This document shows positions 1 to 64,000 of a stretch of DNA of 64,000 nt, one piece after another. The stretch's first letter is position 1, and every line of letters begins with the position of its first letter. The notes beneath the pieces were generated by a model. The model worked only from the letters and a program-made list of their open reading frames with translations. It was not told the origin of the DNA and did not search any database. Source of the DNA: Microbacterium natoriense (GTDB taxonomy: Bacteria; Actinomycetota; Actinomycetes; Actinomycetales; Microbacteriaceae); NCBI RefSeq assembly GCF_030816295.1, contig NZ_JAUSXV010000001.1, positions 62,001 through 126,000 on the forward strand, written 5' to 3'. The position numbers were made by a program, and so were the translations under genes.

Positions 1-883
1 GCAGCCGACCCTCGGCTGACGTGAGTCGTGCGGTCGCCGCGGCGAGGTCTTCGCCGCGGCGGAGCATGATGGCAGCGACCTTGACGTCGTACCCCGCCTC
101 GTCGAGCGCGTGGACCGCCTCCTCGCGCTCGACATCGGCGATCGTCCGCACCATCCGGATCGCGCGCTCGCGCAGCTTGTGGTTGGTGGCCTTCACATCG
201 ACCATGAGGTTGCCGTAGACCTTGCCCTGGCGCACCATGACGATGGTCGAGAACATGTTGAGCACGAGCTTCTGCGCGGTGCCCGACTTCAGACGGGTCG
301 AGCCGGTGAGCACCTCGGGCCCGACCTCGACCTCGATGCCGTGATCGGCAGCGGCGCTGAGCTCGGTTGCGACGTTGCACGACAGCCCGACGGTCAGTGC
401 CCCGCGCTCGCGGGCTCGGCGCACCGCGGCGACCACGAAGGGCGTACGCCCGCTGGAAGCGATCCCGATCACGGTGTCGAGCGGACCGATCGCCGCCTGG
501 TCGACGGCGGCGGCGCCGGCATCCGCGTCGTCCTCCGCGCCCTCCACCGGATTCACGATCGCGCCGGTACCGCCCGCCATGATGGCGAACACGAGCTCAG
601 GTGGGGTGCTGAAGGTCGGAGGGCATTCCGAGGCGTCGAGAACGCCGATCCGGCCCGGCGTGCCGGCTCCCACGTAGATGAGGCGCCCGCCACGCGACAT
701 TCGCTCGGCCGCGGCCTCGATCGCCGGCACGATCTGCGGCAGGGCGCGCCCGACAGCTGCGGGCACGGTCGCATCAGCGTCGTTCATGGTCTGCGCGAGC
801 TCGGCCACGCTCATGCGGTCGAGATCCGCGTACCGCGGATCGCTGGCTTCGGTCACCAGTGTGCTCAGATTCTCCACGGTCAT
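1..883 (-). CDS. murQ: N-acetylmuramic acid 6-phosphate etherase MurQ (3' end off the window)
   Basis: Cytoplasmic enzyme that removes the D-lactyl ether from MurNAc 6-phosphate, giving GlcNAc 6-phosphate, in peptidoglycan recycling. The 294 residues visible start MTVENLSTLVTEASDPRYAD and contain the MurQ-type SIS signature GAGTPGRIGVLDASECPPTF (about residues 70-90) and SSGRTPF (about 143-149). The family is about 300 residues long, so only a few C-terminal residues are missing past the left edge. The ATG overlaps the stop of the upstream permease by 4 bases (ATGA), so it is translated as the last visible gene of the SBP-permease-permease-murQ operon. This identifies the cargo of that importer as muropeptide or MurNAc-like by inference. 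Confidence 0.95.
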   Translation of the reverse strand, partial: MTVENLSTLVTEASDPRYADLDRMSVAELAQTMNDADATVPAAVGRALPQIVPAIEAAAERMSRGGRLIYVGAGTPGRIGVLDASECPPTFSTPPELVFAIMAGGTGAIVNPVEGAEDDADAGAAAVDQAAIGPLDTVIGIASSGRTPFVVAAVRRARERGALTVGLSCNVATELSAAADHGIEVEVGPEVLTGSTRLKSGTAQKLVLNMFSTIVMVRQGKVYGNLMVDVKATNHKLRERAIRMVRTIADVEREEAVHALDEAGYDVKVAAIMLRRGEDLAAATARLTSAEGRL

Positions 884-1767
884 CGCCTTCCCCTGTTGCG
901 CGGATCGAGACTGTCGCGCAGGCCGTCGCCCAGCAGGTTGAGTCCCACCACGAGCAGCACGACCACGACGCCGGGGGCGATCATGGTCCACGGGGCGATG
1001 GTCACGAGCGTGCGGGCTTCGAAGATCATCGACCCCAGTGACGGCGCGGGCGGCGGCGTTCCGAGACCGAGGAAGCTGAGCGACGCCTCGGTGAGCACCG
1101 CCCAGGACAGCGACAGCGTGACCTGCACGATGATGATCGACGTGATGTTGGGCAGCACGTGGCGGAACATCGTCGCCATGCGGCTCTGGCCGGTGCTCTT
1201 GGCGGCCTTGACGTACTCGACCTCGCGCAGCGAGAGCACCGGTCCACGGGTGACGCGGATGAAGATCGGCACGTAGACGATCGCGATGGCCACCGCGATC
1301 GTGAACCAGTTGCGGTCGAACACAGAGGCCAGGGACAGCGCGAGCAGCAGCGGCGGGAAGGCGAACAGCACGTTCGTCACCGCGGTGATGGCGCCGTCGG
1401 AGACGCCCCGGTAGAACCCGGCGACGAGGCCGCACACCGTGCCGACGACGGTCGCGAAGGCGACGGCGACCACGGAGATGAGGGCGGAGTTCGCGACGCC
1501 TGCCGCGACGCGGGCGAAGACGTCGCGACCGAACTGATCGGTGCCGAACCAGTGCGCGCCGTTCGGAGCCTGCATCCGTGACGGCGGATCCTGCGCAAGC
1601 GGGTCGAACGGCAGCATCCCGAAAGCGGAGACGAGGCTGAGCGCGGCGAGCAGCACGACGATGACGAGCCCGGCGAGCCCGCTCCGGCTGCGCAGCAGCA
1701 GCCGCACGCGCTCGATGGTCCTGCCGCCGCCGGGGGCGAGAGTCGGGGTCTGCGAGATGTCGGTCAT
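880..1767 (-). CDS. Peptide/muropeptide ABC transporter permease, DppC type
   Basis: Inner-membrane permease of 295 residues. The N-terminal cytoplasmic tail and first membrane helix (about 30-52) are followed by an extracytoplasmic segment with the DppC/OppC motif WFGTDQFGRDVFARV (about 85-100) and five more helices. The EAA loop, which contacts the ATPase, is near residues 185-210. It begins at an ATG overlapping the DppB stop (ATGA) and ends overlapping murQ. It pairs with the neighbouring DppB-type permease. No ATPase gene is visible in the window; it could lie beyond the left edge or elsewhere. Confidence 0.9.
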   Translation of the reverse strand: MTDISQTPTLAPGGGRTIERVRLLLRSRSGLAGLVIVVLLAALSLVSAFGMLPFDPLAQDPPSRMQAPNGAHWFGTDQFGRDVFARVAAGVANSALISVVAVAFATVVGTVCGLVAGFYRGVSDGAITAVTNVLFAFPPLLLALSLASVFDRNWFTIAVAIAIVYVPIFIRVTRGPVLSLREVEYVKAAKSTGQSRMATMFRHVLPNITSIIIVQVTLSLSWAVLTEASLSFLGLGTPPPAPSLGSMIFEARTLVTIAPWTMIAPGVVVVLLVVGLNLLGDGLRDSLDPRNRGRR

Positions 1768-2735
1768 ACGGCACGCACCCGGGGATCGATGACCCGGTAG
1801 AGCAGGTCGGTGAGCAGGTTGACGATGACGAAGGCGAGCGCGATGACGAGCACGGTGCTCTGCACCAGCGCATACTCCTTCTGCTGGATGCCGAGCAGGA
1901 CCTGGCGTCCGATGCCCGGGAGGGAGAAGATCTGCTCGACGACGACGGCCCCGCCCAGCAGATAGCCGAACTGCAGACCCGTCATCGTGACGATCGGAAC
2001 CAGGGCGTTGCCGAGCACGTGGCGCAACTGCAGCCGGCGCGGCGGCACGCCCTTGGCGCGTGCGGTGCGGATGAAGTCGTTGGCGCGGATCTCGAGCACG
2101 GCCGTGCGCGTGGTGCGCATGATGGGGGCGGCGATCCCGAAGCCGAGGACGAGCGAGGGCAGCAGCATCTGCTGCAGGTTGAGGACGGGGTCCTGGAAGA
2201 AGTGCGCGAATCCCTGGCCGTTGGGATTGAACCCGAACGACGAGGCGAGCACCGCGAGCAGCGCGGTCCCGAGCAGGAAGGCCGGAATCGACAGGCCCGC
2301 GAGGCCCACGATCTGGCCGGCGCCGTCTCTGATCGAGTCGGGCTTGGACGCTGAGAGCATTCCGAGCGGGATGCCGATCAGGAGGGCGATGACGATGGAG
2401 AAGATCGCGAGCTCGAACGTGACGGGCAGCGCCGCCGCGGTGAGGTCGAGCACGCTGGTCTGCGCACGGGAGGAGAAGCCGAGGTTGCCGGTGAAGATGT
2501 TGCCGAGCCATGAGAAGAACTGCACGAAGAGCGGCTGATCGAGGCCGTAGTACGCCTCGAGGGCGGCGCGCTGAGCCGGCGTCAGGGCCGCGGCCTCCGT
2601 GCCGAGGCCGGAACTGATCTGGTCGCCGGGGATGGCGCGCAGCATCAGGAAGACGAACACGGCGACGCCGAGGAGCGTGCCGAGGGCTGCGAGGATGCGG
2701 CGCAGCACGCTGTTGCGGAGGAGCTGTCTGAACAT
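1764..2735 (-). CDS. Peptide/muropeptide ABC transporter permease, DppB type
   Basis: Inner-membrane permease of 323 residues starting MFRQLLRNSVLRRILAALG, the usual DppB/OppB opening. It has a first helix at about 10-32, the typical long extracytoplasmic loop and a C-terminal half with five helices ending DPRVRAV. I chose the ATG at 2735. A longer frame exists to 2789, but it would put the start inside the stem-loop at 2761-2795 and add an atypical N-terminus. No clear Shine-Dalgarno precedes 2735, so the start is moderately uncertain. It is the second gene of the SBP-dppB-dppC-murQ operon. Confidence 0.88.
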   Translation of the reverse strand: MFRQLLRNSVLRRILAALGTLLGVAVFVFLMLRAIPGDQISSGLGTEAAALTPAQRAALEAYYGLDQPLFVQFFSWLGNIFTGNLGFSSRAQTSVLDLTAAALPVTFELAIFSIVIALLIGIPLGMLSASKPDSIRDGAGQIVGLAGLSIPAFLLGTALLAVLASSFGFNPNGQGFAHFFQDPVLNLQQMLLPSLVLGFGIAAPIMRTTRTAVLEIRANDFIRTARAKGVPPRRLQLRHVLGNALVPIVTMTGLQFGYLLGGAVVVEQIFSLPGIGRQVLLGIQQKEYALVQSTVLVIALAFVIVNLLTDLLYRVIDPRVRAV

Positions 2736-2760
2736 GGGCGGGAGGATGCCTGTCGTCGGG

Positions 2761-2795
2761 GCGGCGGTGCGGGCGGGACTGGCCCGCACCGCCGC
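2761..2795 (-). terminator. Stem-loop between binding-protein gene and permease genes
   Basis: A perfect 14-bp inverted repeat (arms 2761-2774 and 2782-2795) with a 7-base loop lies 10 bases after the stop of the solute-binding-protein gene and 25 bases before the dppB start. There is no U tract. In ABC importer operons such hairpins commonly stabilise the upstream mRNA or attenuate transcription so that the binding protein is made in excess. That role here is inferred. Confidence 0.6.
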
Positions 2796-2805
2796 GTCGC
2801 GCTGC

Positions 2806-4353
2806 TTACTTGATGGAGGTCGTCCGCAGGTACTGCAGCGAGCCGTTCGCCATGGGGACGAAGCCGTCGACGTTCGACGCCGCGGCCGTGTAGGTGTAGC
2901 TGGTGAACAGCCAGATCCACGCCGCGTTGTCCTCGAGGTTCTCCGACACCTGCGCGTAGATCTCCTTGCGCTTCTCCGGGTCGGCCGTCTGACGTCCTTC
3001 AGCGAACAGGGCGTCGAGCTCGGGCGAGGAGTAGCCGGCGACCTTGTTCAGGTTTCCGGTGCTGGTGAAGTATCGGCCGTACATGCCGTCGGGATCGGGG
3101 CGCCCGCCGTTCAGGGCGACGGCGGCGTCGAAGTCGGCGGCGATCCAGCGGTCGACGAACGCGCCCGACTCGAGCACCTCGAGCTCGAGCGTGATCTTGG
3201 CGTCGGCGAGCTGCGCCTTGAGGTTCTGCGCCTCGTTGACCGACGTCGCGTACTCGCCCTGCGAGACGATGGCCTTGATGGTCACGCCGTCGGACTTGCC
3301 CGCCTTGTCGAGGTAGTCGGCTGCCTTGTCGAGATCGCGCTCAGGGCACGGACGGGCGTCGGGATCGGACTTGTACGCGGGCGACGTGATCGGGCCGGTG
3401 ACCTCGCCTTCACCGAGAGCTGCGGTGTCGAGCACCTCCTGACGGTCGATCGCGCACTGGATCGCGAGACGCACGTTCACGTCGGCGAGGTCGCCGTGCG
3501 TGGCGTTGAGCTGGAGCGCGTGGTAGCTCAGCTGCGGGGTCGTCGCCACCGTCACGTTGGCGCCCTCGGCGGTCTGCGCGACGAGCGGGTCGTCGAACAC
3601 GGCGAGCTGGACGTTGCCGGACTGCATGGCCGAGACGATCGAGGACTCGTCCGGGATCACCCGGAACTCGACCGTGTCCAGGAGGGCGGCGTCTCCCCAG
3701 TAGTCGTCGTTCTTCGCAAGGGTGAGCGACTGGCTGGGCGTGCGGTCTTCCATCACGAACGGGCCGGTGCCGTTCGGCGTGGTGTTGAGCCCTTCCTCGG
3801 TGTCGTCCGACGAGAGCATGGCCATGTTGATCACGGCCAGGTTCGCGGGCAGCGCGGCATCCGGAGTCTTCAGCGTGACCGTGACGGTCTTCTCGTCGGT
3901 CGCCTCGACGCCGGCTACGGATGCGAGCGAGCTGCGTGCGACCGCGGCGGTCGCCTCCGCGGCGATCGCGTCGAGCGAGTACTTCACGTCTTCGGAGCCG
4001 AAGGTGCTGCCGTCGGCGAAGGTGACACCGTCACGGAGGTGGAAGGTCACGGTGAGTCCGTCCTCAGACACATCCCACGACTCGGCGAGACCGGGGACGA
4101 CGTTGAGGTCCTCGTCGAACTCGGTGAGGGTGCCGTAGATGTTCTGCAGGACGTTCACCGCCTGGAACTGCGTGGCCTTCCAGGGGAACAGGGTGTCGGG
4201 GTCGCTGGTGACGCCTATGACGATGTCGCCGCCGGCGGCTGCGCCCTCCGACGGCGCGGGCTTCGACGGCGCCGAACAACTGGTGATGACGAGGGCCAGG
4301 GCGACCCCTGTCGCTGTGAGGGCGCCGAACGACGCCCGCCGTGCTGTGCTCAT
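2806..4353 (-). CDS. Extracellular solute-binding lipoprotein, peptide-binding (SBP family 5)
   Basis: Substrate receptor of the importer, a lipoprotein of 515 residues on the outer face of the membrane. The N-terminus MSTARRASFGALTATGVALA leads to a lipobox VITSC, followed by a Ser/Pro/Ala linker and the SBP_bac_5 domain, for example GDIVIGVTSDPDTLFPWK at about 38-55. The ATG at 4353 has a good Shine-Dalgarno (GGAGGA); a longer frame to 4404 is not needed. It is the first gene of an operon ending in murQ, which suggests the ligand is a muropeptide, MurNAc or a peptide from wall turnover. The gene is divergent from the RpiR regulator and shares its promoter region. Confidence 0.9.
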   Translation of the reverse strand: MSTARRASFGALTATGVALALVITSCSAPSKPAPSEGAAAGGDIVIGVTSDPDTLFPWKATQFQAVNVLQNIYGTLTEFDEDLNVVPGLAESWDVSEDGLTVTFHLRDGVTFADGSTFGSEDVKYSLDAIAAEATAAVARSSLASVAGVEATDEKTVTVTLKTPDAALPANLAVINMAMLSSDDTEEGLNTTPNGTGPFVMEDRTPSQSLTLAKNDDYWGDAALLDTVEFRVIPDESSIVSAMQSGNVQLAVFDDPLVAQTAEGANVTVATTPQLSYHALQLNATHGDLADVNVRLAIQCAIDRQEVLDTAALGEGEVTGPITSPAYKSDPDARPCPERDLDKAADYLDKAGKSDGVTIKAIVSQGEYATSVNEAQNLKAQLADAKITLELEVLESGAFVDRWIAADFDAAVALNGGRPDPDGMYGRYFTSTGNLNKVAGYSSPELDALFAEGRQTADPEKRKEIYAQVSENLEDNAAWIWLFTSYTYTAAASNVDGFVPMANGSLQYLRTTSIK

Positions 4354-4436
4354 TGCTGATTCCTCCAGGCTTGGGGATGCATCGCTTCGGCGTCGGGTCG
4401 GCACATCGCCGTTGTCGCCCCGCGAACATCATCGGT

Positions 4437-4463
4437 CTTGGTGTGCACCAAAAGTACACCAAG
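4437..4463. promoter_or_regulatory. Putative operator in the divergent murQ-operon/RpiR promoter region
   Basis: Inverted repeat CTTGGTGT-N11-ACACCAAG (arms 4437-4444 and 4456-4463) in the 168-base gap between the binding-protein gene and the RpiR gene. On the minus strand a possible -35 TTGTTA and -10 TGTACT bracket it, so a bound regulator would block the importer operon. The adjacent SIS-domain RpiR regulator is the obvious candidate ligand-responsive binder. The site and the assignment are inferred. Confidence 0.5.
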
Positions 4464-4521
4464 TTCGCTTCTCATGTAACAAAAATTCCTCTACTGTGTG
4501 ATCAGCGATCGGAGACTGCCC

Positions 4522-5424
4522 ATGCCCTACGAAGCCGCCCGCGACGACGCCGGCGCCCACCCCGTGCTTGTCCGCATGCGCGCGATCCGCCCGGAGCTCC
4601 GCCCGAGCGAGCAGCGCATCGCCGACCTGTTCCTCGCCGATCCGGCCACCACCGCCGGCTACTCGGTGGCCGAGCTCGCGCAGCGATGCGGCACCTCGAC
4701 GACCTCGGTCGTCCGCTTCTGCAAGCGGCTGGGGTACGACCACGTGCGCGAGCTTCGCAACCACGTCCTCCGCGACGTCGAGCGCGAGACGTTCGACACT
4801 GCGGCGCTGCCCGACGTCTCGGGGGACATCGATCGCAACGACACCCTGTCGGACATCGTCGCCAAGGTCTCGCTCGCCGAGACGCTGTCACTCGCCGACA
4901 CGGCGAAGGTCCTCGACACCGAGGCTCTGAGGGCATCCGTCGACGCCATCACCGCCGCGAACCGCGTCGACATCTTCGGCGTGGGCGCGAGCTCGATCGT
5001 GGGCCTCGACCTGCAGCGCAAGCTGACCCGGATCGGCAGGACCGCGCTCGAGTGGTCGGATCACCATGCGGCGTGGACCTCGGCTGCGACCCTCCAGCCG
5101 GGGAACGTGGCTATCGCGGTGTCGCACAGCGGCGCGACCACCGACACGATCGAGTTCCTCATGCTGGCACGGCGCGCCGGCGCCACGACCATCGCGATCA
5201 CGAACCACGCCGGCGCTCCGCTCGCCGGCCAGGCGGACATCGTGCTCACCACGGCAGCCAGGGAGACCGGGTTCCGGTCCGGCGCCCTGGGCAGCCGCAT
5301 CGCCCAGCTGATGGTCGTCGACTGCATCTTCATCGGCGTCGCGCAGTCGAACTACGACCGATCGATGGAGGCACTGCGCGACACTTTCGCCGCCGTGCAC
5401 CACGTGCGAGCCTCGGGCGCGTGA
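4522..5424 (+). CDS. RpiR-family transcriptional regulator (MurR-like) with SIS domain
   Basis: Regulator of 300 residues with an N-terminal RpiR helix-turn-helix (about 10-85; SVAELAQRCGTSTTSVVRFC is the recognition region) and a C-terminal SIS sugar-phosphate-binding domain (about 130-260; GVGASSIVGLDLQRKLTRIG, then AVSHSGATTDTIEF). Given the divergent murQ operon, the effector is probably MurNAc 6-phosphate, as for MurR; this is inference from context. I chose the ATG at 4522 over an in-frame ATG at 4498. The stop overlaps the following MFS start by 4 bases (GTGA), so the two are co-transcribed. Confidence 0.88.
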   Translation: MPYEAARDDAGAHPVLVRMRAIRPELRPSEQRIADLFLADPATTAGYSVAELAQRCGTSTTSVVRFCKRLGYDHVRELRNHVLRDVERETFDTAALPDVSGDIDRNDTLSDIVAKVSLAETLSLADTAKVLDTEALRASVDAITAANRVDIFGVGASSIVGLDLQRKLTRIGRTALEWSDHHAAWTSAATLQPGNVAIAVSHSGATTDTIEFLMLARRAGATTIAITNHAGAPLAGQADIVLTTAARETGFRSGALGSRIAQLMVVDCIFIGVAQSNYDRSMEALRDTFAAVHHVRASGA

Positions 5425-6584
5425 GCAGCTCGCGCCGTCACGCCCTCACCGGCCTGTTCGCGGCGTTCGCGAGCCTGGGCGTCACCGCGTCGTTCGTCCC
5501 GGCGGTCCTGCCCGCCGCGGAACGGAGCATCGGCGCTGACCTGAGCCCGGCCGTCCCCGCTCTGTTCGCAGGACTGCTCGTCGGCGTCCTGCTCTCCGGC
5601 CCGCTGATGCTCCGGCGCCCCGCTCGCACGACTCTGATCGTCGGCAGCGCACTGCAGGCGGCCGCGCTCGTGGCCGGAGCATGCGCCGACACCACTCTGC
5701 TCTTCATCGTCGCGGCGACCACCGCCGGCATGGGTTTCGGCCTCGTGGAGGCCGCAGGCTCCGTGGCTGCGAAGGGCGCCGTGGTCGGCAGTGCCACCGG
5801 GGTGCTGAGCGCGCTCACCGGGACGGTGGCCGTGAGCGCGGCGGTGACTCCCCTCGCGGTGGCGGCGGGTGCCGGCGCCATGCCCGCGCTGAGCGCACTC
5901 GCTGCGGTGCCGCTCGCGACGATCGTGATCCTCGCCACCGGCCGAGCCGCCCGCCGGGATGCCGCCCCTCCCGCCCGCCGCGACCTCGGGAGTCTCGCGA
6001 TGCTGGCACCGTTCGCCGTGGCACTGCCCCTCTATGTGGGGGTCGAGACCGTCCTCTCCGGCTGGTCGGCCGTGATCCCCGAGCGCACGCTGTCTCTCTC
6101 CCCCTCGGCCGCGGCACTCGGCACGACGGCGTTCTGGACGCTGATGGCGCTCGGTCGGTTCGGCGCCGCGGGGCTCCGAAGACGAGGAGTGCCGCCCGTC
6201 GCGATCCTCGCCGTCGGAACGGCGGCAGCCGCTGTGCTGATCGCCTCCGCAGGGCTCCTGTTAGAGGCGGCTCCGATCGGAGCCCTCGTCGCACTCGCGG
6301 CAGCGGTCGCCCTGCTTGCGCCGAGCTACGGCCTGATCGTCGGGCTCGCGCTCGATCGCCTGGACGCCGCACGGAGCGCCGCCGTCACCGGCGCGCTGGT
6401 CGCCTGCGGGGCCCTCGGCGGCACCTTCGTGCCCGCACTGGTGCTGCTGATCGGCCGCGATCCCGCGTCGAGCACGACCTTGCTCGTGTCGGCAGGGCTG
6501 TGCGCCGCGGTGCCGCTTCTGGCCGTGCTCGCGGTGCGCGGGTCGCTCGGGGTCAGCGCAGAACGAACGCCGCGGCGCCGATGA
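5421..6584 (+). CDS. MFS transporter, unknown substrate
   Basis: Major facilitator protein of 387 residues and about 12 helices, very rich in Ala, Leu and Val. It begins at a GTG overlapping the RpiR stop (VSSSRRHALTGLFAAFASLG). A cytoplasmic Arg-rich loop near 175-190 separates the two halves. I see no substrate signature. Co-transcription with the MurR-like regulator suggests a link to cell-wall sugar handling, perhaps export, but this is only context. The 3' end overlaps the convergent ROK kinase gene by 32 bases. Confidence 0.8.
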   Translation: MSSSRRHALTGLFAAFASLGVTASFVPAVLPAAERSIGADLSPAVPALFAGLLVGVLLSGPLMLRRPARTTLIVGSALQAAALVAGACADTTLLFIVAATTAGMGFGLVEAAGSVAAKGAVVGSATGVLSALTGTVAVSAAVTPLAVAAGAGAMPALSALAAVPLATIVILATGRAARRDAAPPARRDLGSLAMLAPFAVALPLYVGVETVLSGWSAVIPERTLSLSPSAAALGTTAFWTLMALGRFGAAGLRRRGVPPVAILAVGTAAAAVLIASAGLLLEAAPIGALVALAAAVALLAPSYGLIVGLALDRLDAARSAAVTGALVACGALGGTFVPALVLLIGRDPASSTTLLVSAGLCAAVPLLAVLAVRGSLGVSAERTPRRR

Positions 6585-7455
6585 GGGGCCCCTCGTCGCC
6601 GAGGCCGGAGCGCACGACGCGAGTCCGCCGCGAGTACTCGTGTGCGGCGCTCGCAGTGAGAGCCTGCTGCACGAGGTCGATGTAGTCGGCGGACACCTGC
6701 GAGAAGCCTCCGCCGATCGCGACCATGTCGAGGTCGACGAGCGTCGCTGCATCCGCCAGCGCCTCGCCGACGGCCCGTGCGGACCGCTCGATCGCGGCAC
6801 GGGCGATCGCGTCTCCTGCGGCCGAGTCGCGCGCCAGGTCCTCGCCGGTCGCTCCCGACCAGCCCTGCTGCTGCGCCCAGGCGGCACTGGCCGGCCCCGA
6901 GGCGATCTCCTCGAGTGTGAGCCCGCCCTCTCGACGCACCTGACCGAGATGGCCTGCGTTGCCCGAGGCGCCGGGGATGTACGCGCCGTTCACCACGAAG
7001 CCGCCGCCGACGCCGGTCGACACGACGATCGCGAGCGAGGAGCGGGCGTCCTTCGTGGCGCCGAGCCAGGACTCGGCGAGCGCGAGCGCACCGCCGTCGT
7101 GGCCGAACACCGTGGGCAGCCCACGCCCGAGAATCCCGGAGGCGGTCGCGCGCACCGCACCCGCGAGACCGTAGCCGCGGGCTGCAGGCATGTTCACCGG
7201 GAGGATCTGGCCGACGTTACGGTCGATCGGCCCGGCACTGCCGATGCCGGCGCCGACGAGCTCTGCGGCGTCGGGGAGACGGGAGAGGGCGTGGGCGATC
7301 ACCGTCGCGATCGCATCGTCGAGCGACGCGGGGGTGGCATCCCGGCCCGTCGCCCGACGGCTGCGGCTTCCCCGCACGAGGGTGCCGTCGTCGGCCACGA
7401 GCGCGGCCTCCATCTTGGTGCCGCCGACATCGACGGCGAGGGCGAAGCGATTCAC
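6553..7455 (-). CDS. ROK-family sugar kinase lacking the usual zinc motif
   Basis: Sugar kinase of 300 residues. VDVGGTKMEAAL (about 8-19) is the N-terminal ATP phosphate-binding motif, FGHDGGALALAE (about 112-123) carries the expected catalytic Asp, and STGVGGGFVVNG is the second phosphate motif. The GH of NAGHLGQV is kept, but the CxCGxxGCxE zinc motif normally just after it is replaced by RREGGLTLEEIASG, with no cysteine. The GTG start overlaps the pyrE stop by 4 bases. The substrate is unknown; a hexosamine is plausible next to a MurNAc cluster, but pyrE linkage gives no clue. Confidence 0.85.
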   Translation of the reverse strand: MNRFALAVDVGGTKMEAALVADDGTLVRGSRSRRATGRDATPASLDDAIATVIAHALSRLPDAAELVGAGIGSAGPIDRNVGQILPVNMPAARGYGLAGAVRATASGILGRGLPTVFGHDGGALALAESWLGATKDARSSLAIVVSTGVGGGFVVNGAYIPGASGNAGHLGQVRREGGLTLEEIASGPASAAWAQQQGWSGATGEDLARDSAAGDAIARAAIERSARAVGEALADAATLVDLDMVAIGGGFSQVSADYIDLVQQALTASAAHEYSRRTRVVRSGLGDEGPLIGAAAFVLR

Positions 7456-8012
7456 TGCGGGTCGAGCCCGAGGTCGTCGAGATCGAAGGCCGCGCGCCAC
7501 TCGAGACCCTCGGCCTCGATCGCGGCCTGCGCTCCGGTCTTGCGGTCGACGATCACGGCGACGGCGACGATCTCTGCGCCCTCCTTGCGCAGGGCCTCCA
7601 CCGCCTTGAGCGCGGACTGGCCGGTGGTCGAGGTGTCCTCGAGCACGACGACGCGCTTGCCCTTGACGTCGGCGCCCTCGATCTGGCGGCCGCGGCCGTG
7701 GTCCTTGGGCTCCTTGCGCACGACGAAGGCGTCGAGCGGGGCGCCTGATGCGACGGAGGCGTGCAGCACCGAGTTCGCGATCGGGTCGGCGCCGAGCGTG
7801 AGGCCGCCGACGGCGACGACGTCGAGGTCGGCGATCAGGTCGAGCATGATGCGGCCGATCGCGGGAGCTGCCCGGTGGTCGAGCGTCAGCTTGCGCATGT
7901 CGACGTAGTAGGTCGCCTTCTTGCCGCTGGAGAGCGTGAAGTCGCCGTGGAACACCGCCTCGTCCTTGATGAGGTCGAGAAGGGACTGGCGGTCTGCGTC
8001 GAGTGCGGTCAC
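7452..8012 (-). CDS. pyrE: Orotate phosphoribosyltransferase
   Basis: Pyrimidine biosynthesis: orotate plus PRPP gives OMP. The protein has 186 residues from a GTG at 8012 (VTALDADRQSLLDLIKDEAV). The type I PRTase PRPP-binding motif VVVLEDTSTTGQSALKAVEA is at about 121-140, and the catalytic-loop segment RKEPKDHGRGRQIEG at about 98-112. An in-frame ATG at 8057 would add 15 low-complexity residues; the GTG gives the family's usual N-terminus, but neither start has a strong Shine-Dalgarno. The downstream ROK kinase is translationally coupled by a GTGA overlap. Confidence 0.93.
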   Translation of the reverse strand: MTALDADRQSLLDLIKDEAVFHGDFTLSSGKKATYYVDMRKLTLDHRAAPAIGRIMLDLIADLDVVAVGGLTLGADPIANSVLHASVASGAPLDAFVVRKEPKDHGRGRQIEGADVKGKRVVVLEDTSTTGQSALKAVEALRKEGAEIVAVAVIVDRKTGAQAAIEAEGLEWRAAFDLDDLGLDPQ

Positions 8013-8096
8013 GGAATCCAGTGTAGAAGCAGCGGATGCTGGATTCGCCGCCGGCATCCGCTTATCGTGGCCGGGAGACCGACCGAAGGAGCTTCC

Positions 8097-8633
8097 GTGT
8101 TCTCGTACGACCCGTACGCCGCCCTCGCCGAGTTGCGCCCCGTCGCCCCTCTCGAGCTGACCAGCCCCGACTTCGAACCGGGCGGCGCCCTGCCGCTGTC
8201 GGCCTGGTCCTCTGACCGTGGAGGGTCCGACCTGACGCCGCGGCTACGCTGGTCGGCCCCGCCGGCAGGCACGAAGAGCCTGGCGATCTCGTGCTTCGAC
8301 CCGGACGCGCCGACCGGATCCGGTTTCTGGCACTGGGCGGCGTTCGACCTGCCGGCGGACCTGGTCGGCCTCGACGCGATCGACGGCTCGGTCGGCAGCC
8401 TTCCGGCGGGAGCCAAGGTCATGCCCAACGAGGCGCGACTGCAGCGCTACATCGGCGCCGCGCCTCCGGTGGGCACGGGCGTGCACCGCTATTTCTTCGT
8501 CCTGGACGCTCTCGACGTCGATGCTCTGGATCTCACGGGAGACGAGACGCCCGGCACGCTCGGCTTCCACCGGCACTTCCACACGCTCGCCCGCGGCATC
8601 CTCGTCGGCACGGCCGACCCGGCGGAACGCTGA
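8097..8633 (+). CDS. YbhB/YbcL-type phosphatidylethanolamine-binding-like protein
   Basis: Small soluble protein of 178 residues in the PEBP/Raf-kinase-inhibitor-like family. Visible hallmarks are LTPRLRWSAPPAGTKSLAIS (about 45-64), CFDPDAPTGSGFWHWAAFDL (about 65-84), the anion-pocket residues, and GVHRYFFVLDAL. The GTG start at 8097 is preceded by AAGGAG. The physiological role of bacterial members is not established. It stands alone between pyrE and the glcG-glcB operon. Confidence 0.88.
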   Translation: MFSYDPYAALAELRPVAPLELTSPDFEPGGALPLSAWSSDRGGSDLTPRLRWSAPPAGTKSLAISCFDPDAPTGSGFWHWAAFDLPADLVGLDAIDGSVGSLPAGAKVMPNEARLQRYIGAAPPVGTGVHRYFFVLDALDVDALDLTGDETPGTLGFHRHFHTLARGILVGTADPAER

Positions 8634-8675
8634 GCCGGCGTCGCATTCTGGACAACGCCCCCCTTCTGTCGTATC

Positions 8676-8709
8676 ATTCCATCATGCGAAATCAATTATT
8701 CGCATGATG
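8676..8709. promoter_or_regulatory. Large palindromic operator before glcG-glcB
   Basis: An 11-bp perfect inverted repeat, CATCATGCGAA-N8-TTCGCATGATG (8680-8709), lies 27 bases before the glcG start. Its left half also reads ATTCC-N7-GAAAT (8676-8692), one base from the ATTCC-N7-GGAAT box at 50473-50489 and 63624-63640. The right half, on the other strand, gives a similar ATTC-ATCATGC-GAAT. An IclR-type repressor of ureide/glyoxylate genes is a reasonable guess. Confidence 0.6.
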
Positions 8710-8736
8710 AATACCACGGAGAGGGAGGGGACGTCG

Positions 8737-9168
8737 ATGTCTACCCATCGCCAGACGGTCGCGATCACCTATGAAACGGCCGTCCGCGCCGTCTCCATCG
8801 CCATGGAGGTGGGTGAGGTCACAGGTGTGAAGACCGTGGTCTCGGTCGCCGACCCGTCGATGACACTGATCGCCTACGGCATGGCAGACGGTGCGACGCC
8901 GCACAGTGCCGAGACGAGCAAGCGCAAGGCCGTCACCTCCGCATCGACCCGCCGCCGCACCGGTCTCATCCCCGACGTGCTCACCACCGCACTGCCCCTG
9001 GGCACCGGCGGCGCCCTCACGACGATCGACGGGGGCGTTCCGATCTTCTTCGGCGAGACCTGCGTCGGCGGCCTCGGAGTCGCAGGCGGCAGCCCCGCCC
9101 AAGACATCGAGATCGCGCTCGAGACCCTGAAGCGCCTCGGCGCTCGAGTAGAAGGACTGGAATCATGA
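8737..9168 (+). CDS. GlcG/HbpS-like heme-degradation-fold protein
   Basis: Protein of 143 residues in the GlcG/HbpS (DUF336) family, commonly encoded beside glycolate/glyoxylate genes; its biochemical role is uncertain. Features are the N-terminal helix with TAVRAVSIAMEVGEVTG, the core VSVADPSMTLIAYGMADGAT and the Gly-rich C-terminal part GVPIFFGETCVGGLGVAGGS. The ATG at 8737 has a strong Shine-Dalgarno (GGAGGGGA). The stop overlaps the glcB ATG by 4 bases, so the pair is co-translated. Confidence 0.88.
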   Translation: MSTHRQTVAITYETAVRAVSIAMEVGEVTGVKTVVSVADPSMTLIAYGMADGATPHSAETSKRKAVTSASTRRRTGLIPDVLTTALPLGTGGALTTIDGGVPIFFGETCVGGLGVAGGSPAQDIEIALETLKRLGARVEGLES

Positions 9169-11345
9169 CCTCGTATCTCTCCCGCGCCGACCTCTCGGTC
9201 GCCGAACCCATCGCCGAGTTCGCCGAGTCCGCGCTTGCGGATGCAGGTCGCGACGCCGACGCGTTCTGGGCCGGGGCGAGTGCGCTCATCCACGACCTGG
9301 TGCCCCGCAACGCGGCCCTGCTGCGCAGGCGCGACGAACTGCAGCAGCGCATCGACGACTTCCACCGTGCGCACCCAGGGGTTCCCGACAAGGACGCCTA
9401 CCGCGCCCTCCTGACCGAGATCGGGTATCTCGTGCCCGAGCCGGAGCAGGTCGCCGTGACGACCGAGAACGTCGACGCCGAGCTCGCGACGATGGCGGGT
9501 CCGCAGCTCGTCGTGCCGCTGCTCAACGCCCGCTTCGCGATCAATGCTGCGAATGCCCGCTGGGGCTCGCTGTACGACGCGTTGTACGGCACCGACGCGA
9601 TCAGCCAGCAGGGCGAGCTCGCCCCCGGCACGGAGTTCAACTACACCCGTGCTGCCGAGGTGGTCGCCTGGGGGCGGGAGTTCCTCGACGAGATCGCCCC
9701 CTTGGACGAGGGCTCGCACAGCGACGCGACCGCCTACCGGGTGGACGCGGACGGGCTCGTCGTCGACACGGCGGGCGGCGAGCACCGCCTGCGCGATGCC
9801 TCGGGGTTCGTCGGCTTCGCAGGCGAGACGGATGCTCCCACCGCCGTACTGCTGGTCCACAACGGCCTGCACGCTGAGATCGTGATCGACCGCTCCGGCC
9901 GGATCGGCACGACGGATGCCGCGGGCGTCCAGGACATCATCCTCGAGTCCGCCGTCACCGCGATCCTCGACCTCGAGGACTCGGTCGCCGCGGTCGACGG
10001 TGACGACAAGGCCCTCGGCTACCGCAACTGGCGGGGCTTCATGGACGGCACCCTCAGCGAGACCGTCACAAAAGGCGGCCGCACGTTCACGCGCACCCTC
10101 GCCGCCGACCGCACGTACAACCGGGCCGACGGTTCGGAGGTCACGCTCCCGGGGCGCGCCCTCCTCTTCGTCCGCAACGTCGGCCACCTCATGCGCACCG
10201 ACGCCGTGCTCGACCGCGACGGCGAGCCGATCTTCGAGGGCATCCTCGACGCGATCATGACTGCTCTCGGCACGCTCCCCGAGCTCGAGGGTCCGAACGC
10301 CGGGCGCAACTCGCGCACCGGCTCGATGTACATCGTCAAGCCCAAGATGCACGGCCCCGAGGAGGTCGCGTTCGCGGCCGAGCTGTTCGACCGCGTCGAG
10401 CAGCTGCTGGGACTGCCCGGCCGCACCATGAAGGTCGGGATCATGGACGAGGAGCGCCGCACCTCGGCGAACCTCGCCGCCGCGATCGCCGCGGCATCCG
10501 ATCGGGTCGTGTTCATCAACACGGGCTTCCTCGATCGCACCGGAGACGAGATCCACACCTCGCTGCACGCGGGACCCTTCCTGCCGAAGGCCGCGATCAA
10601 GCAGCAGCCGTTCATGAAGGCGTACGAAGACCGCAACGTCGCGATCGGCGTCGCCTGCGGGCTCGACGGGCACGCCCAGATCGGCAAGGGCATGTGGGCC
10701 GAACCCGACCTCATGCACGACATGCTGCAGAAGAAGATCGCGCACCCCCAGTCGGGAGCATCCACCGCCTGGGTGCCCTCGCCGACCGCCGCGACCCTGC
10801 ACGCCCTGCACTACCACCAGGTCGACCCGTTCGCGGTGCGCGCGACGCTCGCGCCTGTGGGCGACAGCGCGCTCGACGCCCTGCTCGTGCCGCCGCTGGC
10901 GGGTGAGGGAGATCTCACGCCCGAGATCGTCGCGGAGGAGATCGACAACAACGCACAGTCGATCCTCGGGTACGTCGTGCGCTGGATCGACCAGGGCATC
11001 GGCGTCTCGAAGGTGCCCGACATCAACGGCGTCGGCCTCATGGAGGATCGCGCGACGCTGCGCATCTCGAGCCAGCTGCTCGCCAACTGGCTGCAGCACG
11101 GCGTCATCACGCTCGACCAGGTCGATGAGAGTCTGCGTCGTCTCGCCGTGGTCGTCGACGAACAGAACGCGGGCGACCCGAACTACGAGCCACTGGCCTT
11201 CGCCGAGGGCGAAGAACCGGGCATCGCCTTCACCGCCGCCCGTCGCCTGATCGTCGAGGGGGCGGCGCAGCCCAGCGGCTACACCGAGCCGCTGCTGCAC
11301 GGGCTTCGGCGGGAGAAGAAGGCCGAGCAGGCTGCTCGGGTCTGA
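9165..11345 (+). CDS. glcB: Malate synthase G
   Basis: Condenses glyoxylate with acetyl-CoA to malate in the cytoplasm. At 726 residues it is the length of the monomeric G isoform. Visible signatures are the early NAANARWGSLYDALYGTDAI (about 126-145), DLEDSVAAVDGDDK (magnesium/acetyl-CoA region), GRNSRTGSMYIVKPKMHGPE, the catalytic segment MKVGIMDEERRTSANL and NTGFLDRTGDEIHTSLHAGP. The ATG overlaps the glcG stop. Glyoxylate from allantoin and ureidoglycolate breakdown (genes at 59.8-64 kb) is a likely substrate source. Confidence 0.97.
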   Translation: MTSYLSRADLSVAEPIAEFAESALADAGRDADAFWAGASALIHDLVPRNAALLRRRDELQQRIDDFHRAHPGVPDKDAYRALLTEIGYLVPEPEQVAVTTENVDAELATMAGPQLVVPLLNARFAINAANARWGSLYDALYGTDAISQQGELAPGTEFNYTRAAEVVAWGREFLDEIAPLDEGSHSDATAYRVDADGLVVDTAGGEHRLRDASGFVGFAGETDAPTAVLLVHNGLHAEIVIDRSGRIGTTDAAGVQDIILESAVTAILDLEDSVAAVDGDDKALGYRNWRGFMDGTLSETVTKGGRTFTRTLAADRTYNRADGSEVTLPGRALLFVRNVGHLMRTDAVLDRDGEPIFEGILDAIMTALGTLPELEGPNAGRNSRTGSMYIVKPKMHGPEEVAFAAELFDRVEQLLGLPGRTMKVGIMDEERRTSANLAAAIAAASDRVVFINTGFLDRTGDEIHTSLHAGPFLPKAAIKQQPFMKAYEDRNVAIGVACGLDGHAQIGKGMWAEPDLMHDMLQKKIAHPQSGASTAWVPSPTAATLHALHYHQVDPFAVRATLAPVGDSALDALLVPPLAGEGDLTPEIVAEEIDNNAQSILGYVVRWIDQGIGVSKVPDINGVGLMEDRATLRISSQLLANWLQHGVITLDQVDESLRRLAVVVDEQNAGDPNYEPLAFAEGEEPGIAFTAARRLIVEGAAQPSGYTEPLLHGLRREKKAEQAARV

Positions 11346-11380
11346 GCCGCGGCAGCACCTCCTACGGTTGGCCGGGGCTG

Positions 11381-11497
11381 GGTCACGCTTCAGCAGGGTT
11401 GCCGCGCGGCAGGTCGCCGTTGGCGCGACCAGACAGCTGCGCCGCTCACACTTCGGCAGGGTTGCGGCGCGGCAGGTCGCCATTTGTGTGACCAGAC
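11381..11497. repeat. Tandem pair of 51-base hairpin-forming repeats
   Basis: Two copies (11384-11434 and 11447-11497, period 63) share about 80% identity. The ends of each copy can pair with each other (GGTCACGC with GCGCGACC; CTCACAC with GTGTGAC), and the changes at these ends partly compensate, as if the stems were conserved rather than the bases. They fill most of the 192-base gap between glcB and xthA. No gene is visible there. Confidence 0.6.
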
Positions 11498-11537
11498 CCC
11501 GGCATCCGCTGTCCGACCTCGCAACTAGGCTGTTCTC

Positions 11538-12383
11538 ATGCGCTTGGCCACCTGGAACGTCAACTCCATCCGCACCCGCGTCACCCGCACCGTCGAGTTC
11601 GCCGTTCGTGAAGACGTCGACGTGCTGGCGATGCAGGAGATCAAGTGCAAGCCCGAGCAGTTCCCGTATGGGCCGTTCGAAGAGGCCGGGTACCACGTCG
11701 AGGTGCACGGCCTGAACCAGTGGAACGGCGTCGCGATCGCGAGCCGGCTGCCGATCACCGATGTGCAGACCTCGTTCGCGGGCATGCCCGGTTTCGCGAA
11801 GGGCCATGAGGGGCCGGATGCTCCGCTCGAAGCCCGTGCGCTCGGTGTGATGGTCGACGGCGTGCGGGTGTGGAGCCTGTACGTGCCCAACGGCCGCTCG
11901 CTCGACGACCCGCACCTCGCCTACAAGCTGCACTGGCTCGAAGAGCTGAAGAAGTCCACGGCCGCCGAGCTCTCTGCGAACCCCGAGCTTCCGCTCGCGC
12001 TGGTCGGCGACTTCAACATCATCCCGTTCGACGACGACAACGGCGACCCCGACATCGTCGTCGGCCGCTCGACGCACGTATCGCCGCAGGAGCGCGCCGC
12101 GTTCTTCGCGCTGGCGGATGCCGGTGTCAGCGACGTCGTGCGCCCGCTGCTCCCCGAGGGGTACACCTACTGGGACTACCAGCGTCTGAAGTTCCCCCGC
12201 AACGAGGGAATTCGCATCGACTTCGTCCTGGGCTCGAAGGCCCTGGCGGATGCGGTGACGGGTGCCTCGATCCACCGGAACGAGCGCAAGGGCGAGCAGC
12301 CCAGCGACCACGTGCCGGTTGTCGTCGACCTCGACTTCGGCAGCTCCGAAGAAGACGACGACCTGCCGATGATCTTCTCCTGA
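11538..12383 (+). CDS. xthA: Exodeoxyribonuclease III
   Basis: AP endonuclease and 3'-5' exonuclease of base-excision repair, 281 residues. The endonuclease/exonuclease/phosphatase fold is clear: MRLATWNVNSIRTR with the conserved Asn at 8, MQEIKCKPEQFP with the metal Glu, YVPNGRSLDDP, VGDFNI (catalytic Asp and Asn) and the C-terminal PSDHVPVVVDL with the Asp-His pair. It has an acidic tail, EEDDDLPM. It appears to be a single gene, with a dispersed repeat just downstream. Confidence 0.95.
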   Translation: MRLATWNVNSIRTRVTRTVEFAVREDVDVLAMQEIKCKPEQFPYGPFEEAGYHVEVHGLNQWNGVAIASRLPITDVQTSFAGMPGFAKGHEGPDAPLEARALGVMVDGVRVWSLYVPNGRSLDDPHLAYKLHWLEELKKSTAAELSANPELPLALVGDFNIIPFDDDNGDPDIVVGRSTHVSPQERAAFFALADAGVSDVVRPLLPEGYTYWDYQRLKFPRNEGIRIDFVLGSKALADAVTGASIHRNERKGEQPSDHVPVVVDLDFGSSEEDDDLPMIFS

Positions 12384-12396
12384 TCTGCCCCTCACC

Positions 12397-12434
12397 GGTC
12401 GTTGAGCGAGGAGCGAAGCGACGAGACGAAACGC
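12397..12434 (+). repeat. Dispersed-repeat-like element with GTCGTTGAGCGAG core
   Basis: The stretch GGTCGTTGAGCGAGGAGCGA continues to ...GACGAGACGAAACGC. From memory, close variants of this element are scattered in Microbacteriaceae genomes, usually just outside genes. Here it sits between xthA and the HAD gene and ends 12 bases before the HAD start. Only one copy is seen in this window, so its repetitive nature cannot be shown from this sequence alone. Confidence 0.45.
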
Positions 12435-12446
12435 AGTGACCCTCCC

Positions 12447-13256
12447 ATGACTCTCCGCCTGATCGCGACCGACCTCGATGGAACGCTCCTCGACTCCACC
12501 GGCACGGTGACTTCGCGCACGCGCCGGGCGCTCGATGCAGCCAGAGCTCGCGGCATCCACGTCGTGCCCGTGACCGCCCGCCAGCCGATCGGCCTGCGCG
12601 CGATCGCCGCCGAGGCGGGCTTCGACGGCTGGGCGCTGTGCGGCAACGGCGCGTACGCGACGAATCTCGTTGACGGGCGGATGCTGTTCGCCGAAGAGTT
12701 GCCGCCCGAGACGATCCGCACGCTGGCCCAGGCGCTGCGCGCCAGCATCCCGGGCCTGCTCTTCGCGAGCGTGCGCGAGGGCGGAGAGACCTTCGTCGCC
12801 GAGGACGGGTACGCCGAGATCGCCGACTATTCCGACCACAAGCGCCACCCGCAGACCATGGGCGGAGTGCCGCTCGATCAGGTGCTGGCGGCGCCGACTC
12901 TCAAGCTCGTGATCCGGCATCCCGAGCTCTCGCCCGGTGTCCTCTTCGAGGCCCTGCGCGATCTCGGCCTGGTCGGCTTCGAGGCCACGCTGTCTGGCGC
13001 CCCGTTCGTCGAGGTGATGGCCGAGGGCGTGACCAAGGCCACCGGCCTCGCCCGGCTCTGCGAGCACCTCGACGTCTCGCAGTCCGACGTCGTCGCCTTC
13101 GGCGATGCGCTCAACGACGTCGAGATGCTCCGATGGGCAGGCCACGGGGTCGCGATGGCCGAAGCCGAAGACGTCGTGCGCGACGCGGCTGACGAGGTCG
13201 CCGCCTCGAACGACGACGATGGCGTGGCGCGCGTCATCGAGCGGATGCTGGGCTGA
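12447..13256 (+). CDS. HAD-superfamily hydrolase, Cof type (IIB)
   Basis: Cytoplasmic phosphatase of 269 residues. Motif I is DLDGTLLDSTG (nucleophile Asp 8 and acid/base Asp 10), motif II is PVTARQP, the motif III lysine lies in KATGLARLC, and motif IV is GDALNDVEML. A Cof-type alpha/beta cap lies at about 80-190. Substrates of this subgroup are small phosphorylated sugars or cofactors; the actual one cannot be told. The ATG at 12447 follows a dispersed-repeat-like leader and has only a weak Shine-Dalgarno. Confidence 0.88.
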   Translation: MTLRLIATDLDGTLLDSTGTVTSRTRRALDAARARGIHVVPVTARQPIGLRAIAAEAGFDGWALCGNGAYATNLVDGRMLFAEELPPETIRTLAQALRASIPGLLFASVREGGETFVAEDGYAEIADYSDHKRHPQTMGGVPLDQVLAAPTLKLVIRHPELSPGVLFEALRDLGLVGFEATLSGAPFVEVMAEGVTKATGLARLCEHLDVSQSDVVAFGDALNDVEMLRWAGHGVAMAEAEDVVRDAADEVAASNDDDGVARVIERMLG

Positions 13257-13259
13257 GCC

Positions 13260-13643
13260 CTACTCGAACTCCAGGTCGGTCTGGTCGACCGGCCTGTTGA
13301 TCACCGGCTTCGAATCCTCGCGAAAGACCTCGAACTCGTCAAGATGGCCGTCGACGACGTGCAAGAGGAGGTGGACCCGCACACCGTCTCGATCTAGATA
13401 ACTCGCCTCGACGGGTATCCGTCGAGGCACGTCAGCGCGAGCGGCCCCTCGCGTCGAGAGCCGGAGACTGCCGTCGGCGTCGATATCCGCGACTGTGACG
13501 CTCCGGAGCTGGTCGTGGAGTTCGGCGTTCCCCGGGAAGTCCCTCGCGACGAAGCGCAGGAGCAAGCGCGACTCTTCTTCGCGTATACCGCGGAAGCCTT
13601 TGGGCGGGGAGTTCCGGCCCAAACCCTTAGGGAACCAGCGCAT
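13260..13643 (-). CDS. Hypothetical protein, DUF6984-like
   Basis: Soluble protein of 127 residues that I do not recognise with certainty. The pattern GIREEESRLLLRFV near 19-32 and the C-terminal HLLLHVVDGHLDEFEVFRED resemble the DUF6984 family, whose function is unknown. Base composition from here to about 14190 is lower in GC than the flanks, which may indicate acquired DNA. A 35-codon ORF overlaps its 5' end in another frame and has the better ribosome site, so translation may be coupled. Confidence 0.6.
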   Translation of the reverse strand: MRWFPKGLGRNSPPKGFRGIREEESRLLLRFVARDFPGNAELHDQLRSVTVADIDADGSLRLSTRGAARADVPRRIPVEASYLDRDGVRVHLLLHVVDGHLDEFEVFREDSKPVINRPVDQTDLEFE

Positions 13644-13734
13644 TGAACACCCCTAACGCATCAGTTGCGACTGGCGAATAGAGCCCCGTCTCGGCGATCT
13701 GTTTCGTCCCGGATCTGGCGAACTTCATCGTCAT
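13627..13734 (-). CDS. Possible 35-residue small protein overlapping the next gene
   Basis: Small ORF starting MTMKFARSGTKQIAETGLYS and ending NALVP. The ATG at 13734 has a near-ideal Shine-Dalgarno (GGAGG, 8 bases upstream), while nothing as strong precedes the next gene. It ends 17 bases inside the DUF6984-like gene, an arrangement typical of translational coupling. I know no homologue; it could also be a vestige of a longer gene whose upstream part has decayed. Confidence 0.4.
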   Translation of the reverse strand: MTMKFARSGTKQIAETGLYSPVATDALGVFNALVP

Positions 13735-13853
13735 TTGCCTGCCTCCATAGTTCGGGCGGTTGCCGGTCCGCCTCACGCGAAAGCGTTGAGTTCGATGACA
13801 AGGAAAGCCGCCGACACAGCCCGAGATCTGCTGGGAGCTGGCGGAGGCGACGC

Positions 13854-14087
13854 TCATCTGCCGAAGAGTCCAATCGCCGTCACGATGCAGCCAAACACGA
13901 TGAAGAGGATGCCGACGATGAAGATGTGACGAGGTGCAGACTCTGGTCGGATGGCGTCGTCAGCGAGCGGAGCCCCGTAGAAGAACTCCAAACCTGCATG
14001 GAAGATGCCGGGAACGGTGCGTCGGAGAAGTATCAACACCACGCCCAGGACGACGATGATCGGACCGATGATGATGTCAGGGAACAC
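13854..14087 (-). CDS. Small two-helix membrane protein
   Basis: Protein of 77 residues with hydrophobic segments at about 4-21 (DIIIGPIIVVLGVVLILL) and 53-74 (HIFIVGILFIVFGCIVTAIG), joined by a polar loop of about 30 residues. It starts at GTG with a weak Shine-Dalgarno. No family is recognised. It lies in the lower-GC patch with the two small genes downstream on the same strand. The 207-base gap upstream to the surface-protein gene holds no other gene that I can support. Confidence 0.55.
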   Translation of the reverse strand: MFPDIIIGPIIVVLGVVLILLRRTVPGIFHAGLEFFYGAPLADDAIRPESAPRHIFIVGILFIVFGCIVTAIGLFGR

Positions 14088-14294
14088 GTACGATCACCAC
14101 CGAGCAGGGCGATTCGCGTTCATCGACTGATATACCTGGCGCTCATTCGCTCTCCCATCGTTCGATTCATCATCTACGGAATCGGATGCTGACAGATCCG
14201 TGGGCGAGACGGCACTGAGAGATCGAAGGACTCCGCCGCCGCGTACTTCAGCCCTGAGTGTCGCTGCTCACAGGACCGCTGTTCTCCCGAGGCA

Positions 14295-16358
14295 TCAGGC
14301 CTTCGTCACCCGACGGCGCAGCAAGACCCCGCCGCACAGAGCGAGGAAGAGTCCAGCGATCAGGATGCCACCCGGCAGCTCGGCACCGGTGCTCGCGAGA
14401 CCGGTGGCTGCGGCACCGCGCACGGGCGGAGTGGTCGCGGATCCGCTACCGGTGCCTGCACCCGTCGCCGCGGTGACCTGCAGGGCGACACTCGCCTCGA
14501 TGGCCGACTGCGCGCCGACGGCGACGAGAGTGTGCGAACCCGCCGGTGCCGTTGCCGGGATGCGGAGGGAGCCGCTCAGACGTCCATCACTGTCGGCGAC
14601 GAGGGAGCCGAGGGCGATCGGGTCGGAGTGCAGTTCGAACGCGACCGTCTCACCGGGTGCGAAGTTCTTTCCGGTCACGGCGATCTCCCCTCCGGCGCTC
14701 ACCGAACCGGCGGCGACAGAGATGCGGGGCTTCGGAGCAGCGCAGTCGGTCGTGAGGGTCACGTCGATGCCTGCCAGAACCTGCCCTTCGTTCATTTCGA
14801 TCGGCTCAGCATCTTCAAGCGAACCTGCACCACCATTGAAGGTCTCGCAGTACCCGTCTGCTTCCACACCGATCTTGTACGAGCCGGCTGGCAGCGGGCC
14901 TCCGACAGATGCAGGGGCGGGCATCCCATAGCCGAATCGGTACTCTCCATCGGCCATGGCCACCGCCGCGACACGCCATTCACCGCCGCTGAACAGGTAA
15001 GCCGTGACCTCGGCGCCCTCAGCGGGGAGTTCTCCCGTCGCCGTGACCGATCCTTGAATGTCGCCGCCGATCGAGAGCTCGAAATCTATGCCCAACACGT
15101 CAGAATCACCCCCGAGCGCGACCGCGGTTGCTTCGGATGCGGTCTTCGCGTCGAGGTAGTACTGCCGCGCGTAGATGGGGTCGTACTCGTTGCCCCAGGC
15201 GAGCAGTTGGTATGTGCCGGGCGGAAGTGTCAGCTCGTACTCCCCGGCGTCGTCGACGTAACCCATTCCGACGATAAGCCCGTCGGCCCAGGCTTCGACG
15301 AGTCCCTCTGTGACGGGTTCACCGCCCGAGGACACCGACCCGCGAATCGCGGTGTACCCGTTGAGAGCGAGTTCAGCATCGACTCCCTCGAGATGCTGCC
15401 CGGGGGCGACGACGACGGGCGTCGCATCGGACTCGAGTGAAGCATCGTTCCAATACTCGGACACGACGCTGGCCCCGTCGGCCTCGAAGTGCAGAATGTA
15501 GCTTCCGGCGCTTACCTGGGCCTGGTATCCACCATCCGATTCGATGGGCACGATCGCCACCGGTCCGTGTGCGCCCGAAACCGTCACTGTTCCGGTAAGC
15601 GCTGAACCATCGGCGCGGCTCACGTGCCCGCTGATCGTTGCCGACTCCGCGAGCTCGGCGTCGATGCCGGCGGTCGTCTGACCCGGCGTGACGGAGACCA
15701 GGGTCGAGTCGAGAGCGTGGACTGCATCCTCCCAGTACTCGCCCGCAAGCGTGCTTCCCATCGGCGCACTGTACTGGACCACGTAATCGCCAGGACGCAA
15801 CCCGTCGATCAGAAAGGTTCCATCAGGGCCGGTCCACCTCATCCCGCCAGAGCCCAGATTGCCTGCCTTCATCACATTCACCGGCGCCCCCGCGATCGGC
15901 GAACCATCGTCCGCACGGGTCACCCTCCCGGAGACAGCGCCTCCGACTTCCAAGGCGGCGTCGATGTCTGCGACCGTCTCGCCGCCGGACAACGTCAGCT
16001 TCTTTGCCGCGAACCAGTCCGGGGCGTCATCCCAGAACTCGGAGAGCAGACCGCCGCCTGCGGCGTCGGGTGCGAATCTCACTGTGTATTCGCCCGCCGG
16101 CAACCCCACCACGCTGTAGGCGCCGGTCGCATCCGTGTACCCGTTGTAGGAGAACCCGCCGGCGGTGGGCGTGACGAACACGCCCACGTTCTCGACCGGC
16201 GCTCCGCCGTCTTCCCGTGTGACCTGCCCCGTGATCGTCGCGGTGGGCGCGTCTTCGGCTGCGGCCGACACCGCTCCCGTCAGAGCCAGGGCCGCAGAGG
16301 CCGCTCCGGCGAGCAGCATCTTCAGCAGCGCGCTCTTCTTGGTCCGTCGTGACAGCAT
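14295..16358 (-). CDS. Sortase-anchored surface protein with five Cna-B-like repeats (LASTG signal)
   Basis: Secreted wall protein of 687 residues. A signal peptide (1-34, cut near SAAAED) is followed by five repeats of about 95 residues (roughly 40-135, 139-235, 240-330, 335-430, 432-536). Each starts like ITGQVTREDGGAPVENVGVF, a carboxypeptidase-regulatory/Cna-B-like fold, and ends with a (F/Y)W-DA segment and GIDAEL. An IPT-like domain (545-630), a Gly/Ser/Thr linker and the sorting signal LASTG (654-658) with helix and RRR tail complete it. LAxTG is the class E sortase type of high-GC actinobacteria. The sortase gene is not in the window. Probably an adhesive or structural stalk. Confidence 0.85.
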   Translation of the reverse strand: MLSRRTKKSALLKMLLAGAASAALALTGAVSAAAEDAPTATITGQVTREDGGAPVENVGVFVTPTAGGFSYNGYTDATGAYSVVGLPAGEYTVRFAPDAAGGGLLSEFWDDAPDWFAAKKLTLSGGETVADIDAALEVGGAVSGRVTRADDGSPIAGAPVNVMKAGNLGSGGMRWTGPDGTFLIDGLRPGDYVVQYSAPMGSTLAGEYWEDAVHALDSTLVSVTPGQTTAGIDAELAESATISGHVSRADGSALTGTVTVSGAHGPVAIVPIESDGGYQAQVSAGSYILHFEADGASVVSEYWNDASLESDATPVVVAPGQHLEGVDAELALNGYTAIRGSVSSGGEPVTEGLVEAWADGLIVGMGYVDDAGEYELTLPPGTYQLLAWGNEYDPIYARQYYLDAKTASEATAVALGGDSDVLGIDFELSIGGDIQGSVTATGELPAEGAEVTAYLFSGGEWRVAAVAMADGEYRFGYGMPAPASVGGPLPAGSYKIGVEADGYCETFNGGAGSLEDAEPIEMNEGQVLAGIDVTLTTDCAAPKPRISVAAGSVSAGGEIAVTGKNFAPGETVAFELHSDPIALGSLVADSDGRLSGSLRIPATAPAGSHTLVAVGAQSAIEASVALQVTAATGAGTGSGSATTPPVRGAAATGLASTGAELPGGILIAGLFLALCGGVLLRRRVTKA

Positions 16359-16470
16359 GGCCGGGTCCCCCTCAGGACTCGTGGCGCCGGAGCGCAGATC
16401 AGCAATCCACCCGCCGACCGTGCGGCAACGTGCTGTCCGAATCTATTGGGAAATACACAGGAAGGGAATA

Positions 16471-16503
16471 GTCGATCCTCGGGAAATATTCCGCACGATC
16501 GAC
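16471..16503. promoter_or_regulatory. Nested inverted repeat upstream of the LASTG protein gene
   Basis: Outer arms GTCGATC (16471-16477) and GATCGAC (16497-16503) enclose the dyad GGAA-ATA-TTCC (16482-16492). It lies 16 bases past the stop of the reductase gene and 112 bases before the LASTG-protein start, so it may be an operator for the latter or an end signal for the former. There is no U tract. Confidence 0.35.
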
Positions 16504-16519
16504 TGGAGGCCGTCCCGCC

Positions 16520-17137
16520 CTACATCGTCCCGGTGCGCACCTCACCAGACACCGGCGCGTACCGCAGCAGCAGTGTGCCGCCGTCACCTGATTCAGCCTG
16601 CAGCAGCCTCATGCTCGCCGGAGCCGCTCCGTCGGGAAAGACCTTGCGGCCCTGACCGAGCACCACCGGGTACACCCACAGCTGCAACTCGTCGTAGAGC
16701 TGCTCGGCGAGCAGAGTCTGCACGAAGTCGACGCTGCCGATCACGTGCACATCCTGGTGCTTCTCGCGCAGCTCGGCGATCTCTGATGCCAGGTCGTCGC
16801 CGACGCGCGAACTGCCCTGCCAGCCGAGCTCGATCCCGGCATCCCTCGACGCGACGTACTTCGGCACCCGATCGAACAGCTGCCCGATGAACCCCTCAGG
16901 CCCGGTGGTGTGCTGCGGCCAGTACCCGGCGAAGATGTCGTAGGTTCGGCGACCGAGCAGCAGGGCGTCGAGGGTGTCCATACCCGCGGTCACGCTGCGC
17001 ATGACCGCCTCGCTCGGATAGCCCGCCTGCCAGCCGCCGTACGGGAAGCCGCCGCTGGTGTCCTCCTCAGGCCCGCCGGGGGCCTGCGCGACGCCGTCGA
17101 GAGTGGTGAACAGGTCGATGATGATGCGTCCGGTCAT
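16520..17137 (-). CDS. Dihydrofolate reductase-like protein (RibD C-terminal fold)
   Basis: Protein of 205 residues in the RibD_C/dihydrofolate-reductase-like family: TGRIIIDLFTTLDGVAQAPG at 2-21, LLLGRRTYDIFAGYWPQ for nucleotide contact, and IGSVDFVQTLL and VYPVVLGQGRKVF in the C-terminal half. Members are NADPH-dependent reductases of unknown substrate. The ATG at 17137 has GGAGA upstream and overlaps the stop of the HxlR gene (ATGA). It is the last of three co-transcribed genes, VOC-HxlR-reductase. Confidence 0.88.
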   Translation of the reverse strand: MTGRIIIDLFTTLDGVAQAPGGPEEDTSGGFPYGGWQAGYPSEAVMRSVTAGMDTLDALLLGRRTYDIFAGYWPQHTTGPEGFIGQLFDRVPKYVASRDAGIELGWQGSSRVGDDLASEIAELREKHQDVHVIGSVDFVQTLLAEQLYDELQLWVYPVVLGQGRKVFPDGAAPASMRLLQAESGDGGTLLLRYAPVSGEVRTGTM

Positions 17138-17835
17138 GATGCTGTCTCCTTCGTGAGTTCGGCGAGCGGTGCGATGTGAAAACTGCGGGCGAAGGAGTCG
17201 AGCCACGAGACATCGCCGCGCACCACTGCGAGAACGTCCTGCTCGACGGCTTCGGCAGGGGTGAGCTCCCCCGCGATCAGACGGCGGATGCCTGGGCCGG
17301 CCACGATGACGGCATCCGCTTCTCCTTCGGGGAGCCGGCCGCCGACCGGCGGCGCCGGTGGAGCCAGCTGCGCCACCGATAGCGAGCCTGCGCGCACCGA
17401 GGCGCGCAGCGCCACGTCACCTACGTGCAGCTCGTACTCGGCGTCCGCGGCGGCATCCGCCTGGAACGCCGTCCGCAGCGCCATCGTCAGGGAATCGGGC
17501 GTGACGACATCGCCCTCGTCGGGGTCGCCCATCGTCTGGAAACCCCACCGACCGAGAGCGAGGATGATCGGCTCGAGCGCACGACCGTAGTCGGTGAGCT
17601 CGTAGACGAGTCCGCAGTTGTGCAGCGGGACCCGTCGGACGACCCCGCCCTCCTGCAGCTCTTTGAGCCGTGTCGAGAGGATGTTGGTCGGAATGCGCGG
17701 CAGGCCCAGCTTCAGGTCGGTGTAGCGGCGGGGGCCGACGAGCAGATCGCGCACGATGAGCATCGCCCACCGCTCCCCGACCAGCTCGACGGCTGTGGTC
17801 ACCCCGCAGTACTGGCCGTAACTGCGCGCGGCCAC
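17134..17835 (-). CDS. HxlR-family winged-helix regulator with C-terminal SCP2-like domain
   Basis: Regulator of 233 residues. The N-terminal HxlR domain (1-105) has YCGVTTAVELVGERWAMLIV, RRYTDLKLGLPRIPTNILS and the wing. The C-terminal 120 residues, with VIVAGPGIRRLIAGELTPAE, look like an SCP2 sterol-carrier-like ligand domain. It starts at GTG 1 base after the stop of the VOC gene and overlaps the reductase start. It probably controls its own operon. Confidence 0.85.
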   Translation of the reverse strand: MAARSYGQYCGVTTAVELVGERWAMLIVRDLLVGPRRYTDLKLGLPRIPTNILSTRLKELQEGGVVRRVPLHNCGLVYELTDYGRALEPIILALGRWGFQTMGDPDEGDVVTPDSLTMALRTAFQADAAADAEYELHVGDVALRASVRAGSLSVAQLAPPAPPVGGRLPEGEADAVIVAGPGIRRLIAGELTPAEAVEQDVLAVVRGDVSWLDSFARSFHIAPLAELTKETAS

Positions 17836-17836
17836 C

Positions 17837-18265
17837 TCAGGCCGATTCGGCGACGTGCTCGGGGCCGTTCTCCGCAGCCTCGGGGGTCATGTAGAGGAAG
17901 CCGAGCGAGTTGCCGTCGGGGTCGTCGATGTCGCGCGAGTACATGAAGCCGTAGTCCTGCGCGGGCTTGGGCTCGCTGCCGCCCGCGGCGAGTGCCTTCT
18001 CGACGATCGCGTCGACGTCTTCACGAGAGTCCTGCGTGAACGACACCGAGACCTGCACGACCTGGTTCGGGTCGGCGATCGGCTTGTCGGTGAAGGTCGC
18101 GAAGAACTCCGGCTTCAGCACCATGAAGTAGATGTCGTCGCTCCACACGACGCACGCGGCGTTCTCGTCGGTGAACAGCGGATTGATCTCGCATCCGATG
18201 GCCGTGTAGAACGCCTTGCTGCGCTCGAGGTCGGAGGTGGGCAGGTTGACGAAGACCTTGGTCAT
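17837..18265 (-). CDS. VOC-family (glyoxalase/bleomycin-resistance fold) protein
   Basis: Protein of 142 residues with paired beta-alpha-beta-beta-beta modules: KVFVNLPTSDLERSKAFYTA opens the first, YGFMYSRDIDDPDGNSLGFL closes the second. The DPDGN motif and the central Glu and His positions fit the fold, and the sequence resembles PhnB/lactoylglutathione-lyase-like proteins of unknown substrate. The ATG at 18265 has GGGAGT upstream. First gene of the VOC-HxlR-reductase operon. Confidence 0.85.
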   Translation of the reverse strand: MTKVFVNLPTSDLERSKAFYTAIGCEINPLFTDENAACVVWSDDIYFMVLKPEFFATFTDKPIADPNQVVQVSVSFTQDSREDVDAIVEKALAAGGSEPKPAQDYGFMYSRDIDDPDGNSLGFLYMTPEAAENGPEHVAESA

Positions 18266-18358
18266 GATGACTCCCTTGTCGAAGGCCCGCGGGTTGCGGC
18301 GCCCATTGAAGTCATGCTTGCAAAAAACAAGTACTGCCGTCAAGGGGTTGTTGCGCGT

Positions 18359-18431
18359 TCGGGAGGAGACCTCGCGCTCGGGAGGAGGCTCGACGCGGAT
18401 TCCTCCGCCCGAAGGCGAGAACTCCTCCCGA
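18359..18431. repeat. Composite intergenic palindrome (two direct, two inverted half-units)
   Basis: TCGGGAGGAG occurs at 18359-18368 and 18378-18387, 19 bases apart. Its complement follows as degenerate TCCTCCGCCCGA (18401-18412) and exact CTCCTCCCGA (18422-18431), whose ends are again 19 apart. It lies 17 bases downstream of the stop of the DUF916-like gene. The same geometry with different sequence appears at 31462, 45414 and 53522. Confidence 0.6.
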
Positions 18432-18447
18432 GAGAGCGGCGAGTGCG

Positions 18448-19485
18448 CTACTTCGCGAGCGCCGCCGCCACCGCCTCCTCGACCCGGGCGTCCTCACGCG
18501 CCTGCCGCGTAGCGGCTCTTGCGCGCAGCATCCGCGGCACGAAGACGATCGCCGCGACCACGAGGAGGATCAGCGCGAGCAACAGCCACGGCACAGCCCA
18601 CCCCGTGCCGCTCGCGACGACGGGAGCAAGCGAGGCCGTCGTGCCCGCGGCGTCCGTGGACGCCGGGATCACGGTCGCGGTCGCCGTCAAGAGGACGAGA
18701 GCGGCGAATCCGGGCACCGTGACCTTCTGCGTCCAGGTCTCGCCGGGGAGCAGTTCGGGAGCATCGCCGACGTCGGCGGCATCGGTCGCCAGCAGGCCGA
18801 AGGGCCCCGCCAGGGTGACTCCGGCGACCGAGCCGATCGTCGTGTTGCCGGTGTTCTTGAGCGTGAAGGCGACGTCGACATCGCCTGAGAACGGATTGAG
18901 GCCGCCGCCCCAGTCGACGCTCACGTCGTCGACCGCGAGCGCGGGAGCGAGCTCTCCGTCGACGCGCACGCCCATGCGGATGCCGAGACGCCGATCGACC
19001 GTGACACCCTCGGCGTTCTGGTCGGCGGTCGCGAGAGAGGTCACGATTCCCGCGCCGTAGTCGCCGGGCGTGGCGTTCGCCGGAACCGCGATCGTGAACG
19101 GCACCATGGCCGACGCCCCCGGGGCGACGGAGACCACTCCCCCGCCGTCGACAGTGACCCAGGTGCCGAGCTTCGCCGACTTCTCGCCTGCGGGCAGCAG
19201 ATCAAACCCGCCGTCCTCGGTCGTGAAGCCGTCGGCCGCGTACACGCCCAGGTCGAGCGGTTCGGCACCCCGGTTCGTCACGACGATGCCGTCGGTGATC
19301 GTCTCGCCGGGGCTGAGCGTGTACTCGTAGCCCGCGCGATCGGCGCCGAAGCTGTTCGATTCGGTGCGGACCGTCCAGGTGACGTCGTCGACCGCGGCAT
19401 TCGCCGCGGGCGCGGCGAACAGGGCGGCCAGCGCGAGAAGAGCCGCAGTGACGCCCGCACGGCGGGCGAGGGAGGGGATGTTCAT
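18448..19485 (-). CDS. WxL-type peptidoglycan-domain protein (DUF916-like), membrane anchored
   Basis: Extracytoplasmic protein of 345 residues: signal peptide 1-31, then two immunoglobulin-like domains, the first with SPGETITDGIVVTNRGAEPL (about 58-77), then TPGDYGAGIVTSLATA, and a C-terminal helix at about 293-315 with a basic, charged tail inside. The pattern matches the DUF916/WxL peptidoglycan-domain family known from Firmicutes surface complexes. It is the last gene of the HupE-like/phosphoesterase/DUF916 group. Confidence 0.8.
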   Translation of the reverse strand: MNIPSLARRAGVTAALLALAALFAAPAANAAVDDVTWTVRTESNSFGADRAGYEYTLSPGETITDGIVVTNRGAEPLDLGVYAADGFTTEDGGFDLLPAGEKSAKLGTWVTVDGGGVVSVAPGASAMVPFTIAVPANATPGDYGAGIVTSLATADQNAEGVTVDRRLGIRMGVRVDGELAPALAVDDVSVDWGGGLNPFSGDVDVAFTLKNTGNTTIGSVAGVTLAGPFGLLATDAADVGDAPELLPGETWTQKVTVPGFAALVLLTATATVIPASTDAAGTTASLAPVVASGTGWAVPWLLLALILLVVAAIVFVPRMLRARAATRQAREDARVEEAVAAALAK

Positions 19486-19568
19486 GAGTGTTCGTCTCTC
19501 GGGAGCTGGAAGCGGATGCCGTGAGGCGAGCGTGCCCGCCTCACGGCATCCGGATGCGTCCGCCGGTC

Positions 19569-21488
19569 TCAGCCGGCGAGCGCGGTGAGGGTCAGGGTCG
19601 CGCGGTACGCGCCCTTCTCCGTCGTGTTCGGGAATGTCAGCTCGAGCCCTGCGCCGACCTTGGATGCGCCGAGTTCGTGCCCGTTCCACGCGCCGGCGAG
19701 GGCGCGCGACTCCGACAGACCGGTTCCGCTGGTGTAGCCCGAGGCGATCGGGGCGCCGGCGATCGTGCCCGCACCCTCCTCCTTCACAGACGGGGTCCAG
19801 CCGAGGTACTTGCCCGAGAGGACCTTGGCGCCATCGGTGAAGTCGCCGACGGATGCCGAGATCGACCAGCCAGAGTGCGTCTTGCGCGTGTCGGTGACGG
19901 TGATCGGGTTGATCTCGCCCGAGGCGGTGAAGTACGTGTTGTCCTTCTCGACGGCCGTGCCGAGGTCGACGAGGCGATTGGTGCCGTCGATCGTCCAGCC
20001 GAACTCTCCGGGTGCGCTCTCGGGGACGTCGACCTGGATGTCCTGGCCGTCTCCGTGGTTCGCGTTGATCGTGACCGAGTCGACCACCGACAGCACCGGG
20101 TTGGAGCCCGAGGCCTCGCTGCGGATGTCTTCGACGATGAGCTTGTCGTCGCGGACCTTGACCTGCACGTAGGAGCGGGTCTTCTCCTGGCTCTGCACGG
20201 AGTTGTACCAGTAGCTCGACGGGTTCAGCGGGTCGGCGCCGTTTCCGGCGCCGCTCGTGCCTGACGCGTCCGGAGCGGTGATGTTGTAGTACTTCGATCC
20301 GGATGCCGAGTTGGCGGTCATGTAGACGACACCGCCGGGGCCGACGAAGATCTCGTCCTGTCCGGGCTGCTCGTCGGGGTTCGCCTTCTCGCCGTTCTTG
20401 ATCTCGTAGCTGCGGGTGTAGACGTGGTCGTGGCCCTGCAGCACGAGGTCGACGCCCAGGTTCGAGAACACGGTCGGGAAGTCGACGCGGCGGACCTTGT
20501 TGTCGGCGTCCTTCGCGTGCGACGCGGCCGAGTAGATCGCGTGGTGGTAGACGAGCACGGTGTGCTTCGCCTCTGCGCCGTGCTGGTTGATCACGTCGGT
20601 CACGTAGGCCACGTGCGCCGCGTCGCCGTTCGTGCCGTCGGTGGTCTTGTAGCTGTTGCTGTTCAGGTCGATGAACAGCACGTCCTTGTAGATGAACCAG
20701 TAGTCGCCACCCGAGGTGTTCGACGCCGGGTCGCCGTTCGCGTAGTACTTCGCGCTGCGGTCGGTGTTGGGCGTGTACAGGTGCTGCTCGTAGGCCTTGC
20801 CGCCGACGTCGTGGTTTCCGATGGTCGCGACCCACGGGTACTGGCGCAGCTTGTCCGAGGCGAGGAACGCGTCCCACTGCGTCTCGGTGTTGGCCGTCTC
20901 GACCTGGTCGCCGCCGGAGACGAGCAGCTCCGCGGTCGGGTTCGCCCCCAGGGCGACGTCGAGCGTGTTCGCCCATCCGGCGCCGTCGTTCGCGACGTTG
21001 CCGGAGGCGCCGATCTGCGGGTCGCCGAAGAACAGGAAGTCGAAGTCGCCGTCGAACGACTGGGTGGAGAAGGAGTAGGCCGTCGACCAGTTGCCCTCGG
21101 ATCCGACACGGTAGGTGTATGCCGTGTTCTCTTCGAGGCCGGTGAGGGTGGTGTGGCGGTTGACGCCGCCGACCGAGGTGATGTTGGCCGTTCCGGTGGC
21201 CGTGAACGTCTTCGCGGTGGCGGGGAACTCGCCGTTCACGACGGATGCCGTCGGAGCCAGCTGCACGAGCTGCTCCTCGTCGGCGGTGCTGTACCAGGTG
21301 ACGATGCGCTGAGATTCGTTCGCGCCGACGCCGAGGATGATCCCGGTGTACTGCGCAGTGGACGCTGCCGTCGCGGGAGCCGCGACGAGACCGCTGAGGA
21401 CCAGCGTCGCGCCGACAGCTGCGGCGGCGATCCACGCACCGGTGCGACGCGCCGGTCGCCGGTGAGCGGATGGGGTGAGGGAGGACAT
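19569..21488 (-). CDS. Secreted metallophosphoesterase with PAP-like N-domain and WxL-like C-domain
   Basis: Secreted protein of 639 residues: signal peptide 1-41, purple-acid-phosphatase-like fibronectin domain (about 45-135), calcineurin-like phosphoesterase domain (about 140-360) with metal motifs FFGDPQIG, SGGDQVE, IGNHDVGG, VYHHAIYS and GHDHVY, a linker, and a C-terminal domain of about 180 residues (GWSISASVGDFTDG, YLGWTPSV) resembling a WxL wall-binding domain. The ATG at 21488 gives a normal signal peptide; the ribosome site is weak. Substrate unknown. Confidence 0.85.
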   Translation of the reverse strand: MSSLTPSAHRRPARRTGAWIAAAAVGATLVLSGLVAAPATAASTAQYTGIILGVGANESQRIVTWYSTADEEQLVQLAPTASVVNGEFPATAKTFTATGTANITSVGGVNRHTTLTGLEENTAYTYRVGSEGNWSTAYSFSTQSFDGDFDFLFFGDPQIGASGNVANDGAGWANTLDVALGANPTAELLVSGGDQVETANTETQWDAFLASDKLRQYPWVATIGNHDVGGKAYEQHLYTPNTDRSAKYYANGDPASNTSGGDYWFIYKDVLFIDLNSNSYKTTDGTNGDAAHVAYVTDVINQHGAEAKHTVLVYHHAIYSAASHAKDADNKVRRVDFPTVFSNLGVDLVLQGHDHVYTRSYEIKNGEKANPDEQPGQDEIFVGPGGVVYMTANSASGSKYYNITAPDASGTSGAGNGADPLNPSSYWYNSVQSQEKTRSYVQVKVRDDKLIVEDIRSEASGSNPVLSVVDSVTINANHGDGQDIQVDVPESAPGEFGWTIDGTNRLVDLGTAVEKDNTYFTASGEINPITVTDTRKTHSGWSISASVGDFTDGAKVLSGKYLGWTPSVKEEGAGTIAGAPIASGYTSGTGLSESRALAGAWNGHELGASKVGAGLELTFPNTTEKGAYRATLTLTALAG

Positions 21489-21644
21489 GGAGTATCCGTT
21501 CTCTGATCGATGGGGGATTCGCGGCCGCGTGCACGCGGTCCACTCGCTCAGACTTCGCCCGCCGTGTGGCCGGAAGGTGAATGCCGGGTGCCCGGCAGGC
21601 GATGCGTGGGCGAACGGCATCCGCACGCACAGTTCCCGCTGCCG

Positions 21645-22847
21645 TCAGGCGCCGAGCAGACGCTCCACGAACCAGTACAGACCCGCCGCGGTCACACCCG
21701 CCGCTACGATGCCGGCGACCCACATGCCGGTCTTCGGCGCCTTCCGTCGCAGCAGGACTAGCAGGGGGAACACGGCGAGGATGATCCCGATCTGCACCGC
21801 CTCGATGCCGAGGTTGAATACGAGCAGAGACCACAGCAGCGTCCACGACCACGGCTGGTCGATGCCGAGCGCGGCGGCGAAGCCGAGCCCGTGCACGAGG
21901 CCGAACACGAAGACGACAGCCAGCCGCAGCCAACCGGAACGGTCGAGGCCGAGCGGCCCGCTGCGCCGAGAGAGATCGTCCACGTGCTCGCGCTTGCGCC
22001 CCAGGCGCAGCAGGTACCAGGCCGCGACCACGGCGATCGAGAGAGCGATGATGGGCTCCACGACGACCGCGGGCACCGAGACCACGCCGACGGCGGCGAG
22101 GATGAACGTCACCGAGTGCGCGATCGTGAACGAGGTCGCCGCCAGCACGATCTCGCGCAGCCTCCTCGAGCCGACGATCAGCGCGAGCAGGAAGAGGATG
22201 TGATCGATGCCGGTGAGCAGGTGCTCGGCGCCGAGCGCGAAGAACGACCAGAAGCGCTCCCACCCCGTCTGCTCTGTGTCGAAGGACGGATGCTGCGCGT
22301 CGAGCGCCGCGCTGCCGTGCTGCAGGTCGAGGTCGTAGGTGACGACCGCCTTGGTGTCGCGCACGTATCCCTCGTCATCGCCGAACAGGGTGCTCGTGAT
22401 CACGTGGCCGTCGTTGGTGGGCGCGCAGTCGCTCACGACGGTCAGCCGCACGTACGGCACCCCTTCGGCGAGAGTCATCTCGAGCTCGTCGTCGAGGCGG
22501 GCAGGGCAGACCTCGCCGCCGACCGCGGCGGTGAAGCCCGCCGTGACATAGGCCGCGACCGAGTCGATGTGATCCTCGAGCGCCTGCACCTGCAGCTGCG
22601 CGTCCTGCGCCTCGAACGCGTAGGTGCCGTCGTCGAACAGAGAGTCGTCGTCTTCTGCATCCGCGGCCGACACGATCAGCAGGTCGTACTCGAGCTTCAG
22701 CTCGGACACGACCGTGCCGCCCTGCGCGGTGACGTCGGCGTAGACGACCGAGGTGAAGCCGTGAGCGGCGGCGGGCGCGGCGATCGTGAGGATTCCGGCT
22801 GCGGCGACGAGGCCGATCACTGCGGCGGTGGGGCGGATGCGTCTCAT
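21645..22847 (-). CDS. HupE/UreJ-type membrane protein with extracytoplasmic domain
   Basis: Protein of 400 residues: signal peptide 1-28, an extracytoplasmic domain of about 165 residues, and about seven helices. The helices carry the HupE/UreJ_2 signature AEHLLTGIDHILFLLAL, then FTIAHSVTFILA, FGLVHGLGFAAALG and FNLGIEAVQIG. Histidines in these motifs suggest metal transport, but the function of this subgroup is not settled. The ATG has AGGAG upstream. It heads a same-strand group with the phosphoesterase and DUF916-like genes. Confidence 0.85.
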   Translation of the reverse strand: MRRIRPTAAVIGLVAAAGILTIAAPAAAHGFTSVVYADVTAQGGTVVSELKLEYDLLIVSAADAEDDDSLFDDGTYAFEAQDAQLQVQALEDHIDSVAAYVTAGFTAAVGGEVCPARLDDELEMTLAEGVPYVRLTVVSDCAPTNDGHVITSTLFGDDEGYVRDTKAVVTYDLDLQHGSAALDAQHPSFDTEQTGWERFWSFFALGAEHLLTGIDHILFLLALIVGSRRLREIVLAATSFTIAHSVTFILAAVGVVSVPAVVVEPIIALSIAVVAAWYLLRLGRKREHVDDLSRRSGPLGLDRSGWLRLAVVFVFGLVHGLGFAAALGIDQPWSWTLLWSLLVFNLGIEAVQIGIILAVFPLLVLLRRKAPKTGMWVAGIVAAGVTAAGLYWFVERLLGA

Positions 22848-22997
22848 CTGGCTCTCCTGCGGGTTCGCGGTCCTTCGGGCGGACCTGGAGCAGGTTGTCC
22901 CGCCGGCGTGAACGGCAGGAGACGCCCCGGGGAACAGGCGGGGAACGACGGCGCGATCGGCGCAGGCGCACGCCGTCGGTGCCGCAGAGTGGATGAC

Positions 22998-23657
22998 ATG
23001 CGTGCCCGCTCCGCCCTCGCCACCGCATCCGTGGTCGCCTTCGCGATCGCTCTCACCGGCTGCGCGTCCGCCGGCTGGGACGAACCGCGGTCGGCGCCCG
23101 CAGCCGTCGGCTCGGCGGCACCGGGGTTCGTGCCGGAGGTGCGCCCTTCACCAGAGGCAACGATCGAACCGGCGGCGGGGTCATGGGACGGTGTCAGCCC
23201 CGCGCCCGGCTACCGGGTCGTGCTGCTGACGGCGGGTGCGGATGCCGAGACGCAGACGATCGCCCGGTCGGTGCGCGACTGGGCGACGGCGACCTCCGTC
23301 GACCTCCGCACCGTCACCGCCGACGAACACGACCCGATCCCCGGGATCGTCGACGCGATGGAGCGCAATCCCGACCTCGTCATCGTCGCGGGCGAGCACC
23401 TGATCGACCCGCTCGCGATCGTGTCGGCGAACCATCTCGACCGCAGCTTCCTTGTGATCGGCGCCGAGATCGCGGAGCCGACCGAGAACGTCACGGCGGT
23501 GGACTGGACGGGGGCGTCGTTCCGCGGCGAGGGGCTGGGGTCGGCGTCCGACTACGATCCGGCGACCTTCACCCCCGAGCGCACGGGTGACGCGGTGCGG
23601 GCCGGGGTCGCGGCGGTGCTGAGCGACCTGAACGGCCTGGTGATCTGGATCGACTAG
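22998..23657 (+). CDS. Lipoprotein resembling a BMP-type binding protein
   Basis: Lipoprotein of 219 residues: MRARSALATASVVAFAIALTGC with lipobox LTGC, a Pro/Ala-rich linker to about 70, then an alpha/beta domain (YRVVLLTAGADAETQTIARS; NPDLVIVAGEHLIDPLAIVS; RSFLVIGAEIAEP) with the order seen in periplasmic-binding-like folds of the BMP class. It is shorter than typical binding proteins (one lobe). No transporter gene is adjacent. Its stop overlaps that of the convergent MFS gene. Confidence 0.7.
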   Translation: MRARSALATASVVAFAIALTGCASAGWDEPRSAPAAVGSAAPGFVPEVRPSPEATIEPAAGSWDGVSPAPGYRVVLLTAGADAETQTIARSVRDWATATSVDLRTVTADEHDPIPGIVDAMERNPDLVIVAGEHLIDPLAIVSANHLDRSFLVIGAEIAEPTENVTAVDWTGASFRGEGLGSASDYDPATFTPERTGDAVRAGVAAVLSDLNGLVIWID

Positions 23658-24823
23658 TCCGCCGCGATCGTGCGCTCGCGCAGCCCGATGAGGGCCAGAC
23701 CGCCGGCGCCGAGCGTGAGGGCGGCGACGACCGCGAGGCCGACGCCGGGGACGGATGCCGTCGCCACCGCACCCGCGACGAGCGGACCCCCGGCATCCCC
23801 CAGCTCCCGCCCCAGCTCGGCGCTGCCCATCGTGCGGCCCATGCGCTCCGGAGGGGTCGAGGCGGCGAGATGCGAGAACGCCACAGGTGTTGCGGCGCCC
23901 ACCCCCGCACCGACGAGAACGGCCGCCACCACGAGGGAGACAGGGTGATCGACCGCCGCGACAAGCCCGATGCCCGCCGCGATGAGCCCGAGACCGCCGA
24001 CCGCACCCAGACGGACGGATATGCGACCTCGGTCGTTCGCCGCGCCGACCAACGGCTGAATGACACTGGACACGACGGCCAGCACGGTCACGATCGCCAT
24101 GCTGCCGACGGTGCCGAGACCGATCTGCCGCCCGAGCAGGGGCAGGAAGCCGACAGCCACGGCGAGCGCGCCCGTGGTCGCAGCGAGCACGAGGGTCGGT
24201 ACGAGGAAGCCGGGAGCGATCAGCTCGCGCCCGAGGTCGACGAGGGTGACGCGCTTTCGCGGCAGCACGGGCACCTCGGGCACGGCGAACCCCACCCAGG
24301 CCGCGGCCGCGACCCCCAGCACGGCGAGAGCCCAGAACAGCGCCGGCATCCCTCCCCAGACGACGAGGACCGCTCCGAGCAGCGGACCGAGCGCGTAGCC
24401 GAGGCTCTTCCACGATCCGTACCGGCCGAAATAGCGCCCGCGCGACGAATCGTCGACGAGGCGGGCCACGGCCGCGCTGGAGGCGGGCGAGAAAGCGGAT
24501 GCGGCGGCCCCCTGCCCGAATCGGGCGATCACCAGCGCGATCATCCCCGGCGCCACCGCCCCCACCACGGAGAAGACCGAGAACGCGAGCAAACCGCCCA
24601 CGATCACGGGGCGCACGCCGACGCGGTCGCTGAGCGCTCCGAACAGCGGCTTGAGCAGGACCTCGGCCAGGTCGTACAGGGCGAGGGTGAACCCGAAGGC
24701 GAGCAGGGTCCAGCCGATGTCCTCGCTCTCGGCGCCCAAAGCCGCCGCGATGCCGTGCGCGCCGAAAGCGGTCGTGAAGCCGGCGAGATAGAGCGGAGCC
24801 AGGCGGGGGCGCGGGGAGGTCAC
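23654..24823 (-). CDS. MFS transporter, drug-efflux-like
   Basis: Protein of 389 residues with 12 predicted helices from a GTG at 24823 (VTSPRPRLAPLYLAGFTTAF). The MFS motif A, GALSDRVGVRPVIVGG, is between helices 2 and 3. FGRYGSWKSLGYALGPLLGA and GRTMGSAELGRELGDAGGPL resemble the multidrug/tetracycline-exporter branch. The substrate is unknown. It is divergent from the two-component system at 25030. Confidence 0.82.
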   Translation of the reverse strand: MTSPRPRLAPLYLAGFTTAFGAHGIAAALGAESEDIGWTLLAFGFTLALYDLAEVLLKPLFGALSDRVGVRPVIVGGLLAFSVFSVVGAVAPGMIALVIARFGQGAAASAFSPASSAAVARLVDDSSRGRYFGRYGSWKSLGYALGPLLGAVLVVWGGMPALFWALAVLGVAAAAWVGFAVPEVPVLPRKRVTLVDLGRELIAPGFLVPTLVLAATTGALAVAVGFLPLLGRQIGLGTVGSMAIVTVLAVVSSVIQPLVGAANDRGRISVRLGAVGGLGLIAAGIGLVAAVDHPVSLVVAAVLVGAGVGAATPVAFSHLAASTPPERMGRTMGSAELGRELGDAGGPLVAGAVATASVPGVGLAVVAALTLGAGGLALIGLRERTIAAD

Positions 24824-24844
24824 GCTCGATTCTCGCAGGGTGGG

Positions 24845-24932
24845 GTGTGGTCGATTCGGCACCGCCGGCGCGCGTGAGTGGCCACTTTCGCTGCTCCGCG
24901 GGGAGATCGCGGTGCATTTTCGACCACTCACG
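24845..24932. repeat. Imperfect inverted and direct repeats in a divergent intergenic region
   Basis: CGTGAGTGG (24873-24881) is matched by CCACTCACG (24924-24932). CACTTTCG (24883) and CATTTTCG (24914) are direct near-copies, and GTGTGGTCGATTCGGCACC (24845-24863) resembles the complement of the last segment. It fills much of the 206-base gap between the MFS and histidine-kinase starts. It could be a long operator or another intergenic palindrome. Confidence 0.4.
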
Positions 24933-25029
24933 GCGGGGACGCGGGGCGGGCGAGGCGGGGAGCGCGGGCTCCGCCCATCCACCGCGAGGGGGATGCCGCA
25001 GCGTCCCCCTCCGCCCTACCGTGGAGAGC

Positions 25030-26268
25030 ATGCCCTTCATGCGCACCCCCTCCGCTCGCGAGCACCGCGGCGATCTCGTGCTCGCCGGCGTCCTGCTCGT
25101 CGGCACGGTGCTCAGCGCTGCGCTCTCCTCGATCGCGCAGGTGTACGGCGATGAGGCCCAGGAACTGTGGACCGCCCTCGTCTACGCCGTGTTCATCGCG
25201 GTTCCTCTCGCCGTGCGTCGGCGTTGGCCGGGCATCGTCGCGATCGTCGTCTCACTCGCATACTTCGCCGCGGTCTCGCTGAAGGTGCCGGAGATCTTCG
25301 TCGGCAACATCTCGATGTTCGTCGCCCTGTACACGGTCGGCGCCTGGATGAACGACCGCCGCCGAGCCATGATCGTACGGATCGGGATCATCGTCGGCAT
25401 GTTCGTGTGGCTCATCATCACGATGTACCGCGACGCCATCACCGAGGCCGACAAGGCGGATGTCGCGGCGGGCCTGTTCTCTCCCTACATCGCGTACATG
25501 CTGATCCAGCTGCTGCTGAACATCCTGTACTTCGGCGGCGCCTACTACTTCGGCGAGCGGGCCTGGGCTGCAGCCGCCGAGCGAGCCGTACTCGAGGAGC
25601 GCACCGCCGAGCTGGAGCGCGAGCGCGAGGTCACCGCGGCGCAGGCGGTCGCCCTCGATCGGGTGCGCATCGCCCGCGAGCTGCACGACGTCGTCGCCCA
25701 TCACGTCTCGGTCATGGGCGTGCAGGCGGGCGCGGCGCGACTCGTGATCGAGCAGGACCCCGACGGCGCCCGCCAGCTGCTCACGGGCGTCGAGACCTCG
25801 GCGCGAGAGGCCATCCGCGAGCTGCACCAGCTTCTCGAGACCCTGCGCACCCCTGGCGGCGACGCGACCGAGACCGCGTCGACCCTCGGCCTCGACGACA
25901 TCGCCGAGCTCGCCGCCTCTTCCACGGAGGCGGGCCTGCCCGCCGACTACGCCGTGATCGGAGACCCCGTCCCGGTGCCGCCCATGATCGCGGTCAACCT
26001 GTACCGCATCGCCCAGGAGTCGCTCACGAACGCGCGCCGCCACGCCGGAGCCGGCGCCACCGCCGATGTGCGGGTGCGGTACGACGACGACGGTGTCGAA
26101 GTCGAGATCGTGAACACGGGCCGCAGCATCGTGAACCTCCGTCCCGGCCTCGGCCAGCTCGGCATGCGCGAGCGGGCGACCGCGTCGGGGGGCACGCTCG
26201 AGGTGACTCCGCGGCCCAGCGGCGGACTGCGGGTGCGGGCCCGGGTTCCCCTGGAGGCACGCGCGTGA
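25030..26268 (+). CDS. Sensor histidine kinase, NarL/DesK (HisKA_3) type
   Basis: Membrane sensor of 412 residues. Five or so N-terminal helices (about 15-180) form the sensor, then a coiled coil (AERAVLEERTAELERERE). The HisKA_3 dimerisation domain has the phosphorylated His in IARELHDVVAHHVSVMGVQA, and the ATPase domain shows LTNARRHAGA (N box) and GLGQLGMRERATASGG (G box). The stop overlaps the response-regulator GTG. No long extracytoplasmic loop is present, so it may sense the membrane itself. Confidence 0.93.
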   Translation: MPFMRTPSAREHRGDLVLAGVLLVGTVLSAALSSIAQVYGDEAQELWTALVYAVFIAVPLAVRRRWPGIVAIVVSLAYFAAVSLKVPEIFVGNISMFVALYTVGAWMNDRRRAMIVRIGIIVGMFVWLIITMYRDAITEADKADVAAGLFSPYIAYMLIQLLLNILYFGGAYYFGERAWAAAAERAVLEERTAELEREREVTAAQAVALDRVRIARELHDVVAHHVSVMGVQAGAARLVIEQDPDGARQLLTGVETSAREAIRELHQLLETLRTPGGDATETASTLGLDDIAELAASSTEAGLPADYAVIGDPVPVPPMIAVNLYRIAQESLTNARRHAGAGATADVRVRYDDDGVEVEIVNTGRSIVNLRPGLGQLGMRERATASGGTLEVTPRPSGGLRVRARVPLEARA

Positions 26269-26987
26269 TCCGGGTGCTGCTGGTCGACGACCACGCCATG
26301 CTGCGGGCCGGATTCCGCACGATCCTCGAGAGCCAGCCCGACATCACCGTCGTCGGCGAGGCGGGCACCGGAGCGGATGCCGTCGACCAGGCATCGACGC
26401 TGCTCCCCGACGTCATCACGATGGACGTGCAGATGCCCGACATGGACGGCATCGAGGCCACCCGCCGTATCGTCGCCGACCCGCGGGTATCTTCCGCCAT
26501 CGCGATCGTGACGACCTTCGACCGCGACGACTACCTCTTCCAGGCGCTGGACGCAGGGGCCGCGGGATTCCTCCTCAAGAACGCCGGACCGGAAGACCTC
26601 ATCACCGCGGTCCGCGCACTCGCCGCAGGCGACGGGATGCTGTCGCCCGAGGTGACGCGACGCGTGCTCGCTCGATTCGCCACGACGCCCGGGATCCGCA
26701 GCCGGACCGACCGACACGACGCACCCGCGGCGGTCGCGGCATCCGCTCCCGGTACCGCAACGCGCCCGTCGTCCACCACGCCGGTCGTGCTGGCCGAGCC
26801 CCTCACCGACCGCGAGGCCGAAGTGCTCGTGCTGCTCGCCGACGCCCGCAGCAACGCGGAGATCGCGACCGCCCTGTACATCGGCGAGGCGACCGTGAAG
26901 ACGCACGTGTCGAGGATCCTGCAGAAGCTGGGCGCCCGCGACCGGGTGCAGGCCGTCGTGACGGCGCACCGGCTGGGGCTCGCCTAG
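26265..26987 (+). CDS. Response regulator, NarL/FixJ family
   Basis: Regulator of 240 residues. The receiver domain has the acidic pair DDH (8-10), phosphorylated Asp in ITMDVQMPDMDG, and Lys in FLLKNAGP. The C-terminal LuxR-type helix-turn-helix has LTDREAEVLVLLADARSNAE and GEATVKTHVSRILQKLGARD. An unusually long Ala/Pro/Ser/Thr-rich linker (about 145-170) joins them. Its GTG overlaps the kinase stop. Targets may include the downstream transporter genes on the same strand; this is not shown. Confidence 0.93.
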   Translation: MIRVLLVDDHAMLRAGFRTILESQPDITVVGEAGTGADAVDQASTLLPDVITMDVQMPDMDGIEATRRIVADPRVSSAIAIVTTFDRDDYLFQALDAGAAGFLLKNAGPEDLITAVRALAAGDGMLSPEVTRRVLARFATTPGIRSRTDRHDAPAAVAASAPGTATRPSSTTPVVLAEPLTDREAEVLVLLADARSNAEIATALYIGEATVKTHVSRILQKLGARDRVQAVVTAHRLGLA

Positions 26988-27023
26988 ACCGGCACCGGAG
27001 CGACCAGCGATAACCTCGGAGGC

Positions 27024-28205
27024 ATGCCCGAGGCCGCACCGTTGACCCGCCCGATCACGGCCGGCGTCGTCACCGCCCTCGTCGGATTCACGAGCTCTTT
27101 CGCCGTGGTGCTCACGGGGCTGTCCGCCGTCGGCGCGACGCCCGCGCAGGCTGCGAGCGGGCTGCTCGCGGTGTGCCTCACGATGGGCGTCGCGTGCGTT
27201 GTGCTCGCCTGGCGGTATCGGATGCCGATCACCGTCGCCTGGTCCACCCCCGGGGCCGCCCTGCTCGCCGCGACCGGCGCGGTGGAGGGCGGATGGTCAG
27301 CAGCCGTCGGCGCGTTCCTCCTCACCGGCGCGCTGATCCTGCTGACCGCCCTGTGGCCCGCTCTCGGGGCCCTGATCGCGCGCATCCCGCCGTCCATCGC
27401 TCAGGCGATGCTCGCCGGGGTCCTCCTTCCGCTGTGCCTCGCACCGATCACGGGCCTCGTCGAGAACCTCTGGGGCGTCGTGCCGGTCGTACTCACCTGG
27501 CTGGTGTTCGCGCGGCTCGCGCCACGCTGGGCCGTGCCGCTCGCGTTCGTCGCGGCATCCGTCGTCGTCGCGATCTCGCTCGTGCAGACCGGATCCCCCG
27601 TCGACCCTGCCCTGCTGCTGCCACGGATCGAGCTGACGGCGCCCACGTTCTCCCTGGGCGCCGCGGTCGGCATCGCCCTGCCGCTGTTCATCGTGACCAT
27701 GGCCTCGCAGAACGTGCCGGGAATCGCCATCATGCGCAGCTTCGGCTACGAGGTCCCCTGGCGGCCGGCGATGCTCGTGACCGGGCTCGGCACCGCGCTC
27801 GGCGCCACCGCGGGCGGTCACGCGATCAACCTCGCCGCCATCAGCGCCGCTCTCGCGGCCGCCCCCGATGCCGATCCGGACCCGAAGCGCCGCTGGATCG
27901 CCGGCGTCTCGACCGGTGTTTCCTATCTCGTGCTCGGCGGATTCTCAGCGGCGTTCGCCGCTCTGGTGCTGCTGGCTCCGCAGGCCGTCATCCCGGCGGT
28001 CGCCGGCCTCGCCCTGTTCGCAGCCTTCGGCTCGGCCGTGCAGCAGGCCATCGACGACCCCGGCGAGCGTCTGCCCGCGGTCGCGACCTTCCTCGTCGCG
28101 GCATCCGGAATCGCCGTGCTGGGAGTGAGCGCCGCCTTCTGGGCTCTCGTCGCCGGCCTGCTCGTGCGGGCGGTGCTGCACGCGGGGAAGCGCCCACAGG
28201 GTTAG
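27024..28205 (+). CDS. Benzoate/H+ symporter BenE-family membrane protein
   Basis: Integral membrane protein of 393 residues with about 12 helices. BenE-type sequence is evident in PITAGVVTALVGFTSSFAVV at the start, TVAWSTPGAALLAATGAVEG, AQAMLAGVLLPLCLAPITGL and GGHAINLAAISAALAAAPDA. Members take up benzoate or related aromatic acids, but many annotated as BenE are untested, and no aromatic catabolic genes are nearby. Confidence 0.85.
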   Translation: MPEAAPLTRPITAGVVTALVGFTSSFAVVLTGLSAVGATPAQAASGLLAVCLTMGVACVVLAWRYRMPITVAWSTPGAALLAATGAVEGGWSAAVGAFLLTGALILLTALWPALGALIARIPPSIAQAMLAGVLLPLCLAPITGLVENLWGVVPVVLTWLVFARLAPRWAVPLAFVAASVVVAISLVQTGSPVDPALLLPRIELTAPTFSLGAAVGIALPLFIVTMASQNVPGIAIMRSFGYEVPWRPAMLVTGLGTALGATAGGHAINLAAISAALAAAPDADPDPKRRWIAGVSTGVSYLVLGGFSAAFAALVLLAPQAVIPAVAGLALFAAFGSAVQQAIDDPGERLPAVATFLVAASGIAVLGVSAAFWALVAGLLVRAVLHAGKRPQG

Positions 28206-28214
28206 CGTGGAACC

Positions 28215-29354
28215 GTGACCGCCCCCGGATTCTTCGACGCCCGGCCCCTCGTCGATCCCGTCGACAACGCCGAGGTCGCGCGGTTCGCCCGCGCGCAGCG
28301 CACGTCGCAAGCCTCGGGCGCGCAGGTCGCCATGTACATCATCCTCGGCGTCCTCCTCGCCTTCTTCGTGCTTCCGATCATCTACGTGATGGCGATGGGT
28401 CTCGGCTACGCGATCGCCCGCGGCACGGGTGCGGCTGTCGCCGCGCTCGTCGCCACCGTGTTCACGGGTGGACTCGTCACGCTCGCCGTGATCGCGGCAC
28501 AGCGCGGCAGGGCGGCACGCGAACTCGCGAGCTACCGGCTCTCCGGCTTCGCCGCCGCGAACTCGATGGAGTACTTCGCCAAGCTCGACGCCCCACCGCT
28601 GCCGGGCATGATCTATTCGCACGGAACGAGCCGCATGTCGACCGACGTCGTGCGCGGTACCACCCCTCGTTTCGTCGAGTTCGGCAACTATCAGTACACG
28701 ACCAGCAACGGCAAGAACTCGACCACCCACCGCTGGGGCTACGTCGCGATCAAGCTCGACGTGCCGCTGCCGCACATCGTGCTCGATGCGCTGAGCGACA
28801 ACACACTGGGATCCGACGTGGCCGCGGGATTCTCCCGCGAGCAGCGGCTGTCGCTCGAGGGCGACTTCGACCGGTACTTCTCGCTGTTCTGCCCGTCGGG
28901 CTATGAGGTCGACGCGCTCTACCTGTTCGCCCCCGATGTCATGGCGCGCTTCATCGACAACCTCGCGCAGCTCAACGTCGAGATCGTCGACGACTGGATG
29001 TTCTTCTACACGCGTCGCCCGGTGTCGACGCTGGACCCCGCGACCTGGTCGTGGCTGTTCGGCGCCGTCGGCGCAATGATGACCAAGCTCGACCAGTGGG
29101 CGCGCTGGCGCGACGACCGGCTGCGAGCGATGGCGCAGCCCGTCGTCGCGACGCCTTCGGCTGCGGCATCCGCTCTGCCCTTCGCACCGCCGGCCGCGCT
29201 GCTCACCCCGCCGCCGCCGGGTGTCGCCCCGCCGGGTCAGCGCCTGCGCACCCGGAGCCCGTGGCTGATCATCACGATCCTCCTCGTCGTGGCGGGCGGG
29301 ATGGCGCTGCTGCCCTTCGCCTTCGCCGTCATCGCGGTGCTCTTCGCGCGCTGA
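28215..29354 (+). CDS. Hypothetical membrane protein with large central domain
   Basis: Protein of 379 residues from a GTG at 28215. Two helices at about 38-60 and 68-92 precede a soluble domain (95-300) that includes FAAANSMEYFAKLDAPPLPG, VEFGNYQYTTSNGKNSTTHR and FSREQRLSLEGDFDRYFSLF. A Pro/Ala-rich linker and one C-terminal helix follow. It resembles uncharacterised actinobacterial membrane proteins; I know no function. It lies just before the ABC exporter genes on the same strand. Confidence 0.65.
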   Translation: MTAPGFFDARPLVDPVDNAEVARFARAQRTSQASGAQVAMYIILGVLLAFFVLPIIYVMAMGLGYAIARGTGAAVAALVATVFTGGLVTLAVIAAQRGRAARELASYRLSGFAAANSMEYFAKLDAPPLPGMIYSHGTSRMSTDVVRGTTPRFVEFGNYQYTTSNGKNSTTHRWGYVAIKLDVPLPHIVLDALSDNTLGSDVAAGFSREQRLSLEGDFDRYFSLFCPSGYEVDALYLFAPDVMARFIDNLAQLNVEIVDDWMFFYTRRPVSTLDPATWSWLFGAVGAMMTKLDQWARWRDDRLRAMAQPVVATPSAAASALPFAPPAALLTPPPPGVAPPGQRLRTRSPWLIITILLVVAGGMALLPFAFAVIAVLFAR

Positions 29355-29465
29355 TCCACCCTCAGGGGGACTCCGCGGCAATCCCCCGTGCGGAGGATGC
29401 CCCCGCGTGGCCTGCGGTCATAGCGTGAAGCCATGCGATGCACTGACCGAACGGAGTGAGCCGAA

Positions 29466-30362
29466 GTGACCACAGGAAAGCTCGAATTGAGCGGCATCAC
29501 CAAGAGCTATGGCTCGCGGCTCGTGCTCGACGACGTCTCGTTCCAGGTCGCCCCCGGGCGCCTCACGGGCTTCGTCGGCGGCAACGGAGCCGGCAAGACG
29601 ACGACCATGCGGATCGTGCTCGGCCTGCTATCGGCCGACGGCGGACGTGTCGAGCTCGACGGCTCGCCGCTCACCGCCGAGGACCGCAGGCACTTCGGCT
29701 ACATGCCGGAGGAGCGCGGTCTGTATCCGAAGATGAAGGTGCTGGAGCAGATCGTCTACCTCGCGCGACTGCACGGATTCAGCAAGGCGGATGCCGCGGC
29801 TCGTGCCACGGCCCTTCTCACCGAACTCGGTCTCGACGCCCGCCTGAACGACACCATCGAGTCGCTCTCGCTCGGCAACCAGCAGCGTGCGCAGATCGCA
29901 GCGTCCCTCGTGCACGATCCCGAGGTGCTGATCCTCGACGAGCCGTTCTCCGGTCTCGACCCCCTCGCGGTCGACGTGGTCGCGGGAGTACTGCAGGCGA
30001 GCGCCGCGAAGGGCGCCTCGATCCTGTTCTCCTCTCACCAGCTCGACGTCGTCGAGCGGCTCTGCGACGACCTCGTGATCCTCGCCGGCGGCACGATCCG
30101 CGCGTCCGGATCCCGCGACGCGCTGCGCGCCGAGCACGCCGGCGACCGCTACGAGCTGGTGTCGGCGGGCGACGCCGGCTGGCTGCGCACCGAGCCGGGC
30201 GTGACGGTGCTCGATTTCGAAGGCGGGTACGCCCTGTTCGAGGCCGAGAGCGCCGACGTCGCGCAGCGCGTGCTGCGTGCCGCAGTCGACCGCGGCGATG
30301 TCGCGAGCTTCGCCCCCAAGCATCCGTCTCTCGCCCAGATCTTCAAGGAGGTCATCCAGTGA
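29466..30362 (+). CDS. ABC exporter ATPase, NatA type
   Basis: ATPase subunit of 298 residues: Walker A GGNGAGKTT (about 38-46), signature SLGNQQRAQIA, Walker B VLILDEPFSGLD and switch His in ILFSSHQLDVVERL. The C-terminal 75 residues carry the extension typical of NatA-like/DUF4162 exporter ATPases. The GTG at 29466 starts it, and the last bases contain the ribosome site (AAGGAGG) for the permease. Substrate unknown; NatAB members export sodium or drugs. Confidence 0.9.
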   Translation: MTTGKLELSGITKSYGSRLVLDDVSFQVAPGRLTGFVGGNGAGKTTTMRIVLGLLSADGGRVELDGSPLTAEDRRHFGYMPEERGLYPKMKVLEQIVYLARLHGFSKADAAARATALLTELGLDARLNDTIESLSLGNQQRAQIAASLVHDPEVLILDEPFSGLDPLAVDVVAGVLQASAAKGASILFSSHQLDVVERLCDDLVILAGGTIRASGSRDALRAEHAGDRYELVSAGDAGWLRTEPGVTVLDFEGGYALFEAESADVAQRVLRAAVDRGDVASFAPKHPSLAQIFKEVIQ

Positions 30363-31444
30363 ACCCTTCGACCGGCTCAGGGACCCAGGCTGTCTGGCTC
30401 GTCGCCGAGCGCGAGATCGCCTCGAAGCTGCGCAGCAAGACGTTCCTGATCTCCACCGGCATCCTGCTTCTCATCGCGCTCGCCGGCATCCTGATCGGCG
30501 GGTTCGCCAGCAAGAACCCCGAGGCCACCGCCGTGGCCGCGACCTCGCAGACGATCGCCGCCGTCGAGGCGCTGCCGAACGTCGAGGTCACCGAGGTGGC
30601 CGACCGCGGAGAGGCCGAGAAGCTCGTCCGCTCGGAGGACGTCGAGGCGGCCGTGCTGCCTGACGACGGCCCGCTCGGCTACACCGTGATCGCGCTCACC
30701 GATGCACCGGGCAGCATCGTCAGCGGGCTGTCGGTCTCGCCGTCCGTCGAGATCCTGGAACCGGCGACCACCAACCCGCTGCTGCGGTACTTCATCGCGA
30801 TCGGCTTCGGTCTGGTGTTCTTCATGGCCGCGTCGACGTTCGGCGCCACGATCGCGCAGAGCGTGGTCGAAGAGAAGCAGACCCGCGTCGTCGAGGTGCT
30901 GCTGTCGTCGATCTCGGCGCGCACGCTGCTCGCCGGGAAGGTGATCGGCAACACGGTGCTGGCGATGGCGCAGATCATCGCCCTCGCCGCGATCGCCACG
31001 GTGGGGCTCATCATCACCGGGCAGAACGCGGTGCTCGCCGGTCTCGGCGCCCCGATCATCTGGTTCGCCGTGTTCTTCCTGTTCGGCTTCGTGCTGCTGG
31101 CAGCGCTCTACGCTGCAGCAGCGTCGATGGTGTCGCGCATGGAGGACATCGGATCGACCACGACGCCGATCATGATGCTCGTGATGGCGCCGTACTTCCT
31201 GGTGATCTTCTTCAACGACAACCCCCTCGTGCTGACGATCATGTCGTACGTGCCGTTCTCGGCTCCGGTGGGGATGCCGATGCGACTGTTCGTCGGCGAG
31301 GCGCAGTGGTGGGAGCCGCTGATCAGCCTCGTGATCCTGCTCGCCTCCTGCGTCGCCGCGATCATGATCGGCGCGAAGATCTACGAGAACTCGCTGCTGC
31401 GCATGGGTACCAGGGTCAAGCTGGCGGAGGCGCTGCGCGGCTGA
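30359..31444 (+). CDS. ABC exporter permease, NatB/ABC-2 type, with repeat-encoded N-terminus
   Basis: Permease of 361 residues: helix at about 30-50, an extracytoplasmic domain (60-140) and five C-terminal helices, with VVEEKQTRVVEVLLSSISAR between helices as in NatB. The GTG overlaps the ATPase stop (GTGA) and has a perfect ribosome site. The first residues after the start, NPSTGSGTQA, are encoded by a dispersed repeat at 30364-30386, which looks inserted or captured. Forms a complete exporter with the gene before it. Confidence 0.9.
   Translation: MNPSTGSGTQAVWLVAEREIASKLRSKTFLISTGILLLIALAGILIGGFASKNPEATAVAATSQTIAAVEALPNVEVTEVADRGEAEKLVRSEDVEAAVLPDDGPLGYTVIALTDAPGSIVSGLSVSPSVEILEPATTNPLLRYFIAIGFGLVFFMAASTFGATIAQSVVEEKQTRVVEVLLSSISARTLLAGKVIGNTVLAMAQIIALAAIATVGLIITGQNAVLAGLGAPIIWFAVFFLFGFVLLAALYAAAASMVSRMEDIGSTTTPIMMLVMAPYFLVIFFNDNPLVLTIMSYVPFSAPVGMPMRLFVGEAQWWEPLISLVILLASCVAAIMIGAKIYENSLLRMGTRVKLAEALRG
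30364..30386 (+). repeat. Short dispersed repeat (CCCTTCGAC...CAGGGACCC) at the NatB start
   Basis: A 23-base element opening CCCTTCGACCGGCTCAGGG begins two codons into the permease gene. It matches copies at 33670-33692 (20 of 23 bases) and, on the other strand, 34018-34038. The family motif CCCTTCGACAAGCTCAGGG is common in actinobacterial genomes from memory. Confidence 0.65.
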
Positions 31445-31461
31445 CTCGCCCGGCCCGATCA

Positions 31462-31560
31462 CCGAGACCCCCTGTTGCCACCGAGACCCCCAGCTGCAAC
31501 CGGGGGTCTCGGTGGCAACGGGGGGTCTCGGCGTGACGCGACGTCGGCAGCTGGGGGTCT
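31462..31560. repeat. Large composite palindrome between natB-like and putA (convergent)
   Basis: The 11-mer CCGAGACCCCC occurs at 31462 and 31481, and its complement at 31502 and 31521. Together they form 30-base arms (31462-31491 and 31502-31531) matching at 29 positions around a 10-base centre. A further 14-base segment at 31547-31560 can pair with 31484-31497, offering an alternative fold. The site lies between two convergent genes, so a two-way transcription stop is plausible. No gene is visible in the 186-base gap. Confidence 0.75.
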
Positions 31561-33668
31561 GGCCGGCGTCAGAGGGTGCCGGCGTTGGGGCGGCGGCACC
31601 GGGGGAAGCGGGGATCGTCCCGCGATGGGTTCAGATCACGCCGTCGGCCAACGCGGTCGGGTTGCCGAAGCGGTGGTTGGTGATCGACACGGCCTGCTCG
31701 TGCATGAACGGCAGCATCTCGACGCGGCCGGCGCCGGTCACGGCGTGCGACCAGACGGCGACGTCGGGGATCCCACCGAGAGCCTCGAACAGGGGGGCCG
31801 GGTCGCCGCCGACGAGACGGACGCGCTGCCAGGTGTGCGCGGCCTTCGCCTGAGCCTTCGCGACGTGCTTGACCCACGAGGCATCCTTCTCGTGCGTGAC
31901 GGCGATGCCCGCTGTGCGCAGCGCCTTCTCGACCGATGAGGGCAGGGCGGGTGCCGAAACCGTGAACGGGCTTCCGCTGCGCAGGGCCGCGGCCAGGACG
32001 CGGATGCCGTCGGCGAGAGGCGCCTGCTCGGCGATGCGCACGTCGACGGCGGTCGGACGGTAGCGGAACACGTTGCGTTCGACTCCGAGGCCGGACTTGT
32101 CGCTGATCACGCCGAAATCGTTCGTCCAGGCCTGCTCATCGGAGGCCGCAGCGGAGCGCAGCCACTCGGCTTCCGCCGCGTCGAGCACACCGTCGGCGGC
32201 GGCGAGCAGCCGGGCGACCGGCTCCGAGACGGCGGCGCCGGGCGCTGCAGCGGGAAGCTCGGCGGGCGTCCACTCCCCCAGGCCGAACAGATAGTTCGGG
32301 CCGCCGGCCTTGGCGCCGGCGCCCACGGCCGAGCGCTTCCATCCGCCGAAGGGTTGACGCTGCACGATCGCACCCGTGATGCCGCGGTTCACATAGAGGT
32401 TACCGGCCTCGACGCGGTCGAGCCACGTGGCGACCTCATCGGAGTCGAGCGAGTGCAGCCCTGCGGTTAGGCCGTAGTCGACGGCGTTCTGCAGGCGGAA
32501 TGGCCTCGTCGAGGTCCTTCGCGCGCATGACGCCGAGCACCGGGCCGAAGAACTCGGTCATGTGCGTCGTGGATCCGGGGGCGACTCCGGTCTTCACGCC
32601 GGGAGTCCACTGCCGGCCCTCGTCGTCGAGCTTCTTCGGCTCGACGAGCCAGCGCTCGCCCCGCTCGAGGGTCGTGAGGGCCTTGAGCAGCTTGCCGTTC
32701 GCAGGCTCGATGATCGGGCCCATCTGGGTGGCCGGGTCGCTCGGCAGGCCGACGCGCATCGAGGTCACGGCGTCGACGAGCTGGCGCTCGAACCTCTTCG
32801 AGTCGGCGACCGAGCCGACGAGGATCGCGAGCGATGCCGCAGAGCACTTCTGCCCCGCGTGACCGAAGGCGCTGCGCGCCACGTCTGCGGCGGCGAGGTC
32901 GAGATCGGCCGACGGCGTCACGATGATCGCGTTCTTGCCGCTCGTCTCGGCGAGCAGCGGCAGATCCGAGCGGAACGAGCGGAACAGCTGGGCGGTCTCG
33001 TACGCGCCGGTGAGGATCACCCGGTCGACGATCGGGCTCGAGACGAGCTGCGTGCCGAGCTCGCGCGAGCCGAGATCGACGAGCGCGAGCAGGTCGCGCG
33101 GCACGCCCGCAGCCCACAGCGCCTCGACCATCACGGCTCCGCAGCGCTGGGTGAGCTTGGCGGGCTTGATGACCGCGGCCGAGCCGGACGCGAGGGCGGC
33201 GAGCACACCGCCGGCGGGGATCGCGACGGGGAAGTTCCACGGCGGGGTGACGACCGTGACCTTCGACGGAACGAACTCCGCACCGGGGATCTTCTCGAGA
33301 TCGAGGGCGCGCTCGGCGTAGTAGTGCGCGAAGTCGATCGCCTCGGAGACCTCGGGGTCGGCCTCGGCGATGGTCTTGCCCGCCTCGTGAGCCATGATCT
33401 CGATGAGCTGGCCCCGTCGCGCGGCCAGCTCGGCGCCCGCACGGTGCAGTACGGCGGCGCGGTCGGCGGCAGGCAGCGCGGCCCACTTCTCGGCGGCGGC
33501 GGATGCGGCGGCGAACACGTCATCGAGCTGCGCGGGCGACTCGACGCGCGCAGCCGCGATGGCCCCTTCGCCCAACGTCGTGCTCACACTGCGGCGCAGG
33601 ATCTCGCGCCCCCACGCGCGGTTCGCGGCGAGCGCCGGATCGGTGTCGGCCTGGTTGTGGAAGCCGGT

Positions 33669-33693
33669 GCCCGTCGACGGGCTCTGGGACCCA
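33669..33693 (+). repeat. Dispersed repeat inside putA, antisense orientation
   Basis: Twenty-three bases at 33670-33692 match the repeat at 30364-30386 in 20 positions. It runs opposite to putA and is translated as part of a linker reading GSQSPSTGTGFHNQ between the two enzyme domains. Confidence 0.55.
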
Positions 33694-34017
33694 GCGGATT
33701 CCGCCTCCTCCGCGCGGTTCTGCACGCGGTGCGGGGCCGGAACCCCGCGGTCGGCCTCGAGGCCGGCGAGCGAGCGTTCGAAGCGCTCGCGCTCGCGCGT
33801 CAGCAGAGCGGGGTTCGAGGCGAGCTCGAACACCGCGGACATGAAGTTCTCGGGGCTCGCGTTCTCTTCGAGCCGGCGCACGAGGTACGCGATCGCGACG
33901 TCGAACTCGGCCGGGTTCACGACCGGCGTGTAGAGCAGCAGGCGGCCGACGTCCTTGCGGACCGCCTCGGCCTGGCCGGTGGCCATGCCCAGCAGCATCT
34001 CGTACTCGACGGGCGCC

Positions 34018-34040
34018 TGCCCTGAGCTTGTCGAAGGGTC
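34018..34040 (-). repeat. Dispersed repeat inside putA, sense orientation
   Basis: The minus strand reads CCCTTCGACAAGCTCAGGG, the consensus form of the repeat. In putA it encodes PSTSSGQA between LLAKARGVTD and VEYEMLLGMATGQAEAV, a place where PutA proteins normally run straight on. The frame is preserved, so it looks like a tolerated insertion near the end of the proline dehydrogenase domain. Confidence 0.7.
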
Positions 34041-35234
34041 GGTGACGCCCCGCGCCTTCGCGAGCAGCCACGTGTATGCGATGTCGAAGAGGTTGTGCCC
34101 CGCGACGCCGATGCGCACCGCGTCCAGCCGCTCCGGAGTCATCGCCCAGTCCAGCACGCGCTTGTAGTTCGTGTCGGAGTCCTGCTTGGTCGAGTAGGTC
34201 GCGAGCGGCCAGTCGTGGATCTTCGCATCGACCTCCTCCATCGCGAGGTTCGCGCCCTTGACGACGCGCACCTTGATGGGCGCTCCGCCCTTGGCGCGGC
34301 GTGCTGCCGCCCACTGCTGCAGGTGCTGCATGGCGCCGAGGGCGTCGGGGAGATAGGCCTGCAGGACGATGCCGGCCTCGAGGTTCTCGAGTCCCGGCTG
34401 GTCGAGGATGCTGGTGAATGCCGCGATCGTGAGATCGAGGTCGCGGTACTCCTCCATGTCGAGGTTGATGAACTTCGCCTTGCCCTTCGCCTCTGCGGCG
34501 GCGGCGAGCTCGTACAGCGGGGTGAGCTTCTCGACGACGTCGGCGACCGCTTCGTCGAACGACCACATCGACAGCTGGCTGACGACGCTGGACACCTTGA
34601 TCGACACGTAGTCGACGTCGTCGCGGGCCAGGAAGTCGTAGGTGCCCTTGAGGCGTCGCCCGGCCTCGCGCTCGCCGAGCACGGCCTCGCCGAGCAGGTT
34701 GAGGTTCAGGCGGTTGCCGCTCTTGCGGAGCTTCGCGATCGCGGGCCCGAGCTTCGAGGGGGTGGCGTCGAGCACGAGGTGTCCGACCATGGCGCGCAGC
34801 ACCCGGCGCGAGATCGGCACGACGACGCCGGGGAGCTTGGGCGCCCAGAAGCCACCGGTCTTGATCGCGGCGCGCAGGTAGCCGGGAAGAAGGGTCGGTG
34901 TGATCTCGGCGAGGTCGGCGAGCTTGCGACCGGCGACGCGGAGGTCTTCGGGCCGCATCACTCCGTCGACGAAGCCGACGGTGAAGTCGAGGCCGTTCGG
35001 GTCTTTGAGCACCTCGGAGAGGCGCTGGGCCGCGGGCTCGACGGGGTGCGTCTCGCTCTCCTTCAGCCAGCGCTGCACGAGAGCGGCGACCTCTTCGGTA
35101 CGCGGAGTGGTGTCGACGACGGTCATTGGCGGGGAACCTTCCACAGACGGGGCGCACACCCGGGTCGCGTGCGTCTCCCGATCATTGTGCGACCCGCGAG
35201 TAGGCTACGTCTATCAACCGATCTGCGTGATTTC

Positions 35235-35253
35235 TGTTCGGTTTCAGTGAACA
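35235..35253. promoter_or_regulatory. Putative LysR-type operator between putA and the LysR gene
   Basis: Dyad TGTTC-N9-GAACA, 15 bases before the LysR start and 109 bases before the putA start. Size and position fit an autoregulatory LysR site (T-N11-A type). Inferred only. Confidence 0.4.
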
Positions 35254-35267
35254 ATCGAAAGGGACGG

Positions 35268-36176
35268 ATGCTCGACGTCAATCGACTGCGGATGCTCGTC
35301 GAGCTGAGCCGCCGCGGCACTCTCTCGGCCGTCGCCGACGCGCTCTCCTACAGCAAGGCCACGGTGTCTCAGCAGCTGAGCGCGCTCGAGCGCGAGGTGG
35401 GTGCGCCGCTGCTGCGCCGCGTGGGCCGAGGAGTGCAGTTCACCCCGCAGGGGAACGTGCTCGTGGCGGAGGCCGTCGGCATCCTCGACCAGCTCGAGCA
35501 CGCGCAGGTCGCCGTCGCCGAATCGCTCACCGAGGTCACCGGCACCGTGCGCATCGCCGTGTTCCAGACCGCCGCGCACGCACTGCTCCCTCCCGCACTG
35601 CTCGCCCTGCAGGCGCAGCATCCGGCGCTCCGCGTCGATGTCACCGAGAGCGACCCCGAGACGAGCCTCGTGGGGGTCGCGAGCCGCGACTTCGATCTCA
35701 TGCTCGCCGAGCAGTACCCGGGGCGCACCCGTCCGATCAACGCCGACCTCGACCGCGTCGTGCTCACGCACGACACGATCGCCCTGGCCCGACAGCCGGG
35801 CGCCCGGCCGATTGCAGATGCCGCCGCGGCCCTCTGGGCGACCCGGGACGATCCCTGGGTGCTCGAGCCGGCGGGCACCGCGTCCCGCGCGTGGGCCGAG
35901 CAGCTGTGCCGGACGGCGGGCTTCGAGCCCGACGTGCATTTCGAGGTCGCCGACCTCACCACGCACGTCCGCCTGATCAGGGCGGGGCTCGCGGTCGGGC
36001 TGCTGCCCGAGCTCGTCTGGGCCGGCGACGCCCCGACGGTCGACCTCGCTCCCCTGCCGGGGGCCCCTCGGCGCGAGATCTTCTCGTCGGCGCGACGCGT
36101 GTCGGCAGCAGCCCCCTCGATCAGGGCCGTGCGTCGTGCACTGGTAGAGGCGGCATCCGTGATCCTGCCGGACTGA
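35268..36176 (+). CDS. LysR-family transcriptional regulator
   Basis: Regulator of 302 residues: N-terminal winged helix (LSAVADALSYSKATVSQQLS at about 20-39, then EREVGAPLLRRVGRG) and a type 2 periplasmic-binding-like effector domain (about 90-295). The ATG at 35268 has GGGACGG upstream. Divergence from putA suggests control of proline catabolism, but the effector is not apparent. The 3' end overlaps the convergent sugar kinase by 56 bases. Confidence 0.9.
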   Translation: MLDVNRLRMLVELSRRGTLSAVADALSYSKATVSQQLSALEREVGAPLLRRVGRGVQFTPQGNVLVAEAVGILDQLEHAQVAVAESLTEVTGTVRIAVFQTAAHALLPPALLALQAQHPALRVDVTESDPETSLVGVASRDFDLMLAEQYPGRTRPINADLDRVVLTHDTIALARQPGARPIADAAAALWATRDDPWVLEPAGTASRAWAEQLCRTAGFEPDVHFEVADLTTHVRLIRAGLAVGLLPELVWAGDAPTVDLAPLPGAPRREIFSSARRVSAAAPSIRAVRRALVEAASVILPD

Positions 36177-37107
36177 CGCCCTCGGAGGATCCGGCCACCT
36201 CGTCGAGGCGAGGAGGATCCGCGCCAGGGCGCGAGACCGTCACCGCGGCCGCCGCTGCACCGAACGCGAGCATCGCACGCACGAGCTCCTCGTCGACGCC
36301 GCGCAGCGCCTCACGAGAGGCCGCCCCGGAGAGCCCCGCATCCCGCAGAGAATGGATCAGCGCAGCCATGAACGTGTCACCCGCGCCGACCGTGTCGACG
36401 ACGTCGACTCGGTGGCCGCCGACGCGGACCACACCGGCGGCGGTGACTGCATCCGCGCCGTCACCGCCACGCGTCACCACCACGATGGCGGGGCCCGAGC
36501 GCTGCAGACGCTGCGCGACCTCGAGCGGATCCTCTCCGGGGTACAACCAGCCGAGGTCCTCGTCGCTCGCCTTGACGACGTCGGACGCGGCGACGAGAGC
36601 CTCGACGTCTCGCAGAGCCTGCGCGCGGTCGGGAACCAGCGCCGGGCGGATGTTGGGGTCGTAGCTGATCAGCGCATCGGGCCGCAGAGCCTCGAGCAGC
36701 GAGCGCACGACGTCGGCTCCCGGATGCAGCAGAGCGGCGACGGAGCCCACGTGCACGATACCCGGGTGCTCGCCGACGACGGACTCCGGATCGACGCCGT
36801 CGAGAGTCCAGCTCAGATCGAACTCGTACCGGGCCGATCCGTCGGGGCCGAGCTGCGCCAACGCGGTCGAGGTGCGCTCCGCCCCGGCCACGAGCACGTC
36901 GACGCCTGACGCCGCGAGCCAGGCCCGCACGGCCCTCCCGCGCGGATCTTCTCCGAGCTGAGTCAGCAGCAGCGGTTCGTCGCCGAGGCGGGCGAGTGCG
37001 AGAGCGACGTTCGCGGGACTGCCCCCGGGAGTCTCCTCGATGCGGCCGGCCTCACGATGAACGATGTCGACGAGGGCCTCACCGATCACCAGGACGTCGC
37101 GGCTCAC
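36121..37107 (-). CDS. PfkB-family fructokinase
   Basis: Cytoplasmic kinase of 328 residues. GGSPANVALALARLGDEP (about 28-45) is the sugar-binding signature, and DVVDTVGAGDTFMAALI holds the anion hole and catalytic Asp. It is the last gene of the fructose importer operon, with its GTG overlapping the stop of the small ABM-fold gene. With a levanase and a fructose-type importer beside it, fructose is the likely substrate (product fructose 6-phosphate). The C-terminal 20 residues overlap the LysR gene. Confidence 0.88.
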   Translation of the reverse strand: MSRDVLVIGEALVDIVHREAGRIEETPGGSPANVALALARLGDEPLLLTQLGEDPRGRAVRAWLAASGVDVLVAGAERTSTALAQLGPDGSARYEFDLSWTLDGVDPESVVGEHPGIVHVGSVAALLHPGADVVRSLLEALRPDALISYDPNIRPALVPDRAQALRDVEALVAASDVVKASDEDLGWLYPGEDPLEVAQRLQRSGPAIVVVTRGGDGADAVTAAGVVRVGGHRVDVVDTVGAGDTFMAALIHSLRDAGLSGAASREALRGVDEELVRAMLAFGAAAAAVTVSRPGADPPRLDEVAGSSEGVSPAGSRMPPLPVHDARP

Positions 37108-37409
37108 GCGCGCCGCACCGGCGTGAGGAAGCTGAGAACACTGTGCGGCTCGACGATCAGCGGTTCGAGACGTGCGTTGAACGCACCGCCGGCCTCACCG
37201 CCGAGATGCTCGTCGAAGGCCGCACGATCACGGTAGACCTCGAAGACGACGAACCGGTGGTCGTCCTCGTGCCGCCGAAACACCTCGAATACCTGGTTCC
37301 CCGGCTCCGTGCGAACGACCTCGGCGTACTCGCCGATCAGCCCCTCGACCGTGTCCGCAGCTCCCGGTACCGCCGTGAACTCGGCGTACAGCGCGACCTG
37401 TTCGCTCAT
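37104..37409 (-). CDS. Small ABM-fold protein (YgiN-like) within the fructose operon
   Basis: Protein of 101 residues with the antibiotic-biosynthesis-monooxygenase ferredoxin-like fold: LYAEFTAVPGAADTVEGLIG at 6-25, PGNQVFEVFRRHEDDHRFVV, FEVYRDRAAFDEHLGG. It is coupled on both sides (ATGA with the importer ATPase, GTGA with the kinase), so it belongs to the sugar pathway. The fold is shared with quinol monooxygenases and with sugar mutarotases such as RhaM; a mutarotase-like role fits the context better, but this is a guess. Confidence 0.8.
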   Translation of the reverse strand: MSEQVALYAEFTAVPGAADTVEGLIGEYAEVVRTEPGNQVFEVFRRHEDDHRFVVFEVYRDRAAFDEHLGGEAGGAFNARLEPLIVEPHSVLSFLTPVRRA

Positions 37410-38206
37410 GCGGTCGCCGCTCCCGTCATGATCGCGACGGCATCCGTCATCGAGTGCGATTCAGGTGTGATGGTGGCCGCCTTCTTGCCCAGACGCTGGA
37501 TGTGGATGCGATCCGCGACCTGGAAGACGTGCGGCATGTTGTGCGAGATGACGATCACGGGAACCCGGTTCTGTCGGAGCCGCTGGATCAGTTCGAGCAC
37601 CTGGTTCGACTCGCGCACTCCGAGAGCGGCAGTCGGCTCGTCGAGGATGACGACCTTCGACCCGAACGCCGCGGCGCGTGCGACCGCGACGGCCTGGCGC
37701 TGACCACCCGACAGGTTCTCGACCGGCACCGTGACGTCCTGAAGAGTGGAGATGCCCAATCGCTGAACCTCGGCGCGGGCATCTGCCCGCATCCCCTTCG
37801 TGTCCAGCGCGCGGAACAGCGAACCCATGATGCCCGGTTTGCGCCGTTCCCGGCCGAGGTAGAGGTTCGAGGCCACATCGAGCGCGGGTGAGACCGCGAG
37901 GTTCTGATACACGGTCTCGATCCCGGCGTTGCGCGCGTCCTGCGGTCCGCGGAACTGCACCGGCTGACCGTCGAGAAGCAGCTGGCCTTCATCCGGGATG
38001 TACGCCCCGGTGAGGCATTTGATCAGGGTCGACTTCCCGGCGCCGTTGTCGCCGATGATGGCCAGCACCTCTCCGGGGAAGACCTTGAGGCTGACGCCGT
38101 CGAGACCGACCACACGACCGAAGGTCTTGACGAGGCGCTTCGCCTCGAGCACGGGAAGGCCTTCCGGAGTCGGTGCTTCGAAGGGCTGGGTTTCGGTGGC
38201 GCTCAC
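37406..38206 (-). CDS. Sugar ABC importer ATPase, FrcA type
   Basis: ATPase of 266 residues with a single nucleotide-binding domain, as in FrcA rather than the double RbsA. Walker A is GDNGAGKSTLIKC, signature LSGGQRQAVAVARA, Walker B VVILDEPTAALG, switch His VIVISHNMPHVFQV. The GTG overlaps the permease stop. Energises uptake, most probably of fructose released by the levanase. Confidence 0.92.
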   Translation of the reverse strand: MSATETQPFEAPTPEGLPVLEAKRLVKTFGRVVGLDGVSLKVFPGEVLAIIGDNGAGKSTLIKCLTGAYIPDEGQLLLDGQPVQFRGPQDARNAGIETVYQNLAVSPALDVASNLYLGRERRKPGIMGSLFRALDTKGMRADARAEVQRLGISTLQDVTVPVENLSGGQRQAVAVARAAAFGSKVVILDEPTAALGVRESNQVLELIQRLRQNRVPVIVISHNMPHVFQVADRIHIQRLGKKAATITPESHSMTDAVAIMTGAATA

Positions 38207-39234
38207 TTGCGTACCTTCCTGATCCACTGGTCGATGGCGACCGCGACGATGACGAGGATGCCGATGGCGAGGGTCTGGTACAGACCGTCGACGCCGGCGA
38301 GGAACAGACCGTTGCGGAACACGCCGACGATGATCGCGCCGAGCAGGGTTCCCCAGATGATGCCGCGTCCGCCGAACAGCGACGTTCCGCCGATGACCAC
38401 GGCGGTGATCGAGTCGAGGTTGAGGTCGGCGCCCGCGTTGGGGCTCGCCGCCCCGGAGCGCCCGATCTGGATCCACGCGGCGACGGCGAGCACCGCTCCC
38501 GCGGCCACGTAGACGCTCATCAGCACCTTCTTGGTCGAGATGCCGGCGAGGCGGGCCGCCTCCGCATCGTCGCCGACGGCGTAGACGTGCCGGCCCCAGG
38601 CGGTGCGCCCGAGCACGTACGCGACAACGAGGTACAGCGCGAGCATGATGACGACGCCCACGGTGAGCCGCACATCTCCGAGCGGGATGGCGGTCGAGGT
38701 CCAGGTGAGGAGCTCGGGCATGTCCGCCTTGCGGATCGTCTGCCCGCCGCTGTACAGCAGCGTCAGCGCGATGAAGACGTTGAACGTGCCGAGCGTGGCG
38801 ATGAACGGAGGCAGCTTCACCCTCGTCACGAGCAGTCCGTTCAGGGCGCCTGCGGCGAGTGCGGCGATCAGGCCGGCCAGCAGGGCGATCGGAGCAGGCA
38901 GCCCGTTGTTCGCGGCGGTCTGCGCCATCACCATCGAGGTGCCGATCATGAGCGCACCGACCGAGAGGTCGATGCCTGCGGTGAGGATGATGAGGGTCTG
39001 CGCGATCGCGACGGTGCCGACGACGGCGACCTGGTCGAGCACCAGCGAGAGGTTCGCCGCGGCGAAGAAGCGCGGGTTGATGATGCCGAAGACGATGACG
39101 GCGATCACCAGCACGACTGCGGGGCTGATGGCGGGATAGCGGTGGAGCAGGCCGCGGATGCGGTCGACCGGTGTCCGCCGGTCGAGGAACTCTGCGGCGA
39201 GATCCAGGGTCGAGGTGGCTGCTTGCTGAGTCAC
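38203..39234 (-). CDS. Sugar ABC importer permease, FrcC/RbsC type
   Basis: Membrane protein of 343 residues with about ten helices. The family motifs ILTAGIDLSVGALMIG, PPFIATLGTFNVFIAL and VIGGTSLFGGRGIIWGTLLG are present. GTG start at 39234 with GGAAG upstream. A 74-base gap separates it from the binding-protein gene; the downstream ATPase overlaps it by 4 bases. Confidence 0.93.
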   Translation of the reverse strand: MTQQAATSTLDLAAEFLDRRTPVDRIRGLLHRYPAISPAVVLVIAVIVFGIINPRFFAAANLSLVLDQVAVVGTVAIAQTLIILTAGIDLSVGALMIGTSMVMAQTAANNGLPAPIALLAGLIAALAAGALNGLLVTRVKLPPFIATLGTFNVFIALTLLYSGGQTIRKADMPELLTWTSTAIPLGDVRLTVGVVIMLALYLVVAYVLGRTAWGRHVYAVGDDAEAARLAGISTKKVLMSVYVAAGAVLAVAAWIQIGRSGAASPNAGADLNLDSITAVVIGGTSLFGGRGIIWGTLLGAIIVGVFRNGLFLAGVDGLYQTLAIGILVIVAVAIDQWIRKVRK

Positions 39235-39308
39235 GGGGTCACTTCCGATCGTGGGTTGGACGGATGCCGCGACCGGACGAGTCGACGGTCGCGGCATCCG
39301 AGAAGGTG

Positions 39309-40421
39309 TTACTTGCCGCCCCAGCAGATGTCGAGAGCAGCGGCGGTGTCGATCGACTCGACGCCGTCCACGGGCGTGTCGGTGACGAGAGCGACACCCG
39401 TGTTGAAGAAGTCGAGCCCCTCGGAGTTCGCGGGCTTCGTGCCGTCCTTCACGAGGTCGACGATCGACTTCACTCCGAGCTCGGCCATCTTCACCGGGTA
39501 CTGCTGGCTGGTGGCGTCGATGATGCCGTCCTTCACCTGGCCGACGCCTGCGCAGCCGCCGTCGATCGACACGATCAGCACGTCGTCCTTGCTCTTGCCT
39601 GCAGCCTCGAGCGCCTGGTACGCGCCGTAGGCCGCCGGCTCGTTGATCGTGTAGACGACGTTGATGTCGGGGTTCTTGGCGAGGAGGTTCTCCATCGCCG
39701 TGCGGCCGCCGTCTTCGGCGCCCTGGGACGCCTCGTTGCCCACGATCTCGTACGAGCCGCCCTTGCCACCGGTGTAGCTGCCGGTCGTCTCCTCGTCGCC
39801 GTTCACCTGCTCGTCGCCGAGGTCGACCCCCAGCCCGGAGAGGAAGCCCTGGTCGCGGCTGTAGTCGACGCTGACGGCCTTGTCGTCGAAGAGGTCGATC
39901 AGGCCGATGACGGCGTCCTTGCCGTCGAGCGCGCCGGCGGTCCACTGGCCGACGTACTCGCCCGCGAGGAAGTTGTCGGTGGCGAACGTGATGTCGACGG
40001 CGTCGGCGGGGTCGGGAACCGTGTCGAGGGCGATCACGAAGATGCCCGCCTGACGAGCCTTGTCGATCGCGTCCAGCACAGCGGGGCCGTTGGGCGTGAT
40101 GAGGATTCCCTTGTCACCCTTGGAGATGGCCGCCTCGATCGCCTGGATCTGGGTGTCTTCGTCGCCGTCCTCCTTGCCCGCGGCGAGGGTCAGCTTCACG
40201 CCGTCCTTCTCGGCGGCGGCCTTGGCGCCGTCCTGCATGGCGATGAAGAACGGGTTGGAGTTGGTCTTGACGATCAGCGAGACGCCGATTTCGTCATCGG
40301 AGCCGCCTCCGGCCGCCGGACCGGAACCGGCGCATCCGGTCAGGGAGACGGCGAGTGCTGCGGATGCTCCGATCGCAGCGGCGAGCACACGGCGGCTGCG
40401 ACGGGTGAAGTGCTTCGTCAT
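39309..40421 (-). CDS. Sugar-binding lipoprotein, FrcB/RbsB type
   Basis: Substrate receptor of 370 residues, a lipoprotein with lipobox LTGC at about 26-29 and a type 1 periplasmic-binding fold: IGVSLIVKTNSNPFFIAMQD, GILITPNGPAVLDAIDKARQ, VVYTINEPAAYGAYQALEAA. The ATG at 40421 has GAGAGGA upstream. First gene of the operon SBP-permease-ATPase-ABM-kinase; its promoter carries the LacI-type box at 40455-40468. Confidence 0.93.
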   Translation of the reverse strand: MTKHFTRRSRRVLAAAIGASAALAVSLTGCAGSGPAAGGGSDDEIGVSLIVKTNSNPFFIAMQDGAKAAAEKDGVKLTLAAGKEDGDEDTQIQAIEAAISKGDKGILITPNGPAVLDAIDKARQAGIFVIALDTVPDPADAVDITFATDNFLAGEYVGQWTAGALDGKDAVIGLIDLFDDKAVSVDYSRDQGFLSGLGVDLGDEQVNGDEETTGSYTGGKGGSYEIVGNEASQGAEDGGRTAMENLLAKNPDINVVYTINEPAAYGAYQALEAAGKSKDDVLIVSIDGGCAGVGQVKDGIIDATSQQYPVKMAELGVKSIVDLVKDGTKPANSEGLDFFNTGVALVTDTPVDGVESIDTAAALDICWGGK

Positions 40422-40454
40422 TGAATGGTCCTCTCGGGCGGTTCGTCGCCTCGT

Positions 40455-40468
40455 TGACAACGATGTCA
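40455..40468. promoter_or_regulatory. LacI-type operator before the fructose importer
   Basis: TGACAACGATGTCA, an inverted repeat TGACA-N4-TGTCA, 33 bases before the binding-protein start. One of three near-identical copies in this cluster. Confidence 0.8.
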
Positions 40469-40532
40469 GGGACAGTTGTACCCGCATCGCCCAGTAGAGT
40501 CAAGTGCAGTCGCCAGAATCGAGACAATCCCG

Positions 40533-40546
40533 TGACACCGATGTCA
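40533..40546. promoter_or_regulatory. LacI-type operator overlapping the regulator start
   Basis: TGACACCGATGTCA spans the chosen ATG (40541) of the LacI gene, so binding would repress the regulator itself. Same arms as the copies at 40455 and 41648. Confidence 0.75.
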
Positions 40547-41584
40547 GAGCCCCGCCATTCCACCGGATCCCGCCCGAGGGCCACCATGAAGCAGGTCGCC
40601 GCCCTCGCCGGGGTCGGCACGAAGACGGTGTCGCGCGTCATCAACGACGAGCCCAACGTCTCCGAAGCCACGGCCGCGCGCGTGTGGGACGCGATTCGCG
40701 CACTCGACTACCAACCGGATCTGCAGGCGGGAAGTCTGCGCCGATCGGACGGCCGCACCCGCACATTGGGCCTGCTCGTGGGAAGCGTCGACAACCCGTT
40801 CGCCGGCGCGATCCACCGCGTGGTCGAGGATCTGGCCGCTGAACGCGGCATGGCCGTCTTCGCGTCGAGTCTCGACGACGATCCCGCCCGCGAGGGCAGC
40901 GCGGTCCGCGCCTTCTTGCAGCGCAGGGTCGACGGTCTCATCCTCACCACGGCATCCCGCCGGCCCGACTATCTCGGCCAGCTGCAGGAACGCCGCATCC
41001 CCGCCGTGTTCGTGGACCGCGAGCCCCTCATCGACGGCGTCGACACGGTGGCCAGCGACAACCACGCCGGCGCGTCGGCCGGAGTCGCACATCTCATCGC
41101 ACGCGGGCATCGACGAATCGCGCTTCTCGCCGACCGGCTCGATCTGACGACCGCGAGTCAGCGTCAGCAGGGATACCTCGACGCACTCTCTTCGGCCGGC
41201 ATCTCACGCTCGGACGCGCTCATGGCGACCGACCTGCATGACGTCGAATCCGCGCGCGCCGCACTGGAACGGATGCTCCGCGCCCCCGAACCTCCGACCG
41301 CGGTGTTCAGCGCGCAGAACCTCATCACGATCGGGGCGCTCCATGCACTGCGCGATGCCGGGCGCTCGCACACCGTCGCCCTCGTGGGCTTCGACGATCT
41401 GCCCCTGGCGGATCTGCTCGACCCCGGCGTGACGGTCGTGGCCCAGGACCCGCAGGAGATCGGCCGCCGCGCCGCCGAACGGCTCTTCGCCCTGCTCGAA
41501 GGCGCCGACGGCGATCCGGTCCGCGAAGTCGTGCCCACGCGCCTGATCGCCCGCGGCTCCGGCGAGATCGCTCCTCCCGCCTGA
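40541..41584 (+). CDS. LacI-family regulator of levan/fructose utilisation
   Basis: Regulator of 347 residues: N-terminal helix-turn-helix (TMKQVAALAGVGTKTVSRVI at about 15-34, hinge near LQAGSLRRSDGR) and a sugar-binding domain with LGLLVGSVDNPFAGAIHRVV and ALVGFDDLPLADLLDPGVTV. I chose the ATG at 40541; GTG at 40532 and ATG at 40586 are alternatives, and the operator overlaps the first. Divergent from the importer and upstream of the levanase, both preceded by the same box. Confidence 0.9.
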   Translation: MSEPRHSTGSRPRATMKQVAALAGVGTKTVSRVINDEPNVSEATAARVWDAIRALDYQPDLQAGSLRRSDGRTRTLGLLVGSVDNPFAGAIHRVVEDLAAERGMAVFASSLDDDPAREGSAVRAFLQRRVDGLILTTASRRPDYLGQLQERRIPAVFVDREPLIDGVDTVASDNHAGASAGVAHLIARGHRRIALLADRLDLTTASQRQQGYLDALSSAGISRSDALMATDLHDVESARAALERMLRAPEPPTAVFSAQNLITIGALHALRDAGRSHTVALVGFDDLPLADLLDPGVTVVAQDPQEIGRRAAERLFALLEGADGDPVREVVPTRLIARGSGEIAPPA

Positions 41585-41647
41585 CTCGCCTCCGAACTCG
41601 GCCTTGCGTTGTCCACTGGACAGGCCGTAAGTTCTCGCGACAGAGAT

Positions 41648-41661
41648 TGACATCGATGTCA
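41648..41661. promoter_or_regulatory. LacI-type operator before the levanase
   Basis: TGACATCGATGTCA, a perfect 14-base palindrome 30 bases before the levanase ATG. It is the most symmetric of the three copies. Confidence 0.82.
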
Positions 41662-41691
41662 GTTCTGAGTGTCACGCACGAAGGAGCGCGA

Positions 41692-44628
41692 ATGATCCCC
41701 CCTCTGAATCGTCCTCGCGGCAATCGCCCGAGAGCCCGCACCACTGTGGCCGTCGCGCTGGGAGCGGTGCTGATGATCGGATGCGTCGGCCTGCCGGCCG
41801 TCGCCGCCGACGTGGCGCCCGGCGACGAGCAGTACCGGCCACTGGTCCACTTCACCCCCGAGCAGAACTGGATGAACGACCCGAACGGGCTCGTCTACGC
41901 CGACGGCGTCTATCACCTGTTCTTCCAGCACAACCCGCAGGGGACCACCTGGGGCAACATGAGCTGGGGACATGCCACGTCGACCGACCTGCTGCATTGG
42001 ACGCAGCAGCCTCTCGCGATCCCGCAGACGTTCGATGAGGCCGGCCGCCCGATCGAGGACATCTTCTCGGGTTCGATCGTCGTCGACCACGACAATTCCG
42101 CCGGATTCGGCCCCGCAGGATCCAGCCCCATGGTGGCGATCTACACCTCGGCGTACACCGCGCAGCATCCGCAGCACGCCGGACTGCAGGCTCAGTCGCT
42201 CGCCTACAGCCTCGACGACGGTCAGACCTGGACCAAGTACGAGGGCAACCCGGTTCTCGACCGCGGCTCGGCGAACTTCCGCGATCCGAAGGTCTTCGAG
42301 TACGACGGTCCCGCCGGCAGGTACTGGGTGATGGTCGCCGTGGAAGCTCTCGAGCACAAGGTCGTGATCTCCAAGAGCACTGATCTGAAGAACTGGGAGC
42401 ACCTGTCGGACTTCGGGCCGGCGAACGCCACCGGCGGCATCTGGGAATGCCCCGACCTCTTCCCGCTTCCGGTCGACGGAGATCCGGGGAACACGAAATG
42501 GGTCATGGTCGTGAACCTCAATCCGGGCGGGCCGAACGGCGGCAGCACCGGACAGTACTTCGTCGGCGATTTCGACGGCACGACGTTCACCTCCGAGACG
42601 ACGGACTCCGCGCCGACGGCGCCGGAAGGCCGCGTGTTCGCCGGATTCGATGGCGGCGACTACGACGGATGGACCGTGCGCAACGATCCGTCCAGCGAGA
42701 TCGCCGGTCCCTGGGGTGCAGCGCCGGCCGCCGGCACGATCCCCGGACAGCAGGCGGTCTCAGGCTGGATCGGCGACGGGCTGGTGAACGGATTCCTCGG
42801 CGGCGATGCCCCGACGGGGACTCTCGAGTCGCCGGCGTTCACGATCGAGGACGACTACATCGACCTGCTGGTCGGCGGCGGCGATCATCCGCACGTCGAG
42901 GGCTCCCAGCTCTCCAATCTGCCTCCCGCCGGATCCACGGCGCTGTACGACTTCGAGCTGCCGGACGGGCAGAACCTCGCCGAGTCGGGGTGGGAGCTGA
43001 CGAACGACTTCGCGACCGACCCCGATCGCAGCCCGTCCACCCAGGGTGGCGAGGGCTATCTCGGCACCCGGCGCATCAACACCTTCGAGGCAGGGCCCAA
43101 CGGCGATGCGAACCGCGGCGACATGACCTCGCCGGCGTTCACCATCGACGGCGACCACATGTCGTTCCTCATCGGCGGCGGGCGGCGCACCGACGGGTCG
43201 CTGCAGGCGGAACTGCTCGTGGACGGCGAGGTCGTCCGCACCCAGACCGGCGCGAACTCCGGGAGCCTCAACTGGGCCTCCTGGAACGTCGCGGACCTTC
43301 GCGGCGAACAGGCCGAGATCCGGATCCACGACGACACCGACGGCGGATGGGGCCATCTGACCTTCGACAACGTCGTGATCGGAGACGAACCGGCCCAGGT
43401 CCGCTCCGACGAGACCTCCGTGAACCTCGTCGTCGACGGCCGGATCGTGCGCACCGCCACCGGCTCGAACAGCGAGGCCCTGACGTGGAGGTCGTGGAAC
43501 GTGGCCGAGCTGCGTGGCGAGCAGGCGCGGATCGTCGCGATCGATAACAACAGCAGCGGCTGGGGTCATCTGCTCTTCGACCAGGTGACCTTCTCCTCCG
43601 CCGGCGTGCCGGTCCCCGCAGAGGGATACGACTGGCTCGACTGGGGTCGCGACTACTACGCGGGCGTGTCGTACTCGGGCACTCCTGACCCCGGGACACG
43701 TGTCATGCAGGCGTGGATGAACGACTGGGACTATGCGGGGGACATCCCGACATCGACCTGGCGCAGTTCGATGGCGCTCCCCCGCGAGGTGCGCCTCGTG
43801 AGCACGCCCGAAGGTCCGCGGCTGGCGCAGCGCGTCGTCTCGCAGCTCGACGGCCAGCTCGATCTCAGCAGGGTGCAGACCCGCACGGGTGTCGACGTGG
43901 AGGGCCCGACGCCGCTCGGCTTCTCTGCGGAGGTCGCGAAGATCGAGGTCGTGCTGGAGCCAGGGTCCGCGCAGAAGGCGGGGATCACCGTCTTCGGCGA
44001 TGAGACGAGCGGAACCCGCATCGGCTACGACGCGGAAGAGCAGCGGGTCTTCATCGATCGCACCGACTCGGGAGCCGTCGGCTTCAACCCGTCGTTCGCA
44101 TCGGTCGACGACGCTCCGCTGCCCGGTGCGACGCTCGCAGCCGACGGCTCGGTGACCCTCGAGCTCTACATCGATCGGGCATCCGTCGAGCTGTTCACGG
44201 CCGATGGCCGCGTGTCGCTGACGGACCAGGTGTTCCCGAATGCCGGGGCCGATGCCATATCGGCGTGGTCCGAGGGCGGCGCAGCGCGGATCCGCAGCAT
44301 CTCGGTGACGCCGATCACGGCGACGATGTGGCAGAGCACGGACGACAGGGCGACCGCTCCCCCGGCGAAGGGGAAGCTCTCGGATTCGAAGACCTCGCAG
44401 GGATTCACGGTCAGCATGACCCAGAAGAAGGGCGAGGAGGCGACGGTGTTCCGGCTGTACGAGAACGGAACCCTGATCTCCACCACGCCTGTCGACGCGC
44501 CCGCGGGGCAGCGTTCCGTGGACGTGCCTCTCACCGGCCGTGCGCCGGGGACCTACGTCTACACGGGCGAGCTGGAGAATTCGCACGGAATCACGGCGAC
44601 CTCGAGCACAAAGATCAAGGTCAAGTGA
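41692..44628 (+). CDS. Secreted GH32 levanase/fructanase with nested inserted domains
   Basis: Extracellular enzyme of 978 residues that releases fructose from levan, inulin or sucrose. Signal peptide 1-39. The GH32 propeller shows WMNDPNG (nucleophile Asp 63), FRDPKVF (Asp 198) and WECPDLF (acid/base Glu 252). At about 316-645 the propeller is interrupted by a beta-rich insertion made of two related domains, one inserted in the other, after which YDWLDWGRDYYAGVSYSG resumes GH32. The C-terminal GH32 beta-sandwich (about 670-885) and an Ig-like tail domain (about 900-978) follow. No wall anchor. ATG at 41692 with AAGGAG. Operator at 41648. Confidence 0.92.
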   Translation: MIPPLNRPRGNRPRARTTVAVALGAVLMIGCVGLPAVAADVAPGDEQYRPLVHFTPEQNWMNDPNGLVYADGVYHLFFQHNPQGTTWGNMSWGHATSTDLLHWTQQPLAIPQTFDEAGRPIEDIFSGSIVVDHDNSAGFGPAGSSPMVAIYTSAYTAQHPQHAGLQAQSLAYSLDDGQTWTKYEGNPVLDRGSANFRDPKVFEYDGPAGRYWVMVAVEALEHKVVISKSTDLKNWEHLSDFGPANATGGIWECPDLFPLPVDGDPGNTKWVMVVNLNPGGPNGGSTGQYFVGDFDGTTFTSETTDSAPTAPEGRVFAGFDGGDYDGWTVRNDPSSEIAGPWGAAPAAGTIPGQQAVSGWIGDGLVNGFLGGDAPTGTLESPAFTIEDDYIDLLVGGGDHPHVEGSQLSNLPPAGSTALYDFELPDGQNLAESGWELTNDFATDPDRSPSTQGGEGYLGTRRINTFEAGPNGDANRGDMTSPAFTIDGDHMSFLIGGGRRTDGSLQAELLVDGEVVRTQTGANSGSLNWASWNVADLRGEQAEIRIHDDTDGGWGHLTFDNVVIGDEPAQVRSDETSVNLVVDGRIVRTATGSNSEALTWRSWNVAELRGEQARIVAIDNNSSGWGHLLFDQVTFSSAGVPVPAEGYDWLDWGRDYYAGVSYSGTPDPGTRVMQAWMNDWDYAGDIPTSTWRSSMALPREVRLVSTPEGPRLAQRVVSQLDGQLDLSRVQTRTGVDVEGPTPLGFSAEVAKIEVVLEPGSAQKAGITVFGDETSGTRIGYDAEEQRVFIDRTDSGAVGFNPSFASVDDAPLPGATLAADGSVTLELYIDRASVELFTADGRVSLTDQVFPNAGADAISAWSEGGAARIRSISVTPITATMWQSTDDRATAPPAKGKLSDSKTSQGFTVSMTQKKGEEATVFRLYENGTLISTTPVDAPAGQRSVDVPLTGRAPGTYVYTGELENSHGITATSSTKIKVK

Positions 44629-44644
44629 CCGGGACCTGATCCGA

Positions 44645-44693
44645 GAGGTGGATGCCGCGGCGAGTCGTCACGGCATCCACCTCGCATTTTTTC
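44645..44693 (+). terminator. Rho-independent terminator after the levanase
   Basis: Perfect 13-bp stem (GAGGTGGATGCCG at 44645-44657, CGGCATCCACCTC at 44671-44683) followed by GCATTTTTT, 16 bases past the levanase stop. Confidence 0.88.
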
Positions 44694-44725
44694 GTCATCC
44701 AGGGAACTTTTCGTCATCCAGGGAA
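44689..44725. repeat. Tandem 18-base direct repeat before the nitroreductase gene
   Basis: TTTTCGTCATCCAGGGAA occurs at 44689-44706 and 44708-44725, 19 bases apart, about 80 bases before the nitroreductase start; the first copy overlaps the terminator T tract. A further dyad-like GCATGCAAATACATG follows. It may be a double regulator-binding site. Confidence 0.5.
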
Positions 44726-44804
44726 TATGCATGCAAATACATGTGTTCCGGCACTGTGTACCCGGACGAAGGAGTCCGATCCGCTCCTTCCGAAAGGCAT
44801 CCTC

Positions 44805-45392
44805 ATGAGCACTCCCGTTCTCGACCGCACCGCCCCCACCGAGCACCCCGTCCTCGACGTGCTCGCCGCCCGCTGGAGCCCGCGCGCGTACGACGCCGCG
44901 AACAAGATCGACGACGCCAAGCTGAACGCCGCGCTCGAGGCCGCGCGCTGGTCGCCCTCGGCGTACAACCTGCAGCCGTGGCGCTTCATCGTCGCCCACC
45001 GCGGCACTGCTCTCTTCGACCAGATCGTCGACTCGCTCGTCGAGTTCAACCAGCTCTGGGCCGCGAACGCCTCCGTGCTGATCGTCTCGATCGCCGAGAC
45101 CGAGTCGGAGGACGGCAAGCCGATCAGCCACGCCGTCTACGACCTCGGCCAGGCCGTCGCGCACTTCTCGGTCCAGGCGCACCACGAGGGTCTCCTCGTG
45201 CACCAGATGAGCGGCTTCGACCCCGAGGTCGTGCGCGAGTTCGCCGATCTCGCTCCGCGATTCAGCCCCACCACCGTCATCGCCGTGGGCGAGCTCGGCG
45301 ACGCGACCGGCCTTCCCGAGGGCCTGCAGCAGGCCGAGACGGCCCCGCGCGTGCGCCGCCCGATCGCCGAGACGGTCATCCTCAGCGCCTGA
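44805..45392 (+). CDS. Nitroreductase-family FMN oxidoreductase
   Basis: Cytoplasmic flavoprotein of 195 residues. Family features are the N-terminal RWSPRAYDAANKID, the FMN-contact segment ALEAARWSPSAYNLQPWRFI and the helix VYDLGQAVAHFSVQAHHEGL. Members reduce nitroaromatics, quinones or enones; the natural substrate is unknown. The ATG at 44805 is preceded by AAAGG. It forms a single-gene unit between the levanase terminator and the palindrome at 45414. Confidence 0.88.
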   Translation: MSTPVLDRTAPTEHPVLDVLAARWSPRAYDAANKIDDAKLNAALEAARWSPSAYNLQPWRFIVAHRGTALFDQIVDSLVEFNQLWAANASVLIVSIAETESEDGKPISHAVYDLGQAVAHFSVQAHHEGLLVHQMSGFDPEVVREFADLAPRFSPTTVIAVGELGDATGLPEGLQQAETAPRVRRPIAETVILSA

Positions 45393-45413
45393 GCGCCGAC
45401 CCATCGCACGCCG

Positions 45414-45487
45414 GCGCCCCCGCTCGGCTGCAGCGCCCCTGCGGAGTCACGTCACTCAGCAGGAGCCTCGCAGCTGAGCGGGGGCGC
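45414..45487. repeat. Composite palindrome between convergent nitroreductase and GH15 genes
   Basis: Outer arms of 18 bases (45414-45431 and 45470-45487) match at 17 positions. GCGCCCC recurs at 45414 and 45433 (19 apart), and complements at 45459 (degenerate) and 45478 are also 19 apart, the same geometry as at 18359 and 31462. The 149-base gap holds no gene. Confidence 0.65.
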
Positions 45488-45541
45488 TGTTGCGTACGAC
45501 GCGCCGCCGCCGCCGCGACGTGGCGACCGCCGCGCCCCACG

Positions 45542-47338
45542 TCACCGCGGCCGGTGCGCGTTCCGCGCCAGAGCATCGGCGGCGCGCACGAGAGCCAGGT
45601 GCGAGAACGCCTGCGGGGTGTTCCCGAGCTGACGGCCGGCGACCGTGTCGTACTCCTCCGACAGCATCCCGACATCGTTCGTCAGCCCGCACAGACGGTC
45701 CATGAGTACGTGGGCCTCTTCGTGGCGACCGGTGACCGCGTACTGCTCGACCAGCCAGAACGAGCACGCGAGGAAAGCACCTTCTGACCCGGCGAGACCG
45801 TCGACTCCCGTGCCGGTGCGGTAGCGGCGGACGAGCCCGTCGGGCATGAGGGTCTGTTCGATGCGCTCGACCGTCGCCAGCATCCGCGGATCATCCGGGC
45901 GGCAGTATCCGACCTGCGGAAGCAGCAGCAGCGATGCGTCGACCTCCGTCGTGCCGTAGTACTGCACGAAGTGCCCGTCGACCACACCCTGACCGTCGAT
46001 CTCGGCACGCATGCGCTCGCGCAGTCCTCGCCAGCGCTCGACAGGACCTTCCAGCCCGAAGTCCTCGACTGCACGCACCGCGCGGTCGAACGCGGCCCAC
46101 ATCATGACCCGGGAATGGGTGAAGTGGTGCGCATCGCCCCTGATCTCCCACAACCCCTGGTCGGGCCGCTCGAGCTGCTCAGAGGCGAACCGCACCAGCT
46201 GCCGCTCGAGCGGCCAGGAGAACTCCGACTCGTCGAGACCCGCCGAACGCGCGGCCGAGAGCGTCACGAGCACCTCGCCCACGACGTCCGCCTGATACTG
46301 GGCGGCCGCGCCGTTGCCCAGACGCACCGGCGACGAGCCCTGATAGCCCGGGAACTCCGGCAGCACGCGCTCCAGCAGGTCGCGTTCCCCCGCGAGGCCG
46401 TACATGATCTGCAGATCGGCCGGATCGCCCGCGACCGCGCGCAGCAGCCACTCGCGCCAGCGGTCGGCGACGGTGAGGAAGCCGTGATCCAGCAGCGCCT
46501 CCAGCGTGAGGGCCGCGTCGCGCAGCCAGACGTAGCGGTAGTCCCAGTTGCGCTCTCCGCCGATCTCCTCCGGCAGCGCCATGGTCGCGGCCGCAGCGAT
46601 ACCGCCGGTCTCGTGGTTGGTCAGGGCGCGCAGCAGCAGCAGGGAGCGCACGACGTCGCCGCGCCGAGGTCCGTCGTGCGAGATGCGGTCGGCCCAGCTC
46701 TGCCACCAGTCCTTCGTTCGCTCGACCTCGTCGTCGACGTCGAGAACCGGGGGTACGTCGCGATGCGAGGGGAACCACGTCAGCTGCAGATCGTGCTCCT
46801 CGCCCGCGACCACCGTCAACTCGCCCCGGTGCTGGTGGTCGACGGCCGTCAGCCGCCCACCGCGGATGGCCACGGCATCCGGGCCGCCCATCGCCACCAG
46901 ACAGGGCTCGTCGGCGGTGCCCGTCTGCCGCACCCACGGCATTCCCCGCGAGTAGTCGAAGCGGATGCTGATCTGCTGCACGAAGTCGATCTCACCCTGC
47001 ACGCCGACGATCCTGCGGACGAGATCCGTGCGGCGGATGGCGATGTCGGGATCGAGCCCGATCGGCATGAAGTCGTGCACCTCGGCGACCGCGTCGCCGA
47101 GCGTCCAGCGGGTGATGAGCACGAAGGTGTCGCCGTCGTACCGCCGCGAGCACTCGGCATCGGGGTCGGCCGGATGCAGTTCCCAGCGGCCGTGCGCCTC
47201 GTCGCCCAGCAGGGCGCCGAACACCGACGGGGAGTCGAGGCGAGGCAGACACAGCCAGTCGATGCTGCCCGCCTTCGACACGAGCGCGGCCGTGCGGCAG
47301 TTGCTCAGAAGCGCGTAGTCCTCGATGCGGGCAGCCAT
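45542..47338 (-). CDS. GH15-family glycosidase, probably trehalase-like
   Basis: Protein of 598 residues without signal peptide: beta-sandwich N-domain (1-230; IEDYALLSNCRTAALVSKAG, SIDWLCLPRLDSPSVFGALL) and the (alpha/alpha)6 barrel (245-595) with NWDYRYVWLRDAALTLEALL and GSEGAFLACSFWLVEQYAVT, whose Glu is the expected base. This architecture matches actinobacterial GH15 trehalases and glucoamylase-like enzymes; trehalose is the best guess. The gene stands alone with a start at 47338. Confidence 0.87.
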   Translation of the reverse strand: MAARIEDYALLSNCRTAALVSKAGSIDWLCLPRLDSPSVFGALLGDEAHGRWELHPADPDAECSRRYDGDTFVLITRWTLGDAVAEVHDFMPIGLDPDIAIRRTDLVRRIVGVQGEIDFVQQISIRFDYSRGMPWVRQTGTADEPCLVAMGGPDAVAIRGGRLTAVDHQHRGELTVVAGEEHDLQLTWFPSHRDVPPVLDVDDEVERTKDWWQSWADRISHDGPRRGDVVRSLLLLRALTNHETGGIAAAATMALPEEIGGERNWDYRYVWLRDAALTLEALLDHGFLTVADRWREWLLRAVAGDPADLQIMYGLAGERDLLERVLPEFPGYQGSSPVRLGNGAAAQYQADVVGEVLVTLSAARSAGLDESEFSWPLERQLVRFASEQLERPDQGLWEIRGDAHHFTHSRVMMWAAFDRAVRAVEDFGLEGPVERWRGLRERMRAEIDGQGVVDGHFVQYYGTTEVDASLLLLPQVGYCRPDDPRMLATVERIEQTLMPDGLVRRYRTGTGVDGLAGSEGAFLACSFWLVEQYAVTGRHEEAHVLMDRLCGLTNDVGMLSEEYDTVAGRQLGNTPQAFSHLALVRAADALARNAHRPR

Positions 47339-47423
47339 GACCGGAGTGTTGCACCTCCCCGCATCCGACTCAAGCGGCCGCTCCGCCGAGCCTGCAGAGT
47401 TCTCGGCCCGTGGCCACGCCGGC

Positions 47424-48881
47424 TCAGTGCGCCGGTCTGTCGACGACGACCTCGTTGCCCTCCTTGTCGACCACCTTGCCGTCGACGACGGAGTCGCCGT
47501 CTTGGAGGGCGTCGAGGATCGCGATCGGGATGCTGCGGGTCGGCGCCGACACGAATGCGTTCTTGCGGTTCACGCTGCCCAGATGGTTGAACAGCAGGTT
47601 GAGCAGGATCGCGGCGACCGCAGCCGAGCTGATGCCGGAGTGGAAGATCGTGTTGAACCAGTCGGGCATCTGGTCGTAGATCGCGGGGGCCGCGATCGGC
47701 AGCATGCCGATGCCGAGGGAGGCCGCGACGATGATGAGGTTCATGTTGCCGCGGTAGTCGACTTTCGCCAGGGTGCGGATGCCGCTGGCCGCGACGCTTC
47801 CGAACAGGACGATTCCGGCGCCTCCCAGCACGGGCGCCGGGATCGCGCCCACGACGCGTCCGAGTACCGGCAGCAGGCCGAGCACGACGAGCACGACACC
47901 ACCGGCGGTGACCACGAACCGGCTCTTCACGCCCGTGATCGCGACCAGACCGACGTTCTGCGCGAACGCCGACTGGGTGAAGGTGCCGAAGACCGGTGAG
48001 ACGGCGCTCGAGAGCATGTCGGCGCGGAGCCCCGCGGCGATGCGCTTGGAATCGACCTTGGTGCCCACGATCTCGCCGACGGCGAGGATGTCGGCCGTGG
48101 TCTCGGTCAGCGTCACGAGGATGACGATGAACATCGAGATGATGCCGGCGATCTCGAAGGTCGGCAGTCCGAACGCGAACGGCGTCGGGAACGCGAAGAT
48201 CTCTCCCTCACCGACGGCACTGAAGTCGACCCGGCCGATGATCGCCGCGAAGATCGTGCCGAGCACGATGGCAAGCAGGATCGACAGTCGCGAGACGGCG
48301 CCGACGGGGACCTTGCTGAGCACCAGCACTATGGCCAGGGTCACGAACGCGAGCAGCAGGTTCTGCGGGGCGCCGAAGTCGTCGGCGCGGTCGTTGCCGC
48401 CCATGGCCCAGCGGGCTGCGACAGGAAGCAGCGTGAGTCCGATCGTGGTGATCACGACGCCGGTGACGACCGGCGGGAAGAACCGGATGACCATCGCGAA
48501 CACCGGAGCGATGAGCAGGCCTATGACGGATGCCACGATCACCGCGCCGAACACCGCCGGCAGTCCTCCGCCGTTCGTGACGATCGCGCCCATGGTAGCC
48601 ACACCGGCGAACGAGACGCCCTGCACGAGTGGCAGCTGCGAGCCGAAGAACGGGATGCCGACGGTCTGCAGGATCGTCGCGAGACCGCCCATGAACAGGC
48701 AGGATGCGATCAGCACGCCGATCTCGGCCGAGCTCAGGCCGGCCATCTGGCCGATGATGAGCGGCGGGGCGATGATGCCGCCGTACATCGTCAGCACGTG
48801 CTGGAGGCCGTACCCGAAGGTGGCTCCGATAGACAGCCGTTCGTCTTCCGGCCGCGTGGCGACCGCGTTCTTCTTGCTCAT
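47424..48881 (-). CDS. NCS2-family xanthine/uric acid-type permease
   Basis: Membrane protein of 485 residues with about 14 segments. NCS2 markers are GYGLQHVLTMYGGIIAPPLI (about 24-43), the Gln/His-containing first helix, LPLVQGVSFAGVATMGAIVT, GTFTQSAFAQNVGLVAITGV and the substrate-site FAQN. The ATG at 48881 follows GAAGAGG. It lies just after the 8-oxoguanine deaminase gene on the same strand, so it probably imports a purine base such as urate, xanthine or guanine. Confidence 0.92.
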   Translation of the reverse strand: MSKKNAVATRPEDERLSIGATFGYGLQHVLTMYGGIIAPPLIIGQMAGLSSAEIGVLIASCLFMGGLATILQTVGIPFFGSQLPLVQGVSFAGVATMGAIVTNGGGLPAVFGAVIVASVIGLLIAPVFAMVIRFFPPVVTGVVITTIGLTLLPVAARWAMGGNDRADDFGAPQNLLLAFVTLAIVLVLSKVPVGAVSRLSILLAIVLGTIFAAIIGRVDFSAVGEGEIFAFPTPFAFGLPTFEIAGIISMFIVILVTLTETTADILAVGEIVGTKVDSKRIAAGLRADMLSSAVSPVFGTFTQSAFAQNVGLVAITGVKSRFVVTAGGVVLVVLGLLPVLGRVVGAIPAPVLGGAGIVLFGSVAASGIRTLAKVDYRGNMNLIIVAASLGIGMLPIAAPAIYDQMPDWFNTIFHSGISSAAVAAILLNLLFNHLGSVNRKNAFVSAPTRSIPIAILDALQDGDSVVDGKVVDKEGNEVVVDRPAH

Positions 48882-48946
48882 ATCGACCTCTTCGTCGTGT
48901 TTCCGTGGATGCGGGTGGTTCGAGTCGTTCGGGTGGGCGTTCGGGT

Positions 48947-50314
48947 TCAGGAGTGACGGGCGAGGAGACCGCGCGCCGCCTCGCTGTGGTGGGCGATGAG
49001 CCGCGGAACGTCGAGGCCGTCTATCCTGCCGTCGATCACGCGCCAGCGTCCGGCGACCATCACCCGGTCGGCACGATCCGCGCCGCACAGCAGCAGGGCG
49101 GCCACCGGATCGTGGCTGCCGGAGAACCGCAGCTCGTCGAGAGTGAACATCGCGAGGTCGGCCTGCGCGCCGGGAGCGAGCACGCCGATGTCACCGCGAC
49201 CGAGGGCACGGGCGGAACCTGAGGTCGCCCAGCCGAGCGCGCGTTCCGGCGTGATCGCGGCGGCGCCGTAGCGCAGGCGCTGCAGGTACAGCGCCTGGCG
49301 CACCTCCTGGATCATGTTCGAGCCGTCGTTCGAGGCCGAACCGTCGACGCCGAGCCCCACGGGAGCGCCGGCCTCTTCGAGTTCGAGCGCACGGGCGATG
49401 CCCGAGGCGAGACGCATGTTCGAGGTCGCGCAGTGCGACACCGCGGTGCCTGCCGCCCCCAGTCGGGCTATCTCGGCGTCGTCGAAGTGGATGCCGTGCG
49501 CCAGCCACGTGCGATCCGACAACCAGCCGACTCTCTCGAGGTAGTCGACGGTGCGCAGGCCGAACATCTCGCGGCAGAAGTCCTCCTCATCGAGCGTCTC
49601 GGCCAGATGCGTGTGCAGGCGGACGTCGAGTCGGTCGGCGAGGGCCGCGGTGTCGCGCATGACGCCGGTGGTCACGGAGAACGGCGAGCACGGTGCGAGA
49701 CCGATCTGCACGAAGGCGCCGTCGCCGCGCTCGTGATAGGCGCCGATCAGCCGCTCGCTGTCGGCGAGGATCGTGTCGGCATCCTGCACAGTCCGCTGCG
49801 GCGGCAGCCCACCGTCATCCTCACCCAGCGACATCGACCCGCGAGTCAGCGTCGCTCGCATTCCGAGCTTCCTCACGACGTCGACCTGCACGTCGATGCC
49901 TTCTTCGAGCCCATTCGGGAACAGGTAGTGGTGATCGGCGGCCGTCGTGCAGCCTGAGAGCAGCAACTCGGCGAGCGCCACGGTCGTGGCGAGCTCGAGG
50001 TCGCGCGGCGTGATGCCCGCCCAGACCCCGTAGAGGCCTTTCAGCCAGGGGAAGAGCTCGGCGCTCACAACGGGCCGCCAGGCGCGCGTGAGCGTCTGAT
50101 AGAAGTGGTGGTGCGTGTTGATGAGCCCGGGGATCACGACGTGGCGGGCGGCGTCGAAGACCGAGTCGACCGGGGCTGTAGGCGCGCCACCGGCGGGCAC
50201 GAGTTCGCTCACGACGGCGCCCTCGAGGACGATCCCGCCCGCGGCATCCGCATCGGTCCCCGTGAAGATGCCGAGCGGATTCTTGATCCAGGTGCGGGCG
50301 GCGGGCTGGGACAT
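48947..50314 (-). CDS. 8-oxoguanine deaminase (amidohydrolase family)
   Basis: Metal-dependent deaminase of 455 residues converting 8-oxoguanine to urate (guanine or related triazines are alternatives in the family). Motifs: GLINTHHHFYQTLTRA (metal His residues), LHTHLAETLDEEDFC, VSHCATSNMRLASGIARA and GLGVDGSASNDGSNM with the metal Asp. I chose the ATG at 50314, giving SQPAARTWIKNPLGIF; the frame extends to 50404. Product urate would feed the allantoin genes at 60-64 kb. A box shared with the ureide permease lies upstream at 50473. Confidence 0.85.
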   Translation of the reverse strand: MSQPAARTWIKNPLGIFTGTDADAAGGIVLEGAVVSELVPAGGAPTAPVDSVFDAARHVVIPGLINTHHHFYQTLTRAWRPVVSAELFPWLKGLYGVWAGITPRDLELATTVALAELLLSGCTTAADHHYLFPNGLEEGIDVQVDVVRKLGMRATLTRGSMSLGEDDGGLPPQRTVQDADTILADSERLIGAYHERGDGAFVQIGLAPCSPFSVTTGVMRDTAALADRLDVRLHTHLAETLDEEDFCREMFGLRTVDYLERVGWLSDRTWLAHGIHFDDAEIARLGAAGTAVSHCATSNMRLASGIARALELEEAGAPVGLGVDGSASNDGSNMIQEVRQALYLQRLRYGAAAITPERALGWATSGSARALGRGDIGVLAPGAQADLAMFTLDELRFSGSHDPVAALLLCGADRADRVMVAGRWRVIDGRIDGLDVPRLIAHHSEAARGLLARHS

Positions 50315-50416
50315 GGCGACTCCATCTGTGACGGTGGAGCCGGGGAACGGCCCCACGAGGGGCCAGCTCAGTTTCCCTGTCTGCTGATCCAGGTGCCCCG
50401 TCATCGGAACAGTTCA

Positions 50417-50446
50417 GGTCTACCAGCCGCGCGTCGAGACAGTCAA
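50417..50446 (-). promoter_or_regulatory. Candidate promoter of the 8-oxoguanine deaminase gene
   Basis: On the minus strand TTGACT (50441-50446) and TAGACC (50417-50422) are 18 bases apart, about 100 bases before the start codon. Confidence 0.4.
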
Positions 50447-50472
50447 GGCTTTTCTCATATCTCGGACTCGGC

Positions 50473-50489
50473 ATTCCATAAAGCGGAAT
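50473..50489. promoter_or_regulatory. ATTCC-N7-GGAAT box, putative ureide/purine operator
   Basis: ATTCCATAAAGCGGAAT in the divergent gap between the deaminase and zwf. Arms and spacing equal those of ATTCCGTATCATGGAAT at 63624-63640. It lies upstream of the candidate -35, which would suit an activator or a dual regulator. Confidence 0.6.
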
Positions 50490-50577
50490 AGATCGACGGA
50501 TGCTGCACGGTTGCCACACCAGTACACGCATCGCCAGAGGGTGGCCTTCGGCTGCGGATCGGGATAACGTCACGGCC

Positions 50578-51942
50578 ATGGCGACCACTCCCACGACCCT
50601 GTTCATCCTCGGCGCCTCTGGCGACCTGACGTCCCGGCTGCTGCTCCCCTCGCTCGCCGCTCTGCTCGCGCGGCAACCGCAGCGTCGTGTGGTCCTGCGC
50701 GGCTCGGGCACGGAAGAGCAGGATCACGAGGCCTGGAAGAAGCTCGTGGGCGTCGCCTTCTCGGACTTCCCTGGCACGATCGACCGCGTGACGATCGGCG
50801 ACTACACCTCCGCCGACGTGACCGACCGGGACGCGGTCGCCGCCCTCGTCGACACCCTCGAACCGGGCACCGTGCTGTACTTCGCGCTTCCGCCGGCGGT
50901 GACGCGCGCGGCGATCGCGGCCATGCAGGGCATGACGCTCCCCGAGGGCACGGTGCTCGCGATGGAGAAGCCCTTCGGCGACGACGAGAAGACGGCCCGC
51001 GAGCTCAACGAGATGCTCACCGCTCTCGTGCCCGAACGTCAGATCTTCCGTGTCGACCACTTCCTCGGCCGCTCGATGCTGCTCAACCTCATGGGCGTGC
51101 GGCTGGCCAACCGCATCTGGGAACCGGTCTGGTCGGCGGAGCACATCGAGTCGGTGCTCATCCGATTCGACGAGAGCATCGCCCTGGAAGGCAGAGCCCG
51201 CTACTACGACAAGGCGGGCGCGATGATCGACATGATCCAGAGCCATCTGCTGCAGGTGCTCGCCCTCGTCGCGATGGACCCGCCGGCGAGCATCGACGAG
51301 CGCGACCTGCGCGATGCGAAGGCCTCGATACTCCGGGCGACGCACGTGCTCGGCGACGACCCGGCGCAGTCGTCCCGCCGGGCCAGATACACGGCCGGGC
51401 GGATCGACGATCGAGACCTGCCCTCGTACGCGGACGAGGACGGCGTGGATGCCGCTCGCGACACCGAGACCCTGGCCGAGGTCGTGTTCGAGGTCGCGAA
51501 CGACCGCTGGGCCGGCGTGCCCTTCGTGCTGCGTTCGGGCAAGGCTCTGGCGGCGAAGAAGTCGGAGGTCGTCGTGACGTTCCGGCCGGTGCGGCACGTG
51601 CCGAAGGGACTCGCGGGCTCGCCCGTCGACGGCGGCCGGCTGACCTTCTCGCTGGGGCCCGACGAGATGCGGCTGAAGCTGCACGTGACCGGCGGCGACG
51701 ACCCCTTCGCGCTGCGCGACGAGGAGCTGTGCGCCGATCTCGGCGAGGGGCAGCGCCGGTCGTACGAGGAGGTCATCGACGAGCTCCTCGACGGCGAGGT
51801 CGCCCTGTCGGTGCGCGCAGACGAGGCCGAGGAGTGCTGGCGCATCATCCAGCCGGTCCGAGACGCCTGGGCGTCGGGCGCCGCGCCCGTCGAGGACTAT
51901 CCCGCCGGGTCCACGGGGCCCGAGGACTGGGCGACGAGCTGA
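50578..51942 (+). CDS. zwf: Glucose-6-phosphate dehydrogenase
   Basis: First step of the pentose phosphate pathway, 454 residues. ILGASGDLTSRLLLPSL (about 9-25) is the NADP site; MEKPFGDDEKTA and RVDHFLGRSMLLNL (the active-site HFLG segment) are present, and YYDKAGAMIDMIQSHLLQVL follows as in Zwf. Start at the ATG of 50578. Not part of an oxppcycle-tal-opcA cluster here, so it may be a second or accessory copy. Divergent from the deaminase. Confidence 0.93.
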   Translation: MATTPTTLFILGASGDLTSRLLLPSLAALLARQPQRRVVLRGSGTEEQDHEAWKKLVGVAFSDFPGTIDRVTIGDYTSADVTDRDAVAALVDTLEPGTVLYFALPPAVTRAAIAAMQGMTLPEGTVLAMEKPFGDDEKTARELNEMLTALVPERQIFRVDHFLGRSMLLNLMGVRLANRIWEPVWSAEHIESVLIRFDESIALEGRARYYDKAGAMIDMIQSHLLQVLALVAMDPPASIDERDLRDAKASILRATHVLGDDPAQSSRRARYTAGRIDDRDLPSYADEDGVDAARDTETLAEVVFEVANDRWAGVPFVLRSGKALAAKKSEVVVTFRPVRHVPKGLAGSPVDGGRLTFSLGPDEMRLKLHVTGGDDPFALRDEELCADLGEGQRRSYEEVIDELLDGEVALSVRADEAEECWRIIQPVRDAWASGAAPVEDYPAGSTGPEDWATS

Positions 51943-51954
51943 GGGGAAACCGTT

Positions 51955-53421
51955 TCACCCGGTGCGGGCCGCCGCCAGTCCGAGCGATTCGAGAGTGATG
52001 CGCGGGGTTCGCCACCGGCGGTCGGGATCCCACCAGGCAGGACCCCGGATCTGCGGAACGCCCCCGAACATGCGTATCTCCCAGCCGGAGGTGTCGAGAG
52101 AGCGGTGATGCCACCAGCACAGGGGCACCCCGTTGTCGGTGTGCGTAGGGCCGCCTCTGGAGTGCTCGGTCACGTGATGGATCTCGCACCACGAAGCCGA
52201 GACGTGGCACCCCGGAATCAGGCACTCTCGGTCGCGGGCGACGATCGCCCGCCGCTGGTGCACCGTGAATACGCGGTCGGTGACCGTGATCCCGATGATG
52301 CGGCCCTCGTCGAAGAGCACCCGTTGGATCGCCCCGGTGCATGCCGTATGCCGCGCGACCGACAGCGGCACGGCGGCCTCCGCCCCGGGAAGACGTGCCC
52401 ACCCCGTTCCCTGTGCCAGGTCGGCGGCATCGACGTGCACGACCAGCGTGGGTGCTGCGCCGCCAAGGCGCGGCATGTCATCGTGCCGCGCGGCGATGCC
52501 GAGCGCCGCGGCGAGCGCGTCATGACGCTTCTGGCCGGACGTGCGGGTGTCGATCCGATGCTGCGCGTCGTCGTTGAAAGGATCGCCTTCTACATCCTCG
52601 CCGCCGTCGAAGGCGACCGCGGACGCCGGGGCGCCGCCCACCTTCGGGTTGTTGAACGCGTCGAAGATGAGCTGCAGCTGCGCCACGAGTTCGGGCGTGA
52701 AGTCGCCGCGCACAGGGTGCACACCGTTGCGCAGACGCCCGACGCTCAGCCTCCGACGTGCCTGCGCCGCGTGATCGGACGGCTCTGCCCCGTCGGGGTC
52801 GAGCACCGCCGTGAGGTACTCGGCGGCGTGCCGCAGGTCTTCCGGCGTGGCAGGCGGCCCTTGTCGCGTCTCGGAGGCATCGGCGGCGTCGCCGTCGCAG
52901 GAGCGGTCGTCGCCCGGAGACCCCTCTTCGGAGGCCGGGCAGCCCCTGGCGTAGCGGGCGAGGTGCTCGTCGACGAGCAGCCGCTCCTCGACACCGATGC
53001 GAGTGTGCGCCCGGTCGATGGGGGCGGTGGCCGCGAGCAGACCTGCGACCCCGATCACTCCGTCGAGCAGAGCCTCGCGCAGCTGCGGCCACGCGGCGGG
53101 CAGCCGCTCGCCCGACACGATGCTGATCTCTCGATGCATCGCGTTCGAGACCCGGATGATCTTCGACGCGGTCGCGGCGTCGGTCAGCAGCGCCCGCTGG
53201 AGGAACTCGTTCGTGCCGCGGCATCCGAACTGGTGCCCGAAGTCCGCCGCGGCGGTGGCGACCGTCTCGACGACGCCTGCATCGACCAGCCGAGCGACCT
53301 CCCCGAAGACCCGGAGAACCTCGGCGCGTTCGGCGTCGCTCAGCCCGGCGAGGACGTCGCCGGCCAGCACCGTACGCAGGTCGGAGGCGACCTGGGCGAG
53401 AGCGTCGGCGGTGCTGGTCAT
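51955..53421 (-). CDS. DUF222/HNH endonuclease-like protein (13E12 repeat family)
   Basis: Protein of 488 residues: N-terminal DUF222 helical domain (about 20-330) and a C-terminal HNH nuclease motif, HQRRAIVARDRECLIPGCHV through WCEIHHVTEHSRGGPTHTDN to WWHHRSLDTSG. The family is multi-copy in actinobacteria and its function is unknown; relation to the 13E12 repeats of mycobacteria is from family knowledge. ATG at 53421 with AGAGG close by; a TTG at 53433 is possible. An acidic, low-complexity stretch lies near 170-200. Confidence 0.85.
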   Translation of the reverse strand: MTSTADALAQVASDLRTVLAGDVLAGLSDAERAEVLRVFGEVARLVDAGVVETVATAAADFGHQFGCRGTNEFLQRALLTDAATASKIIRVSNAMHREISIVSGERLPAAWPQLREALLDGVIGVAGLLAATAPIDRAHTRIGVEERLLVDEHLARYARGCPASEEGSPGDDRSCDGDAADASETRQGPPATPEDLRHAAEYLTAVLDPDGAEPSDHAAQARRRLSVGRLRNGVHPVRGDFTPELVAQLQLIFDAFNNPKVGGAPASAVAFDGGEDVEGDPFNDDAQHRIDTRTSGQKRHDALAAALGIAARHDDMPRLGGAAPTLVVHVDAADLAQGTGWARLPGAEAAVPLSVARHTACTGAIQRVLFDEGRIIGITVTDRVFTVHQRRAIVARDRECLIPGCHVSASWCEIHHVTEHSRGGPTHTDNGVPLCWWHHRSLDTSGWEIRMFGGVPQIRGPAWWDPDRRWRTPRITLESLGLAAARTG

Positions 53422-53521
53422 GCCTCTATTCAACAGGGGGCCACCGACATTCCGACCCTGGAAACAGCCCGGTCAGATGATATTTCTTGAGACTTTACCG
53501 CCACCCCTCCTAGCGACGCTC

Positions 53522-53592
53522 TTCGCGCCTCGAGGTGGCAGTTCGTGCCGCTTCAACCGTCGCGAAGCGGCACGAAGGGCCACCTCGGGCGA
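53522..53592. repeat. Composite palindrome downstream of clpB
   Basis: Arms of 24 bases (53531-53554 and 53564-53587) match at 22 positions around a 9-base centre. TTCGCGCC (53522) and TTCGTGCC (53542) are direct near-copies, and complements lie at 53569 and about 53588, giving the geometry of the other composite palindromes. It begins about 65 bases past the clpB stop on that strand, so a 3'-end role is plausible. The 230-base gap has no gene. Confidence 0.65.
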
Positions 53593-53651
53593 CTCTCGCC
53601 TGAGACGGGAGGAGGGGCGGATGCCGCAGCATCCGCCCCTCTCGACGCGGC

Positions 53652-55856
<2,205 letters not shown>

Positions 55857-55880
55857 TCGGTTCTCCCGATGCTCCCTTTC

Positions 55881-55907
55881 AAAGTTGAGTGACTATGACT
55901 CAACTTT
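55881..55907. promoter_or_regulatory. HAIR element (HspR-binding site) before clpB
   Basis: AAAGTTGAGT-N7-ACTCAACTTT, a perfect 10-bp inverted repeat with the TTGAGT-N7-ACTCAA core of the actinobacterial HspR operator (consensus CTTGAGT-N7-ACTCAAG), ending 25 bases before the clpB ATG. The AAA gene at 56010 runs in the opposite direction about 100 bases away and could share this control. Confidence 0.88.
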
Positions 55908-56009
55908 ACCGCCTGCTGCTCCGCAGATCAACCGCTGAGCGTTCATGCGTCAGGATTCGGCGCGTCTGCAAGAATCGAGGTGGTCGTTGACGACAGCTGA
56001 GGGGGCACT

Positions 56010-57254
56010 ATGGCGCACGACGACGAGTTTCTCGCGGTGATCGCTGCCGAGGTCGCGCAGGATCCGCAGAACATCGCGCTGCGGGAGGACTTCATAACCC
56101 TGCTGCTGGAACGAGATGCGGATCAGGCGGCGACCGAGATCGACGCCTTCGAGGCGCACGGCGGCGACCCCGCCCGCGCCCGCGTGCTCCGGGCGCGCGT
56201 GATGGCCGCACGGCTGCGCAGCGGAAAGGCGAACACCGCGCCATCAGACACGCCGCGTGCGGCCGCGGAACCGGACTCGGCGCGGGTCCCCGAGCCGGAG
56301 GCGCCATCGCGAGCCCCGGTCGCGGCGGACGACGACGCTGCGACCGGGGATCGGATCGAGCAGCCCGGCTTGTGGGATGCGGAGCGCCCGCAGGTGACCC
56401 TCGCCGACGTGGCCGGTCTCGCCGAGGTCAAGCAGCACCTCGACTCGACGTTCCTCGCCCCGCTGCGCAACCCTGCGCTCGCGGCGGCGTTCGGGCAGAA
56501 GCCGGGCGGGTCGCTCCTGATGTACGGTCCGCCCGGCTGCGGGAAGACGTTCATCGCTAAGGCGATCGCCGGCGACCTCGGCGCCTCCTTCATCCACGTC
56601 ACCCTCGCTGACCTGCTCAGCGCCTGGATCGGCGAGAGCGAGAGGGCGATCCAGAGCGTGTTCCGCGATGCCAGAGCAGCCGCGCCATGCGTGATCTTCT
56701 TCGACGAGTTCGACGCTCTCGGAGGACGCCGGGCATCGGGCGGCGGCGGATCGCAGTCGATGCGGATGATCGTGACCCAGCTGCTCGAAGAGCTCGACGG
56801 CGTGACGAGTGAGAACGACGGGGTCTACTTCCTCGCCGCGACGAACCGGCCGTGGGACATCGACCCCGCCCTGCGTCGCCCCGGTCGCATCGACAAGACC
56901 GTGCTCGTGCTGCCGCCGGATGCGGTCGCCCGCGCCGCGATCCTGCAGGGCGACCTCGACGGCAAGCCGCAGGACGACGTCGATGTCATCGCCGTCGCCG
57001 CTGCGACCGAGGGGTTCTCGGGAGCCGACATCGCCCAGGTCGCGAAGCACGCGCTGCAGCGCTCGCTCACCGCGTCGATGGCGGCGGGAGCGATCGTCCC
57101 CGTCACCACCGAGGGCCTGCTCGAGTCCGCGGCGAGCATCACTCCCTCCACCACGAGCTGGTTCGACCAGGTGGCCCCCGTGCTCGAATACGGCGTCGAC
57201 GACGGCACCTTCGACCAGCTGCGCGCCTACCGGGTCAAGCAGGGCATGCGGTGA
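56010..57254 (+). CDS. AAA ATPase of classic (VPS4/CDC48-like) type, first gene of an unfamiliar cassette
   Basis: Cytoplasmic ATPase of 414 residues. The N-terminal helical part (1-70, DEFLAVIAAEVAQDPQNIAL) is followed by an acidic Pro/Ala linker (72-120) and a single AAA domain (128-400): Walker A GPPGCGKT 173-180, Walker B VIFFDEFDAL 228-237, sensor AATNRPWDIDPALRRPGRID with the arginine-finger pair. No membrane helix, protease or nuclease domain. The stop overlaps the next gene (GTGA). The N-terminal helices may be a short TPR-like piece related to the downstream proteins. Role unknown; probably a remodeller acting on or with the two partners. Confidence 0.85.
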   Translation: MAHDDEFLAVIAAEVAQDPQNIALREDFITLLLERDADQAATEIDAFEAHGGDPARARVLRARVMAARLRSGKANTAPSDTPRAAAEPDSARVPEPEAPSRAPVAADDDAATGDRIEQPGLWDAERPQVTLADVAGLAEVKQHLDSTFLAPLRNPALAAAFGQKPGGSLLMYGPPGCGKTFIAKAIAGDLGASFIHVTLADLLSAWIGESERAIQSVFRDARAAAPCVIFFDEFDALGGRRASGGGGSQSMRMIVTQLLEELDGVTSENDGVYFLAATNRPWDIDPALRRPGRIDKTVLVLPPDAVARAAILQGDLDGKPQDDVDVIAVAAATEGFSGADIAQVAKHALQRSLTASMAAGAIVPVTTEGLLESAASITPSTTSWFDQVAPVLEYGVDDGTFDQLRAYRVKQGMR

Positions 57255-58525
57255 CACACCACGACGACCGCGACAACCTCGAGCAGGTCGCCATCGTCCG
57301 AGACCGCGACCTCGCCCTCGAGCTGCTCGGCGCGCAGCCGACCAACCGCAGGATCGCCACCCTGGCCCACAGCGTCCTCGCACGCGAACCCCGCTTCACC
57401 GGCACCTACCTCATCCTCGCCCTTCATCACCAGGCACGAGGCGAGCTCGATGACGCGCGTCGAGAGCTGCGTCAGCTCATCGGCGTTCAGGACGGCTACC
57501 GCCTCACTGCGGTCCGCATCCTCCGCGACCTCGAGTACGAGAACCGGAGATTCGACGAGGCCCTCCGGCTCGCCGAGCACGCGATGCAGGGCGGGGAAGA
57601 GGTCGAGTGGCTCGACCTGATGATGCTCGGCGCCGCGACCGTGTTCACCGGCAGCCGCACCGCCGGCTGGGACCTCATGGACGAGGCGGTGGTGTGGACG
57701 GGTCGAGTCGATCCCACCCTCATTCCGAAGGTCCTCGCCAAGCGGGCGCTGCTGTTCCTCTCGACCGGGGCGCCGCCCGAGCGCTTCCTCCCGGCCGCCG
57801 AGGCGGCGATCGCTGCGAGCCCGTGGGAGAGGCTGCTCTCGATCGCCCTGGCGTACGCCTATCTGTACGACTACCGCGCGGCGGACGCGCGCGACCTGTT
57901 CCAGCGCGTGCTCCGCGAGGACCCGACCGACACCGTCGCGCAGGGCGGCATGATCATGGCGCGCGGTTTCCTCGAACCGATCGAGCGCGGCGACGCGACG
58001 ATGGACCAGCTCCGCGAGGCGGGCATGGGAGAGATGGCCTGGCGGATCATGCACGAGCAGATCTTCGATCTCGACATCGAGCACGCGCTGGCCGCGCTGA
58101 GCCGCGTGCTGCCGCGCGCGCTCGTACGGGCACTGCGCGGCCCCCTGCGCAGGAAGAAGCTCGAGGCCACGGAGGGAAACCGCTCCCTCCTCGGCTGGCA
58201 TGACGGTCAAGACCCCGGCACCGGCGACGCCTGGGGGCTCGGCGAACCGGTTCGGCTGCTCTCGGGCGCCGAGGTCGACGCGATGGCGGCCGCCGCTCAG
58301 GACCCAGGCGCCTGGCCGGCGTGGTCCGAGGACGACGCCTTCGTCCCGATCGCGACCGACGACGCGGGCTCGTACTTCTTCGAGGGGTACGCCTCGCGCC
58401 TGTACCGCCGGACGGTCGGCGGCTCGGATGTCGAGGTCGCCCCCAGCCTCGCCGACTGGGTCTGGGATCGCGTCGTCGACTTCGGCGGCGAGGAGCCGCG
58501 ACCAGGAAGGGCGCCGAGAGGATGA
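57251..58525 (+). CDS. TPR-like protein with conserved C-terminal WHDGQ domain (paralogue 1)
   Basis: Soluble protein of 424 residues from a GTG. Residues 10-300 are paired helices like degenerate tetratricopeptide repeats (LAHSVLAREPRFTGTYLILA, FDEALRLAEHAMQGGEEVEW, YRAADARDLFQRVLREDPTD). A C-terminal domain (310-412) has LLGWHDGQDPGTGDAWGLGE and FVPIATDDAGSYFFEGY, a pattern reminiscent of SMI1/KNR4 (SUKH) proteins; that likeness is my inference. It is 4-base-coupled to the AAA gene before and the paralogue after. Function unknown. Confidence 0.75.
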   Translation: MTHHDDRDNLEQVAIVRDRDLALELLGAQPTNRRIATLAHSVLAREPRFTGTYLILALHHQARGELDDARRELRQLIGVQDGYRLTAVRILRDLEYENRRFDEALRLAEHAMQGGEEVEWLDLMMLGAATVFTGSRTAGWDLMDEAVVWTGRVDPTLIPKVLAKRALLFLSTGAPPERFLPAAEAAIAASPWERLLSIALAYAYLYDYRAADARDLFQRVLREDPTDTVAQGGMIMARGFLEPIERGDATMDQLREAGMGEMAWRIMHEQIFDLDIEHALAALSRVLPRALVRALRGPLRRKKLEATEGNRSLLGWHDGQDPGTGDAWGLGEPVRLLSGAEVDAMAAAAQDPGAWPAWSEDDAFVPIATDDAGSYFFEGYASRLYRRTVGGSDVEVAPSLADWVWDRVVDFGGEEPRPGRAPRG

Positions 58526-59799
58526 ACACGACGACGAACGACGAACGATCGGCCATCGAGCACGACCGTGACCTCGCGTGGGAGCTCTGGGATGCGCAGC
58601 CGACCCATCCGCGCATCCCCGAGCTCGCGCACAGCGTGCTCGCCCGCGAGCCCTCGTTCACCGGCATGATCGTGCTCATCGCTCTGCACCGCGAGGCGTG
58701 CGGCGAGATCGACGAGGCGAGACGCCTGCTTCGAGACCTCATCGGGCGGCGGGACCGCCAGTATCTGAACGCGGTGAAGAAGCTCCGCGACCTCGAGATG
58801 TCCGACGGCGACTTCGCCGAGGCTCTCCGGCTCTGCGAGATCGTGCTGCGCGAGCAGCCGGATGCCGATTGGATCGAGCACATGGAGCTCGGCAGCGCCC
58901 TGGCGTACACCGGCCGCGCCGAGGAAGGCTGGCGCCGCATCGACGAGGCGGTGGGGATCGCCGCGGCGCAGGGCGCGCAGGAGCATGCCATCGCGCTGGG
59001 ACAGCGCGCCACACGACTCTTCGCCACGGCGGCTGACCCCGAGCGCCTCCTGCCCGCCGCGGAGGAGGCGTACGCCGCAGATCCGACGGAGTACCTGCTC
59101 GCGGTGACGCTCGGCTACGCATACCTGAACACCTATCGGCCAGACGAGGCGCTCGATCTGTTCCAGCGAGCGCTGCGCGAGGACCCGACCTTCGAACTCG
59201 CGCAGAACGGCGTCAAGGTCACGAGAGGCTTCCTCGAGCCGATCCGCACCGGCGCCGCGACGATGGACACGATGCGCGAGATGCAGATGGGGGAATACGT
59301 CTGGCGACGCTTCGTGGCGAAGGCCTTCGGCGCCGATCTCGCGGATGCGCTCGTCGCGCTCGACGAGGTGATGCCCGAGACTCTGGCGGCGACTCTGCGC
59401 CCGCCGCTCGACCAGGCTGCCGCCGTCGCATCGGGCGGCCAGGACACGATCTTCGCCTGGCATGACGGCCAGGAGGCCGGAACCGGCGATCTCTGGGGCC
59501 CCGGGGAGCGCTTCCGGCTGATGACCGGCGCCGAGGTGGCCGAGATGAATGACGGGGTCGAGCAGGACCCCGCCGCCTGGGGCGACTGGGACGACAAGCC
59601 CGACTATTTCTGGGTGATCTTCACGGACGATGCCGGCGACTACCTCCTCGAGGGGCTCGGAGGAAAGCTGTATCGTCGTTCGCCCGGGGTGCCCGACGTC
59701 GAGGTCGCGCCGAGTCCGGCGGAATGGATCTGGGATCGCGTCGCCGCTTTCGGCGGTCGCGATCCCCGCCCGGGTCGCAGTCGACGCACAGCCGGCTGA
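58522..59799 (+). CDS. TPR-like protein with conserved C-terminal WHDGQ domain (paralogue 2)
   Basis: Soluble protein of 425 residues, collinear with the gene before it: same helical repeats (LAHSVLAREPSFTGMIVLIA, FAEALRLCEIVLREQPDADW, YRPDEALDLFQRALREDPTF) and the same C-terminal domain (FAWHDGQEAGTGDLWGPGER, then VIFTDDAGDYLLEG). Identity looks near half at the ends and lower between. It starts at an ATG overlapping the previous stop (ATGA). Tandem duplication followed by divergence suggests a heteromeric partner pair. Function unknown. Confidence 0.75.
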   Translation: MNTTTNDERSAIEHDRDLAWELWDAQPTHPRIPELAHSVLAREPSFTGMIVLIALHREACGEIDEARRLLRDLIGRRDRQYLNAVKKLRDLEMSDGDFAEALRLCEIVLREQPDADWIEHMELGSALAYTGRAEEGWRRIDEAVGIAAAQGAQEHAIALGQRATRLFATAADPERLLPAAEEAYAADPTEYLLAVTLGYAYLNTYRPDEALDLFQRALREDPTFELAQNGVKVTRGFLEPIRTGAATMDTMREMQMGEYVWRRFVAKAFGADLADALVALDEVMPETLAATLRPPLDQAAAVASGGQDTIFAWHDGQEAGTGDLWGPGERFRLMTGAEVAEMNDGVEQDPAAWGDWDDKPDYFWVIFTDDAGDYLLEGLGGKLYRRSPGVPDVEVAPSPAEWIWDRVAAFGGRDPRPGRSRRTAG

Positions 59800-59836
59800 G
59801 CGCTGCCGAGCACCCCGCTGACGGTCATTCCACGGG

Positions 59837-61237
59837 TCACTCCGAGTCGGTCATGCCCCGGCGCAGCAGGCGTCCGCGCGGGGTCTCGAAGTCGATGACT
59901 TCGCCGTGCAGGTACGTCGTGCGCACGACGCCGGCCAGCGCCTTGCCGTGATAGGGCGTCAGGTGGTTCTTGTGGTGAAGCTTCTCCACGTCGACCACGT
60001 AGGCGTCGTCGGCCGCGAACACCGAGAAGTCGGCATCGTAGCCGGGCGCGATGCGCCCCTTTCCGGTGAGGCCGGCGAACTGCGCGGGGCGCTCGCTCAT
60101 CCACGACACGACCGTCTCGAGAGACAGTCCGCGCTGACGCGCCTCGGTCCAGATCAGCGACAGACCGAGCTGCAGCGAGGCGACACCACCCCAGGCCACG
60201 GCGAAGTCGCCGTTCTCGAGGTCCTTGAGGTCGAGCGTCGACGGCGAGTGGTCCGAGACGATGAAGTCGATCGTGCCGTCTTCGAGTCCCTGCCACAACA
60301 GCTCGCGGTTTCCGGCCTCGCGGATCGGCGGGCAGCACTTGAACTGGGTGGCCCCGTGCGGGATCTCCTCGGCCGTGAGCGTCAGGTAGTGCGGGCACGT
60401 CTCGACCGTGATCTTCAGCCCGTCGTGCTTGGCGGTGCGGAGCATGGCCAGGGCGTCGGATGACGACAGGTGGAGGATGTGCGCGCGGGCGCCCGTCCAG
60501 CGAGCACGCTCGATGACCTCGGCGATCGCCAGGTTCTCAGCTCCCCTCGGACGCGAGGCGAGGAACTTGCTGTAGTCGTCGCCTTCGGGCTGCGGAGCGC
60601 GGTCGATCGCCCGGGAGTCTTCGGCGTGCACGATCATGACCGAGTCGAAGTTCGAGAGCTCGCGCATGTCCTTCTCGAGCTCGTCCGCGTCGAGCGGCGG
60701 GAACTCGTCGACGCCCGAGTGCAGCAGGAAGCACTTGAAGCCGAAGACACCGGCGTCGTGCAGGGGTCTCAGGTCGGCCGTGTTTCCCGGCACCGCCCCG
60801 CCCCAGAAGCCGACGTCGACATGCGTCTGCCCCTTGGCGGCCTCGCGCTTGACGTTCAGCGCCTCGACGCTGACGGTGGGCGGGATGCTGTTCAGCGGCA
60901 TGTCGACGATGGTCGTGACTCCGCCGGCCGCGGCGGCGCGGGTGGCGGAGGCGAAGCCCTCCCACTCGGTGCGACCGGGCTCGTTGACGTGCACGTGCGT
61001 GTCGACGAGGCCGGGGATCAAGGTCTCATCGGCGGCGAGTTCGATGACCTCTCCGCCGTTCAGGTTGTTGCCGAGCGGCTGCATCGCGACGATGACGCCA
61101 CCGCGGACGCCGACCTCGCGAGGCCGGATGCCGGCAGAGGTGAGCACGCGCTCCCCGCGGATCACGAGGTCGTAGTGCTCCCCCGTCGGGTCGAGCGAGG
61201 CCTGTCCGGCATCCTGCTGTTCGAACTCCTGCGACAT
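59837..61237 (-). CDS. allB: Allantoinase
   Basis: Opens the allantoin ring to allantoate; zinc amidohydrolase of 466 residues. Motifs: VDTHVHVNEPGRTEWEGFAS (metal His), GFKCFLLHSGVDEFP (carboxylated Lys), VHAEDSRAID, ARAHILHLSSSDALAM and FIVSDHSPSTLDLK (metal Asp). It is the last gene of the permease-racemase-allantoinase run. The N-terminal 20 residues are extra and acidic. Allantoate and later enzymes are not in the window. Confidence 0.94.
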   Translation of the reverse strand: MSQEFEQQDAGQASLDPTGEHYDLVIRGERVLTSAGIRPREVGVRGGVIVAMQPLGNNLNGGEVIELAADETLIPGLVDTHVHVNEPGRTEWEGFASATRAAAAGGVTTIVDMPLNSIPPTVSVEALNVKREAAKGQTHVDVGFWGGAVPGNTADLRPLHDAGVFGFKCFLLHSGVDEFPPLDADELEKDMRELSNFDSVMIVHAEDSRAIDRAPQPEGDDYSKFLASRPRGAENLAIAEVIERARWTGARAHILHLSSSDALAMLRTAKHDGLKITVETCPHYLTLTAEEIPHGATQFKCCPPIREAGNRELLWQGLEDGTIDFIVSDHSPSTLDLKDLENGDFAVAWGGVASLQLGLSLIWTEARQRGLSLETVVSWMSERPAQFAGLTGKGRIAPGYDADFSVFAADDAYVVDVEKLHHKNHLTPYHGKALAGVVRTTYLHGEVIDFETPRGRLLRRGMTDSE

Positions 61238-61297
61238 GTCGCCGTTCCCTTCCGCCGGCGCAGCCGGCTGTGTGTCCTGAATAGATTCTGCGCGTGT

Positions 61298-62023
61298 TCA
61301 GCGCGTGCGGGTTCCGAAGCCGGTGATCCGCTTCGGGCGAGGCTGTGCGTAGGTGCGCACCTTCGAGGTGGTCAGCCCCAGCCGCACGAGTCCCTCGGCG
61401 ACCGCGACCGCGGCCTGCACCCCGTCGACGACGGGAACGCCGCACAGCTCGACGACGCGCTGTTTCAGCTCGGCCATGCCTCCGCAGCCGAGGACGATGA
61501 CCTCGGCGCGATCGATCTCGACCGCGCGCTGAGCCTCGGCCGCGATCGCCTGGATCGCCCGTTCGGGATCGGACTCGAGCTCCAGCACACCGAGACCTGA
61601 GGAGCGCACGGATGCGCACCGATCGTGGAGGCCGGCGAGGATCAGCCGGTCCTCGATCAGGGGCACTGCGCGATCGAGGGTCGTGACGACGGAGTAGGAG
61701 CGTCCGAGGTACATCGCGGTGGATGCCGCGGCATCCGTGATGTCCACGACGGGCACCGTGAGCAGCTCCTGCAGGCCCTCACGCCCGTGCTCCCCGTACC
61801 CGGCCTGGATGACCGCGTCGTATTGGCCCTCGTACTTGACCACCTTGTCCATCACGGCGATCGCCGCGAGATAGCTCTCGAAGTTGCCCTCGCAGGACTC
61901 GGCGCCGAAGTCGGGGGTGAGCCCGATGATCTCGGTGCCGGGCGCGGCCACAGCTCGAGCGGCCTCGGCGATGCCATCGGTCATCGTCTGGGTGGTGTTC
62001 ACGTTCGCGACGAGGATGCGCAT
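61298..62023 (-). CDS. Asp/Glu/hydantoin racemase-family protein with one catalytic cysteine missing
   Basis: Protein of 241 residues in the HyuE/allantoin racemase family: RILVANVNTTQTMTDGIAEA at the start and VIVLGCGGMAELKQRVVELC with the second catalytic Cys. The first catalytic Cys, usually in a ..ACFxDPG.. context, is replaced: the sequence is VIQAGYGEHGREGLQELL. Between an allantoin-type permease and allantoinase an allantoin racemase would be expected, but with one Cys the chemistry may differ. ATG at 62023. Confidence 0.82.
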   Translation of the reverse strand: MRILVANVNTTQTMTDGIAEAARAVAAPGTEIIGLTPDFGAESCEGNFESYLAAIAVMDKVVKYEGQYDAVIQAGYGEHGREGLQELLTVPVVDITDAAASTAMYLGRSYSVVTTLDRAVPLIEDRLILAGLHDRCASVRSSGLGVLELESDPERAIQAIAAEAQRAVEIDRAEVIVLGCGGMAELKQRVVELCGVPVVDGVQAAVAVAEGLVRLGLTTSKVRTYAQPRPKRITGFGTRTR

Positions 62024-62040
62024 GATCGATGCCTTCCGGG

Positions 62041-63570
62041 TCAGTGGGTCGGAGTGACGGCGATGTCGCCGGCGGGGACGTCGTGGAACGGGCCGCGACG
62101 GTCGGCGATCACGCCGTAGACGACGGCCGCCAGACCCGCCGCGAAGAACCACGAGAACTCGCGAACGGACTCGAAGACCGGCATGAAGGTGAGCAGAAGC
62201 GAGATGCCGCCGGCCACGATCAGCGCGATGACCGCCCGCGGGTTGAAGCCGCGAGAGTACGCGTACTCGGCGACGGGCGAAGTCGAGTACAGCTCGGGCA
62301 CGTTGATGCGCTGCTTCTTGATCAGCCAGTAGTCGACCATGATGATGCCGAAGAGCGGACCGAGCAGGGCGCCGAGACCGCCGAGGAAGACGTTGATCAC
62401 GACCGGGGAGTTGTACAGGTTCCAGGGTGTGATGACGAGTCCGATCACGGCTGACAGGAGCGCCGCCTTGCGGAAGTTCAGGTGCCTGGGCAGCAGGTTC
62501 GTGAACGCGTAGGTCGGGGCGACGAAGTTCGCCATGAGGTTCACCGCCACCGTGAGGGCGATGAGCGCGAGCGAGGCCAGCACGAGCAGGAGCGTGTTCG
62601 GGATCGCGGCGACGACGTCGGCCGGAGAGGTGATGACCGTGCCGTCGATCTCGAAGGTGCCGCCGGCGAGGATCACGACGATCAGTCCGAAGAAGAGCAT
62701 GTTGATCGGGATGCCCCAGAAATTGCCCTTGACGATCGCCTTGCGCGACTTCGCGCCGCGGGTGAAGTCGCAGAAGTTGAGCACGAAGGTGCCGTAGATC
62801 GAGACCCAGAGAGAGGCGGCGCCGAGCATCTTGAGCCACAGCTCGCCGCCCTCGGCGGTCCCGTGCGGCGCCCAGTTGATCTGGAAGCCGCTCTGCACGA
62901 GCACCCACACCGCGAGGATGACGAAGGTGCCGAGGATGATCGGCCCAGCGAAGGCCTCGTACTTGCGGATCATCTCCATGCCGTAGCTGACGATGATGAC
63001 CTGCACGATCCAGAGCGCGACGAAGGTGATCCAGCCGAGGGCCGAGAGGCCGAGGAACGCCCCCTCCTGAAGCGATGCGGCGCCCGGAGCGACCGCGAGG
63101 ATCACGACCTGGAGCACCTGCGAGGCGAGGAAGGTCTGCACTCCGAACCACGCGATGGCCACGATGCCGCGCAGCAGGCCCGGGATCTGAGCGCCGTGCA
63201 CGCCGAACGCGATGCGGCTCATGACCGGGAACGGGACGCCCGTCTTCTCTCCCATGAATCCCGAGAAGGTGAGCAGCAGGAACAGGAACAGCGCGCCGAA
63301 TGCCAGCGCCCCCAGGATCGCCCCGCCGCTGAGACCGAGCGCGAAGAGGCCGATCGCGAACGCGTAGTTGCCGAGGCTGTGCACGTCGTTGGCCCAGAGG
63401 CTGAAGATGCTGTAGGCGCTCCAGTGCCGGCCCTCACGGGTGGTCGGAGCCAGGTCGCTGTTGTACAGTCGCGGGCTGATGCCGGCCTGCACGGCGACCG
63501 TGATCGAGGGAGCCTCATCGAGGCCTTCGGATGCGCGGCTGGGTATGTGGACGAACTCTTCGGTGGACAT
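62041..63570 (-). CDS. NCS1-family allantoin/nucleobase permease
   Basis: Membrane protein of 509 residues with 12 helices. NCS1 hallmarks are LYNSDLAPTTREGRHWSAYS, then FSLWANDVHSLGNYAFAIGL, WFGVQTFLASQVLQVVILAV and NFCDFTRGAKSRKAIVKGNF. The context (racemase-like protein and allantoinase just downstream) points to allantoin; hydantoins or uracil are alternatives. First gene after a promoter with two kinds of putative operator (63624-63640 and 63692-63725). Confidence 0.92.
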   Translation of the reverse strand: MSTEEFVHIPSRASEGLDEAPSITVAVQAGISPRLYNSDLAPTTREGRHWSAYSIFSLWANDVHSLGNYAFAIGLFALGLSGGAILGALAFGALFLFLLLTFSGFMGEKTGVPFPVMSRIAFGVHGAQIPGLLRGIVAIAWFGVQTFLASQVLQVVILAVAPGAASLQEGAFLGLSALGWITFVALWIVQVIIVSYGMEMIRKYEAFAGPIILGTFVILAVWVLVQSGFQINWAPHGTAEGGELWLKMLGAASLWVSIYGTFVLNFCDFTRGAKSRKAIVKGNFWGIPINMLFFGLIVVILAGGTFEIDGTVITSPADVVAAIPNTLLLVLASLALIALTVAVNLMANFVAPTYAFTNLLPRHLNFRKAALLSAVIGLVITPWNLYNSPVVINVFLGGLGALLGPLFGIIMVDYWLIKKQRINVPELYSTSPVAEYAYSRGFNPRAVIALIVAGGISLLLTFMPVFESVREFSWFFAAGLAAVVYGVIADRRGPFHDVPAGDIAVTPTH

Positions 63571-63620
63571 GAGCGCCCTTCTTGACTGCGTTGTCAGATG
63601 AGTTGTGGAGAGGGAGGATG

Positions 63621-63643
63621 TTGATTCCGTATCATGGAATCAA
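63621..63643. promoter_or_regulatory. TTGATTCC-N7-GGAATCAA operator before the ureide permease
   Basis: Perfect 8-bp inverted repeat (63621-63628 and 63636-63643) with the ATTCC-N7-GGAAT core also found at 50473. It lies just downstream of the candidate -10, a position suited to repression by an IclR-type (AllR-like) protein. Confidence 0.7.
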
Positions 63644-63659
63644 ACTTTCAGCTAAGGAA

Positions 63660-63688
63660 ATCTCACCACACACGAAGCGCGTTGTCAA
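63660..63688 (-). promoter_or_regulatory. Candidate promoter of the ureide permease operon
   Basis: On the minus strand TTGACA (63683-63688) and TGAGAT (63660-63665) are separated by 17 bases, about 90 bases before the permease ATG. Confidence 0.5.
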
Positions 63689-63691
63689 TGA

Positions 63692-63725
63692 TTTGGCATA
63701 CCAAAACATTGGACGGCATACCAAA
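63692..63725. promoter_or_regulatory. Two GGCATACCAAA motifs upstream of the ureide promoter
   Basis: TTTGGCATACCAAA (63692-63705, dyad TTTGG-N4-CCAAA) and a second GGCATACCAAA (63715-63725) are exactly 20 bases apart, two helical turns, directly upstream of the -35. The form resembles GntR-family operators; binding on one face of the DNA is suggested. Confidence 0.45.
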
Positions 63726-64000
63726 TCAGGCGAATTCTGTCGCGATCCGCGCGCCGACCTCGACGAGCAGCGATCTGGCGTTCGCCATGCTCGTGGCCGC
63801 ATCGGGTTCGAGCTCGCTGAGCGGATAGACGCGACGGAATCCGGCGCCCGCCGCCTGCCCCTCGGACAGCGTCGACCGCCCGCAGACGGCCACGACAGGC
63901 ACACCGGCAGCCCGCGCAGCGGCGGCCACGCCGAGAGGCGTCTTGCCCCCGAGGCTCTGATCGTCGAGGCTGCCCTCGCCGGTGATGACGAGGTCGACAC
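63726..64000 (-). CDS. glxK: Glycerate kinase, C-terminal part (5' end off the window)
   Basis: The last 90 or so residues of a GlxK/GarK-type glycerate kinase: [20 protein letters not shown], then [20 protein letters not shown] and [16 protein letters not shown], ending ATEFA. It phosphorylates glycerate to 2-phosphoglycerate (or 3-phosphoglycerate), the step after glyoxylate carboligase and tartronate semialdehyde reductase. Its place next to ureide genes fits glyoxylate disposal. The N-terminal three quarters lie beyond the right edge. Confidence 0.88.

What the first reader, a model, noticed from the sequence alone, without database searches (positions are those of the whole stretch)
56010..59799. 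Unfamiliar three-gene AAA ATPase plus paired TPR-like/WHDGQ paralogues
Three genes joined by 4-base overlaps encode a single-domain classic AAA ATPase with a helical N-terminus and two paralogous proteins of 424 and 425 residues. Each paralogue has degenerate TPR-like helices and a shared C-terminal domain (WHDGQ(D/E).GTGD.WG.GE, then DDAG.Y..EG) that looks SUKH/SMI1-like to me. I know no described system of this make-up. EccA of type VII secretion joins TPR and AAA in one chain, so a loose analogy is a remodelling machine whose TPR parts were split off and duplicated. It lies opposite clpB, which carries an HspR site, so a stress or quality-control role is possible.
Basis: partly seen in the sequence, partly recalled or inferred. 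Interest (0 to 1): 0.8.

Follow-up and report, generated by a model that had tools for sequence, protein, structure and literature searches.

The report
AAA motor with TPR-SUKH adaptor proteins
Three overlapping bacterial genes encode an ATP-driven motor and two sister helper proteins that probably feed it targets; related gene pairs in other actinobacteria have a helper that seems tied to the membrane instead, and what they act on is unknown.

The parts
56010..57254 (+). Classical AAA ATPase, 414 aa (gene A)
   Evidence: Pfam AAA 2.1e-41 and AAA_lid_3; nearest solved structures p97/Cdc48 D2
56010..56219 (+). N-terminal helical region of A (residues 1-70), TPR-type by distant relatives
   Evidence: TPR_19 above cut-off in L052, L048, L055, just under in L044; none in close relatives P0136, P0200 nor in the window copy
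56523..56552 (+). Walker A of A (residues 172-181, YGPPGCGKTF)
   Evidence: alignment A4
56619..56642 (+). Pore loop 1 of A (residues 204-211, SAWIGESE), aromatic-hydrophobic-Gly
   Evidence: kept as [WY][ILM]G in 18 of 18 rows of A4; that this is pore loop 1 is recalled from p97
57251..58525 (+). TPR-SUKH paralogue B, 424 aa, GTG start, overlaps A by 4 bases
   Evidence: falls in a clade with lower-ranked copies of other two-copy contigs
58172..58525 (+). C-terminal SUKH region of B
   Evidence: SMI1_KNR4 E 0.054, 14.5 bits, below the 25.4 cut-off; 51% identical to the modelled SUKH region of C
58522..59799 (+). TPR-SUKH paralogue C, 425 aa, overlaps B by 4 bases
   Evidence: model pLDDT 93.9
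58558..59337 (+). TPR superhelix of C (residues 13-272)
   Evidence: TPR_19 7.9e-8; TPR structures lead the Foldseek list
59338..59775 (+). SUKH domain of C (about residues 273-418), including WHDGQ and TDDAG motifs
55884..55904 (.). HspR (HAIR)-type inverted repeat GTTGAGT-N7-ACTCAAC between clpB and gene A; probably the clpB operator
   Evidence: 2 mismatches of 14 to the recalled HAIR consensus, 0 of 200 mononucleotide shuffles as good
53652..55856 (-). clpB-type disaggregase, divergent neighbour
   Evidence: ORF; homologue at the same place in L003 and L034 only, of 10 loci; the name clpB is read from the sequence, not from a family search

Best explanation
The trio is an adaptor-fed AAA remodelling chaperone of the cytosol. 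Gene A makes a homo-oligomeric (presumably hexameric) Cdc48-D2-like motor that pulls proteins through its pore. B and C are its dedicated adaptors: their TPR superhelix docks on the motor (probably on its own short N-terminal helices), and their SUKH end holds the client. ATP turnover then unfolds the client or frees it from a complex. In other actinobacteria a related motor sits with a TPR partner whose C-terminus is hydrophobic, so the partner's end would set where and on what the motor works. Shown: gene content, overlaps, domains, predicted fold of the SUKH end, intact ATPase and pore-loop residues, conserved adjacency, partners with SUKH or with a hydrophobic C-terminus. Inferred: hexamer, docking through TPR, SUKH as client-binding end, unfolding, membrane placement of the other version. 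Client unknown.
For: Motor: Walker A, Walker B, sensor 1, Arg fingers and sensor 2 intact and an aromatic pore loop in 18 of 18 aligned rows; in 120 close relatives GPPG[CT]GKT 120, RRPGR 120, strict FFDE[FLVI]DA 111, strict pore-loop pattern 113. Nearest structures are p97/Cdc48 D2. Adjacency: an AAA gene beside the TPR-SUKH gene in 10 of 10 loci fetched through the latter; 39 contig lengths shared between 152 distinct TPR-SUKH and 120 AAA contig lengths against a mean of 0.61 and a maximum of 2 in 100 shifted controls. Of 16 loci found through the AAA, 14 have an adjacent TPR gene: one SUKH type (L043), 13 others. The C-terminus differs: B and C have no hydrophobic segment, the 12 non-SUKH partners scanned have 2-5, and 10 of them run through Pfam all have TPR above cut-off and no SUKH hit at E up to 1. 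40 of 160 listed TPR-SUKH rows are 540 aa or longer, with extra C-terminal domains of at least three kinds. The AAA N-terminus is far less alike between versions than the AAA core (25% against 54% identity; C-tail 29%).
Against: No physical interaction has been tested or modelled; no complex prediction was run. The window's own AAA N-terminus and two close relatives are not recognised as TPR by Pfam. Two of 16 AAA-found loci (L047, L049) show no TPR neighbour, and L058 rests on weak matches. No constant third partner was seen. The N-terminal divergence could simply be faster evolution of a peripheral region, since the C-tail diverges too. Five of 93 TPR-SUKH proteins have a borderline hydrophobic window, 1.62-1.77.
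Confidence: 0.5

Rival explanations
1. A toxin-immunity or conflict module: the SUKH end captures an incoming or self-made toxin domain and the AAA motor unfolds it or strips it from its target.
Against: Of 10 flanking genes in 7 loci scanned, one is AbiEii and one GmrSD_C; one is DUF4012, one an aldo/keto reductase, six have no hit. The SUKH core is as conserved as the TPR (mean pairwise identity 0.56 against 0.53), unlike a fast-changing immunity interface. No TPR-SUKH relative in plasmids, viral contigs or phages. No PADLOC hit for B or C at E up to 1.
Confidence: 0.15
2. A membrane-remodelling or membrane-protein extraction system like the Vps4-like AAA with a TPR-6TM partner mentioned in PMC11237479; the SUKH version is its soluble offshoot.
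For: The paper notes bacterial Vps4-like AAA genes with a TPR-6TM neighbour and suggests membrane-proximal action (passages).
Against: B and C have no hydrophobic segment. By NCBIfam score the AAA is nearer CDC48 than CdvC, 207 against 160 bits, and no MIT hit was seen among families up to E 10. I did not compare with the paper's example protein.
Confidence: 0.15
3. A heat-shock accessory of ClpB/DnaK under HspR control.
For: HspR-type site 105 bases before gene A, in the region shared with clpB. dnaK, grpE and a DnaJ-domain gene lie near the pair in an Actinomyces oris record, and translations that I read as dnaK/grpE/dnaJ or hrcA/dnaJ lie near it in L050 and L048. Three further loci (L035, L038, L051) have a 4-mismatch site that 4-6 of 200 shuffles reach.
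Against: The clear site (2 mismatches) is found only where clpB is divergent: window, L003, L034. In the 23 other loci the best match had 4-7 mismatches, 20 of them 5-7 and common in shuffles. Neighbours otherwise differ.
Confidence: 0.1
4. A type VII-secretion chaperone of the EccA kind with split parts.
For: EccA also joins TPR and AAA (PMC10659427 passages); NCBIfam EccA aligns at E 2.9e-7; one distant TPR partner has a marginal EccA1 N-domain hit, E 0.042.
Against: EccA-clade sensor-1 signature absent; far better matches to Cdc48, FtsH and PAN models. No T7SS search of the genome was run.
Confidence: 0.04

Closest known systems
Cdc48/p97 and AFG2-type AAA unfoldases (D2 ring)
   Same: Closest AAA sequence, pore loop and Arg fingers; adaptor-driven in known cases (established knowledge)
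   Different: One AAA domain, helical N-terminus that is TPR-type in distant relatives instead of the Cdc48 N domain; partners encoded in the same operon
Bacterial Vps4-like AAA with TPR-6TM neighbour (PMC11237479, a remark in section 18, seen as passages)
   Same: AAA gene next to a TPR gene; the version outside this clade has a hydrophobic C-terminus
   Different: Described as Vps4-like from archaea; here nearer Cdc48 D2, and the window's partner carries SUKH, not membrane segments; no direct comparison made
SUKH superfamily: yeast Knr4/Smi1, FBXO3, YobK, Syd, SUKH immunity proteins
   Same: Predicted fold of the C-terminal domain
   Different: Joined to TPR and encoded with an AAA motor; one toxin-like neighbour (AbiEii, L042) among 10 flanking genes scanned
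EccA of type VII secretion
   Same: Combines TPR and AAA
   Different: No GY sensor-1 signature; TPR mainly in separate proteins
IetAS defence pair
   Same: Classical AAA; the PADLOC IetA model aligns at E 7.5e-34
   Different: NCBIfam anti-phage ATPase score 119.6 against a 510 cut-off; partners are TPR-SUKH, with no PADLOC hit

Membership tests
Classical AAA ATPases | Walker A/B, sensor 1, paired Arg fingers, AAA_lid_3 | tested here: met
SUKH superfamily | SUKH fold | tested here: met
SUKH superfamily | Pfam SMI1_KNR4 score at the curated cut-off | tested here: inconclusive
   B's C-terminus: 14.5 bits against 25.4; C's alone: no hit; 7 of 90 members match at E up to 1, best 0.0018
TPR proteins | TPR profile above cut-off and helical repeat stack | tested here: met
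   C above cut-off, B below; 87 of 90 members match TPR_19 at E up to 1; model of C
SpoVK/CbbX/EccA clade | GY signature at sensor 1 (as given in PMC10659427) | tested here: not met
   [FVI]L[AG]ATN in 18 of 18 rows
SpoVK/CbbX/EccA clade | Asn four residues before the first Arg finger (as given in PMC10659427) | tested here: not met
   Pro in the window if R290 is taken as the first finger, Asp if R289; Asn in 1 of 18 rows (L052) by the R290 count
Cdc48/p97 | two AAA domains | tested here: not met
   one AAA domain; NCBIfam CDC48 207 bits against a cut-off of 802.65
Vps4/ESCRT | N-terminal MIT domain | tested here: inconclusive
   no MIT hit among families up to E 10; distant relatives show TPR there
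Proteasomal ATPases (ARC/Mpa, PAN) | C-terminal HbYX-type tail (recalled) | tested here: not met
   0 of 120 close relatives end in [YF]xx; the window ends in GMR
Polymorphic-toxin immunity loci | toxin gene next to the immunity gene | tested here: inconclusive
   10 flanking genes of 7 loci scanned, one AbiEii and one GmrSD_C hit; more distant neighbours not scanned
HspR regulon | HAIR site upstream of the operon, conserved | tested here: inconclusive
   2-mismatch site in 3 Microbacterium records sharing clpB, 4-7 mismatches in 23 other loci; no expression data

The most novel reading that the evidence does not exclude
Actinobacteria own a modular AAA machine whose motor stays the same while its TPR adaptor's end is exchanged: hydrophobic (membrane) segments in several lineages, SUKH in this one, and on top of SUKH at least three further add-on domains including a type VI immunity module. 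The SUKH version would be an ATP-driven immunity or clearance machine that captures and unfolds foreign or misplaced proteins.
Probability: 0.12. Interest if true: 0.8.

Novelty: new variant of a known kind. Interest (0 to 1): 0.5.

Why it matters
If right, it links an unfoldase motor to a SUKH protein in one operon. SUKH domains occur from bacterial immunity to yeast Knr4 and human FBXO3, mostly without a known biochemical task. A small, soluble, co-encoded trio should be easy to purify and would let one ask directly what a SUKH domain hands to a motor. The difference between SUKH and hydrophobic ends on a shared AAA-TPR layout also gives a natural comparison of adaptor ends.

Tried and rejected
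EccA kinship: rejected on sensor-1 and model scores. Heat-shock regulon as a general rule: rejected for lack of a clear site elsewhere. 'Paired paralogues' as an obligate part: rejected, since eight of the other nine matching genomes of the family survey hold one strong copy and G143 two (only the best 4 candidates per genome were scored, so copies may be missed). The second copy is still an old clade: nine rows, SH-aLRT 99, in a quick tree whose careful search did not finish; 'second' there is my label for the copy ranked lower against C, not gene order. Phage, plasmid or viral carriage of the SUKH version: no match. A named family for A, B or C: no NCBIfam model reached its cut-off in the rows shown, 25 of 48 for A. 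The two main extra C-terminal domains of long relatives have no convincing Pfam match. Weak TPR-level matches in 16 genomes of the phylum sample were not counted as relatives. A Foldseek search with the whole C model gave TPR-containing proteins, as far as the titles tell, in the 50 rows shown, so the C-terminus was modelled and searched alone. A region search for other proteins with this SUKH type listed 120 of 142; the 67 new ones all carry the C-type TPR region, but candidates under about 234 aa were outside its length limit, so stand-alone SUKH relatives are not excluded. My simple gene caller mis-called several genes; adjacency rests on ORF-level BLAST.

Literature: searches gave no paper on an AAA with TPR-SUKH partners. 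PMC3482391, PMC11237479, PMC8195603, PMC12247911 and PMC10659427 were seen as listings and passages only; none was read whole.
Full report
What is there. A (56010-57254) overlaps B (57251-58525) in GTGA, and B overlaps C (58522-59799) in ATGA. A is a classical AAA ATPase (Pfam AAA 2.1e-41). B and C are paralogues at 51% identity with TPR repeats (C above, B below the Pfam cut-offs) and a shared C-terminus.

The motor. The AAA has Walker A, Walker B, sensor 1, paired arginine fingers and sensor 2 in 18 of 18 aligned rows, and a pore loop [WY][ILM]G, which resembles the p97 D2 loop (recalled). Its nearest solved relatives are p97/Cdc48 D2. NCBIfam scores run CDC48 207, PAN 187, FtsH 185, CdvC 160 bits, all far below those models' own cut-offs. 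The C-terminus has no HbYX-type tail, 0 of 120. The N-terminal 70 residues have no Pfam TPR hit in the window copy or in close relatives P0136 and P0200, but TPR_19 is above cut-off in L052, L055 and L048 and just under in L044.

Distribution of the SUKH version. None of the other 37 relatives searched first has it, 22 of them in the same genus. In the family sample 10 of 398 genomes match, the window's own included, in 5 of 85 genera. In the phylum sample 18 of 396 match, but only the window's genome and G143 strongly; the other 16 are weak TPR-level matches. Names given by the sources include Leucobacter, Plantibacter, Klugiella, Propionicicella, Nocardioides, Aeromicrobium, Amycolatopsis, Saccharothrix and Lentzea. 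No match in the plasmid, viral-contig and phage collections.

Adjacency. An AAA homologue lies beside the TPR-SUKH gene in 10 of 10 loci fetched through it (L003, L034-L042). As an independent check, 39 contig lengths are shared between 152 distinct TPR-SUKH and 120 AAA contig lengths; when the AAA lengths are shifted by 1-50 bases either way the mean is 0.61 and the maximum 2. Equal length is a proxy for the same contig, and only the 120 best AAA rows of 5216 were listed.

The wider family. Searching with the AAA itself in 394 genomes of the class gave 11 at E up to 1e-90: the window's genome, G143, one more SUKH-type (G1098, locus L043) and eight at 43-50% identity. Plasmid records gave 10 hits, of which 7 were fetched (two of these have no annotated genes in the stretch). 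Of the 16 loci found through the AAA (L043-L058), 14 have a TPR gene next to it: L043 of the SUKH type and 13 of 15 others; L047 and L049 do not (L058 and L051 rest on weaker matches). In L046 the TPR gene comes before the AAA gene. Twelve non-SUKH partners from ten loci were scanned for hydrophobic segments: 2-5 each after the TPR, none in B and C; the partners of L051, L056 and L058 were not scanned. Ten of the twelve were run through Pfam: TPR above cut-off in each, no SUKH hit at E up to 1, and none of the twelve has the WHDGQ or TDDxG motif. Among 93 TPR-SUKH proteins five have one borderline window of 1.62-1.77. So the layout AAA plus TPR is common to both versions, and the partner's C-terminus is what differs. 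Which state is older is not settled; no rooted tree was made. L050 carries four tandem ORFs that match the TPR partners.

Paralogues. The quick tree of 89 rows puts B in a clade of nine rows (SH-aLRT 99) with its near-identical MAG copy, five lower-ranked copies from contigs of Leucobacter and others that hold a second member, and two rows without a known second copy. Seven contig lengths hold two or three TPR-SUKH proteins. So the pair B/C reflects an old duplication kept in part of the family, while eight of ten genomes in the family survey show one strong copy.

Add-ons. Of 160 listed TPR-SUKH rows, 40 are 540 aa or longer; 38 could be cut after the SUKH end. By eye on the alignment, 30 share one type (among them Amycolatopsis, Saccharothrix, Lentzea), seven a second (Nocardioides, Aeromicrobium, Occultella and others) and P0080 (Mumia) has GAD-like plus Tdi1_C. 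The first two have no convincing Pfam match.

How it most likely works. An aromatic pore loop and full ATPase residues argue for a threading motor. TPR-bearing partners in the same operon, with ends that differ between lineages, argue for adaptors that dock by TPR and hold a client by the far end. SUKH is then the client end. Docking, threading and client binding are inferences from family knowledge, not results.

Rivals. Immunity is the most interesting rival: SUKH immunity proteins and multi-immunity proteins with TPR are described in PMC3482391 (passages), SUKH immunity is shown in PMC12247911 (passages), P0080 joins a type VI immunity module, and one locus has an AbiEii-type neighbour. Against it stand the lack of a recurrent toxin neighbour in what I scanned and a SUKH core no faster-evolving than the TPR (0.56 against 0.53). 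Membrane remodelling is suggested by the other version and by a remark in PMC11237479 (passages). A heat-shock role rests on one site that lies nearer clpB and follows it, plus dnaK-type neighbours in a few loci. EccA kinship fails on the sensor-1 signature.

Novelty. I found no paper on an AAA/TPR-SUKH set in the searches listed in Tried and rejected. Since AAA next to TPR-membrane proteins has been noted in print, this is a new variant of a known kind, not a new kind.

Noticed in passing
   Followed up: partly
   Followed up: no
   Followed up: partly
P0217, P0220, P0223, P0229, P0232, P0234, P0279 (C-terminal ~150 residues): An extra domain with no convincing Pfam match that looked SseB-like to me by eye; untested.
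   Followed up: no
L042 10636-11538: AbiEii-type toxin gene next to the TPR-SUKH gene, on the opposite strand.
   Followed up: partly
window 59837-63570, minus strand: Genes that read as allantoinase, a racemase and an NCS1-type transporter: an allantoin or hydantoin use cluster after the trio (by eye).
   Followed up: no
window 51955-53433, minus strand: A protein with an HNH-like end of the kind repeated in actinobacterial genomes (recalled as DUF222-HNH).
   Followed up: no
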